DNA from: Chloroflexota bacterium
Lineage (GTDB): Bacteria; Chloroflexota; UBA11872; VXNJ01
Reading direction: 5' to 3'
DNA length: 40,730 nt
Assembly: GCA_030744875.1 (NCBI GenBank)
Contig: JASLPR010000078.1
Span: forward strand, 1-40,730
Positions within the stretch are counted from its first letter, which is position 1. Every line of letters begins with the position of its first letter. The notes below the pieces were generated by a model. The model saw nothing but the letters and a program-made list of their open reading frames with translations, searched no databases and was not told the DNA's origin. Positions 1 to 40,730 of the stretch are shown here, one piece after another. The translations under genes were made by a program, and so were the position numbers.

Positions 1-178
1 CCCCGATTCATTTACGTATTAGGGGCCGCCGAGCTTCATGTGCATCCGCGCCACCGGCCGCGACCGCTTCGCCGCGCTCTATCACCCATGCGCTCCGCTC
101 CGCCCGGTCACCGGGTCCGGCCCGGGAGTCCATCCACCGCCGCCGGCTCCTTCGCCGGTCCCCGGCGCAACTGGCAAA

Positions 179-341
179 GGCGCCGGGGGCAGGACTTCAG
201 TCAAGAAATTCAGTCCGCGGTTCGCTTATCCAGCGCGGTGCCTAGGACGATGAGTGGAGTGGTGCCGAGGGCCGGACTTCAGCCCACAAATCCAGTGCGC
301 GTGATCGCGAATCTGACTCGGTGCCGAGGCAATGCCAGGCA
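179..341 (-). repeat. Two degenerate 82-bp tandem units resembling the tRNA-Leu 3' end
   Basis: Two units begin at 179 and 261 and the tRNA-Leu itself begins its matching segment at 343, so the spacing is 82 and 82. The first 33 nt of the two units agree at about 26 positions. The unit at 261 shares its first 12 bases with the tRNA 3' end (GGTGCCGAGGGC on the plus strand), followed by a T-arm-like stretch. The similarity between the two units continues past the tRNA-like part: each also carries a second CGGTGCC(G/T)AGG motif, at 319 and 235. All copies have the tRNA orientation and lie downstream of its 3' end. They could be scars of tRNA-targeted integration or decayed partial tRNA duplications. 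A fainter match may exist near 106. The first 178 bases otherwise hold no gene I can support. Confidence 0.6.
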
Positions 342-428
342 TGGTGCCGAGGGCGGGATTTGAACCCGCACAACCCGAAGGTCACTAGCCCCTCAAGCTA
401 GCGCGTCTGCCAATTCCGCCACCTCGGC
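342..428 (-). tRNA. tRNA-Leu (anticodon GAG), CCA encoded
   Basis: On the minus strand this folds as a class II tRNA. The acceptor stem GCCGAGG pairs with CCTCGGC. The D-arm is followed by the anticodon stem CTAGC/GCTAG, whose loop TTGAGGG gives anticodon GAG. There is a long variable arm around CTTCGG and a T-arm of GCGGG-TTCAAAT-CCCGC. The discriminator is A and a genomic CCA follows at 344-342. A perfect TATAAT lies 13 bases upstream of the 5' end. Confidence 0.95.
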
Positions 429-440
429 CGGTGCCCGGCG

Positions 441-446
441 ATTATA
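441..446 (-). promoter_or_regulatory. -10 box of tRNA-Leu
   Basis: A perfect TATAAT on the minus strand sits 13 nt before the mature tRNA 5' end, in an otherwise very GC-rich stretch. No good -35 box is visible. Confidence 0.55.
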
Positions 447-523
447 CCCGCCCGCCCCTCCTCAACCACCCGCCGGCAGCCGCACCTGCCACCCCTATTT
501 CCCGACCGCCCCGGCCGCTCCGA

Positions 524-529
524 TACAAT
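524..529 (+). promoter_or_regulatory. Probable -10 box of uvrB
   Basis: TACAAT (5 of 6 to consensus) lies between the divergent tRNA-Leu promoter and uvrB. Its last base is the first base of the TTG at 529. If the box is real, transcription starts near 536 and that TTG cannot be the start codon. Confidence 0.4.
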
Positions 530-567
530 TGGACAACCGATCCAAACCGACTGACCCGCCCCGAAAG

Positions 568-2592
568 TTGCGCCCCTTGCCAGAGTTCCAACTCGTCACC
601 GATATGTCGCCGCGCGGCGATCAGCCCGAAGCCGTCGAGCGGCTCGTCGAAGGAATCAATTCCGGCGAGAAATACCAGACTTTGCTGGGCGTCACCGGTT
701 CCGGCAAGACGTTCACAATGGCCAACGTCATCGCTCAGGTCCAGAAGCCGACTCTGATCCTGGCGCCCAACAAGACCCTGGCCGCCCAACTCTGCTCCGA
801 GTTCCGCGAGTTCTTCCCCAATAACGCCGTCGAGTACTTCGTATCGTATTACGACTACTACCAGCCCGAAGCGTATATGCCGACGACCGACACCTATATC
901 GAGAAGGACTCCGATGTAAACGAGGAGATCGACAAGCTCCGGATGTCGGCCACCCGGTCCGTCTTCAGCCGGCGCGACGTCATTGTGGTCGCCAGCGTCT
1001 CCTGCATCTACGGCATCGGCTCGCCGGAGGATTACGGCACGATGACCGTCTCCCTCAAGGTCGGCCAGGAGTACGTTCTCTACCGGCTGCTGCGCCGGCT
1101 CGCCGGCATTCAGTACGAGCGCAACGACGTGGCCCCCTCGCGCGGCAAGTTCCGCGTCCGCGGCGATGTCGTCGAGATCTTCCCGTCCTACGACGACTTC
1201 GCCTTTCGGCTTGAGTTCTTCGGCGACGAACTAGAGCGCATTGTCCAGATCGATCCGCTGACCGGCGAGATCCTGGAGTCGATGGACAGCATCGACATCC
1301 ACCCCGCCCGACACTACGTGACTCCCGCCGAGCGACTCGAACGCGCCATCAAGAGCATCGACGCCGAACTCGAAGAGACCGTCGCCGACATGGAAGGGCA
1401 GGGCCTGGTTCTGGAACCGGCCCGGATCGCGCAGCGCACCCGTTTCGACATCGAGATGTTGCGCGAGGTCGGCCACTGCAAGGGCATCGAAAACTACACC
1501 CGTCACATCACCGGCCGCGACCCCGGCGAGCCCCCCTGGGTGCTGATCGACTACCTGCCCGACGACAGCCTCATCATCGTTGACGAATCCCACCTGGCGC
1601 TGTCGCAGATCGGCGGCATGCTCGGCGGCGACCGCGCCCGCAAGAAGTCGCTGGTGGACTACGGCTTCCGACTCCCAAGCGCCTACGACAACCGCCCGCT
1701 TTCATTCGACGAGTTCCTGGCTCACGTCAACCAGGCGATCTTCTCCTCGGCCACCCCCGGTGGGTTCGAATACGAGCACAGCGACCGCATCGTCGAGCAG
1801 ATCGTCCGCCCGACGGGGCTTATCGATCCCTCCATCGAGGTCAAGCCAACCAAAGGCCAGATCGACGACCTCCTCGCGGAAGTACAGGAACGGGCCGAAC
1901 TCAAGGAGCGCGTCCTGGTCACCACCCTGACCAAGCGCATGGCCGAGGACCTGGCCGACTACCTGGCCGAGATGGGGATCAAGGTCCACTACCTGCACTC
2001 CGAGGTCGACACCCTGGAGCGGATCGAGATCCTCAGCGACCTCCGCCGCGGGGTCTACGACGTGGTGGTCGGCATCAACCTGCTGCGCGAAGGCCTGGAC
2101 CTGCCCGAAGTCTCGCTGGTCGCGATCCTCGACGCCGACAAAGAGGGCTTCCTGCGGTCCGAAGTTTCGCTGATCCAGACCGTCGGTCGCGCCGCCCGCC
2201 ATCTCAACGGCCACGTCATCATGTACGCCGACCGGGTCACCAACAGCATGAAGAACGCCATCGACGAGACCTACCGCCGCCGCAGCATCCAGGTGGCCTA
2301 CAACCGTGACAACAACATTACCGCCGAGAGCGTGCAGAAGTCGCTCCGCGACATCCGCGAGATGCTGGTCGAAGCCGCCGACAGCGCGGCTGAAGAAGAG
2401 CCCGGCTACGAACCTGGCTTTGCTCGCGTCTCCGAGCTCACTCCCCAGGAGATGTCGATGCGGGTCAAGGAACTGGAAAAGAAGATGCGTCTCGCCGCCG
2501 ACGCGCTTGAATTCGAACACGCCGCCGAGTATCGCGACGAGATATCGACGCTGCGCCAGCGACTCGCCGCGTTGCGCCAGGCCGCCAAATGA
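568..2592 (+). CDS. uvrB: Excinuclease ABC subunit UvrB
   Basis: UvrB is the damage-verifying helicase-like subunit of nucleotide excision repair. It is loaded by UvrA and then recruits UvrC. The protein shows the GDQP segment, Walker A GVTGSGKT, the DNA-inserting beta-hairpin region with [10 protein letters not shown], the IIVDESH helicase box, the C-terminal helicase motifs ([14 protein letters not shown] and QTVGRAARH) and a terminal UVR domain (about 35 residues) that contacts UvrC. Length is normal (about 670-687 residues). The reading frame opens at a TTG at 529, but that codon overlaps a probable -10 box. A TTG at 568 or 577 gives an N-terminus matching the family (family members begin about 15 residues before GDQP), so 568 is used here. 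The gene appears intact. Confidence 0.97.
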
Positions 2593-2617
2593 CCGCCGCC
2601 GGCAGACGGCTCAGCCG

Positions 2618-2893
2618 ATGAGTAAATGGGCTCGCCTGCGCCTCCCCATCGCCGCTGTGATCGTTTTCTTCCTCGGCGTCGGCCTCAACTTCATCGTCTC
2701 GTCCTACGACATCGTCATCCCCGCGCTCTGGATCTGGCCTCTTCTCGTTATCACCTTCTTCGGCCTCATCATCTGGGCCATCGGCGGCATGACCCTGGTA
2801 AAGCGCGTCTGGTACTGGCTCTGGGGCGCGCCCTGGGACGCCGCCGGCTACATCGCCAGCCGGCCCAAATCCCCCGGCGAAACCGACGACTAG
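2618..2893 (+). CDS. Small two-TM membrane protein
   Basis: A 91-residue protein of unknown function starting at ATG 2618, 25 bases after the uvrB stop, so probably co-transcribed. A short basic N-terminus precedes a first hydrophobic segment (about residues 9-27) and a second (about 36-58). A Trp-rich basic stretch and a polar acidic tail follow. I recognise no family. The codon pattern matches neighbouring genes and the frame is open from a good start to a proper stop, which supports it as real. Confidence 0.6.
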   Translation: MSKWARLRLPIAAVIVFFLGVGLNFIVSSYDIVIPALWIWPLLVITFFGLIIWAIGGMTLVKRVWYWLWGAPWDAAGYIASRPKSPGETDD

Positions 2894-2906
2894 CCGGCTC
2901 TTACGC

Positions 2907-2912
2907 TAGCCT
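2907..2912 (+). promoter_or_regulatory. Possible -10 box with a near-leaderless start
   Basis: TAGCCT stands about 7 bases before the ATG at 2919. If it is a -10 box, the downstream mRNA would be leaderless. It is a weak match and is reported because TANNCT boxes recur before other genes in this window. Confidence 0.2.
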
Positions 2913-2918
2913 GTAGCC

Positions 2919-3101
2919 ATGTACTGCCCGATCAACTTCGCTGACTTCGCCACCGGTGGCCAGGCTTTGCTCTGGCCCCTCGATCTGGTCACCACATTGG
3001 CCGTCGCCCTAGCCATCGCCGGCGCGCTCTTCCTGGCCCTGTGGCAGGTCGCCCGCCACCACGGCCTGTCCCCCGAGGGATCCGTCCCGAACCAGGCCTG
3101 A
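2919..3101 (+). CDS. Small one-TM protein
   Basis: A 60-residue predicted protein starting at ATG 2919. It has a single strong hydrophobic segment (about residues 19-43: LWPLDLVTTLAVALAIAGAL and following) and a short basic-polar tail. No family is recognised. It lies in a run of three tiny membrane-protein frames on the same strand after uvrB, with 25 bases before it and 6 after it. That tight packing supports an operon of small envelope proteins, but no function can be assigned. Confidence 0.45.
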   Translation: MYCPINFADFATGGQALLWPLDLVTTLAVALAIAGALFLALWQVARHHGLSPEGSVPNQA

Positions 3102-3107
3102 TCGCCG

Positions 3108-3284
3108 GTGCCCTTCGCCATCAGGCCGCTTGAACTGCTGATCCTCTTGTTCCCGGTTGCCCTCGCCGTTGGTTTCAGTCTCATCTTCTTCATGCTCCGC
3201 TCCCGGCGGAGCTCTAATCAGACCCGCCCGACCGGCCCCGCAAAGCCCCTCTACCGATCGCCCTCCGACAGGCCTTCGCCCTAG
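3108..3284 (+). CDS. Small one-TM protein (GTG start)
   Basis: A 58-residue frame from GTG 3108 to TAG 3284. The N-terminus reads MPFAIRPLELLILLF, then a hydrophobic helix to about residue 29, then a basic juxtamembrane cluster (RSRR) and a Pro/Ser/Arg-rich cytosolic-type tail. This helix followed by a charged tail is typical of small bacterial single-pass proteins, but no named family is claimed. It starts 6 bases after the preceding small gene and overlaps the end of the convergent gene by 4 bases. Confidence 0.4.
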   Translation: MPFAIRPLELLILLFPVALAVGFSLIFFMLRSRRSSNQTRPTGPAKPLYRSPSDRPSP

Positions 3285-3613
3285 CTCTCCCCGACCCAGC
3301 CAACTAGCACCGCCCCCAGCCCCACGGTCACCAGCACCGCGCTGACCCGAAAGATGTGCGGCTCGATCGCCGCCGGGCAGAAGATGTCCGTCACCTGCCC
3401 GTGCTCCGCGCCACAGCTCTCGGCCAGGGTTGTCAGCGGGCAGCGGCCTCGATTCAGCGCCAGCGCCAAGCCTTCCAGCGCGATCGCCGCCACCGCCACT
3501 ACCAAAAGCCCGTCGCGCCGTCCGCTGAACCTGGCGAACAGCAGGTAGCCGATACAGGCCGACATGAGCACGAAGATCACCGTGTGCACCGTCTTGATCG
3601 CCAGGATCGTCAC
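3281..3613 (-). CDS. Small four-TM conserved membrane protein
   Basis: A 110-residue protein from a GTG at 3613. Hydrophobic segments lie at about residues 5-28, 36-54 and 88-107, with a conserved-looking central stretch RCPLTTLAE followed by GAEHG and DIF. Small bacterial membrane proteins with an N-terminal KTVHT-type helix and a central CPLT motif are widespread and uncharacterised; this looks like one of them. A purine-rich stretch GGGAAGGA precedes the start. It converges on the upstream small-protein run. Function unknown. Confidence 0.65.
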   Translation of the reverse strand: MTILAIKTVHTVIFVLMSACIGYLLFARFSGRRDGLLVVAVAAIALEGLALALNRGRCPLTTLAESCGAEHGQVTDIFCPAAIEPHIFRVSAVLVTVGLGAVLVGWVGES

Positions 3614-3953
3614 CCCGAGCCCGTCCTTCCCGCTGCCACGGGTGTTTCATGCGCCCGATGGCCTGCGCCCGGTCTGCATCCTGCATCTTGCCCCATTCCT
3701 GCGCCCGGGGCACCACCCGCCGTCGCGGCTACCGAGAGTTATTGTCCAAACCAGTTCCAACCCGGCCCCGGACATTTCCTTCTACCCCCGTCCGTCGCAC
3801 AGAAGGACTTCCGCCGGCTCTCGCAATAGACTTCTCGAACATGAGTGGGGGGGGCGTCCGGGCGGCTGTTCCGTGCATTGCGGGACGGGCTGGACATGTG
3901 ACCCGGAGGCGTCGAAAGTAGGCCCGGCAAAGGGCTCTCAAGAGGACCGGTTA
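3614..3953. other. 340-base intergenic region without a recognisable gene
   Basis: This stretch separates two divergent genes. It is GC-rich, contains a run of eight G at about 3845-3852, and has a few AT-richer spots (around 3740 and 3825) that could hold promoters for either side. I see no tRNA, no riboswitch core and no convincing ORF. Confidence 0.5.
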
Positions 3954-4574
3954 ATGAGGGACATAATGGACGGGCCGGAGGCCGAGATGAGCGAGCTGGT
4001 CATCCAATTCGCGGAGGGCGATGAGGCTGTCGCCTCTATCCATATTCGGCCCCTGGAAGGAATTGACGGCGACGAGGCGATATTCCAGATCTCCAATCTT
4101 CAACTGGGCTTCTCGTACTTCGCCAATATGCTCTTCAATCTCGGCGAAGATCCAGCCGCCGAGGCTCTCTTGAGCACGGTGACTGAGCGCGGTATTGCCA
4201 TCAGTGACTCGCCTGAACTGAGCGGCCGATTCTACCGGCCTCGGCCCGACCAACTCGCAGACGGGGGATCGGGCGGCAGCAAATGGCGAGCCGTGCTTCG
4301 CCGTAGCCAGGACGGCCGTTTCGTGCTCGACACCTTTCCGTCTCCGGGCGGTGACCCGCGCATCATGTCGAGAATCTCAACGCTCGCCTTGTTCGACCAT
4401 TTGCGGGCAGTTTGCGATGACCGATTCTTCGTCCTCCTCATTGTCGGGCTGGGCGCCATCACCGACTACTACCAGCATCAAGGGACGACCCATCCGCAAG
4501 GAAGGCTTGAGGGTCCGGAGAGGGCGATGCTGACCGGGGCGGCGTTCATCAAGTCGGGCGCCTTCGACCAGTAG
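3954..4574 (+). CDS. Hypothetical cytosolic protein
   Basis: A 206-residue protein starting at ATG 3954, preceded by an AGAGGA ribosome-binding site eight bases away. It is acidic at the N-terminus (EMSELVIQFAEGDEAV), with no signal peptide. One mildly hydrophobic stretch near residues 158-172 (FFVLLIVGLGAI) could be a buried helix. No domain is recognised. A long upstream extension of the frame is open but lacks coding character. Codon use is somewhat less G/C-biased at third positions than the neighbours, which may hint at a different origin. It is monocistronic, between a 340-base gap and a terminator-like hairpin. Confidence 0.6.
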   Translation: MRDIMDGPEAEMSELVIQFAEGDEAVASIHIRPLEGIDGDEAIFQISNLQLGFSYFANMLFNLGEDPAAEALLSTVTERGIAISDSPELSGRFYRPRPDQLADGGSGGSKWRAVLRRSQDGRFVLDTFPSPGGDPRIMSRISTLALFDHLRAVCDDRFFVLLIVGLGAITDYYQHQGTTHPQGRLEGPERAMLTGAAFIKSGAFDQ

Positions 4575-4578
4575 CGGC

Positions 4579-4600
4579 CGGTTTCGTACAACCGCTTTTT
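4579..4600 (+). terminator. Rho-independent terminator of the hypothetical gene
   Basis: A 5-bp hairpin CGGTT-TCGTAC-AACCG is followed by C and five T, starting 5 bases after the stop at 4574. It is short but has a proper T-tract. Confidence 0.5.
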
Positions 4601-4663
4601 GAATCGAGGTCGCGGTCGGCCTGCCGCCCCCGGGGTGAAGCGGCCCGAGCCCTCTTCCGATCC

Positions 4664-7072
4664 CTAGGCCCGCTTCGCGCTGCCGGTCGGCTGCGCCGTG
4701 AACATCGCCCGCACTTCCCCCACCGTCGTCGCGTCGTTTGGTGACTTGTCCGCCCGGGGCATCCCGAGCACTCGCGGGAACCGGAGTGCATAGCCCGGCT
4801 CGTCCCCGCTCCGCCCGGCAGTATGATTGGGACTCCGCGTCAACTCGTCGGCCAGCACCTCGACCACGTACCGCGGGTCCACCCAGACGTCGGGCTCGAT
4901 TCCGCTGTCCAGTTCCGGCGGCGCGCCATCGCGGACATCGTTGTCCAACAGGTGGCGCATCGCCACCCACTCCAGGTCCGAAAGCCCGGTGCCGACCCGC
5001 GCGATCGTCTTCAATCGCGCCTCCTCCTCGTCCCAGACCGCCGTCAGCAGTGCGCCGATCCCCCAGGCCGCCCGCTTGCCCTGGCCGCGCCAATAGCCCA
5101 CCACCGCGCAGTCCAGCGTATCGCTCAATTCCACCCGGTAGCTGCGCTTCAGCTTGATCCAGTTGAAGTTCCGCTTGCCCGCCTGGTAGCTGGCGTCCAG
5201 CCGCTTGGCCAGGATTCCCTCCAGGCCGGCCTCCACTTCGCTGGAGAAGTAGGTATCGATCTCCTTCGGGTCCTCGGTCACCAGGTTCTCCGTCACCCCG
5301 ATGGCTTCGTTGGGCTCGATCAGCGCCAGCAGCCGGTCGCGGCGCTCCAAGTAGGAAAGCCCGGTCAGGTCCTCACCTGAAGCGCAGAGCAGATCGAAGG
5401 CCAGCAGGGTCAGCGGAACGTCGTCGGCCATCTCCGCGATGTTGTGCTTGCGGCGTCGCGACACCGTCACCTGGAACGGCAGGAAATCGCGCGTGTCCGA
5501 GTCATAGGCCATCGCCTCGCCCTCCAAGATCACCCGGTCCTCTTTGAGCTGCGTCCGCATTGCCTCGGCGACCTCGGGAAACATCCCGGTCATGTCCTCC
5601 AGGTTCCGTGAGTAGATATGCACCTCGTCGCCGTCGCGATGGATCTGGATGCGGAAGCCGTCGTACTTCGGCTCGATCCCGCAGCGGCCAATCTTTTCGA
5701 CGATCTCCGCTCCTGAAGACAGCCGCGCCGCCTGGGCCATCCGCACCGGATTGCCGACTTCCACCTGGATTCCCGCCAGACCGTCCAGCCGGCCCGCCAG
5801 GTAGCGCCCGGCCACCAGGCCCAGGTCGCTGACCATGTTGTAGGCGCGCTCGATCTCGGCCCGCTCCGACTTGTCGCCGGCCCCAGCGAACGACAGCGCG
5901 TCCAGGATCGTCGGGTCGCCGACTCCCAGCCGCAACCGCTCGATCGGGATGCGGGCAAAGTACCGGTTTTCCAGCGAGCCCAGCGACCGCATGACCTCGG
6001 CCACCTTCTCCACCTTGCGTTCCACCGAGCCCTCGCCGGAGATCGCCGCGATCGTCTCCAGCGACGCAAAGATTTCCGCCACCGACCGCGATCCCGCCGT
6101 GAATTTGGCGAACGACTCCGCCACCAGGCCGAAGTCGCCCATTTCCTTGAACCGCTCCTCCACTTCCACCGGCCCGACGTCAAACGCCGCCGCGATCGCG
6201 CTCACCAGCATCTTCTCGCCGACCCCGAACTCCACCGGCAGGAACGTCGGCGCCACCCGGCCCTGCAGCAGGTAGGCGATGCGTCCGCCGTCCTCAGGGT
6301 CCAAATTGCGCAATAGCTCCGCCAGGTAAGCCGCCATGGCTATCCGCCCGCTCACCGCTTCCACCCGCTCGAAGGCGCGGGCCAGCTCGTAGAACGAGCC
6401 ATCGGCCGGCACCCGGCGTCCGCGCTGGTCCCAGATGCCGGTCAGCGCGGCGATGATATCCCCGAAGTGCGTATACGGCGTGTACGCGATCCCTTCCTTC
6501 TTGCAGTACCGCGCCAGCGCCTTCTTTTCCTTGGCGAACAGCACGTCGGCAACCCCCGCCGCCGGCTTGTCCGAGTCGGCGTCGCCGGCGTAGCCCACCA
6601 CCTCGAACTCCGCCTGCGCCCGCTTCAGCAGCACGTCCTTGGCCACCCCGAACCGGCCGTCGCCATCGCCCTCATGCGGGAAGCCCAGCCGGATACGCCC
6701 GTCCACGAACTCCAGCGTGTTGCAGGTCACCGGGACTTCCCCCAGCCCCGCCCGGTGCAGCAGGCGCTCGATGTAGAAATCGAACCCGTCACTGACGATT
6801 TCGAACTCGATCCCGGCCGCCCGGCAATAGCGGCAGAACTCGCCGAAGAACGGGTCCAGTTCGAAGCCGTCCACGAACTCCACCAGCTCGTCCTCGCTGA
6901 TGTTCATCAGCACGAACTGCGCCTCGGCGCGTTCGCGGGTGGTGATTTCGCCGGCCACCCAGCGATCGTCGATTTCCTTCACTTCGTCGTCGCCGAAGTG
7001 CACCAGCACCTGGTGACCCACGTCCTCGGTCACCACGGTCCCGTCGAAATCCAGCAGGAACTTGCGCCCCAC
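4664..7072 (-). CDS. HAD phosphatase - ATP-dependent DNA ligase fusion
   Basis: One uninterrupted 802-residue frame holds two complete enzymes. Residues 1 to about 220 are a SerB/MtnX-like HAD phosphatase: nucleophile and acid Asp8 and Asp10 in LDFDGTV, Ser94 in VSDGF, Lys145 in GVAKD, Asp164 and Asp168 in GYAGDADSD. From about 225 follows an archaeal-type (LigB) ATP-dependent DNA ligase: a helical DNA-binding domain to about 440, a nucleotidyltransferase domain with adenylation Lys469 in EPKYDGFR, then ILEGEAM, LLAFDLL and ILAKR...IKLKRSY motifs, and an OB domain to the end. Separate ligases of this kind are usually about 560 residues, so neither half is truncated. The GTG start directly follows the helicase TAG, indicating translational coupling. 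The phosphatase may clean 3'-phosphate ends before sealing, by analogy with HAD-type polynucleotide 3'-phosphatases; this is inference. Confidence 0.93.
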   Translation of the reverse strand: MGRKFLLDFDGTVVTEDVGHQVLVHFGDDEVKEIDDRWVAGEITTRERAEAQFVLMNISEDELVEFVDGFELDPFFGEFCRYCRAAGIEFEIVSDGFDFYIERLLHRAGLGEVPVTCNTLEFVDGRIRLGFPHEGDGDGRFGVAKDVLLKRAQAEFEVVGYAGDADSDKPAAGVADVLFAKEKKALARYCKKEGIAYTPYTHFGDIIAALTGIWDQRGRRVPADGSFYELARAFERVEAVSGRIAMAAYLAELLRNLDPEDGGRIAYLLQGRVAPTFLPVEFGVGEKMLVSAIAAAFDVGPVEVEERFKEMGDFGLVAESFAKFTAGSRSVAEIFASLETIAAISGEGSVERKVEKVAEVMRSLGSLENRYFARIPIERLRLGVGDPTILDALSFAGAGDKSERAEIERAYNMVSDLGLVAGRYLAGRLDGLAGIQVEVGNPVRMAQAARLSSGAEIVEKIGRCGIEPKYDGFRIQIHRDGDEVHIYSRNLEDMTGMFPEVAEAMRTQLKEDRVILEGEAMAYDSDTRDFLPFQVTVSRRRKHNIAEMADDVPLTLLAFDLLCASGEDLTGLSYLERRDRLLALIEPNEAIGVTENLVTEDPKEIDTYFSSEVEAGLEGILAKRLDASYQAGKRNFNWIKLKRSYRVELSDTLDCAVVGYWRGQGKRAAWGIGALLTAVWDEEEARLKTIARVGTGLSDLEWVAMRHLLDNDVRDGAPPELDSGIEPDVWVDPRYVVEVLADELTRSPNHTAGRSGDEPGYALRFPRVLGMPRADKSPNDATTVGEVRAMFTAQPTGSAKRA

Positions 7073-9256
7073 CTAGATGATGTCCAGGTTCGCGAACGCC
7101 ACGCTCAGCAGCTTCACGCCGGCCTCCGGAAACGCCACCTGCACCTCCTCACCACCGGGCCCCAGCTTGCCCGAGATCACCACCCCCACCCCGAACACCG
7201 GATGCCGCACCTTCTGGCCGTCGCGATAGGAGCGTTCCGTCGCCACCGTCGCCGCCTTCACCGCCGGGTCGGCCATCCCGGGGAAATCTGTCGCCGTCGT
7301 CACCACCGGCCGGTCCCGCTCCATGGCCTCCTCGGGGATGTCTTGCAGGAACCGCGACGGCACCCGCGACCGGCTCCCCCAGCCGCCGCGGAACTTCGCG
7401 TAGCTCAGGAACAGTCGGTCCTGGGCCCGGGTGATCCCGACGTAGGCCAGCCGCCGTTCCTCTTCCATCTGAGCCGGGTCGGCAAAGGAGCGCACGTGCG
7501 GGCAGAGTTCCTCCTCGAACCCGGTCACGAACACGTTCTTGAACTCCAGGCCCTTGGCTGCGTGCAGGGTGATCAGGGTCACCGCATCGGCCTCGGCCTT
7601 CAGTGCATCCACGTCCGAAATCAGCGCCACCTCCTGCAGGAAGGATGTCATCGCCTCTTCCGGCAGCAGGTCGGCGTACTTCGCCGACGCCCCGATCAAT
7701 TCGACCACATTGTCAATGCGTTCCTCGGCGTCCTCCGGGTCGGCCCGCAGGTAATCCTCGTAACCGGTTTCGCGGTAGATCTCCTGCAGCAGGCGCGGCA
7801 GCGGCATCTCGGCGGCGGCGGCGTCCAGTCGCAGGAACATCTCGCCCAGCGGCAGCAGAGCCTTCAGCGCCCTCCCCGCCAGCATCGGCGGCACCGGGTC
7901 GGGCGGCTCCGCCGCCAGCATCCGCAGCGCCTCGCCGGGGGCCATCGTCCGCTGCGCTGCCCACTCATCCAGCAGACCTAGCGTTTTCTCACCCAGCCCC
8001 CGGGCCGGCACATTCGCCACCCGGCCAAAGCTCACGCTGTCGCGCGGATTCGCCACGCAGCGCAGGTAGCCCAGCATGTCCTTCACCTCGCGCCGCCCGT
8101 AGAACTCCGTCGCGCCCACCAACTGGTACGGCAGCCCGGCCTTCACAAACGATTCCTCCAGCAGCCGCGACTGGGCGTTCGTCCGGTACATGACCGCGAA
8201 GTCACCGCGTCTGCCGCCCTCGCGGGCGATCAGGCCCTGCACTTCCTCCAGCACCCGCAGCGCTTCGTCCTCATCGTCGTAGGACTCCAGGACCCGCACC
8301 TTTTCGCCGCCGCTGCGCTCGGTCCACAGGCGCTTTTCCTTGCGACCCGGCAGCCGCTCCACCACGCCGTGGGCCGCGTCCAGGATCAGTTGCGTCGAGC
8401 GGTAGTTCTGCTCCAGCTTCACCACCCGGGCGTCCGGGTACTCGGTCTCGAAATCCATCAGGTTGCGGATATCGGCCCCGCGCCAGCCGTAGATACTCTG
8501 GTCGTCATCGCCCACCACCGCCAGGTTGCGCCGCGCCGCCGACAGTTCCCGCACCAGGACGTACTGGGCCCGGTTGGTGTCCTGGTACTCATCGACCATC
8601 ACGTGGCGGAAGCGATCCTGGTAGTAGGCCAGCACCTCGGCGTCTTCGCGGATGAGGCGCACAGCCGACACGATCAGGTCGCCGAAATCCTGCCCTTCGG
8701 CGCCGTTGAGGATTTGCTCGTAGCGGGCATAGATCTTGGCCACCATATCCTCGAAAAAGCCCTGGGCGTGTTCGGCGAACTGGTGATGGGTCATCAACTC
8801 GTCCTTGGCCCGCGAGATCGCGTTCCGCGCCCCGGCCGGCGACACCTGGCTGGCGGCGAGACCCAGATCCTTCATCGCGGTGCGCACCACCGCCGTCTGG
8901 TCGGTCCCGTCGAAGATGGTGAAGTTGCGGTTGATCCCGATCCGGTCCGAAAAGCGCCGCAGGATGCGCGCGCAGACCCCGTGAAAGGTCCCCAACTCCA
9001 TCCCCGCCCCGCGCTCCGACGAGAGCGCCGTCACCCGCGAGCGCATCTCATCGGCGGCCTTGTTGGTGAAGGTCACGGCCAGGATGTTCCACGGCGCCAC
9101 CGCGGCGGCATCGATCAGGTGGGCGATGCGGTGCGTCACCACCCGCGTCTTGCCCGACCCGGCCCCGGCCAGGATCAGCAGCGGCCCTTCCGCATGCTCG
9201 ACCGCCTCGACCTGGGAAGGGTTCAGTTCCGCCGTTTCCGGCGCCAGAGTCGTCAA
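7073..9256 (-). CDS. pcrA: UvrD/PcrA-type ATP-dependent DNA helicase
   Basis: A superfamily 1A 3'-5' helicase of 727 residues, the usual length for UvrD/PcrA. Visible motifs are the Q-motif LNPSQVEAVEH, Walker A GAGSGKTRV, motif Ia TFTNKAA, DEYQDTN (motif II), GDDDQSIYGWRGAD (motif III), QNYRS (motif IV), ITLHAAKGLEF (motif V) and YVGITRA (motif VI). A C-terminal region of about 60 residues resembles the PcrA tail that contacts RNA polymerase (GQKVRHPVFGVGVV). It acts in excision repair and in clearing replication or transcription blocks. The start is TTG 9256, downstream of a perfect TATAAT. Its stop abuts the start codon of the phosphatase-ligase fusion, making a two-gene repair operon. Confidence 0.96.
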   Translation of the reverse strand: MTTLAPETAELNPSQVEAVEHAEGPLLILAGAGSGKTRVVTHRIAHLIDAAAVAPWNILAVTFTNKAADEMRSRVTALSSERGAGMELGTFHGVCARILRRFSDRIGINRNFTIFDGTDQTAVVRTAMKDLGLAASQVSPAGARNAISRAKDELMTHHQFAEHAQGFFEDMVAKIYARYEQILNGAEGQDFGDLIVSAVRLIREDAEVLAYYQDRFRHVMVDEYQDTNRAQYVLVRELSAARRNLAVVGDDDQSIYGWRGADIRNLMDFETEYPDARVVKLEQNYRSTQLILDAAHGVVERLPGRKEKRLWTERSGGEKVRVLESYDDEDEALRVLEEVQGLIAREGGRRGDFAVMYRTNAQSRLLEESFVKAGLPYQLVGATEFYGRREVKDMLGYLRCVANPRDSVSFGRVANVPARGLGEKTLGLLDEWAAQRTMAPGEALRMLAAEPPDPVPPMLAGRALKALLPLGEMFLRLDAAAAEMPLPRLLQEIYRETGYEDYLRADPEDAEERIDNVVELIGASAKYADLLPEEAMTSFLQEVALISDVDALKAEADAVTLITLHAAKGLEFKNVFVTGFEEELCPHVRSFADPAQMEEERRLAYVGITRAQDRLFLSYAKFRGGWGSRSRVPSRFLQDIPEEAMERDRPVVTTATDFPGMADPAVKAATVATERSYRDGQKVRHPVFGVGVVISGKLGPGGEEVQVAFPEAGVKLLSVAFANLDII

Positions 9257-9294
9257 GAGTACGTGTCACTTCCGGGGTGGTCGGGGTACCCGCA

Positions 9295-9300
9295 ATTATA
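9295..9300 (-). promoter_or_regulatory. -10 box of the helicase-ligase operon
   Basis: A perfect TATAAT on the minus strand, 38 bases before the TTG start, implies a leader of about 30 nt. No convincing -35 box is visible. Confidence 0.5.
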
Positions 9301-9507
9301 CGCCGGACGACCCTCCCGCCTCACGTCGACGATCTCCGCCACCGGCCCGCGGGAACGCCGATCCGCAGTCCCATTTCCAACATCGACTCGACGAATGGTA
9401 AATTGTCGGCGACATTCGCGGGCTGACTCCGGTCGGCGACCGCAAGAGTCGGGATGTGACCGACCGACCGCACCCGATTTTGATCGATCGTTCGTGGGGG
9501 ACCATTG

Positions 9508-10202
9508 ATGGCCGAAGAGTACGATCTCGATTTCGCCGATCAAGAAGTCGAGATCACCTACAAGATCGATATCACACCGCGGCTCGTCTACTCAATTCTC
9601 GCGCCCTTCATCTGGAACAAGTTCCGCGAGCAGCTCAAAGCCGTCCGCCGATCTCGGTGTTTCTCTTCATCTTCCAGCTCGCCGTCCTCCGCCAGGGCAT
9701 CGACGACGCGATCGGGATCACTGTCGGGTTGGTGGTCGTCATCCTGGGCCTGATGTTCTTCATGGAGGGTCTGCGCCTGGGGCTGATGCCGCTGGGCAAA
9801 ATCATCGGCGCCACGCTCCCGCAGAAGGCCCACATGTGGGTGATCATTGTGTTCGCGGTAGTCCCGGGCATCAGCGTCACGCTGGCCGAGCCGGCGATCG
9901 CCACGCTCAAGCAGGCCGGCGCCGGCATCAAGGCCGTCTCCGCCCCGCTCCTCTATGACCTGCTAAACGAGAAATCCACCCTCCTGGTTGGCTCCGCCGG
10001 CCTCGGCGTCGGCATCGGCACCACCGTCGGCGTGCCCGACGGGTTCGGGATGCTCGCCATGGCCTCCTTCGGCCCGATCCTGTCGGTCCTCCTCATGGGG
10101 CTCTACGTATCCCGGTTCAGCCCGGTTGAAGAAGCGCCCAAACTCTGGATACCGCTCGACGACGATCTCGAACTTGAACTCGAAACCGAGCCGGCGCAGT
10201 AG
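9508..10202 (+). pseudogene. DUF1538 membrane protein, frameshifted
   Basis: The N-terminal frame starts at ATG 9508 after GGGGGA and encodes a soluble segment ending LKAVR. The family sequence then resumes one base out of register at 9651 (ISVFLFIFQ...) and runs to TAG 10202. Restoring one C in CGCCG (about 9646-9650) would give one frame of about 231 residues. Four or five hydrophobic segments follow, with the family-typical stretch FFMEGLRLGLMPLGKIIG and glycine-rich loops. DUF1538 proteins are uncharacterised integral membrane proteins often encoded beside P-II-type regulators, as here. Either a pseudogene, a consensus error or (less likely) programmed frameshifting. Confidence 0.8.
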
Positions 10203-10234
10203 CCGGACCACGCCAGTGAAGGGGCGTATAGATC

Positions 10235-10636
10235 ATGGCTGACGAAGAACAGGCCAACGGCAACGACGAGGACCATCCCGACTCCCAGGCCACCAAGATG
10301 ATCATGGCGATTGTGCAGCGCGGTCGGGCCGACCAGGCCGTGACGGGCGCCCTGCGATCCGGCGCCCAGGCCGCCACGGTCTTCTTCGGCCGCGGTATGG
10401 GTGTCTGCGAACGCCTGGGCCTGCTGGGCCTCGCCATCTAGCCCGAGAAGGAAGTCATCGTCATCGTCGCGCCCGAGGACTACGTTGACCGCATCATCAC
10501 CGGCATGGTCCGCGCCAGCCGGCTGGACCAGCCCGGGGCCGGTTTCCTCTTCGTCACTCCGGTCGACCGCGTCGTCGGTCTGCTGGAAGCCGAAGAGATC
10601 GTCCGCGAATCCAGCGCCGCCCGCGACAGCAACTAG
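10235..10636 (+). pseudogene. P-II-like regulator with an in-frame amber codon
   Basis: ATG 10235 begins a 133-codon frame interrupted by TAG at 10439-10441 (codon 69), where the preceding residues are GLLGLAI. The same frame continues with good coding sense (PEKEVIVIVAPEDYVDRI... to TAG 10636). A Q, E, Y, W or K codon one substitution away would restore it; CAG is likely. After a hydrophilic N-terminal extension of about 25 residues, the fold pattern is that of the P-II/GlnB superfamily: a beta strand (MIMAIVQRG), helix, then EVIVIVAP, helix and a final strand GAGFLFVTPVDRVVG. Such proteins bind nucleotides and regulate membrane partners. The preceding DUF1538 gene is the probable partner and is also broken. 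Confidence 0.75.
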
Positions 10637-10709
10637 CGCCCGCGCCGCCCGCTGGCCGGTAGCCGCATGACCTTCACCATACCGCTCCCCGCCCCATCCG
10701 CCATCGACC

Positions 10710-11183
10710 ATGCCCGCTGATCCGCCCGGACTCACGTTCGGCCAGGCCCGCCTATTCGACGTACCGGCCATCAAGGCCCTCATCGACCGCTACGCGGGCG
10801 ACGACATCATGCTGCCGCGGTCCTCGACCGAGTTGTTCGAAAACATTCGTGAGTACGTCCTCTGCCGCGAGGCCGACGAAGTCCTCGGGTGCGGTTCCGT
10901 CCACATCGCCGCCCCCGACCTGGCCGAACTTCGCGCCGTCGCCGTCCATCCCGACCACCACGGCCGCGGCATCGGCCGGGCCATCGTCGACCACTGCCTG
11001 GAGGACGCCCGCCGCTACGGCCTGCCGCGGGTCTTCACCCTCACGCTGGAGCCGGACTTCTTCGCCCGCGCCGGCTTTCGCGAAGTCGATCGCCAGTCCC
11101 TCAGCCAGAAGGTCTGGCAGGAGTGCTACCGCTGCCCCAAGTTCGAGCACTGCGACGAAACGGCCATGATCCTGGACCTTTAG
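10710..11183 (+). CDS. GNAT acetyltransferase, short ArgA-like (N-acetylglutamate synthase family)
   Basis: A 157-residue GNAT-fold protein. The acetyl-CoA-binding segment is AVAVHPDHHGRGIGRAIV at about residues 76-93. The stretches LPRSSTELFENIREY, GCGSVHIAAPDLAELR, FTLTLEPDFFARAGF and the C-terminal Cys-containing YRCPKFEHCDE are typical of the short, kinase-less ArgA-like N-acetylglutamate synthases of bacteria. These make N-acetyl-L-glutamate, the first step of arginine synthesis. No other arginine gene is adjacent, so the substrate is inferred from family pattern only. The start ATG 10710 gives a normal-length protein. Confidence 0.82.
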   Translation: MPADPPGLTFGQARLFDVPAIKALIDRYAGDDIMLPRSSTELFENIREYVLCREADEVLGCGSVHIAAPDLAELRAVAVHPDHHGRGIGRAIVDHCLEDARRYGLPRVFTLTLEPDFFARAGFREVDRQSLSQKVWQECYRCPKFEHCDETAMILDL

Positions 11184-11223
11184 CCCCGGCCAATCCCGTT
11201 CGGTAGCCCGTCCCATCGCCGGA

Positions 11224-11229
11224 TAGACT
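11224..11229 (+). promoter_or_regulatory. Possible -10 box of the DUF58/transglutaminase operon
   Basis: TAGACT lies 86 bases before the TTG start at 11315, in the gap after the acetyltransferase gene. It is one of several TANACT boxes found upstream of genes in this window. Confidence 0.3.
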
Positions 11230-11314
11230 AGTCCTTCATGGGCGGCGGGCCGAACCGCCGGCCACCCGCGCGCCGGCCCCGGGGGGAACCGGCCTCAACC
11301 GGGATCGTCACACT

Positions 11315-12601
11315 TTGCAGCAACCCACAATCCGACCGGCCGAACCGACCATCGCGGTCCAGCGCCCGGCCATCCTGATCATGATGGGTGTGCTCTTCGT
11401 GCTGGCGCTGGTCACGACCTCGGCCATCCTCTACTGGTTCTTCTACGTAATCGGCGCGCTGATCGCGCTCTCGTACTTCTGGACCCGGGCCGCGATCAAC
11501 AACATCCGCATCCGCCGCATCCTTACCAGCAAATCGGCCACCACCGGCGACGAAATCCGCGAAGAGTTCTACCTGACCAATCGCGGCCGCCTCCCGATCC
11601 TGCTGGTCGAACTCGACGACCACTCCAACCTGCCGGGCTACACCGCCAGCGTCGCCGAAAACCTGGACGCCCGCCAGACCAAGCGCTGGTTCAGCACCGG
11701 CACCGCGCTGCGTCGAGGGCTCTTTCAACTCGGTCCGATGACGGTCCGCACCGGCGACCCTTTTGGCATCTTCGCCGCCGAGTTCGGCTTCCCCCAGGCC
11801 AACACCTTCGTCGTCTACCCGCCGATCAGCGTCATGCCCGACTTCCAGATCCCGGCCGGCTCCCAGTTCGGCAACACCCGCTCGCTGCAGCGCACCCAGC
11901 AGATCACTTCCGACGCCTCCGGCATCCGCGAGTATGTGGCCGGCGACGCCTACAAGCGCATCCACTGGCTCTCCACCGCCCGCACCGGCCGGCTGATGTC
12001 CAAGGAATTCGACCTCGAACCCACGGCCGGGGTGTGGATCATCCTTGACATGCAGCGCTCGGTCCACGCCGGCAGCGGCGACGAATCCACCGAGGAATAC
12101 GCGGTCAAGATCGCCTCGGCGCTCGCCTACCAGCAGGTCCGCGAGGGCAAGGCAGTCGGCCTCGCCGCGCGCGGGCGCGACCGGGTCCTGCTGGAACCGC
12201 AGAAGGGCACCGGCCAGCTCTGGAAGGTCCTGGAGAATCTGGCCATCGTCACCGCGGCCGGCGCCACCCCCTTCCCGGATTTCCTCCGCAAGCTAGCCCC
12301 GGCGCTGGGCCGCGGGATGAGCATCGTCGCCATCTCGCCGTCCGCGGACGCGGCCTGGCCGGCGGCGCTGCTGCAACTCGGCCAGCGCGGGCTCTATCCC
12401 GGCGGCATCCTGCTCGACGCCCCGTCGTTCAACGGCGCCGCGAGTGACACGACGCTGCAGTCGTTCGGCGCCACCAACGGCATTCCGATTCACACGGTCG
12501 CCCAGGGGGCCCGCTTCGACACGATCCGCCCAGCCGGCCTGCAGCCGGTGCCCGGGGCCAATCCTGAATTCAGCCTGTCCTCCGGCCGCGGGTTGCGCTG
12601 A
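11315..12601 (+). CDS. DUF58 family protein
   Basis: A 428-residue protein with two adjacent N-terminal TM helices (about residues 18-56), a beta-rich extracytoplasmic-like region, and the DUF58 core YVAGDAYKRIHWLSTARTG at about 208-226. A von Willebrand-like fold follows (VWIILDMQRS). DUF58 proteins are usually encoded with a MoxR ATPase and a transglutaminase-like membrane protein. The latter follows immediately here, but no MoxR gene is present in the window. The start is TTG 11315. The stop TGA overlaps the next ATG by one base (TGATG), so translation is probably coupled. Confidence 0.88.
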   Translation: MQQPTIRPAEPTIAVQRPAILIMMGVLFVLALVTTSAILYWFFYVIGALIALSYFWTRAAINNIRIRRILTSKSATTGDEIREEFYLTNRGRLPILLVELDDHSNLPGYTASVAENLDARQTKRWFSTGTALRRGLFQLGPMTVRTGDPFGIFAAEFGFPQANTFVVYPPISVMPDFQIPAGSQFGNTRSLQRTQQITSDASGIREYVAGDAYKRIHWLSTARTGRLMSKEFDLEPTAGVWIILDMQRSVHAGSGDESTEEYAVKIASALAYQQVREGKAVGLAARGRDRVLLEPQKGTGQLWKVLENLAIVTAAGATPFPDFLRKLAPALGRGMSIVAISPSADAAWPAALLQLGQRGLYPGGILLDAPSFNGAASDTTLQSFGATNGIPIHTVAQGARFDTIRPAGLQPVPGANPEFSLSSGRGLR

Positions 12602-15012
12602 TGGCCGCCGTCGCCACCGCCAGGAGCAGGGGCACCCTGCGCCGCCGCCTGGCCGGACCCTCGGCGGGCTGGCTGCCGACCATCCTGCTCGTCGCTCTCG
12701 TCCTGTCGGTGGTCTACTCCGTAAACAGCGCCCGTTGGACCGACAACACCGCGGTGATGTTCCCGGTGGCCATCCTCGGCATCCTCAGCGGCACCTGGCT
12801 CTGCGGCCGCCGCCTGCACTCGGCGGTCATCGTCGCCATCGGCGTCCTCGGCGGCTTCACGCTCTGCTTTTTCGTGGTCGCCGAGGCGCTGCCCGGCCCG
12901 ACCGAAATCATCCCCAACTTCATCGACCTCTTCCGCGACACCATTACCTGGGTCGGCAACCGCCGCGAAGGCCTGCCCACCGGCCAGCAGCCCCTGGTCG
13001 GCGCGCTCGAGACCAGCTGGACCTTCCTCGGCGACCTCGGTCTGCGGCTGCGTGACTGGGTCGAAATCCTCAGCCGCCTGCGCCCCAGCACCGACAACGC
13101 CGTCTTCCTGCTCTGGATCACTTTCGCCGCCTGGGGCATGGGCTTCCTAGGCGCCTGGGGCCTGCTGCGGCGCCGCAGCGTCGCCATCGCCGCGCTGCCG
13201 GCGGCGGTGGTCCTCTCCATCAACATCACCTACCTGGGCCCGGTCCGGCTGCCCTTCGTGGTCTTCACCATCGCCCTGCTGCTGCTCATGGTCCAGTTGA
13301 ACCTCACCACGCTCACCGAGCGCTGGGACCGCACCCGCACCGACTACTCCGCCGAGCTGGGACTCAACATCACCGCGCTCAGCCTGCTGCTGGTTGCCGC
13401 GGTCACGGTCTTCTCGGTGTTCTTCCCGCGGGTCCGTGCCAACCCGGTCTCCGAGGCCTTCTGGATCTATCTTGGCGACGGCTGGAGTAATGTCGAAGCC
13501 GCCACCAACCGCCTCTTCAGCGGCGTCTCCAACCCCTCCGGGCTGTCCTCGCTCTCCGGTCCCCAGGAACTGGGCGTCGGCGACAACCTGCCCTTCACCC
13601 GCCAGACCACGATGGTTGTGCTCTCAACCCACGAAACCTACTGGCGCGGGATGACCTTCGACCTTTTCGATCGCAGCCGCTGGGAAAACACCGACTCCGC
13701 GCTCACCCTGCTCGACGCCGACCAGGACCGCCTGGTCAACCCGGAAACACTGAAGGCGCGCGTCACCGTGCGGACGCTCTTTGAGATCTACGACTCCAAT
13801 TCCTCGATCCTCTACACCCCCGGCGAGATCGTCTCCATGAACCGCCAGTACCAGGTTCAGAGCGCAACCGAAGGCGATCTGCAGGACTATTCCGTAATTC
13901 GCGGCATCCGCCGGGTCGGCCGCCGCATGACCTACGCGGTCGAAGCCACCTCTTCCGGGGCCACCTCGGCCCAGTTGCGGCTCGCGGGCGTCGACTACCC
14001 GGGCTATCTCGATCGCTACCGGCAGGTTCCCGAGATGACTCCGCGGGTGCGCGAACTCGCCAACCGCTTCGGCGACATCACCGATAACCCCTATGACCTG
14101 GCCCTGCAGATCGAGCTGTTCCTGCGTCGCTTCCCCTTTTCCATCGATGTCCCGCCGCTGCCCGATGACCGCGACGCCGTCGATTTCTATCTCTTCGATC
14201 TCCGCCGCGGCTTCTCCGACTACACCGCCTCGGCGATGACCATCCTGCTGCGCCTCAACGACATTCCGGCGCGGTTGGTGGCTGGCTACGCCCCGGGCTA
14301 CTACGAAGAGGAATCCGGCGCCTATGTCGTCGGCCCCGAAGACGCTCACTCCTGGGTCGAGGCCTACTTCCCCGGTTACGGGTGGGTCGGTTTCGAGCCG
14401 TCCGGCTATCGCGCCCCGGTCTCGCGCCCCAATTCCGGCAGCTCCGCCAGCGGCACCCTGGAGCTGGTCGATGAATACGATCTCGACGAACTGGCCGATC
14501 TCTTCGGCGTCGACCTCGACGCCTTCGAAGACGACTCGGCCGGCGCCAACCCGCTCACCGGCACCCTTTCGCGGATGTCCGGCGCCTTAATTGTGCTCGG
14601 CGGCATCCTGGTGGTTATCTTCGGCGCGCTGCTCATCTTCATCCTCGTCAACTACTTGCGCGCCCAATTCGAGAGTCCCGCCGTCGGCGTCCGTCGCGCC
14701 TACCGCGCAATGCTGCGCTACTCACGCTGGGCAGGCTACAATCTTGACGAGTCAAGGACTCCCATGGAGTTCGCCGCGCGCCTCAGCGCCGACCTGTATC
14801 CCGCCGGCTCCCCGGTGGGAGACACCGGTGCCGGGCCTGTGGCCCCCCCCGTGGAAGTCACGCGGCCGCCGGCCGATATCGCGCGCGGATACGCGCGATC
14901 GACCTACAGCGACCACACGTTGGCCCCGGCGGACCTTCGTGTCGTGGTTCGGGCGTGGAAGCGCCTGCGCCCGGTCCTGGTGAGGCGAATCTTCCGCCGG
15001 CATCGCCGCTAG
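12601..15012 (+). CDS. Transglutaminase-like membrane protein with Cys to Ser at the active site
   Basis: An 803-residue protein. Five to seven TM helices lie in residues 1-280, then an extracytoplasmic domain with a transglutaminase core (about 465-605), another TM helix (about 660-690) and a DUF4129-like C-terminal tail. In this family the catalytic triad is Cys-His-Asp, with Cys in a G(Y/F)C.Y.ASAM motif. Here the motif reads GFSDYTASAM with Ser539. His583 is kept (DAHSWVEAYF) and the Asp position is Glu599 (GWVGFEPS). The protein may be a structural pseudoenzyme or use Ser. It is coupled to the DUF58 gene upstream. The gene is otherwise intact. Confidence 0.88.
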   Translation: MAAVATARSRGTLRRRLAGPSAGWLPTILLVALVLSVVYSVNSARWTDNTAVMFPVAILGILSGTWLCGRRLHSAVIVAIGVLGGFTLCFFVVAEALPGPTEIIPNFIDLFRDTITWVGNRREGLPTGQQPLVGALETSWTFLGDLGLRLRDWVEILSRLRPSTDNAVFLLWITFAAWGMGFLGAWGLLRRRSVAIAALPAAVVLSINITYLGPVRLPFVVFTIALLLLMVQLNLTTLTERWDRTRTDYSAELGLNITALSLLLVAAVTVFSVFFPRVRANPVSEAFWIYLGDGWSNVEAATNRLFSGVSNPSGLSSLSGPQELGVGDNLPFTRQTTMVVLSTHETYWRGMTFDLFDRSRWENTDSALTLLDADQDRLVNPETLKARVTVRTLFEIYDSNSSILYTPGEIVSMNRQYQVQSATEGDLQDYSVIRGIRRVGRRMTYAVEATSSGATSAQLRLAGVDYPGYLDRYRQVPEMTPRVRELANRFGDITDNPYDLALQIELFLRRFPFSIDVPPLPDDRDAVDFYLFDLRRGFSDYTASAMTILLRLNDIPARLVAGYAPGYYEEESGAYVVGPEDAHSWVEAYFPGYGWVGFEPSGYRAPVSRPNSGSSASGTLELVDEYDLDELADLFGVDLDAFEDDSAGANPLTGTLSRMSGALIVLGGILVVIFGALLIFILVNYLRAQFESPAVGVRRAYRAMLRYSRWAGYNLDESRTPMEFAARLSADLYPAGSPVGDTGAGPVAPPVEVTRPPADIARGYARSTYSDHTLAPADLRVVVRAWKRLRPVLVRRIFRRHRR

Positions 15013-15034
15013 TCCGGAATACGAGGCAGAGACC

Positions 15035-15316
15035 ATGTCGCTCGGAGAAGTACGCGATATCGCAATCGTCGTTCTCGCCGGCATTTCCCTGGTCACCACC
15101 CTCGTGCTCTTCGTCACCGCCTTCATGCTGTGGCGCCTTTTCCGCGTCATCAGTGACGAGGTGCGGCCCATCATTCGGTCCACGGCCGACACGGCCGCGA
15201 CCATCAAGGCCGCCACCACCGTCACCGCCGACTCGCACGCCGCCGAAGTCGCCCGCGGGGTCGCCTCCGTCGGAGTCGTCGGCAAGCTTTTCTCTCTCTT
15301 CCGCCGGGGTAATTAA
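15035..15316 (+). CDS. Small TM protein with a DUF948-like layout
   Basis: A 93-residue protein. One long N-terminal TM helix (about residues 8-35) is followed by an amphipathic, Ala/Thr-rich helix with regularly spaced polar residues (RPIIRSTADTAATIKAA...) and a short basic end (KLFSLFRRGN). The layout matches DUF948-type envelope proteins. It is first of three small envelope genes spaced by 11-18 bases, downstream of the transglutaminase gene. Function unknown. Confidence 0.65.
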   Translation: MSLGEVRDIAIVVLAGISLVTTLVLFVTAFMLWRLFRVISDEVRPIIRSTADTAATIKAATTVTADSHAAEVARGVASVGVVGKLFSLFRRGN

Positions 15317-15327
15317 GGTGCATCGCC

Positions 15328-15528
15328 ATGATCTATATCGTCCTCGGGGGCATCATCGGATTCGCCGTCGGTAATCTGGCCGGAGCGTTATTCGCGCCGC
15401 GGCAGGGCGCCCGCCCCATCGACGCCCTCCGGCGCCGGCTGGAGCAGGCCCGCTCCAACGCCGACCGCGCCGCTAACAGCGCCGAGCAATCCATTCGCGA
15501 CCGCTATGAGAATGCCCGGAAAGACTAG
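15328..15528 (+). CDS. YtxH-like small membrane protein
   Basis: A 66-residue protein. The N-terminal glycine-rich helix with GALFAPRQGA, followed by a charged helical tail (RRLEQARSNADRAANSAEQ), is the typical YtxH/general-stress layout, in which the helix ends in a LLFAP-type motif. It starts 11 bases after the preceding small gene. Likely membrane-anchored with a cytosolic coiled tail. Its biochemical role is unknown. Confidence 0.65.
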   Translation: MIYIVLGGIIGFAVGNLAGALFAPRQGARPIDALRRRLEQARSNADRAANSAEQSIRDRYENARKD

Positions 15529-15546
15529 GACCAGAGTGCCCGCCTG

Positions 15547-15840
15547 ATGTCCGCCGCCGTCAGCATCGCCCTGCTTATCCTCGCCGTCGAGGTCACGTTG
15601 ATGGTGGTCGGACTGCTCATATTGCTGGTCATCACCGGCATCGCGATCGTAGAGGCCACCGCCCTCACCCGTCGCGGCATCCGCAAGCAGGCCAAAGCCG
15701 TCGACCGGGCCAACCAGGCCGCCCAGGAGCGCATCGAGCGCCACGTCCTCAAGCCGGTCGCCCGCTTCGAGCGCGGCTACGCCTGGACGGCCGCCTTCTT
15801 GCGTTCGCTGAATTCCGACGACTCCGACTCCGCTCCATAG
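15547..15840 (+). CDS. Small TM protein with a coiled tail
   Basis: A 97-residue protein. One long hydrophobic segment (about residues 4-38, possibly two short helices) is followed by a basic, helical stretch (RRGIRKQAKAVDRANQAAQERIERH) and an acidic end. It is the third member of the small envelope-protein run, 18 bases after the YtxH-like gene and 14 before the broken hpt. No family is recognised. Confidence 0.55.
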   Translation: MSAAVSIALLILAVEVTLMVVGLLILLVITGIAIVEATALTRRGIRKQAKAVDRANQAAQERIERHVLKPVARFERGYAWTAAFLRSLNSDDSDSAP

Positions 15841-15854
15841 CCGGACCTCACTCC

Positions 15855-16407
15855 ATGCCCATCGACCCCGCCCAGCGCCTCCCCGACGACCTTCCGGTCA
15901 TGCTCAGCCAGCGCGCCCTGGCCAGCCGGGTCCGCCGCCTCGCCGCCAAAATCACCGGCGATGTCGCCGCTCTCGACCCCATCCTGATCGGCGTCCTCAA
16001 GGGCTCGCTCATCTTCATGTCCGACCCTCATCCGCCAGCTCGGCTTCCCGCTCTCAATCGACTTCCTGGCCGTCTCCAGCTACCAGGGCACGACCTCCAC
16101 GGGCGTCTTCCGCATCCTCAAAGACCTCGACCAACCCATCGGCGGCCGCCACGTGGTGCTTATCGAAGACATCGTCGACTCCGGCCAGACCCTGCGCTAC
16201 CTAGCCGAATATCTCTGGGCCCAGGATCCGGCCTCGCTGCGCATCTGCACCCTACTCGACAAGATCTCGGCCCGCACCGTCGCCGTCGATATTGACTACG
16301 TCGGCCACCAGTTCACCGATGGCTACGTGGTCGGCTACGGCATGGATTACCACCAGCGCTACCGCAATCTCCCCCACTTGGCGGTTCTCGAAGAGCCGGA
16401 CCCGTAG
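15855..16407 (+). pseudogene. hpt: Hypoxanthine phosphoribosyltransferase, frameshifted
   Basis: Purine salvage enzyme converting hypoxanthine or guanine plus PRPP to the nucleotide. The N-terminal part from ATG 15855 reads through GVLKGSLIFMSD. One extra C in the run 16025-16027 then throws the frame off. The correct sense resumes as LIRQLGFPLSIDFLAVSSY and runs to TAG 16407. The PRPP-binding motif VVLIEDIVDSGQTL (about 16155-16196) and the C-terminal YVGYGMDY-type end (VVGYGMDYHQRYRNLP) are present. Removing one C would restore a protein of about 183 residues, normal for the family. This is a recent lesion or a consensus error, since no other decay is visible. Confidence 0.88.
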
Positions 16408-16430
16408 TTCCGGCCGCGCTCCCGGCCCGC

Positions 16431-16436
16431 TAAACT
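16431..16436 (+). promoter_or_regulatory. Possible -10 box
   Basis: TAAACT lies 51 bases before the ATG of the alpha/beta hydrolase-like gene, in the gap after hpt. It belongs to the recurring TANACT set. Confidence 0.3.
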
Positions 16437-16486
16437 CCCTCGATGCCCGCCCCGCGGCCCAACGGCCCCGGTCTCACAAGGAACCC

Positions 16487-17263
16487 ATGCCCGCCATCAC
16501 CTTCCGCGGCATCAAGATCAACTACCTCGAATCCGGCAAAGGCCTGCACAACGCGGTCTTCCTGCACGGCAATCTGCAGTCCTCCGCCATGTGGAACGAC
16601 TTCATCGCCGGGATGCCCGAAGAGTTCCGCTGTCTTGCGTTCGATTTCCGCGGCTTCGGCGGCTCGCCAGCCACCGCGCACGGTATCTTTGTCGACTCGC
16701 TCGCCGACGACATCCGCTACGCCCTCCACGCACTCGAACTCGAGCGCTGCAGCCTGCTGGCCTTTGGCGAAGGCGCCCGCGTGGCGCAGAGCCTGGCCGC
16801 CCGCTACCCCTCCCTCATCTACAAGCTGATCCTCATCGGCGGCGACGCCCTGCCCGCCGATCCCGCTGTGGCCGGCGCCCGCGTCGAGGAGCTCGAAGGC
16901 CTCACCTGGAAGGATGAGAGCCTAGCCCGCATCCTGAAGGCCGACTGCGGCGTCCCGCGCAACCGTAAAGTGCCGGAGGACCTGCTCACCGCCGCCACCG
17001 CCGCTGACCAATCCGCCGCGGTCGCGCTGGCTCGCTCCGTCGCCACCGGCAGCACGCTGGCCCTGCTCCCGCACATCACCGCCCGCACGCTGATCATCCG
17101 CGGTGAAAAGGACGCCATCGCCGGCTCCGCTGAGGCCGCCCAACTGCAGAGCCAAATCTCCGGCGCCCAATCAGTCGAGTTGCCCGGCGCCAACCGCCTC
17201 CCGGCACTCGGCGACGTCGATGCCTACCGCGAGGCCGCCCTCAAACTCCTGCAGGCAATGTAG
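16487..17263 (+). CDS. Alpha/beta-hydrolase fold protein lacking the catalytic Ser and His
   Basis: A 258-residue alpha/beta-hydrolase fold protein with the oxyanion-type HGNLQSS, DFRGFGGS and the acid-bearing LIIRGEKDAI. The nucleophile elbow, normally G-x-S-x-G, reads AFGEG, with Gly in the Ser position. The expected C-terminal His (GH..) is replaced by ANR. Two of three catalytic residues are therefore absent, implying a non-hydrolytic binding or regulatory role, or a degenerate gene. The start ATG 16487 is preceded by AAGGAA. It is 24 bases upstream of the FAH-family gene and probably co-transcribed with it. Confidence 0.78.
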   Translation: MPAITFRGIKINYLESGKGLHNAVFLHGNLQSSAMWNDFIAGMPEEFRCLAFDFRGFGGSPATAHGIFVDSLADDIRYALHALELERCSLLAFGEGARVAQSLAARYPSLIYKLILIGGDALPADPAVAGARVEELEGLTWKDESLARILKADCGVPRNRKVPEDLLTAATAADQSAAVALARSVATGSTLALLPHITARTLIIRGEKDAIAGSAEAAQLQSQISGAQSVELPGANRLPALGDVDAYREAALKLLQAM

Positions 17264-17287
17264 CCACCCGCCGAAAGGAATCCTCCT

Positions 17288-18064
17288 GTGAAACTGCTCC
17301 GCCACCAGACCCCCGACGGGCCCGCCTTCGGCTCCCTCAAGCACGACGGCACGGTCAATTCGATCCACGGCGACCCCTTCAGCGATTACACCGTCGGCCC
17401 CACCATCGGCCAGCTTGACGATCTCCAACTGCTCGCCCCGGTCGCCCCCGGCAAGATCATCGCCGTGGGCCTCAACTACCGCGCCCACGCCGCCGAAGTG
17501 AACATGGAAATCCCCACGTTCCCGATGCTCTTCTACAAGCCTCCGTCCAGCGTCATCGGCCCCGGTGAGCCCATCGTCCTGCCAGGTTCCTCGGAGCAAG
17601 TCGAGCACGAATGCGAGCTGGCCCTGGTCATCGGCCGCAAGATCCGCAACGTGTCGCAGGACGAGGCCCTCGACCACCTGTTCGGATACACCGCCGCCAA
17701 CGACGTCAGCGCCCGCGACTGGCAGGCGCGCGAAAGCCAGTGGGTGCGCGCCAAGAGCTTCGACACCTTCCTGCCGCTCGGCCCGATCATCGTCTCGGAC
17801 CTCAATCCCGACGATCTCAACGTCGCCACTCGCGTCAACGGCAAGACCACCCAGGATTCCAACACCTCCGACATGATCTTCCCGGTCGCGTTCCTGATTC
17901 AGGAGATCAGCCAGGTCATGACCCTGGATCCCGGCGACGTCATCATCACCGGCACCCCGCAGGGCGTCGGGCCGATCACCAACGGTGACACCGTCGAGAT
18001 CGAAGTCGAACGGGTAGGCGTCCTCAGCAACCCGGCCGTCGCCGAGAGCCAGGCCCGCTCCTGA
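17288..18064 (+). CDS. Fumarylacetoacetate hydrolase (FAH) family protein
   Basis: A 258-residue member of the FAH superfamily, which acts on 2-oxo or 1,3-dioxo acids (hydratase, decarboxylase or acylpyruvase activities). The core signature is complete: IIAVGLNYRAHAAE, FYKPPSSVIGPG, metal ligands in HECELALVIGRK, then YTAANDVSARDWQ, KSFDTFLPLGP, and the C-terminal GDVIITGTPQGVGP...GDTVEIEVERVGVLSN. GTG 17288 follows GAAAGGAATCC. It lies between the hydrolase-like pseudoenzyme and an acid-sugar kinase (16 bases downstream), suggesting a sugar-acid degradation operon. The exact substrate cannot be read from sequence. Confidence 0.9.
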   Translation: MKLLRHQTPDGPAFGSLKHDGTVNSIHGDPFSDYTVGPTIGQLDDLQLLAPVAPGKIIAVGLNYRAHAAEVNMEIPTFPMLFYKPPSSVIGPGEPIVLPGSSEQVEHECELALVIGRKIRNVSQDEALDHLFGYTAANDVSARDWQARESQWVRAKSFDTFLPLGPIIVSDLNPDDLNVATRVNGKTTQDSNTSDMIFPVAFLIQEISQVMTLDPGDVIITGTPQGVGPITNGDTVEIEVERVGVLSNPAVAESQARS

Positions 18065-18080
18065 CCCGGGCGAGCCGCTG

Positions 18081-19301
18081 ATGTCTTGGGCCGTCCTCGC
18101 CGACGACTTCACCGGCGCACTCGACACCGGGCTGCAGTTCGCCCACCAGGGGCTGTCCACCGTCTTCCATTTCGGCGACCGCCCGGTCGAAGCCGCCGCG
18201 CTGGTCCTCAGTTCGGATAGTCGCGCCCTCGCTCCGGCGGATGCCGGCGCGGCCGCCACGGTGGCCGCCCGCGTCGCCGGCCCCGGCCGCCGCTACTACA
18301 AGAAGATCGACAGCACCCTGCGCGGCAACATCGCCCCCGAGTTGGCGGCCACCATGGGCGCCACCGGCATCCGCAAGGCGATCCTGGCGCCGGCCTATCC
18401 CGGCCAGCACCGCACCACCCGGGGCGGCATCCAGCACATCGACGGCCGCCCGGTGACCGCCACCGAGCTTGCCCGCGATCCCCAGTCCCCGGTCCGCGAA
18501 GACGACATCGTCAAGCTCATCGCCACCACGTCCGATCTCACGCCGGCGCTCCTGCCGCTGGCCACGCTGCGGGCCGGCATCGCGTCCGCCGCCCGCGCCA
18601 TCGCCGACCTGAGCGCACGGGCCGACGTGATCGTCGCCGACGCCGAGACTGACGCCGATCTCGCCGCGCTCGCCGCCGCCGTTGCCAGCATCGATCCCCC
18701 GTTCCTCTTCGCCGGCGCCGCCGGTTTCGCCGAACACCTGATTGCCGATTCCGGACCCAACGAAACCGACGCCGGCGCCGGCTTTCCGCTCCCCCACCCA
18801 CCATCGGCTGGCATCGCGCTCATCGCCGGCTCGTTCTCCGCCGTCACCCGCGGCCAGGTCGCCGCCGCCGCCGCCGCTCTGCAACTCCGGCCTCACATCC
18901 CCTCCCGCGGCCGCTATCTCGATCCCGAGCACGCCATCAACGCGGCCCTCGCCCACCTTGAGCGGGAAGCGGTCTGGATCACCCATCCCGGCGCCGACCG
19001 CCGCGATCTCAGCCCCGGGCAGGTCGACCAGCTCTCCACCTGGATATCCCGCCTTGCCACCAGACTCGCCCGCGCGATTCCGCAGATCGGCCTCATCCTC
19101 ACCGGCGGCGAGACGGCCTCCCTGGCCATCCGCGGCCTCGGCGCCACCGGCATCCGCATCGCCGCCGAAGTCCGCCCCGGCATCCCCGGCGGCCTGCTGG
19201 TTGGCGGTCTTGCCGATGGCCGCCCGGTGGTCACCAAGGCCGGCGCGTTCGGCGACCCCGACGCCCTGCGCGACGCGATCCGCTGGCTGCAATCCGCCTA
19301 G
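18081..19301 (+). CDS. Four-carbon acid sugar kinase family protein (DUF1537)
   Basis: A 406-residue two-domain kinase. N-terminal domain: AVLADDFTGALDTGLQF (the family D-D-x-T-G-A motif) and YYKKIDSTLRGN. C-terminal nucleotide-binding domain: LIAGSFSAVTRGQV, LILTGGETA and PGIPGGLLVGG. The family phosphorylates 3- or 4-carbon sugar acids such as erythronate, threonate or 3-oxo-tetronates. It follows the FAH gene by 16 bases, and a 6-phosphogluconate dehydrogenase-like gene and PfkB kinase lie further on; these are frequent companions in such pathways. The frame is intact. Confidence 0.9.
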   Translation: MSWAVLADDFTGALDTGLQFAHQGLSTVFHFGDRPVEAAALVLSSDSRALAPADAGAAATVAARVAGPGRRYYKKIDSTLRGNIAPELAATMGATGIRKAILAPAYPGQHRTTRGGIQHIDGRPVTATELARDPQSPVREDDIVKLIATTSDLTPALLPLATLRAGIASAARAIADLSARADVIVADAETDADLAALAAAVASIDPPFLFAGAAGFAEHLIADSGPNETDAGAGFPLPHPPSAGIALIAGSFSAVTRGQVAAAAAALQLRPHIPSRGRYLDPEHAINAALAHLEREAVWITHPGADRRDLSPGQVDQLSTWISRLATRLARAIPQIGLILTGGETASLAIRGLGATGIRIAAEVRPGIPGGLLVGGLADGRPVVTKAGAFGDPDALRDAIRWLQSA

Positions 19302-19327
19302 CTTCCCCCGACCCCGCCCGCCATTGC

Positions 19328-19333
19328 TATACT
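19328..19333 (+). promoter_or_regulatory. -10 box of secG
   Basis: TATACT, 24 bases before the secG start, is close to consensus. It implies a leader of under 20 nt that still contains the ribosome-binding site. Confidence 0.45.
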
Positions 19334-19356
19334 TCGCCGCTGAAAGGAAACCCTTA

Positions 19357-19584
19357 ATGGATATGGAAACCGTTTTTCGCTCCGCCCAGGTCGTATTCGC
19401 GATTCTGCTCATGATCTCCGTCCTGCTCCAGCAGGCGCAGGGCGGCGCCGGCTCGGCCTTTGGTCAGAGCGACTCGTTCCACAGCACCCGCCGCGGTGCG
19501 GAGCGGGTCCTTTTCAACTTCACCATCGTCGTGGCCGTCGCCTTCTTCGCGATCTCGGTCGCCACCTTCAAGGTCTCCGGCTAG
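19357..19584 (+). CDS. secG: Preprotein translocase subunit SecG
   Basis: A 75-residue protein with two TM helices (about residues 8-26 and 51-70) joined by the glycine-rich loop LLQQAQGGAGSAFG, the SecG hallmark. An N-terminal Met-Asp-Met-Glu gives two possible ATGs; the first (19357) is well placed behind AAAGGAAA. SecG joins SecYE in the plasma membrane and assists SecA-driven export. It is monocistronic, with its own promoter. Confidence 0.93.
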   Translation: MDMETVFRSAQVVFAILLMISVLLQQAQGGAGSAFGQSDSFHSTRRGAERVLFNFTIVVAVAFFAISVATFKVSG

Positions 19585-19681
19585 CCCAACCTGCCCGCCC
19601 GCCGCTCTCGACCGCCCACTTGGCCTACTCCGCTTCGCCAGACTCCCCAACCACCCCGTGTCACCCTGTCCCGGAAAGCAG

Positions 19682-19702
19682 AAAAACGGCCCCGCGGGCC
19701 GC
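19682..19702 (-). terminator. Rho-independent terminator downstream of the YjfB-like gene
   Basis: On the minus strand the hairpin CGGCCC-GCG-GGGCCG is followed by TTTTT. It lies about 85 bases past the stop of the gene at 19785. A second, larger GC-rich hairpin without a T-tract (about 19715-19742) sits between them. Confidence 0.6.
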
Positions 19703-19784
19703 ACTTATCCAGGGACCCGGTCGGCCTTCCTTCGGCCGGGGTCTTCCGAAGCCTTAACCTCGGATCAGCTCTCCTGCACTGAAA

Positions 19785-19967
19785 CTAGGCTTTGATGTCT
19801 ACGTTCTCGCCAACTCCCGGTGCCCCAACCATCTGGGGGATCACCATTGATGCGAGAAGCGTGGACACCGTATTGGCGTCGGCGTTCATTGCTCGCTGCA
19901 TGGTGACCGCGGCGATAGCCGCCTGCACCGACTGCAAACTAGCGTTTGTGCCAACTGAGGTGACCAA
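19785..19967 (-). CDS. YjfB-like small putative motility protein
   Basis: A 60-residue protein from TTG 19967 (AAGGGA six bases upstream; no earlier in-frame start before a stop). The layout of an N-terminal helix with SVQAAIAAVTMQRAMNAD, a short linker and a terminal GVGENVDIKA matches the YjfB family (Pfam putative motility protein). Those members end in G.N.DI-type tails and occur with flagellar genes, although their function is not established. A good terminator follows. Its codons are less GC-biased than those of its neighbours. No other motility gene is present in the window, so the family call is from pattern alone. Confidence 0.5.
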   Translation of the reverse strand: MVTSVGTNASLQSVQAAIAAVTMQRAMNADANTVSTLLASMVIPQMVGAPGVGENVDIKA

Positions 19968-20090
19968 AGCGCTTCCCTTTGCTGCGGACCCGCCTCCATG
20001 CGGGCCATCGTATTAACGGTCTCGCAGGCTTCCCTCCCAAATAAACGGTAGAAGCCTACGGTTCAATCTTCGGCACGAAACGCCCAATCT

Positions 20091-20933
20091 TTAGCCCGCG
20101 TCCAAAGAAAGGTTCTGCTCACAGGTATCGCCGAACTCACACGACGCACAGGTCCGCCAGCCCTCTTCGCGTTCCTCGGTCATCCAGAAGGCCGCGAACT
20201 CCCCCGCGAAGATGCCGGCCGCGAGCCGCCGCATCTTCCCGCCGATCCGCTCCACATCATCCTCGTTATAGATCTTTTCCAGTTGCTGCGCCTCGGGCGT
20301 CTCGCTGCGGATGATCACGTCGACCCGCGCCGGCGAGAGCCGTCGCGCCGCCGGCATCTGCCCCTCCCGCAGCCGCATGCCCTCGCGCACGAAGGTATAG
20401 CCCAGCGAATAGCAGAAGAGCTGTAGATCGTTGTCCAGGTAGTCCTCCGGATAGCGCCCGCCGGCCGTCTTGTGATCGATCACCGTCCCGTTCATGTCCA
20501 CCACATCCACCTGCCCCACAACCGGCACCGGGATTCCGTCCATCGTGAACCGGAAGCGGTGCTCCACCAGGTGCGGGCGGATCCCCGGCGCGACCTCCGC
20601 AACAAAGAACGCTAGCATCCCGTAGCCCAGTTCACGCGTCGCCGAGAACTCCTCCGGCGTGCCCCGCGCCCCGGCCCCATCCGGCGGCAACTCCCGGTCC
20701 CAGACCCGGTCGAACGTGTCTTCCAGTTCCGGGGTCGTCAGGTCAGCATGGGCCTTGCGCTTGGCCCGAAAATTGTCCTCCATCGCCGCGTGCATCGCGT
20801 GGCCCAGCAGCGACGGCGGCGACGGCAGGCTTCGCCTTCGTTCCCGAAAGCGGTAACGGTAGGCCAGCGGGCACCGTGCGTACGACCCCAGCTGCGTCGG
20901 CGACACCGTCCGCGGCTCATTCTGCGTGCTCAT
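20091..20933 (-). CDS. PD-(D/E)XK nuclease with Cas4/AddB-type Fe-S cysteines
   Basis: A 280-residue standalone nuclease of the RecB/Cas4/AddB group. The pattern is complete: Cys21 in YARCPLAY, His45 and His48 in LGHAMHAA, Glu124, Asp143 in GQVDVVD, Asp153 and Lys155 in VIDHKTA, and the QLFCY motif, where Gln171 contacts the active site. The last three cluster cysteines are Cys262, Cys265 and Cys271 in TCASCEFGDTC. One upstream plus three C-terminal cysteines is the usual 4Fe-4S arrangement. It probably acts on single- or double-stranded DNA ends. No helicase partner or cas gene is next to it. ATG 20933 is chosen because the family N-terminus begins shortly before the first Cys. Confidence 0.85.
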   Translation of the reverse strand: MSTQNEPRTVSPTQLGSYARCPLAYRYRFRERRRSLPSPPSLLGHAMHAAMEDNFRAKRKAHADLTTPELEDTFDRVWDRELPPDGAGARGTPEEFSATRELGYGMLAFFVAEVAPGIRPHLVEHRFRFTMDGIPVPVVGQVDVVDMNGTVIDHKTAGGRYPEDYLDNDLQLFCYSLGYTFVREGMRLREGQMPAARRLSPARVDVIIRSETPEAQQLEKIYNEDDVERIGGKMRRLAAGIFAGEFAAFWMTEEREEGWRTCASCEFGDTCEQNLSLDAG

Positions 20934-21052
20934 CACTACAATTTCCCCGGAGGACTCTTGATTCAGCTTCCCAGCTTCGCGTAACCCCTTCCCCGCCACC
21001 CCGTTCAGTATCCTCGCCCCGTCAACAACTCCCGGTCCCGGAGCCGCCCGAC

Positions 21053-22081
21053 TTGAGCCGCATCACCGTCGCCATCGTCAATTTCAACGGCCGCCACCTG
21101 CTGGAGCGTCATCTCCCGGCGGTCGTCGCCCAGCGCGGTGTCGATTTCGACATCGTCCTCGCCGACGGCGGCTCCAGCGATGGCAGCCGCGAATTGCTCC
21201 AGTCCGAGTATCCCGCCGTTCGCGTTCTGCCGCTGGAAGGCAACCCCGGCTTCGCCGCCGCCAACAACCGCATCCTCGAAGCCACCACCACCCCTCTCAT
21301 CGCCTTGCTCAATAACGACGCCTCGCCGGAACCCGGCTGGCTCGCCGCCCTGCAATCCGCCGCCGCCGACCACCCGGAATTCGGCATGTTCGCCAGTCGA
21401 ATGGTGTTCCACCACGACCCGGCCGTCATTAACTCCGCCGGCATCTCGCTCGATCGCGCCGGGATCGCCTGGGACCGCCACGTCGGGCGCCGCGACACCG
21501 GCCCCACCGGGGAGGTCTTTGGCCCTTCCGCCGGCGCGGCCCTCTATCGTCGCAAGCTTTTCGAGGAAGTCGGCGACTTTGACGAGTCGTTTTTTGCCTA
21601 CCTCGAAGACGTCGATCTCGCCTGGCGGGCCCGCCTGGCCGGCTGGCGCTGTCTGTACGTCGCCGAAGCCACCGTCCGCCACGAACACTCCGCCACCGGC
21701 GCCGAGGGTTCCCCGTTCAAGAACTTCCACCTGGGCCGCAACAAAGTCTGGACCATCCTCAAGAACTACCCGCTTCCGCAACTGCTCTACCTGGCCCCGT
21801 TGATCGCCCTGTACGACCTGGCCGCCATCCCGCTGACCCTGTTGCGCAGCCGCGACCCGGCGATCCTGCGCGGCCGTCTCGCCGCTCTCTGGCACTGGCG
21901 CACCGCCTGGCGTCAACGCCGGCGCATCCACTCACGCCGCCACATCTCCGGGAGCGAGTTCCGCCGGCTCACCGATGGTTTTCAGAGTCCCCTCGGCCTG
22001 TACCGCCGCTACCGCGATCTGCACCGCGTCCTCGCCGTTCGCGACTCCCCCGAAAGCCCCGGAAACACCCCGCCCCTCTGA
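21053..22081 (+). CDS. Family 2 glycosyltransferase
   Basis: A 342-residue GT2 enzyme with a GT-A fold: VAIVNFNGRHLLERHLP at the N-terminus, VLADGGSSDGS, GNPGFAAANN, LLNNDASPEPGWL (the metal-binding D-x-D-like site), then GAALYRRKLFEEVGDFDESFFAYLEDVDLAWR. This is the rhamnosyltransferase-like pattern used in polysaccharide or glycan assembly. The C-terminal third has a hydrophobic patch (about 240-270) suggesting membrane association. TTG 21053 is used; upstream in-frame sequence overlaps the divergent nuclease gene and lacks coding sense. The tRNA-Pro begins 15 bases after the stop. Confidence 0.88.
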   Translation: MSRITVAIVNFNGRHLLERHLPAVVAQRGVDFDIVLADGGSSDGSRELLQSEYPAVRVLPLEGNPGFAAANNRILEATTTPLIALLNNDASPEPGWLAALQSAAADHPEFGMFASRMVFHHDPAVINSAGISLDRAGIAWDRHVGRRDTGPTGEVFGPSAGAALYRRKLFEEVGDFDESFFAYLEDVDLAWRARLAGWRCLYVAEATVRHEHSATGAEGSPFKNFHLGRNKVWTILKNYPLPQLLYLAPLIALYDLAAIPLTLLRSRDPAILRGRLAALWHWRTAWRQRRRIHSRRHISGSEFRRLTDGFQSPLGLYRRYRDLHRVLAVRDSPESPGNTPPL

Positions 22082-22087
22082 TAAACT
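22082..22087 (+). promoter_or_regulatory. -10 box of tRNA-Pro
   Basis: TAAACT lies 9-10 bases before the tRNA 5' end, the right distance for a -10 box. It overlaps the glycosyltransferase stop region. No -35 box is evident. Confidence 0.45.
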
Positions 22088-22096
22088 CGGCGACCG

Positions 22097-22173
22097 CGGG
22101 GCGTAGCGCAGTCTGGTAGCGCACTTCAATGGGGTTGAAGTGGTCGCAGGTTCAAATCCTGTCGCCCCGACCA
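22097..22173 (+). tRNA. tRNA-Pro (anticodon GGG), CCA encoded
   Basis: Acceptor CGGGGCG pairs with CGCCCCG. The anticodon stem CTTCA/TGAAG encloses ATGGGGT with anticodon GGG. The T-arm is GCAGG-TTCAAAT-CCTGT. Discriminator A is followed by a genomic CCA. The D-arm is normal. Confidence 0.95.
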
Positions 22174-22240
22174 TGGCCATTCGTTCAGGTTTTGGCGGCG
22201 AGCTATCGGCGGCGACTCCGTGCCGTCCGGGGTGCCAGCA

Positions 22241-22938
22241 ATGAACGCCGATCGACTCACCAAGAGTATTTTCGCCGCCCTTGCGGTGATCGCGATTATT
22301 GCCCTCGCCGCCTGCGGCGGGTCCTCGACTCCGGCCGCCACCGAATCCGCGCCCGCACCGGCTGCCAAAGTGGCCCCCGCCGTCAAGGCCGCGCCACCCG
22401 CGCCGGCCCCCACCGACACCGTCGCCCCGGCTCCGACCGACACTCTGGAACCCGCGCCCGAACCCACCGACAACCCTAAGCCGGAGCCCACCGACACCCC
22501 CGAGCCCACCTCGGCCCCGGCTATGACGCCGCCGTGCTGATGGCCGGCGACTGGGTCGGCGAGTGGAACAACCTGACCTATGGCTCCTCGGGCCCAACCT
22601 CGATGGAAGTCATCGTCCGGGAGGATGGCACCGTCAGCATCACCTTCGATCTCGACGGCTTCGTCTTCGGTCTCCTCGATCCCCCGGCCATCACTTTTGA
22701 CATGAATTACGATGCCGACGGCGTGGTCTTCGACAAGACCGGCGACTCACCATTCGGTGACCTCACCCTCACGGCCACCGCCGATGGCTGATCCATCACC
22801 GCCCTTTCGGAGGCCGCCTTCATCGCCCTTGAGGTCGAGGGGACCCTCTCACCGGATCTCATCGATGCCACTTACACCGTCGGTGCTCCCGACGATTCCT
22901 GGACCGCCGACGGGACATTCGTGCTTCAGCGCCCGTAG
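22241..22938 (+). pseudogene. Secreted lipoprotein, frameshifted and with an in-frame opal codon
   Basis: ATG 22241 opens a lipoprotein: signal peptide MNADRLTKSIFAALAVIAII ending in lipobox LAAC, then a Pro/Thr/Glu-rich spacer (repeated PAPTD and PEPTD units) typical of cell-surface lipoproteins. At about 22515-22518 one C appears to be missing. The proper sense continues one frame over as GYDAAVLMAGDWVGEW and a beta-rich domain of about 130 residues. That frame meets TGA at 22789 (after TATADG) and then continues sensibly (SITALSEAAF... to TAG 22938). TGG to TGA would explain it. The globular part resembles lipocalin-like or calycin-type beta domains only in general pattern; no family is claimed. 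Confidence 0.7.
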
Positions 22939-22975
22939 CCAGCCAGGCCCCGGAACCCGCCGAACCCGACGCCGC

Positions 22976-22981
22976 TACACT
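22976..22981 (+). promoter_or_regulatory. Possible -10 box of the second FAH-family gene
   Basis: TACACT lies 40 bases before ATG 23021 and just after the lipoprotein stop. It belongs to the recurring TANACT set. Confidence 0.35.
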
Positions 22982-23020
22982 GATGGCCGTTTCCACCCGG
23001 TCCGCTACTGGAGATCGCCC

Positions 23021-23788
23021 ATGAACCTCGTCCGCTACGAAACCTCCGCCGGCACCTTCCACGGCGAACTCGACGGCGATGTCATCCATCGTTTCGAGGG
23101 TGACTTCTTCACCGGCCGCACCCGCACCGGCGACTCTGATCCGGCGGCCTCCGCCCGCCTACTCCACCCGACCCTGCCCACCAAGATCGTGAACATAGCG
23201 GTCAACTACTCCAGTCACGTCGGCGGCCGCCCCCTCAACGTGGTCCCCCAACCCTTCCTCGCCACCCCTTCCTCGGCGCTGGATCCCGAGTCCCCCGTCG
23301 TCCTCCCCGCCAACAGCACCAACGCCCACTACGAAGGCGAGGTCGCCATCGTGATCGGCCGCCGCGCCCGCCAGATTTCGGTCGCCGATGCCCGTTCGCA
23401 CGTCCTCGGCGTGTGCTGCGCCAACGACATCAGCGAGCGCGCCTGGCAGGGCGGCGACAACAAGGACACCCAGTGGTGGCACGCCAAGTCCGCCGACACC
23501 TTCTCGCCCTTCGGCCCGCACATTGCCACAGATCTCGACTACGATCACCTGGACCTCGAAACCCGCCTCAACGGCGAGACCGTCCAGCAGAGCAACACCG
23601 ACCAGCTCGTCTTCTCCATCGACGAGTGCATCGCCTACATTTCGCAGCACATGACCCTGGAGCCCGACGACCTGGTCTTCACCGGGACCCCCGGCACGAC
23701 CGGGCCGCTGAGCCATGGCGATATCGTCGAGGTCGAGGTCGAGGTCTAGGATGTCGGCATTCTCCGCAACCCGGTCGAACACCGCTAA
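23021..23788 (+). pseudogene. FAH-family hydrolase with a C-terminal amber codon
   Basis: A second FAH-superfamily protein, distinct from the one at 17288. It has IVNIAVNYSSHVGG, the metal-ligand region HYEGEVAIVIGRRA, CCANDISERAWQ, KSADTFSPFGP and LVFTGTPGTTGP...GDIVEVEVEV. At 23747 a TAG interrupts the usual ending; the next 12 codons encode DVGILRNPVEHR, the normal family C-terminus (compare VGVLSNP in the other copy), then TAA at 23788. A Glu codon is expected at the TAG. The truncated form of 242 residues lacks only the last strand, so it may still be active. Similar catalysis to the first copy is expected, on an unknown oxo-acid. Confidence 0.82.
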
Positions 23789-23977
23789 ACGTCTCCTCAC
23801 AATCCGCCCCGGCCGGCGGTCCGAGCGACTAGACTCACCGCGGGTGCCGCGGGGCCGTCCGCGGAGCCGCCGGTCGCCACCAGTCCGCGGACCGGCCGCT
23901 TCCCGGAGTGTCCCGTAGCGCCGCTTAAACACGCTCGCAGTCGCCGGCGCCGTACCGCGCCCGAAAGGACCGCCGCC
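23789..23977. other. Leader region of the class II lyase gene
   Basis: A 189-base gap with a TAGACT box at 23830-23835 and two copies of a TCCGCGGA palindrome: GTCCGCGGAG at 23857-23866 and the perfect GTCCGCGGAC at 23883-23892, spaced 26 bases apart. These could be operator half-repeats, but high GC makes such palindromes common. GAAAGGA at about 23961-23967 is the ribosome-binding site. Confidence 0.3.
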
Positions 23978-25372
23978 ATGGCCACCCGTACCGAGAAAGA
24001 CACCCTCGGTGAAGCCGAAGTCCCCGCCGACGCCCTCTACGGCAGCAACACCGTGCGCGCCGTCCGCAACTTTCCGATGAGCGGCGTGGGCCCGCACCCG
24101 GCGTTCGTCTGGGCGGTCACGCTCATCAAGAAGGCCGCCGCAATCGCCCACAAGGACACCGGCCGCCTCGACGCCGGCCTCGCCGACGCCATCGTCAAGG
24201 CTTCTGACGAAGTCCTCGACGGCGACCACGCCGACCAGTTCATCGTCGACGTCTTCCAGGCCGGCGCGGGCGTGTCCCACCACATGAACGTCAACGAAGT
24301 TATCGCCAACCGCGCCAATCAGATGCTCGGCGGCGAGCTGGGCGCCTACGACCCGGTCCACCCCAACAACCACGTCAACATGGCCCAGTCCACCAACGAC
24401 GTCATCCCCACCGCCATCGCGCTCGCCGCGCTCAAGCTGCTCCCCGACCTGTACTCGGCGCTCGACATCCTGGCGACCGAGTTCGAAGTTAAAGCCAAAG
24501 CCTGGGATTCGATCGTCAAGACCGGTCGCACCCACCTGCAAGACGCCACTCCGATCCGCCTGGGCCAGGAGTTCTCTGGCTACGCCACCGCCATGCGGCG
24601 CAATAGCGACGCCATCCGCCAGGCTGAAACCGCCGTCCAGGAACTGAGCCTCGGCGGCAGCGCCGTGGGCACCGGTCTCAACGCCGAACCGGCCTACCAG
24701 GAGCGGGTCATCGAGGTCATCGGCGAAGCCGGCGGGGTCACCGTGCGCCGTTCCGAAAACCTCTTCTACTCCATGCAGAGCATGGCCCGTTTCGCTCGCC
24801 TCAGCGGCGCCCTGCGCGACCTGGCGGTCGACCTCTGCCGCATTGCCAACGACTTCCGCCTGCTCGCCTCCGGCCCCCGCACCGGCCTCGCCGAGATCAA
24901 CCTGCCGGCCATCCAGCCCGGCTCGTCGATCATGCCCGGCAAGGTGAACCCGGTCCTCGCCGAGTGCCTCAACATCATCTGCTACCAGGTGTTCGGCAAC
25001 GATGTGGCCGTTGCCACCGCCGCCGCCGCCGGGCAACTCGAACTCAATGTCATGATGCCGGTCATCGCCTACAACCTCCCCCAGTCCATCCAGATCCTGG
25101 CCAACGGCTCCCGCGAATTCGCCGAGCGTTGCGTCCGCGATCTTGCGGCCGACGAGGAAATGACCACGTTCTGGCTGGACCGCAACACGATGCTGGCCAC
25201 GGCGCTGTCGCCGCGGATCGGCTACGTGGCGGCGGCCGAGATCGCCAAGGAGGCCGTCCGTACCGGCGAGACCGTCCCCGAGGTGGCCCGGCGGCTCACC
25301 GATCTTTCCGACGAAGAGCTGGCCAAGGGTCTGGACCCGACCCCGATGACCGACCCCGGCGTCCGGGCCTAG
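23978..25372 (+). CDS. Class II fumarase / aspartate ammonia-lyase family enzyme
   Basis: A 464-residue member of the aspartase/fumarase superfamily, a homotetrameric lyase adding or removing a group across fumarate. Signatures are HHMNVNEVIANRAN, NMAQSTNDVIPTA, TGRTHLQDATP and GSSIMPGKVNP. The stretch AGQLELNVMMPVIAYNL is closer to aspartases, whereas TGRTHLQDATP is fumarase-like, so both substrates remain open. The start ATG 23978 follows a GAAAGGA site. It follows the FAH gene, whose family partly yields fumarate, and converges on a hydroxyacid dehydrogenase gene. The gene is intact. Confidence 0.9.
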   Translation: MATRTEKDTLGEAEVPADALYGSNTVRAVRNFPMSGVGPHPAFVWAVTLIKKAAAIAHKDTGRLDAGLADAIVKASDEVLDGDHADQFIVDVFQAGAGVSHHMNVNEVIANRANQMLGGELGAYDPVHPNNHVNMAQSTNDVIPTAIALAALKLLPDLYSALDILATEFEVKAKAWDSIVKTGRTHLQDATPIRLGQEFSGYATAMRRNSDAIRQAETAVQELSLGGSAVGTGLNAEPAYQERVIEVIGEAGGVTVRRSENLFYSMQSMARFARLSGALRDLAVDLCRIANDFRLLASGPRTGLAEINLPAIQPGSSIMPGKVNPVLAECLNIICYQVFGNDVAVATAAAAGQLELNVMMPVIAYNLPQSIQILANGSREFAERCVRDLAADEEMTTFWLDRNTMLATALSPRIGYVAAAEIAKEAVRTGETVPEVARRLTDLSDEELAKGLDPTPMTDPGVRA

Positions 25373-25377
25373 AAGCC

Positions 25378-25402
25378 GGGCGGCGCGCCGGGCGCGCCGC
25401 CC
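25378..25402. terminator. Bidirectional hairpin between convergent genes
   Basis: A perfect 11-bp inverted repeat GGGCGGCGCGC-CGG-GCGCGCCGCCC lies between the stops of the lyase (25372) and the dehydrogenase (25403). It has no T-tract, so it may act as a transcription pause, an mRNA-end stabiliser or a REP-like element. Confidence 0.5.
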
Positions 25403-26302
25403 CTACGACCCTTCGCGAATCTGGACCCCGGCGGCCTCCTCATACAGCTTCGCCACCGCGCTGGTGTCTTCGGCGCCGTAGCCGCGGGCATTCGCCTGGG
25501 CCAGCATCTGGTGAGTTACCGAGCCCAGGTGGGTCATCGCCCCCAGTTCTGACGCGTACTTCACCGCCAGCCGCAGGTCCTTCTGCCCCAGCCGCACCAT
25601 GAATCCCGGCTCGAAGAAGCGCTTCGCCACCTTCTTCATCGGGCCGTGCAGCGCCGGGTTCGACGCGGCGGTCCCGCCCAGCACCTCGTGCAGGGTCTCC
25701 AGCGACAGTCCCGCCTTCAACCCGTAGGCCAGCGCCTCACCGGTCACGGTCTGAATCGTCATCGCCAGCATATTGTTTACCAGCTTCATCGCCGAGCCGG
25801 TCCCGATCGGTCCGCAGTGGGTGATGTCGGTCCCCATGCATTCCAGCACCGGCCGCGCGGCCTCCAGGTCCTCCGCCTCCCCGCCGACCAGGATGCCCAG
25901 TTCGCCGTCGATCGCATGCTGCGAACTGCGCGTGACCGGCGCCTCGATCATGCGAATGTCGCGCTCCTGCAAACGGTCGTGCACCCGGATCGCGCTGGGC
26001 GGGTCGACGGTGCTCATTACCACCACCACGGCGTCGCCTTCGATCCCATCGGCCACCCCATCCGGACCCAGCAGCGCCGCCTCGACATCCTCCGGATTCG
26101 GCACCATCGTGATCGCCACGTCGCTGCCGCGGGCCGCCGCCGCCGCCGAATCAACCACCCGCCCGTCGGCCGCCGCCAGTTCTTCCAGAACCACCGGATT
26201 CAGGTCAAACCCGACCACGGCGTGCCCGCCGCGGATCACGTTTCGCGCCATCGGTAGCCCCATCACGCCCAGCCCCACGAAGCCAACCGTTTTCGCACTC
26301 AT
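25403..26302 (-). CDS. 3-hydroxyisobutyrate/tartronate-semialdehyde-type NAD(P)-dependent dehydrogenase
   Basis: A 299-residue beta-hydroxyacid dehydrogenase. The Rossmann motif VGFVGLGVMGLPMARN binds NAD(P). The substrate motif is partly divergent: the family D.PVSGG appears here as EAPVTRSSQHA. The catalytic Lys is in GSAMKLVNNML, and the C-terminal helix has MVRLGQKDLRLA. The family includes 3-hydroxyisobutyrate, tartronate-semialdehyde and related reductases. The altered substrate loop means the exact substrate cannot be stated. It is transcribed away from the sulfatase-like gene. Start ATG 26302 with GGAGA 10 bases upstream. Confidence 0.88.
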   Translation of the reverse strand: MSAKTVGFVGLGVMGLPMARNVIRGGHAVVGFDLNPVVLEELAAADGRVVDSAAAAARGSDVAITMVPNPEDVEAALLGPDGVADGIEGDAVVVVMSTVDPPSAIRVHDRLQERDIRMIEAPVTRSSQHAIDGELGILVGGEAEDLEAARPVLECMGTDITHCGPIGTGSAMKLVNNMLAMTIQTVTGEALAYGLKAGLSLETLHEVLGGTAASNPALHGPMKKVAKRFFEPGFMVRLGQKDLRLAVKYASELGAMTHLGSVTHQMLAQANARGYGAEDTSAVAKLYEEAAGVQIREGS

Positions 26303-26392
26303 CGGCGCTCGTCTCCCGTTTCATTCGTAAGTTCAGCCCGTGATTTTAGGGTCAGCCCGATCCCGCCGCCCGCCGATTCTGCTAGCGTTACC

Positions 26393-26398
26393 AGCGGT
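26393..26398 (+). promoter_or_regulatory. Possible -10 box of the sulfatase-like gene
   Basis: TAGCGT lies 28 bases before the GGAGGG-ATC start region of the sulfatase-like gene. The match is weak. Confidence 0.2.
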
Positions 26399-26425
26399 CA
26401 AGGCCACTCGCCCGGAGGGATCGCC

Positions 26426-28109
26426 ATCAACGTCATCGTCCTTATGAACGACACCTTCCGGCGCGATCACGTCAACGCCTACGGCCTTCCGGCTCCCTGG
26501 CAAAACCCCGTCGGCGGACCCGAATTCATCCATACCCCGGCGCTCGACCAGCTCGCTTCCGAGTCCTTGCTCTTCGACAGCTTCTACGCCGGCTCCTACC
26601 CCACCATACCCACCCGCTACGACCTCTGGACCGGCCGCTTCGGATTCCCCCACCGGCCGTGGGCGCCGCTCGGTCCCGACGACAACTCCCTAGCCGAGAT
26701 TCTCACCGAGCACGGCCAGACTTCGATGCTCATTCACGACACCCCCGGGATGACCAACCCCGGCTACAACTACCAGCGTGGCTTCACCGGCTGGGAGCGC
26801 GTCCGCGGCCAGCACCAAGATGCCTGGCGCACCGACCCGGGGCCCTACTGGGAGTTCGCCGCGCCGCACAAGCTGAAGAGCTTCGACACCATCCAGCTTT
26901 ACTTGCGCAACATCAAGCACCGCCAGTTCGAAGACGAGTGGATGGCCGGCAAGACCGTCAAGACCGCCATGGAATGGCTGGACCACAACCACACCCGCGA
27001 AGACTTCTACCTCTACGTCGACATGTGGGACCCGCACGAGCCCTTCGACGCCCCGAAATCCGACATGGCCCGCTACGCCGACCCCAACTTCAACCGCGAC
27101 TGGATCATCTACCCGGCCTACGGCCGCGGCCTACATGTCGGATGGGGAGCGCGATCACGTCCGCGCCGCCTACGCCGCCCTCTACACCTACTCGGACCGC
27201 TGGGTCGGCCATCTCCTCGAAAAGCTCGACGCCCTGGGCATCGCCGATGACACGATGATCGTCTGGATGACCGACCACGGCCACGGCTTCGGCGACCACG
27301 ACCTGCAGGGCAAGCCCGGCGGCCAGCTCGGGACCCTTTATGAAAGCAACGTCCGCTGCCCGATGATGATCCGGCTGCCCGGCGCTCCCACCGCCGGCCG
27401 GCACAGTTCGGCCATCTGCCAGCATGTCGACATCTTCGCCACCGTCCTCGACGCCTTCGGCCACGAGGTCCCCGAAGTCGACGCTCGTTCGTTGCTGCCG
27501 GTCCTGCAGGGCGAGACCGACCGGCTCCGCGACCACGCCATCTCCGGTCGTTTCGGCCAGGGACTAGAGATTTCCGACAACATCGCCTGGACCGACTTCG
27601 GCGCCGACCACGACGGCTGGGTCGGCCCCAACGCGCTGCCCGAGCCGATCTCGATCAGCGACGCCCGCTGGCAGTTGATCCTGTCCGCCGAGGGCCACGT
27701 CTCCGAGCTGTACGACATCCACGCCGACCCGGCGCAGTCGCACAACGTCCTCGACGAGCACCCCGACGATGCGGCCCGCCTGCATCGCCAAGTCATCAGC
27801 TTCTTCGAGGACCGCGCTACCGCCCCGGGCCGCATCGCGCCGTTCCACGCCGCGCCCACCACCCAACCCGATGTCGAGCCGCCGGCCTTCTTCGGCGCCA
27901 ATGTCCCGCTGTTCGCCTTCACCGATCCCAACGGCAAGGTCCTGGCCTTTCCCGATGAAGCCGAAGCCATCGAACTGGCGGCGGCCTGCCCCGGCTCACC
28001 GGCGGTCCGCGCCACCACTACCGCCAGCCTAGCCCCCGAGGGCCGCAACGCCCACATCGCCGCGTTTGGCCAGTACCACTGGCCCGAAGACCTTCTCCCG
28101 CGCGACTGA
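26426..28109 (+). pseudogene. Sulfatase/alkaline-phosphatase-superfamily hydrolase, damaged
   Basis: The protein should begin xNVIVLMNDTFRRDHVNAYG, the usual sulfatase N-terminus. A good GGAGGG site sits six bases before codon 26426, but that codon is ATC, not ATG. The first real ATG (26444) would delete the opening beta strand. At about 27128 an extra G shifts the frame; the sense resumes as AYMSDGERDHVRAAY and runs to TGA 28109. The metal site is present (IVWMTDHGHGFGDHD). The nucleophile motif, normally C/S-x-P-x-R, reads TIPTR, so Thr replaces formylglycine-forming Cys or Ser. That implies a phosphodiesterase or phosphonate-type activity. Repaired length would be about 560 residues. It may be a pseudogene or carry consensus errors. 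Confidence 0.82.
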
Positions 28110-28112
28110 GCC

Positions 28113-29066
28113 GTGAGCGCCGCCCCCTCCGTCCTCTTCGCCGGCGGCATCGTCGCCGACATCAACATTTCCGGGCTCGACCGTTTCCCCGAACCCGAAA
28201 CCGAGTTCACCCCGCGCAGCGACGTCTGGCATGACGATCCCGCCAACCTCCTGGTCGGCGGACCCGCCGCCAATTCGGCCGTGGTCTACTCCGCGCTCGC
28301 CGGCCCCTGCGCGGTCGCCGGCCCGATCGGCAGCGACGCCTTCGGCGACTTCCTGGTCGACTCCCTCGAGCCGCGCGGGATCGATTGCATCGCGGGGCGG
28401 GTCGCCAGCACCGCCACCCACACCATTGCGCTCGGCGCCGACGGGCGCCGCCAGGCCTACTACTACCCCGGCGAACACATCGACCTCGGCAAGCTCGCCG
28501 TCCACTGGCCCGGCGGCCACCTCTACCTCACCGCGCTTTCGCTTACGGTCGACCGGCCGATCGTCCCCGGCATCCTGGCGGTCGCCGCGGTGGCGCGGGC
28601 CGGCGGAGGGCGTACGGTCCTCGACATCGGTCAGGCGGGGCCGGAGATGCTCAACTTTGATGAATTATGTCAACTACGCGACGCCGTCGATGTCATCATC
28701 GGCAACGCCTACGAATTCGAACTCGTCCTCAACACTCCTTATGAAGAGGGCCGTGCGCGTTTCCGGGAAGGCTTCCACGGCCAGGTCATCGTCAAGCTCG
28801 GTCGCGACGGCGCGCTGGTCGATCCCGGCCTCGACGAAGACCTCATCCCGGTCCCGGGTTTCCCGGTAGACGAGATCAACCCCATCGGCGCCGGAGATTC
28901 CTTCGGCGGAGGACTCATGGTCGCGCTCGGCCGCGGCGCCTCGCTGGCTGCCGCCTGTGAGTACGCCAACGCCGTTGGTGCCAACTCGGTCTCCACCGCC
29001 CGCGGGCCCGAAGGCGTGACCACCGCGCGCGTCGACGCGATTCTGCACTCCCGCCACCCCCACTAG
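28113..29066 (+). CDS. PfkB-family carbohydrate kinase
   Basis: A 317-residue ribokinase/PfkB protein. The N-terminal glycine-rich motif is LLVGGPAANSA and the C-terminal signature is INPIGAGDSFGGGLMVAL, whose Asp is the catalytic base. GTG 28113 starts 3 bases after the sulfatase-like stop, indicating co-transcription. The family phosphorylates sugars such as ribose, fructose or deoxygluconate with ATP; the substrate is not evident. The gene is intact. Confidence 0.9.
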   Translation: MSAAPSVLFAGGIVADINISGLDRFPEPETEFTPRSDVWHDDPANLLVGGPAANSAVVYSALAGPCAVAGPIGSDAFGDFLVDSLEPRGIDCIAGRVASTATHTIALGADGRRQAYYYPGEHIDLGKLAVHWPGGHLYLTALSLTVDRPIVPGILAVAAVARAGGGRTVLDIGQAGPEMLNFDELCQLRDAVDVIIGNAYEFELVLNTPYEEGRARFREGFHGQVIVKLGRDGALVDPGLDEDLIPVPGFPVDEINPIGAGDSFGGGLMVALGRGASLAAACEYANAVGANSVSTARGPEGVTTARVDAILHSRHPH

Positions 29067-29103
29067 GTCGCCGGGCGACTCCAGCCCTCCTGGCCGGGCC
29101 GGT

Positions 29104-29784
29104 CTACAACACCTCCACCCGGCAATCGGACATCCCCTCGAACAGGTAGGCGTCCTCGGCGCTGCCCCACGAGTAGCCGTAGTGCACCGGCACCGCCACC
29201 GCCGGGCGCAGCGCCTGCACCGCCGTCACCGCCTCATCCGGCGACATCACGCTCCACCCGGCCACCGGTAGCACCGCAATATCGATGTTCTCAATCAAGC
29301 GCATCTCCGGAATCAGCCCGCTGTCGCCGGCGTGGTAGACACGCACGCCGTCCATCTCGACCACAAACCCCAGCCCGTCGTCGGCGAACGGATGGGCTGG
29401 GATCTCCGGTCGCGGGGCCGCCGTCGCGCCGTTGGCACCGCCGGCCTCCTGCTCCAGCATGTAGGCCGCCACGGCCTCCACATCCACCCCCCGCCCCCGA
29501 AACGTCCCGCGCGGCGGCAGGGCATCCGCGGCCGGCAGGTTCGTCTCCGCCAGCTTCGCCACCACTTCCTCGTTGCTCACGATCATGGTGTCCGCGCGGC
29601 ACACCCGCTCCAGGTCCGCCGGGCTCAGGTGCCCCTCGTGCCCGTGGGTCACCAGCACAATGTCCGCCGCGAACACCTGGTAGTCCTCCAGGCGAAACGG
29701 GTCTACATAGATCGTCCTTGAACCGCGCAGCAGGATCCCCGCCTCCGGCAGGCGCTCCAGCGTAACTCCCCCGTACTCCAGCAA
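29104..29784 (-). CDS. Metallo-beta-lactamase-fold protein, UlaG-like
   Basis: A protein of about 226 residues with the beta-lactamase-fold layout: an N-terminal strand-rich segment ending TIYVDPF, the metal motif VTHGHEGHLSP, then GVRVYHAGDSG and VPVHYGYSWGS. The canonical H-x-H-x-D-H reads H-G-H-E-G-H, so the Asp ligand of the second metal site is missing. The protein may bind one metal or have altered catalysis. UlaG-like lactonases and UPF0173-type proteins are the nearest pattern. The frame is open to a GTG at 29829. A TATTGT box overlaps that GTG and an AGAGG site precedes the TTG at 29784, so the latter is preferred. Confidence 0.78.
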   Translation of the reverse strand: MLEYGGVTLERLPEAGILLRGSRTIYVDPFRLEDYQVFAADIVLVTHGHEGHLSPADLERVCRADTMIVSNEEVVAKLAETNLPAADALPPRGTFRGRGVDVEAVAAYMLEQEAGGANGATAAPRPEIPAHPFADDGLGFVVEMDGVRVYHAGDSGLIPEMRLIENIDIAVLPVAGWSVMSPDEAVTAVQALRPAVAVPVHYGYSWGSAEDAYLFEGMSDCRVEVL

Positions 29785-29827
29785 GTCGGCAATCCTCTCT
29801 TCGCCGCCGTCAAGGCTAACTCCCCGC

Positions 29828-29833
29828 ACAATA
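29828..29833 (-). promoter_or_regulatory. Possible -10 box of the metallo-beta-lactamase-fold gene
   Basis: TATTGT on the minus strand would start transcription near 29821. This makes the upstream GTG (29829) untranslated and supports the TTG at 29784. Confidence 0.3.
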
Positions 29834-29968
29834 CGCGATCCGCACTTGCCGCCCGGTCACCGGCCCGCCGATAATCGACCCGTGCGCGCCGGCTTTCGCG
29901 CATCTCCCGGGAGATAGACCGGTCCGACCAACGCCCGTCCGCAGCATTAGCATCCGCGCCGTCCTGGC

Positions 29969-31237
29969 ATGATCGCCCACCGTTTCCCGGCGTTCCAGTC
30001 GGCCGACTACCACCGCCTTTTCCTCTACGCCTTTTTCACCACCGCCTCGCGCTGGGCGCTCATGCTGGCCCGGGCCTGGCTGGTCTTCGAGCTAACCGGG
30101 TCCTCCCTCGCCGTCGGCCTGGTCACCTTCGCCGGCATGTCGCAGTTCATCATCGTCGGTCCGGTGGCCGGGGTCATCGCCGACCGTCTTGACCGCCGCC
30201 ACCTGGCCCTGGTCGCGGTCTTCCTGATGATGGCCTCCTCCGGCGGCCTCGCCATCCTGGTCATCGCCGACGTGGTGGCCGTCTGGCACGTCGTCCTCAT
30301 GGCCGTCACCTACGGCATGGCCATGGCCCTCGCCAGACCGGCCGTCCAGGCGCTCACCCCCAACCTCGTCCCGCCCGAGAATCTCCTCAACGCCATCGCC
30401 CTCGCCGGTATTTCCCAGCACGGCTCCCGGATCGCCGGTCCGCTGCTCGGTGGAATCGTGCTGGCTACCCTCGGCGCCGGATTCGTTTTCGTGGCCTCCA
30501 CCCTCATCCTCATCTTCGCCCTCATCCAGTTGCTTCAGATCCGCCACCGCGACGGCCCCATCCGCCGAGCCGATGAACCCGGCCTGTCCACCCACGTGGT
30601 CCTCGGCGATATCGCTGGCGGATTCCGTCACATCCGCCGCGACAGCCGCCTCTTCGCCATCATCGGTTGCGTCGGATTCCACTGCGCCTTCACCATGGCC
30701 TACGAGTCCCTGCTGCCGCGCCTCGCCGACAGTCTGGGCGGCGACAGCAACACGTTCAGCGCCATCGTCATGGGCGTCGGCGCCGGGGCCATCACCGGCG
30801 CCCTCGGCGTCTCCTTCATCCGCCGCCAGGCCAGCCAGGGTCTCGGGCTCGCCCTCACCGGCATCGGCAGCGGCCTGGCCATGGTCGTTCTCGGAACCGC
30901 CACCATCCCGGCGGTCGCCGTCCTCGGCGGCTTCCTCGCCGGCTCCACCCAGGCCACCTACATGATCATCTCCCACACACTCGTCCAGCAGGTCATCCCC
31001 GATCGCCTCCGCGGCCGCGTCATGTCCATCTTCGCCATGCTCGCGGCCGGCTTCATGGCCTTCATGAACCTCGGCTTCGGCTGGCTGGCCGACACCGTCG
31101 GCGTCCGCCCGTTGATGCTCATCCCGGGCATCGCCTGGATCGTCCTCTTCGCGCTGGCGGCCGTCTTCCTCACCGAGATTCGCCACGTGCTAAGAGTCGG
31201 CGACTTCCGTCCGCGCGCCACCGCCGTTGCATCCTGA
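29969..31237 (+). CDS. Major facilitator superfamily transporter (MFS_3/EntS-like)
   Basis: A 422-residue MFS protein with 11-12 TM helices. Helices 2-3 are joined by VAGVIADRLDRRHLAL (the G-x-x-x-D-R-x-x-R-R loop), and the second half has the related loop VIPDRLRGRVMS. The layout is that of MFS_3/enterobactin-exporter-type proteins, which export siderophores, drugs or small metabolites. It is in the plasma membrane and probably proton-driven. ATG 29969. It is divergent from the metallo-beta-lactamase-fold gene. The substrate is unknown. Confidence 0.88.
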   Translation: MIAHRFPAFQSADYHRLFLYAFFTTASRWALMLARAWLVFELTGSSLAVGLVTFAGMSQFIIVGPVAGVIADRLDRRHLALVAVFLMMASSGGLAILVIADVVAVWHVVLMAVTYGMAMALARPAVQALTPNLVPPENLLNAIALAGISQHGSRIAGPLLGGIVLATLGAGFVFVASTLILIFALIQLLQIRHRDGPIRRADEPGLSTHVVLGDIAGGFRHIRRDSRLFAIIGCVGFHCAFTMAYESLLPRLADSLGGDSNTFSAIVMGVGAGAITGALGVSFIRRQASQGLGLALTGIGSGLAMVVLGTATIPAVAVLGGFLAGSTQATYMIISHTLVQQVIPDRLRGRVMSIFAMLAAGFMAFMNLGFGWLADTVGVRPLMLIPGIAWIVLFALAAVFLTEIRHVLRVGDFRPRATAVAS

Positions 31238-31322
31238 GGCCTAGCGCCACCAATCCGGCTTGCCGCCCCCGCCCGGCGCGCCCAGAATAGCTGGTCCTCA
31301 AAGCCCCCCTGGAGTCCCACCC

Positions 31323-31667
31323 ATGCCCCCCACCGATACCAATTCCGGCGCCCTGCCCGCCGCCGAAGCCATCGACCTCGCCGGCCTCGTCGATTACCAG
31401 GACGGCTCCATCGTCAGCCGCACCCTGGCCGGCCACGAGGCGGCCACCGTCACGCTCTTCGCCTTTGCCGCCGGCCAGTCGCTCTCCGAGCACACCGCCC
31501 CTTTCGACGCCCTGGTCCACATCCTCGACGGCACCGCCGAACTCACCATCGGCGGCGACCCGGTCGTCGCCACGACCGGCCAGGCCGTTCTGATGCCCGC
31601 CGACGTGCCCCACGCCCTCAACACCGCGGAGCCGTTCAAGATGCTGCTTACGATGCTCCGCCGCTAG
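31323..31667 (+). CDS. Cupin-domain protein
   Basis: A 114-residue single cupin. Motif 1 is present as LSEHTAPFDALVHILDGTAELTIGG, but the first His pair is reduced (SEHTAPFDALV) so metal ligands are partly changed. Motif 2 is present as ADVPHAL. Such small cupins often act as metal-dependent dioxygenases, isomerases or sensors. ATG 31323 follows TGGAG. It lies downstream of the MFS gene with an 85-base gap. Confidence 0.8.
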   Translation: MPPTDTNSGALPAAEAIDLAGLVDYQDGSIVSRTLAGHEAATVTLFAFAAGQSLSEHTAPFDALVHILDGTAELTIGGDPVVATTGQAVLMPADVPHALNTAEPFKMLLTMLRR

Positions 31668-31685
31668 CGCCGGGCGAGCCCGGGA

Positions 31686-31790
31686 ATCGATGAATTCGAC
31701 TATTTCCGCAACCGGTTTTCGCGCGCGCGGAGCCCGTTCAATGGCCCTATCGGGATAGCCCACCGCCAGGGCAAGCACCGGTACCAGGTG
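31686..31790 (-). pseudogene. Nitroreductase-family C-terminal remnant
   Basis: On the minus strand these 105 bases encode HLVPVLALAVGYPD, a short linker, and RKPVAEIVEFID. This is the exact shape of nitroreductase C-termini (P-V-x-x-L-x-x-G-Y-P followed by R-P/K-P-x-x-E). No N-terminal part, flavin-binding motif or start is present upstream; the M24-like gene ends 38 bases away. It is a gene remnant. Confidence 0.6.
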
Positions 31791-31827
31791 ACGCGCCGCC
31801 CCGGCTGATACCCGACCGCGCGGGGCG

Positions 31828-33222
31828 CTAGCCGACCCGGAGCACCCGATTCGGCGCCAGCGTGAACGGCCGCACCACCGCCGGCGGCCCGCTGAACGGC
31901 AGCACCTCCGGCCGCAGCTCGATTCCCAGGGCCTCCCGCATGAACTCCCGCCGCGCCTCGATCCGCGCCCACATCGCCGGGTATTCCACCCGAATCTCCC
32001 CGCGCAGCTGCTCGTCCGCCAGGGCGATCGTGTCCTCCGCGTTCACCGTGTGGTACTCGGGCGCCACCACCGGGATGATGTCGCACTGGATCAGCATCCC
32101 CGATCGCAGTTGGGCCTCTGACCCGGGGTTCACCGGCGAGTGCAGCCACTCCTCGATGTGGATGAGGTGCCCCGGATTCAACGCCGCCGCCATGTCCGCC
32201 GCCGCCAGCATCCCGTCCACCAGTTCCTGCAAGACGCCGCCTTCCACCCCGGTCCCCACCGCCTCGTACCAGGCCGCCACCATCGCGAAGTACGGCAGCG
32301 CCAGCCGCTCCAGGTAGTCTGACACGTTGCCCGGCAGTTCCGACGCATCCTCCGCCAGCCACCCTCCCCGGGCCGTCAGTCCGCCGCGATAGCCCAGACC
32401 ACAGAAGATCGGATCCCCGCGTTCCATCTCGCGACCCCGGGGGCTCGACAGCCCCAGGTGCGCCCGTTCCCCGGTGGAGAACATCAGGTGCGCCGACAGC
32501 GGCATTCCGTTCAGCCCCGCCGCCCCCACCGCCTCCAGCTCGGTCATCCCCGGCCGCGCCCCCAGTATCGCCCGGTGCACCACCGCCGCGCAGTGGGCGG
32601 CGGCGAATTCGAAGACCGCCAGCTGCGCCGCGCTGTTCTCGGTGCGCAGCCCGTCCACCGGGTTCATCAAGATGTCGTTGGCGTTCACCACCAGCGCCCG
32701 GTCGCCGGTAATCTCCGCCAGCGTCTCCACCAGGAAGGCCGGCACCTCCAGCCAGTGCGCCACGTTGTCGGTCTCCGCCGCCGTCGCATAGCGCCAGCCC
32801 GCCACCCCAATCCGCTGCCCCTTCCCGATCCCACAGGCCGCCAGTACCGGCTCCAGCTGAGGGGTCGATTCCCGCTTTTGACCCGGCAGGCTGAATCCCT
32901 GGAACAGTTTCAGCTCGACATCAATCGGCACCAACTCCGCATATCCCAGCCCCTCGTTGCCCAGCAGCAGCGCCGGCTCGCCGTCCATCGGGATCACCAG
33001 CAGCGCCTCCTCGAAGCGCGGATCGTGATCGGTCAAATACGCGATGTTCGCGCAGTGCTCCCGGTCGCCGTAGACCAGCAGCATGTCCAGCCCCCGCTCG
33101 CGGGCCCGCTCTCGCGCCGCCGCGATCCGCAGCTCAAACTCCGCCGGCGGCACCACCGGCTGCTCGCGCGGCAATTCGAATTCCGGCACCTGCACCGTCG
33201 CCAGTTCCGCTCGTTTCGCCAT
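31828..33222 (-). CDS. M24-like (creatinase/Xaa-Pro aminopeptidase fold) protein lacking Asp metal ligands
   Basis: A 464-residue protein with a creatinase N-terminal domain (about 30-190: RERGLDMLLVYGDREHCANIAYLTDHDPRF) and a pita-bread C-terminal domain. In M24 peptidases the first two ligands are Asp in a D-x-G...D block. Here the block reads IFCGLGYRGGLTARGG, so both are missing. The His region is present as NPGHLIHIEEWLHSP, and the first Glu has become Asp (IQCDIIP). It is therefore unlikely to bind two metals. It could be a metal-free amidinohydrolase-like enzyme, as creatinase is, or a binding protein. ATG 33222 chosen over an adjacent GTG. It is co-directional with the isomerase gene upstream. 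Confidence 0.8.
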   Translation of the reverse strand: MAKRAELATVQVPEFELPREQPVVPPAEFELRIAAARERARERGLDMLLVYGDREHCANIAYLTDHDPRFEEALLVIPMDGEPALLLGNEGLGYAELVPIDVELKLFQGFSLPGQKRESTPQLEPVLAACGIGKGQRIGVAGWRYATAAETDNVAHWLEVPAFLVETLAEITGDRALVVNANDILMNPVDGLRTENSAAQLAVFEFAAAHCAAVVHRAILGARPGMTELEAVGAAGLNGMPLSAHLMFSTGERAHLGLSSPRGREMERGDPIFCGLGYRGGLTARGGWLAEDASELPGNVSDYLERLALPYFAMVAAWYEAVGTGVEGGVLQELVDGMLAAADMAAALNPGHLIHIEEWLHSPVNPGSEAQLRSGMLIQCDIIPVVAPEYHTVNAEDTIALADEQLRGEIRVEYPAMWARIEARREFMREALGIELRPEVLPFSGPPAVVRPFTLAPNRVLRVG

Positions 33223-33243
33223 CACTAGACCACCAATCTCATC

Positions 33244-34167
33244 TCACTCGAGCTCCGCCAGGATTTCGCTCACGTACCGAATATTACGCTCCATCGCCCG
33301 CTGGTGATCCCAGCCGTAGCCGGTATCGCCCTCGAACGTCAGCCACCCGTCATAGCCCGCCGCCGCCAGCGCCTGGATACAAAATCGCCAGTCCACCTCG
33401 CCCTCCTCCACGGTCACCGGGAAGAAACTGGCCCGTTCCAGATCCGGCACGTGGACCCGCCGCATGTTCTTCACGTGGACGTAAGCCGCCAGCGGGGCCA
33501 GCTTCACCATCGCGTCTTCGAACCGCTCCTCCGGCGTCGCGTAGGACCAGGTCACATTGCCCATGTCCGGGTTCACACGCAGGTTGTCGCGGTCCACCCG
33601 TTCCAGCATCGCCAGGGCGCTGGCGGAGTTGTCCACGTAGCAGTTCTGATGCAGTTCGATCGCAATGGTTATGTCAACCTCAGCCGCGGCATCGGCGACC
33701 TCGCGCAGGGCATCGGCGGTCTCTTCCAGTTCGTAGTCCACTGCCATCCGGCTCCCGCCGATCGACACCCTTCCGCCGATTCCCCAGCCCTCGGGCGTAT
33801 CCGGCGAACTCTGAAAGGAGTTGGGGCCCGGCAGGGTCGTGTTGATCACGCCGCTCTCCAGCAGCCGCGCCATCTCCACCGCGCGCATCATCTTGGCCAG
33901 GTTCTCCGGCGCGGATTCGGTCACGAAATTGAGCCCGCCCGGATTCAGCGCCGCCGTTGCCAGTCCGGCATCGGCCAGCTCATCGCGCAGGTCGGCAAGT
34001 TCCGCGTCGCTCATCGCGAACAGATCCAGGTGCACCACCGAGACCTCCGTTCCCGCAAACCCGGCCCGGCTCGCCCACGCGAACACTTCCCGACGCACCT
34101 CCGCCGGCATCCCGAGCATTCCGTGGAACGGATACCATCGAATCGGCCACCGAAACGCGCAATCCAT
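33244..34167 (-). CDS. Sugar phosphate isomerase/epimerase (TIM-barrel)
   Basis: A 307-residue xylose-isomerase-like TIM barrel (AP endonuclease family 2 fold). Metal and substrate-site segments are visible: AGTEVSVVHLD, TIAIELHQN (Glu ligand), LRVNPDMGN (Asp ligand), YVHVKNMR (His-x-Lys-type segment) and WLTFEGDTG (terminal Glu ligand). Family members isomerise or epimerise keto-sugars or act on sugar acids and inositols. ATG 34167 is preceded by GCAGGA; a longer open frame upstream has no coding sense. It probably forms an operon with the M24-like gene (22 bases apart). Confidence 0.87.
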   Translation of the reverse strand: MDCAFRWPIRWYPFHGMLGMPAEVRREVFAWASRAGFAGTEVSVVHLDLFAMSDAELADLRDELADAGLATAALNPGGLNFVTESAPENLAKMMRAVEMARLLESGVINTTLPGPNSFQSSPDTPEGWGIGGRVSIGGSRMAVDYELEETADALREVADAAAEVDITIAIELHQNCYVDNSASALAMLERVDRDNLRVNPDMGNVTWSYATPEERFEDAMVKLAPLAAYVHVKNMRRVHVPDLERASFFPVTVEEGEVDWRFCIQALAAAGYDGWLTFEGDTGYGWDHQRAMERNIRYVSEILAELE

Positions 34168-34241
34168 CAATCCTGCCTTTGCCAGTTTCCCGCCGCCCGC
34201 GCAGCCTAGCGAATCGCCGCGCCTCCACCAACCCGCCGCGC

Positions 34242-34247
34242 TACACT
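34242..34247 (+). promoter_or_regulatory. Possible -10 box of the M32 carboxypeptidase gene
   Basis: TACACT lies 39 bases before ATG 34286, in the divergent gap with the isomerase gene. It belongs to the recurring TANACT set. Confidence 0.35.
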
Positions 34248-34285
34248 CGGTCTCCTGATTCGCCAATACAAGGAAGCAATCGCCA

Positions 34286-35797
34286 ATGTCCAACGACCAG
34301 AAATGGGACCAACTCGCCGAACGCCTCGCCGAAATCGACGACCTCGAGCACGCCATCGCCCTGCTCGGCTGGGACCAGCAGACCTACATGCCCGCCGGCG
34401 GCGCTGAAGCTCGCGGCGAGCAGATGGCCACCATCGAGCGCGTAGTCCACCAGCGTTTCACCGACCCGGCCGTTGGCCAACTTCTGGAAGACCTGGCCGC
34501 CGACGCCGCTGCCCTCCCCGAAAGCTCCCACCGCGCCTCGGTGTGGCGGGTCGTGCGCCGCCGCTATGACCGGGCCACAAAGCTACCGGAAGACCTGGTC
34601 GCCGAGATGGCCCGCACGTCGGCCCGCGCCTTTGACACCTGGGTGAAGGCCCGCGCCGCCAACGACTTCACCATGTTCGAGGCCGACCTCACGCACCAGG
34701 TCGATCTCGCCCGCCAGCAGACCGATCACTTCGGCTACGAAGACACCCCGTACGACGCCCTCCTCGCCGGCTACGAACCCAACCTCACCTCGGCCGATGT
34801 CGACCGGCTGTTCAATCCGCTGCGCGATCGCCTGGTGCCCCTGCTCGATTCGCTGCGTCCGGTCCTGGATCGGATCAACGACGACGCCCTGCGCGGCGAT
34901 CTCCCCCACGACGCCCAGATCGCTCTAACCGAAGACATCGTCACCCTGGTCGGCTTCGATTTCAAAACCGGCCGTCAGGATCTCGCCGCCCATCCCTTCA
35001 CCACCTCCATCGGCCACGGGGACACGCGCGTCACGACCGCCGTCGATCCGCGAAACCTGGCCCCGGCGCTCTACGCCTCGATCCACGAAGCCGGCCATGG
35101 CACCCACGACCAGGGCATCCCCGCCGAGCTCAGACGTACCGCTGTCGGCCAAGTCGAATCCCTGGTCATTGCCGAGTCCCAGTCGCGCCTCTGGGAGAAC
35201 CTGGTAGGCCGATCCCGGGGCTTCGCCGACCACCTCCTCCCCTACCTGCGCAAACACTTCCCCGGCAAGTTCGGCCCGCTCGAGGCCGGCACCCTCTATG
35301 CCGCCGGCAGCTACGTCGAGCCCGGCTACATCCGCGTCCAGGCCGACGAAGTAACCTACTCGCTGCACATATTCCTGCGCTACGAGATCGAGCGCGAGCT
35401 GATCGAAGGCCGCCTCGCCGTCACCGACCTTCCGGAACGCTGGTGGAGCGGCATGAAATCCCTTCTCGGCGTTGAGCCGACCACCGACGCCGACGGGGTC
35501 CTCCAGGACGTTCACTGGTCCTCCGGCGCCATTGGCTACTTCCCCACCTATGCCCTCGGCACGCTGCTTTCCGTGCAGCTCTATGAAGCCGCGCTGGCTG
35601 ACGACGCTTCGATCCAGCCGGCCCTCGAAGCCGCCGACTTCGCCCCGCTGCTCGCCTGGATGCGCCAACACGTCCACCGCCACGGCGCCGCCTGGAGCGC
35701 CGCCGAACTCGTGACCCGGGAACTTGGCGTCGAACTCAGCGCAGATCCGTTCCTCGACTACCTAGAGACCAAGTACCGTGCCCTATACAATCTCTAG
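34286..35797 (+). CDS. Carboxypeptidase Taq-type metallocarboxypeptidase (M32)
   Basis: A 503-residue zinc (or cobalt) carboxypeptidase of family M32. The active-site motif is HEAGHGTHDQG (His-Glu-x-x-His plus nearby ligand). The hallmark N-terminal segment is ALLGWDQQTYMPAGGAEARG, and IGYFPTYALGTLLSVQLYEAA is at the C-terminal end. Length is normal for the family. It releases C-terminal residues from peptides in the cytosol. ATG 34286 with AAGGAAG upstream. Confidence 0.94.
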   Translation: MSNDQKWDQLAERLAEIDDLEHAIALLGWDQQTYMPAGGAEARGEQMATIERVVHQRFTDPAVGQLLEDLAADAAALPESSHRASVWRVVRRRYDRATKLPEDLVAEMARTSARAFDTWVKARAANDFTMFEADLTHQVDLARQQTDHFGYEDTPYDALLAGYEPNLTSADVDRLFNPLRDRLVPLLDSLRPVLDRINDDALRGDLPHDAQIALTEDIVTLVGFDFKTGRQDLAAHPFTTSIGHGDTRVTTAVDPRNLAPALYASIHEAGHGTHDQGIPAELRRTAVGQVESLVIAESQSRLWENLVGRSRGFADHLLPYLRKHFPGKFGPLEAGTLYAAGSYVEPGYIRVQADEVTYSLHIFLRYEIERELIEGRLAVTDLPERWWSGMKSLLGVEPTTDADGVLQDVHWSSGAIGYFPTYALGTLLSVQLYEAALADDASIQPALEAADFAPLLAWMRQHVHRHGAAWSAAELVTRELGVELSADPFLDYLETKYRALYNL

Positions 35798-35823
35798 GCG
35801 CCCATCCTCAACGTCGCCCAGCC

Positions 35824-37035
35824 ATGGGACTCACTGACCGCCTGGTCCGTCCCCTGGTCCTGCGCCTGCTGGGCGGCTGGCGCCAGGGCCGCCTGCGCCT
35901 CACTCTCCCCGACGGCGCGGTCCACGAATTCGGCAATCCCGCCGGTCCGGTTCATGAACTCCAGGTAGTCGATAACCGCTTCTTCAGCCGCCTGCTCGTC
36001 TCCGGCGTCACCGGTGTCGGCGAGTCTTACATGGCCGGCGAATGGCACAGCGAAGACCTCCCCGGCTTGATCGCCGCCGCCCTGGCCAACGCCGACTCGG
36101 TCCGCCTCGACGGGCGCTTTGCGCGCCTCTCCGGCCGGCTCGACGCCTACCGCCAGCACCGTCGCGCCAACTCTCCGGCCGGCAGCCAAGACAACATCCA
36201 TGAGCACTACGACCTGGGCAACGACTTCTTCCGCCTCTTCCTCGACGACACCCTCACCTACTCCTGCGCCGTCTACGCCGACGAGAGCCAGTCCCAGGCC
36301 AACGCCCAGATCAACAAGTACCGCGTCATCTGCGACCAGCTCAACCTCGGCCCCGAAGATCGCGTCCTTGAGATCGGCTGCGGCTGGGGCGGGTTCGCCC
36401 TCTACGCCGCCCGCGAGACCGGCTGCCATGTCACCGGCATCACCATCTCCCGCGAGCAACTGGCGCTGGCCCGCGAGCGGGTCGCCGCCGCCTGCCTCGA
36501 AGGCCAGATCGATATCCAGTACCGGGACTACCGCGACCTCGACGCCACCTACGACGCTGTCGTCTCCATCGAAATGTTCGAAGCCGTCGGCCGCGAATAC
36601 TGGGACACCTACTTCCGGGCGGCCGCGCGGGCGCTGCGCCCTGGTGGGCGGTTTCTGCTGCAGACGATCGCCACTCCCGACGTCCACCGCCACCACCACC
36701 GCCGCGGCTCCGGCTGGATCAGCAAGTACATCTTCCCCGGCGGCATCCTCCCGGCGGTCGTCGAGATCCGCGAAACCCTCGCCCGCACCTCCCCCGCCCA
36801 CCACCTGGCCGCCGAGCGCGAAATCGGCCCCCACTACATCCGCACCCTGGACACCTGGCGCGGCCGGTTCTGGGACAAGATCGACGCCGTCCGCGCACTG
36901 GGCTACGACGAGCGCTTCATCCGCATGTGGGACTTCTACCTGGCCTCCTGCTCGGCCGCCTTCACGGCCCGCCACATCCGCGACGTGCAACTGCTGCTCA
37001 CTCGCGATCCGGCCCCCGTCGCTGAATCTGCCTAA
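35824..37035 (+). CDS. cfa: Cyclopropane-fatty-acyl-phospholipid synthase family protein
   Basis: A 403-residue SAM-dependent enzyme that methylenates unsaturated membrane lipids to cyclopropane forms. The N-terminal lipid-binding domain occupies about 1-110. The catalytic region has NIHEHYDLGNDFFRLFLD, TYSCAVY, the SAM-binding VLEIGCGWGG, VTGITISREQLALARER, and the terminal GYDERFIRMWDFYLASCSAAF. The gene follows the M32 gene by 26 bases and is followed by a spacer with its own promoter. Confidence 0.93.
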   Translation: MGLTDRLVRPLVLRLLGGWRQGRLRLTLPDGAVHEFGNPAGPVHELQVVDNRFFSRLLVSGVTGVGESYMAGEWHSEDLPGLIAAALANADSVRLDGRFARLSGRLDAYRQHRRANSPAGSQDNIHEHYDLGNDFFRLFLDDTLTYSCAVYADESQSQANAQINKYRVICDQLNLGPEDRVLEIGCGWGGFALYAARETGCHVTGITISREQLALARERVAAACLEGQIDIQYRDYRDLDATYDAVVSIEMFEAVGREYWDTYFRAAARALRPGGRFLLQTIATPDVHRHHHRRGSGWISKYIFPGGILPAVVEIRETLARTSPAHHLAAEREIGPHYIRTLDTWRGRFWDKIDAVRALGYDERFIRMWDFYLASCSAAFTARHIRDVQLLLTRDPAPVAESA

Positions 37036-37114
37036 ATTGCATCATTCCCACCCATCCCTTCCCGGATTCGATTCGCCCCGTCCCTCCTTATGTACGAGCG
37101 CTGATAGTTTTTGG

Positions 37115-37120
37115 TATATT
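37115..37120 (+). promoter_or_regulatory. -10 box (extended) of the seven-TM protein gene
   Basis: TATATT preceded by TGG makes a TGnTATATT extended -10 element, in an unusually AT-rich patch (37100-37125) of the spacer. The leader would be about 63 nt. A GGAAGGG ribosome-binding site precedes ATG 37190. Confidence 0.5.
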
Positions 37121-37189
37121 CCACACGGTCGGGTGATCAAACTAGAGACGCCGTCGCGCCTTCCCAGAGTAGAAACGCGGAAGGGACCC

Positions 37190-37939
37190 ATGCAGAGCTA
37201 CCTGCCGATCCTGTCCACGCTGGTCATCGTCCCGTTCGCCTACATCGTCCTCCGCCGCTGGGCGCGCACCCGCGCCAACACCGCCATACTCCTCTGGGGC
37301 ATCGGCCTCATCTTCTTCGCCATCGGCAGTTTCACCGAGTCCCTCTACGCCATCTTTGGCTGGTCGGAAACCTGGGGCGAGCTAAGCCTGCGCATCTGGT
37401 ATCTCTTCGGCGCGGTGCTCGTCGTCGCTTGGCTCGGACAGGGCACGGTCTTCCTGCTCTGGAAGCGCATCGCCCGGCCCAGCTTTGTCATTCTGTTCAT
37501 CGCCAGCCTCTACGGCATCTACGCGGTCTTCTCCGCGCCGGTGGACAGCACCCCGCTGCTCGATGACGCTGCCGAGTTGACCGGTAAGGGCGTGCTGCCC
37601 ACCAGCGTCCGCCTCATCACCCCGTTCTTCAACATCTACGGCGTCATCACTCTGGTCGGCGGCGCGCTCTGGTCCGCCTACTACTATCTCCGTCGGCGCA
37701 CCGAGCCGCATCGCATGATCGGCAACCTGCTCATCGCCGCGGGCGCCATGCTTCCGGGCATCGGCGGATCGTTGAATCGCTTCGGCCTGGGCCTCTACCT
37801 AGGCGAACTCGTCGGCGCAATTCTGTTGTTCTGGGGCTTCATGGTCGCCAGCCGCCGCGTTGCCGCCGCCAACCCGGCCCCGGCCACGTCCCCTGAGTCG
37901 GTCCCGGTCGAGTCCACCCCCGCCGCCTCCACCACCTGA
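37190..37939 (+). CDS. Seven-TM conserved membrane protein
   Basis: A 249-residue protein with seven predicted TM helices (first at about residues 5-21, last at about 200-222) and a polar Pro/Ser/Thr-rich C-terminal tail (about 230-249). There is no signal peptide cleavage and no family motif I recognise. Positive residues flank the first helix (RRWARTR), and the helices contain aromatic and Gly positions like small transport or sensor proteins. A strong promoter-like element precedes it. Function unknown. Confidence 0.75.
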   Translation: MQSYLPILSTLVIVPFAYIVLRRWARTRANTAILLWGIGLIFFAIGSFTESLYAIFGWSETWGELSLRIWYLFGAVLVVAWLGQGTVFLLWKRIARPSFVILFIASLYGIYAVFSAPVDSTPLLDDAAELTGKGVLPTSVRLITPFFNIYGVITLVGGALWSAYYYLRRRTEPHRMIGNLLIAAGAMLPGIGGSLNRFGLGLYLGELVGAILLFWGFMVASRRVAAANPAPATSPESVPVESTPAASTT

Positions 37940-37944
37940 TCCCG

Positions 37945-38076
37945 ATGCAGCGACCCACCGAGACCGATGCCCGCGTCTGGCGCATCGCCGGGCTGGCCCT
38001 CGCCGGCCTGACGGTCGTCGCGGTCATCCTCGGCATCATCGCCATCGGCGTCATGACCGGCGTCTGGGGCTCATGA
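37945..38076 (+). CDS. 43-residue single-TM peptide
   Basis: ATG 37945 to TGA 38076, starting 5 bases after the seven-TM protein stop. A charged N-terminus (MQRPTETDARVWR) is followed by one hydrophobic helix to the end. Both ends fit and codon use matches the neighbours. It is probably co-translated with the preceding membrane protein and could be its small partner; no family is recognised. Confidence 0.45.
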   Translation: MQRPTETDARVWRIAGLALAGLTVVAVILGIIAIGVMTGVWGS

Positions 38077-38109
38077 AGCGGCCCCTTCCATAACCCATCC
38101 GCTAACCCG

Positions 38110-38152
38110 GGCGGCCGTCCCCACATCCCCGTAGTCGGGGGCGGCCGCCTCT
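38110..38152. terminator. Strong bidirectional terminator-like hairpin
   Basis: A 13-bp stem (38110-38122 with 38137-38149, one G-T pair) with a 14-base loop lies between the 43-residue gene and the convergent AOR gene. A moderately T-rich stretch follows it on the plus strand. Confidence 0.6.
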
Positions 38153-38163
38153 TCCCGTTCCTT

Positions 38164-39912
38164 CTAGCCGGCCACCGCCTGCAGGCCCAGCCACTCCACC
38201 GTCGCGCCGTCGGGCACGCCCGATTCGCGATCCCAACCCCGGTTCTCGTAGTAGTCGCGGGTCTCGCTCAGCACCAGGTCCTCGGACAGCACCTGGTCCT
38301 TCATCGGCCCCATGGCCAGCTTCTGGTGCATCCGCCAGGGCAGCTTGTCGTCGGCCGCCGTGGCCCCTTCGCGCAGGTTAAACAGCCGCGTCATCGTGAT
38401 GCCGCGCTCGTACACGTCATCCAGTTCCGCCGCGGTCATATCCCAGCCGGTCGAAGCGTTCAGCAGCGCCAGCATCCGGTCATCGTCGTAGACCAGCATC
38501 TGGCAGATACCCAGGGTGTTCATCAGGCTCGGCCCCTTGTGGGCGGCCCCGCAGTGATCGCCACCCACCGGCGACACCGGGAACTGCTTGCGCATCCCTT
38601 CCATAGCCCGCGGGTCGTGCATGCCCAGGTCCAGGCCCTTCACTGCCACCACGTATTTCTCGCTGTCTTTTCCCAGCCGGCGCGCCGCCAGCGTCGCGCC
38701 CTCGGCCAACAGGTCGCCGATGCCTTCACGGCGAGCGATCATCTCGATCATCGCCAGCAGGTCCTCGCCGTTGCCCCAGCGCAGTTCCGCACCTTGCAGG
38801 TCGTCCGGCGTCAGCTTGCCCAGTTCCACCATTTCCATCGCCCAGGCGATTGCCGATCCGGTGGAGATGCTGTCGAGCGACAGGTAGTTCATCATCTCGC
38901 AGGCCTTGCAGATGGTGATCATGTCCACGACGCCGCAATTGCTGCCGATGGCGCCGAACGACTCGTATTCCGGCCCGCCGTACTTGTCGTCCACAGTCAC
39001 GTTGGCGGTCTCGAACCGCACCCGCTTCTTGCAGCGCACCGAGCAGGCGAAGCAGCCGTCCATCCGGTTCACAACGGTCGCCTTCATGGCCTGGGCGTCG
39101 ACGTTCTCGGCGCCCTCCAGCATGCCGTCGCGGAAGTTGTGCGAGATCACATGGCCCTCGATCTGCTTCGACCGCACCCGCGCGCCCGTCCCCCACTCGT
39201 GCATGATGAAGTGTTCCTGCCCCTCGCCGAACGTCGTCGGCACCCAGCGAGTCGTCTCGCGGATCGGCTCGATGTCCACCGGGGTCGTCCGGTTGCTGCC
39301 GCGCACGGCGATGGCCTTCAGTTTTTTCGAGCCCATCACCGCGCCCATCCCGCAGCGCCCGGCGAACTCGTTCAGGTCGTTGCAGACGCAGGCGATCTTC
39401 ACCAGGTTCTCCCCGGCGATGCCGGTCTGCGCCACCCTCACGTCCTCGCCCAGTTCTTCCTGGATCGCCTCCTGGACATCACCGGTGATCTTGCCCCAGA
39501 GATGGCCGGCGTCGCGGATCTCCACCTGGAGGTCATCGATCCACAGGTAGACCGGACTCTTGGCCGCGCCCTGCACCACAATCGCGTCCCAGCCGGCGTC
39601 CTTTAGCTCCGCGTTCCAGAAGCCCCCGGCCTCGCCTTCGCCGTAGAAGCCGGTCAGCGGCGACTTCGCGCCCATGCTGTGGCGGGCGTTGCCCGGCAAT
39701 TGCACGCCGGTGATCGGCCCCATGGCGAATACCAGGCGGTTGTCCGAGCCCAGCGGGTCGGTCTCCGGCGGCACCTCGGTCAACAGGTAGTGGGCGATGA
39801 TCGCGCGACCGCCCGGGTACTTGCGGTAGAACGCGTCGCCCGGCTCTTCGGTCCAGGTCTTCCCCTCGATCAGGTCCACCCGCAGTATTCGTCCGTTGAT
39901 CGATCCGGCCAT
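38164..39912 (-). CDS. Aldehyde ferredoxin oxidoreductase (tungsten pterin)
   Basis: A 582-residue AOR-family enzyme that oxidises aldehydes to acids with ferredoxin, or aryl- or acyl-type substrates in related members. The N-terminal domain has SINGRILRVDL and KYPGGRAIIAHYL. The 4Fe-4S cysteines are Cys287, Cys290, Cys294 (CFACSVRC) and Cys470 (NTLGIC), matching the C-x2-C-x3-C...C spacing of archaeal AOR. The pterin site shows GGPEYESFG and KGLDLGMHDPRA. ATG 39912 gives the family N-terminus; an upstream extension is open but not conserved-looking. A paralog lies immediately upstream on the same strand (146-base gap). Confidence 0.93.
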   Translation of the reverse strand: MAGSINGRILRVDLIEGKTWTEEPGDAFYRKYPGGRAIIAHYLLTEVPPETDPLGSDNRLVFAMGPITGVQLPGNARHSMGAKSPLTGFYGEGEAGGFWNAELKDAGWDAIVVQGAAKSPVYLWIDDLQVEIRDAGHLWGKITGDVQEAIQEELGEDVRVAQTGIAGENLVKIACVCNDLNEFAGRCGMGAVMGSKKLKAIAVRGSNRTTPVDIEPIRETTRWVPTTFGEGQEHFIMHEWGTGARVRSKQIEGHVISHNFRDGMLEGAENVDAQAMKATVVNRMDGCFACSVRCKKRVRFETANVTVDDKYGGPEYESFGAIGSNCGVVDMITICKACEMMNYLSLDSISTGSAIAWAMEMVELGKLTPDDLQGAELRWGNGEDLLAMIEMIARREGIGDLLAEGATLAARRLGKDSEKYVVAVKGLDLGMHDPRAMEGMRKQFPVSPVGGDHCGAAHKGPSLMNTLGICQMLVYDDDRMLALLNASTGWDMTAAELDDVYERGITMTRLFNLREGATAADDKLPWRMHQKLAMGPMKDQVLSEDLVLSETRDYYENRGWDRESGVPDGATVEWLGLQAVAG

Positions 39913-40058
39913 AGCGCGCCCTGCTCTCTGTCGGTTGGGGCCGCGGCCAGACCGCACTCCCCGGTGCTGCTCCGGTGTGCTCGTCGAAGTCAGCCATTCT
40001 CACGCAAGCGGCCCGCCCGGTCCAATCAGGGGGATTCGGTTGTCCGAGGGGTTGGCGC

Positions 40059-40730
40059 CTAAGCCATGGCGGGCAGGCCCAGCCGTTCCACCGTCTGCGC
40101 CAGTGGCACCCCCGAGTCCCGGTCCCATCCGCGCGACTCGTAGTAATCCTGGGTCTCGCCGCGCACCTGCTCCACGGACAGCAGCTGGTCCTTCATCGGC
40201 CCCTTGGCCATTGGCTGGTGCATCCGCCAGGGAAGCGTGTCGTCGGCCGTCTTCATGCCCTCGCGCAGATTGAAGATCCGCGCCATCGTGATGCCACGCT
40301 CGTAGACTTCCACGAGTTCGCCCTCCGACATATCCCAGCCGGTCGAAGCGTTCAGCAGCTCCAGCAAGCGATCGTCGTCATACGACAGCATCAGGCACAC
40401 GCCGAGGGTGTTCTTCAGGCTCTGGGACTGGTGCGCCGAGCCGCAGTGGTCGCCGCCCGATGGGCCCACCGCCGCCTGCTTGCGCATCCACTCCAGGGCC
40501 CGCGCGTCGTGCATGCCCAGATCCAGGCCCTTCACCGCCATCACGTACTTCTCGGTGTCCCGGCCGATCTTGCGGGCGGCCAGGGTGGCGCCCTCCGCCA
40601 GCACATCGCCGAAGCCGCGGCGATAGGCGATGGCCTCGATCATGTTCAGCAGATCTTCGGCGTTGCCCCAGCGCAGTTCATCGCCCCGCAGGTCGTCCGG
40701 GGTGAGCTTGCCCATCTCCACCATCTCCAT
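40059..40730 (-). CDS. Second aldehyde ferredoxin oxidoreductase, partial
   Basis: The C-terminal 223 residues of a second AOR, whose start lies beyond the window end. It shares long stretches with the neighbour (KLTPDDL...GDELRWGN, KGLDLGMHDARALEWMRKQ, GGDHCGSAH, NTLGVC with the fourth cluster Cys, ASTGWDMS, YERGITMARIFNLREG), so the pair arose by tandem duplication. Differences in the substrate region (SPVGGDHCGAAHKGPS in one, GPSGGDHCGSAHQSQS in the other) suggest different substrates. Transcribed toward the first AOR, 146 bases apart. Confidence 0.9.
   Translation of the reverse strand: MEMVEMGKLTPDDLRGDELRWGNAEDLLNMIEAIAYRRGFGDVLAEGATLAARKIGRDTEKYVMAVKGLDLGMHDARALEWMRKQAAVGPSGGDHCGSAHQSQSLKNTLGVCLMLSYDDDRLLELLNASTGWDMSEGELVEVYERGITMARIFNLREGMKTADDTLPWRMHQPMAKGPMKDQLLSVEQVRGETQDYYESRGWDRDSGVPLAQTVERLGLPAMA

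Follow-up and report, generated by a model that had tools for sequence, protein, structure and literature searches.

The window, the whole stretch of 40,730 nucleotides from a Chloroflexota bacterium that was analysed here, harbors an 802-residue open reading frame (ORF) with a GTG start that encodes a HAD phosphatase and a DNA ligase in a single frame (Table 1). Pfam matches cover the phosphatase (HAD, residues 6-172, 2e-13) and the ligase (DNA_ligase_A_N, 226-394, 2e-32; A_M, 448-642, 4e-52; A_C, 671-776, 6e-15). The HAD residues D8, D10, S94, K145, D164 and D168 and the ligase lysine K469 (KYDGFR) are all present, and the ligase motifs EGEA, FDLL, EGILAKR and WIKLKR are likewise intact. A preliminary description, made from the sequence alone, had read the locus as a full phosphatase joined to a full ligase with all of these residues, and the Pfam matches and residue check bear this out on the minus strand. 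It had also placed the fusion start directly after the helicase stop codon; the pcrA TAG indeed abuts the fusion GTG with zero spacing. The proposed operon with a PcrA-type helicase holds as a tight gene row, and the order pcrA-HAD-lig is conserved in the order to which the window belongs, and the helicase falls short of the equivalog cut-off of the PcrA model (793 against 911 bits).

Table 1. Coordinates of the fusion ORF, its parts and neighboring gene in the window, and of related gene rows in other genomes
Feature	Position	Strand	Basis
HAD phosphatase-DNA ligase fusion ORF	4664..7072	minus	ORF translation, Pfam and family models
HAD-IB phosphatase domain, residues 1-212, C1 helical cap	6437..7072	minus	Pfam, alignment, AlphaFold model, Foldseek
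Linker, residues 213-225 (13 residues), no stop codon	6398..6436	minus	frame comparison with relatives
ATP-dependent DNA ligase (DBD-NTase-OB), archaeal/eukaryal Lig1 type, residues 226-802	4664..6397	minus	Pfam, models, tree
K469 codon (adenylated lysine, motif KYDGFR)	5666..5668	minus	residue check
pcrA (UvrD/PcrA helicase with tudor domain), upstream gene	7073..9256	minus	Pfam and models
pcrA-HAD-polX row, genome G054 (family f7)	L165:1417-6042
pcrA-HAD-polX row, genome G042 (family f7)	L128:385-3717

In the full-length AlphaFold model of the fusion, the ligase is predicted with confidence above 90 and the HAD below 50, with few alignment rows covering the HAD. The PADLOC models gave no match to the fusion and met PcrA just generically, through entries for UvrD-type helicases; a reading of the locus as a defence system was rejected. 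Elsewhere in the window, uvrB (529-2592) lies close to the ligase operon, and an aldehyde ferredoxin oxidoreductase is encoded at 38164-39957 on the minus strand.

Type of the ligase and distribution of LigA

The ligase has a complete and intact order of DBD, NTase with the KxDG lysine, and OB. It scores 375 bits against dnl1 (TIGR00574, archaeal/eukaryal Lig1; superfamily cut-off 217.8) and 264.9 bits against the bacterial LigB model PRK03180, short of the equivalog cut-off of 641. The best solved relative is 2hiv_A, a ligase of Sulfolobus solfataricus. In a ligase tree that includes only two archaeal sequences, the window ligase falls within a bacterial Lig1-type clade of 58 rows (support 100/99) beside archaeal 2hiv, and is split from the LigB-like ligases of Chloroflexota with support of 100/100. 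On these scores and this tree the enzyme is assigned to the archaeal/eukaryal Lig1 type, not to the bacterial LigB family; the earlier label of a LigB-type enzyme was right as to a complete ATP-dependent ligase, but not as to the family. Like the archaeal/eukaryal Lig1 enzymes (TIGR00574 dnl1; 2hiv, 2cfm), which give the best score of the ligase models and solved ligases, it has the full-length DBD-NTase-OB arrangement with all motifs; unlike them, it is bacterial, is encoded beside pcrA and carries an N-terminal HAD domain.

LigA is missing from the window's genome and nearly throughout its order. The adenylation domain of LigA was not found in the window's own genome or in the genomes of families f1 and f2 of the order, with the exception of G001. 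A search of the genomes of the class for the LigA OB domain agrees with this result, and six of the most complete genomes without LigA gave no match to the full LigA model. Among 350 Chloroflexota genomes of at least 85% completeness, LigA is present in 307 and absent in 43. A Lig1-type ligase, scored as a match to the window ligase at E<=1e-85, occurs in 37 of the 43 LigA-less genomes and in 33 of the 307 with LigA, as counted from the listed rows (Fisher p = 2e-24, a value inflated by kinship). Exactly one ATP-ligase domain was found in 13 of 14 LigA-less genomes tested, including the window's own. On the ligase tree, the window ligase sits in a clade of 19 rows, 17 of them from LigA-less genomes, and the LigA-less label requires at least 7 changes over the tree. 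The same pairing extends beyond the phylum; LigA is missing from 45 of the 46 genomes behind loci with a Lig1-type ligase, one of the 45 being a closed Dependentiae genome (AP025250). The sole genome of the 46 with LigA is that of L085 (MGOY01000043, Clostridiales GWF2_38_85), whose ligase groups with those of Dependentiae, either by transfer or because the contig is mis-binned. Chloroflexota genome G294 and a further record, L027 (JADDPP010000443, titled Rubrobacter sp. LC5_2), have identical ligases, and the organism name of L027 looks wrong.

LigA could in principle be present and merely missing from the assemblies, with the Lig1-type ligase serving as an accessory repair enzyme, as in other bacteria. 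The window's own genome is 89% complete, most of the genomes compared are metagenome-assembled, and the 33 LigA-bearing Chloroflexota hold the same type of ligase. However, the absence is consistent over whole families, two different LigA domains concur, and a second ATP ligase to share the load was not found. LigA-less genomes include G006, a single contig, G218, a single contig at 98% completeness, and G176, a finished genome of two contigs that apparently matches cultured Thermobaculum terrenum; incompleteness is therefore a poor explanation. A finished two-chromosome genome of 3.1 Mb has been published for 'Thermobaculum terrenum' YNP1 (PMC3035366). Loss of LigA from the assemblies is accordingly a highly improbable account.

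The gene order around pcrA points in the same direction. In LigA-bearing G056, pcrA and ligA overlap by 4 nt, and in G001 ligA and pcrA are neighbors; the LigA domains were confirmed in both. In G030 and G038 the Lig1-type gene directly follows pcrA, and both genomes also keep LigA elsewhere. Since relatives have pcrA-ligA where the window's lineage has pcrA-lig or pcrA-HAD-lig, the ATP ligase appears to occupy the place of ligA beside pcrA.

Some genomes do not fit a simple exchange. G001, a member of the window's own family, encodes a full LigA convergent with pcrA (L115:7321-12266), but no ATP ligase and no HAD of the operon type; this state is ancestral, a reversal or the product of a mis-binned contig. 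In G013, G040, G175, G186, G209, G318 and G331 the searches found no LigA and no strong Lig1-type ligase; these are either incomplete assemblies or users of yet another ligase. Of these cases, G001, G013 and G040 count against replacement. So do the 33 Chloroflexota genomes with both ligases, in that the presence of a Lig1-type ligase is not by itself proof of a replicative role.

Origin of the fused frame

The fusion is a single-genome read-through and a lineage-specific curiosity. No second fused ORF was found in 61 genomes (the window's own and its relatives) and 75 collection loci, in which the genes of the relatives were called with a simple ORF caller. HAD and ligase are separate genes in every relative examined, mostly adjacent as pcrA-HAD-lig. 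Apparent fusions in G006, G021 and L022-L026 were rejected after an ORF check revealed matches that spanned two adjacent genes. As far as we found, a HAD-ligase fusion has not been reported in the literature. The preliminary description had allowed for a widespread fusion always next to PcrA; it proved to be confined to one genome, and the separation of the halves in relatives is what that description itself had named as evidence against its proposal.

The genes of the relatives indicate how the frame could have arisen. Across the order, the gap from HAD stop to ligase start is 1 to 14 nt where starts are clear, and in G006, G021 and G019 the HAD stop is in the ligase frame, 3-6 nt ahead of the ligase start, such that loss of one stop would join both genes. 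The window lacks the HAD stop, and GGC stands in place of the ATG of the ligase; the nearest in-frame alternative start is GTG-221, from which some free ligase could still be made. The arrangement varies within the window's family; in G003 and G004 the HAD is located elsewhere in the genome, and in G003 pcrA is followed by the ligase gene after a gap of 203 nt that contains no recognisable HAD remnant.

An error of sequencing or of metagenome assembly, with a true state of two overlapping or adjacent genes as in the relatives, would also explain why the fusion is known from one genome only, and one 1-nt deletion in codons ~200-209 is enough to end the frame at codon 209 and leave GTG-221 to start the ligase. 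Against this, the C-terminus of the window HAD, IIAALTGIWDQRG, appears to resemble the end of the G002 HAD, VSTVLHAKWFDEGI, in the fused frame. The likeness to this nearest HAD, which ends in VLHAKWFDEGI followed by its stop, extends in that frame through W214-D215. In addition, simulated insertions never split the ORF before the ligase core, and nearly all the deletions that do so lie ahead of codon 209. Because the similarity to the G002 HAD holds in the fused frame and the ligase ATG itself is replaced, an error is unlikely, and we give this explanation only a slim chance.

The HAD phosphatase and its neighbors

An alignment of ten HADs shows no variation in the catalytic residues. Modelled alone with AlphaFold, the window HAD has a pLDDT of 93 and a helical cap that separates motif I from motif II, and its top Foldseek matches are MtnX (TM 0.88), SerB (phosphoserine phosphatase) and, more weakly, cytosolic 5'-nucleotidase III. 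The cut-offs of TIGR01489 (83.5 vs 81.55 bits) and TIGR01488 (60.8 vs 45 bits) are exceeded, whereas the MtnX equivalog cut-offs are not reached (79.1 vs 303.2 and 96.9 vs 292 bits). There is no PNKP entry among the 50 Foldseek matches listed and no Pfam match to PNK3P. By sequence and predicted fold, the domain is placed in the C1-capped MtnX/SerB group and not in the group of PNKP 3'-phosphatases, to which the preliminary description had likened it. PNKP and T4 Pnkp belong to the HAD superfamily in the broad sense, but the window HAD differs from them in its capped MtnX-type fold, the missing PNK3P match and the lack of a kinase partner. With the HAD-IB phosphatases MtnX and SerB (2fea, 1f5s) it shares the fold, the C1 cap and all catalytic motifs, while differing in its scores below the MtnX cut-offs, the lack of a methionine-salvage marker and its DNA-repair neighbors. 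Net charge was discarded as a test of DNA binding; the HAD is acidic (-19, pI 4.6), but so is the ligase itself (-25, pI 4.9), and the measure does not discriminate.

This HAD usually adjoins pcrA, with a gene for a DNA-repair enzyme next in the row. Family f7 has it between pcrA and polX, which encodes a PolX with a PHP domain, in overlapping genes. Ligases of the same type as the window ligase lack a HAD neighbor in f3, f4, f20, f23, f59 and f66, as in most genomes with a Lig1-type ligase, and f3 genomes have pcrA-lig with no HAD. More distant HADs of the group adjoin pyrG (f24), peptide deformylase (f12) and ubiD (G050), which suggests varied small-molecule roles and decides nothing for the window HAD. 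In L166 and L168 (f24) a distant HAD is directly upstream of CTP synthase, a hint of a nucleotide-type substrate. Family f2 lacks an ATG, GTG or TTG in the HAD frame ahead of the first catalytic motif (L008:850-860, L099:356-366, L023 near 7984); the pcrA stop reads CTGA there, and translation of the HAD apparently begins at a CTG that overlaps the TGA of pcrA.

What the phosphatase acts on may be weighed from these data. The best match by sequence and fold is the MtnX of B. subtilis, which would make the HAD the phosphatase of methionine salvage; a metabolite phosphatase joined by chance to a ligase was the alternative raised in the preliminary description. Acireductone dioxygenase (PF03079), the next enzyme of the methionine salvage pathway, gave no match above its cut-off among 41 genomes of the class, although the control exceeded the cut-off in just 2 of 14 genomes and the sensitivity is thus imperfect. 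Moreover, the adjoining genes are repair genes, not mtn. MtnX function is unlikely because the scores lie far below the equivalog cut-offs and acireductone dioxygenase is without a match in the class, and we consider it very improbable.

The preliminary description favored a one-polypeptide machine for end healing and sealing, in which the HAD would strip 3'-phosphates or other blocking phosphates and hand a 3'-OH to the ligase on a substrate opened by PcrA. The invariant catalytic residues are consistent with this, as is the pairing of the HAD after pcrA with two different DNA-end enzymes, the ligase in f1 and f2 and PolX in f7, and a fusion would fix the proximity of the two activities. The C1 helical cap over the active site of an MtnX/SerB fold, the lack of PNKP-like matches, the many ligases of the same type without a HAD neighbor and a fusion known from one genome with the halves separate in all relatives argue against it, and the proposal seems unlikely. 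A broader version makes the HAD a new phosphatase of DNA ends or damaged nucleotides, partnered with the gap-filling or sealing enzyme that comes after PcrA in each case and here built into the sole replicative ligase; it is similarly doubtful. If it were true, the ligase that joins Okazaki fragments in this bacterium would have an end-cleaning domain of its own. The pcrA and repair-enzyme neighbors are the sole positive hint of a DNA-related substrate; with lig or polX as its partner behind pcrA, the HAD could act on DNA itself. A C1 cap closing over the active site is typical of HAD enzymes with small substrates. The HAD is more likely an active C1-capped phosphomonoesterase whose substrate would be a small phosphorylated compound; that the compound is nucleotide-like is a guess.

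Probable replacement of LigA

NAD-dependent LigA is described in reviews as universal and essential in bacteria, and inhibitors of LigA have been pursued as antibacterials on the ground of this essentiality. The ATP-dependent ligases of bacteria were considered in a 2016 review to be always additional to NAD-dependent ligases (PMC5052709). Replacement of the NAD-dependent ligase by an ATP-dependent ligase was noted in passing in 2015 for Babela massiliensis, a member of the Dependentiae (TM6) (PMC4378268), and the same state, with the NAD-dependent ligase gone and the ATP-dependent one kept, was found here in Dependentiae with a Lig1-type ligase. However, B. massiliensis is a reduced parasite of amoebae, whereas the Chloroflexota examined here have genomes of 2-3.5 Mb, with LigA state switching several separate times along the ligase tree and a takeover of the place beside pcrA. 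Fusions of RMMBL nuclease with LigB and bacterial LigB operons are also known, and their ligases are described as accessory (PMC10140301). Those systems likewise join an accessory enzyme, by fusion or in an operon, to a DBD-containing ATP ligase, but the partner is a nuclease and the helicase is Lhr, compared with a capped HAD phosphatase and PcrA here. A T. terrenum ligase is a leaf in a tree from 2009, and no comment on that leaf was found. No paper reporting replacement of LigA in Chloroflexota was found in the literature searched. As far as we found, the data extend the replacement noted for Babela to Dependentiae at large and, newly, to several families of Chloroflexota.

The most probable explanation is that a Lig1-type ligase has replaced LigA as the main, replicative ligase and that the HAD is a small-substrate phosphatase made together with it. 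An archaeal-type ligase would have been gained, would have coexisted with LigA, and LigA may then have been lost repeatedly. The ligase half of the fusion would be the chief DNA ligase of the cell and, in the searches made, its sole one, having taken over both the role of LigA and its place adjacent to pcrA, and should seal Okazaki fragments and repair nicks using ATP. The HAD gene was probably already located between pcrA and the ligase gene in the ancestor. Loss of the stop codon between HAD and ligase and of the ligase ATG in this lineage would then have produced one chain, a change that may be neutral or may merely fix the stoichiometry of the two activities.

Finally, the part of this locus that deserves specialist attention is the LigA-replacing ligase, not the fusion. 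It is a strong candidate for the role of replicative ligase in a bacterial lineage from which LigA has been lost. Genomes with both ligases and with either one alone are all available, and the exchange of a replicative ligase is therefore directly testable. An archaeal-type ligase appears to serve as the sole DNA ligase in many families of Chloroflexota, including one with a finished genome that matches a cultured thermophile.
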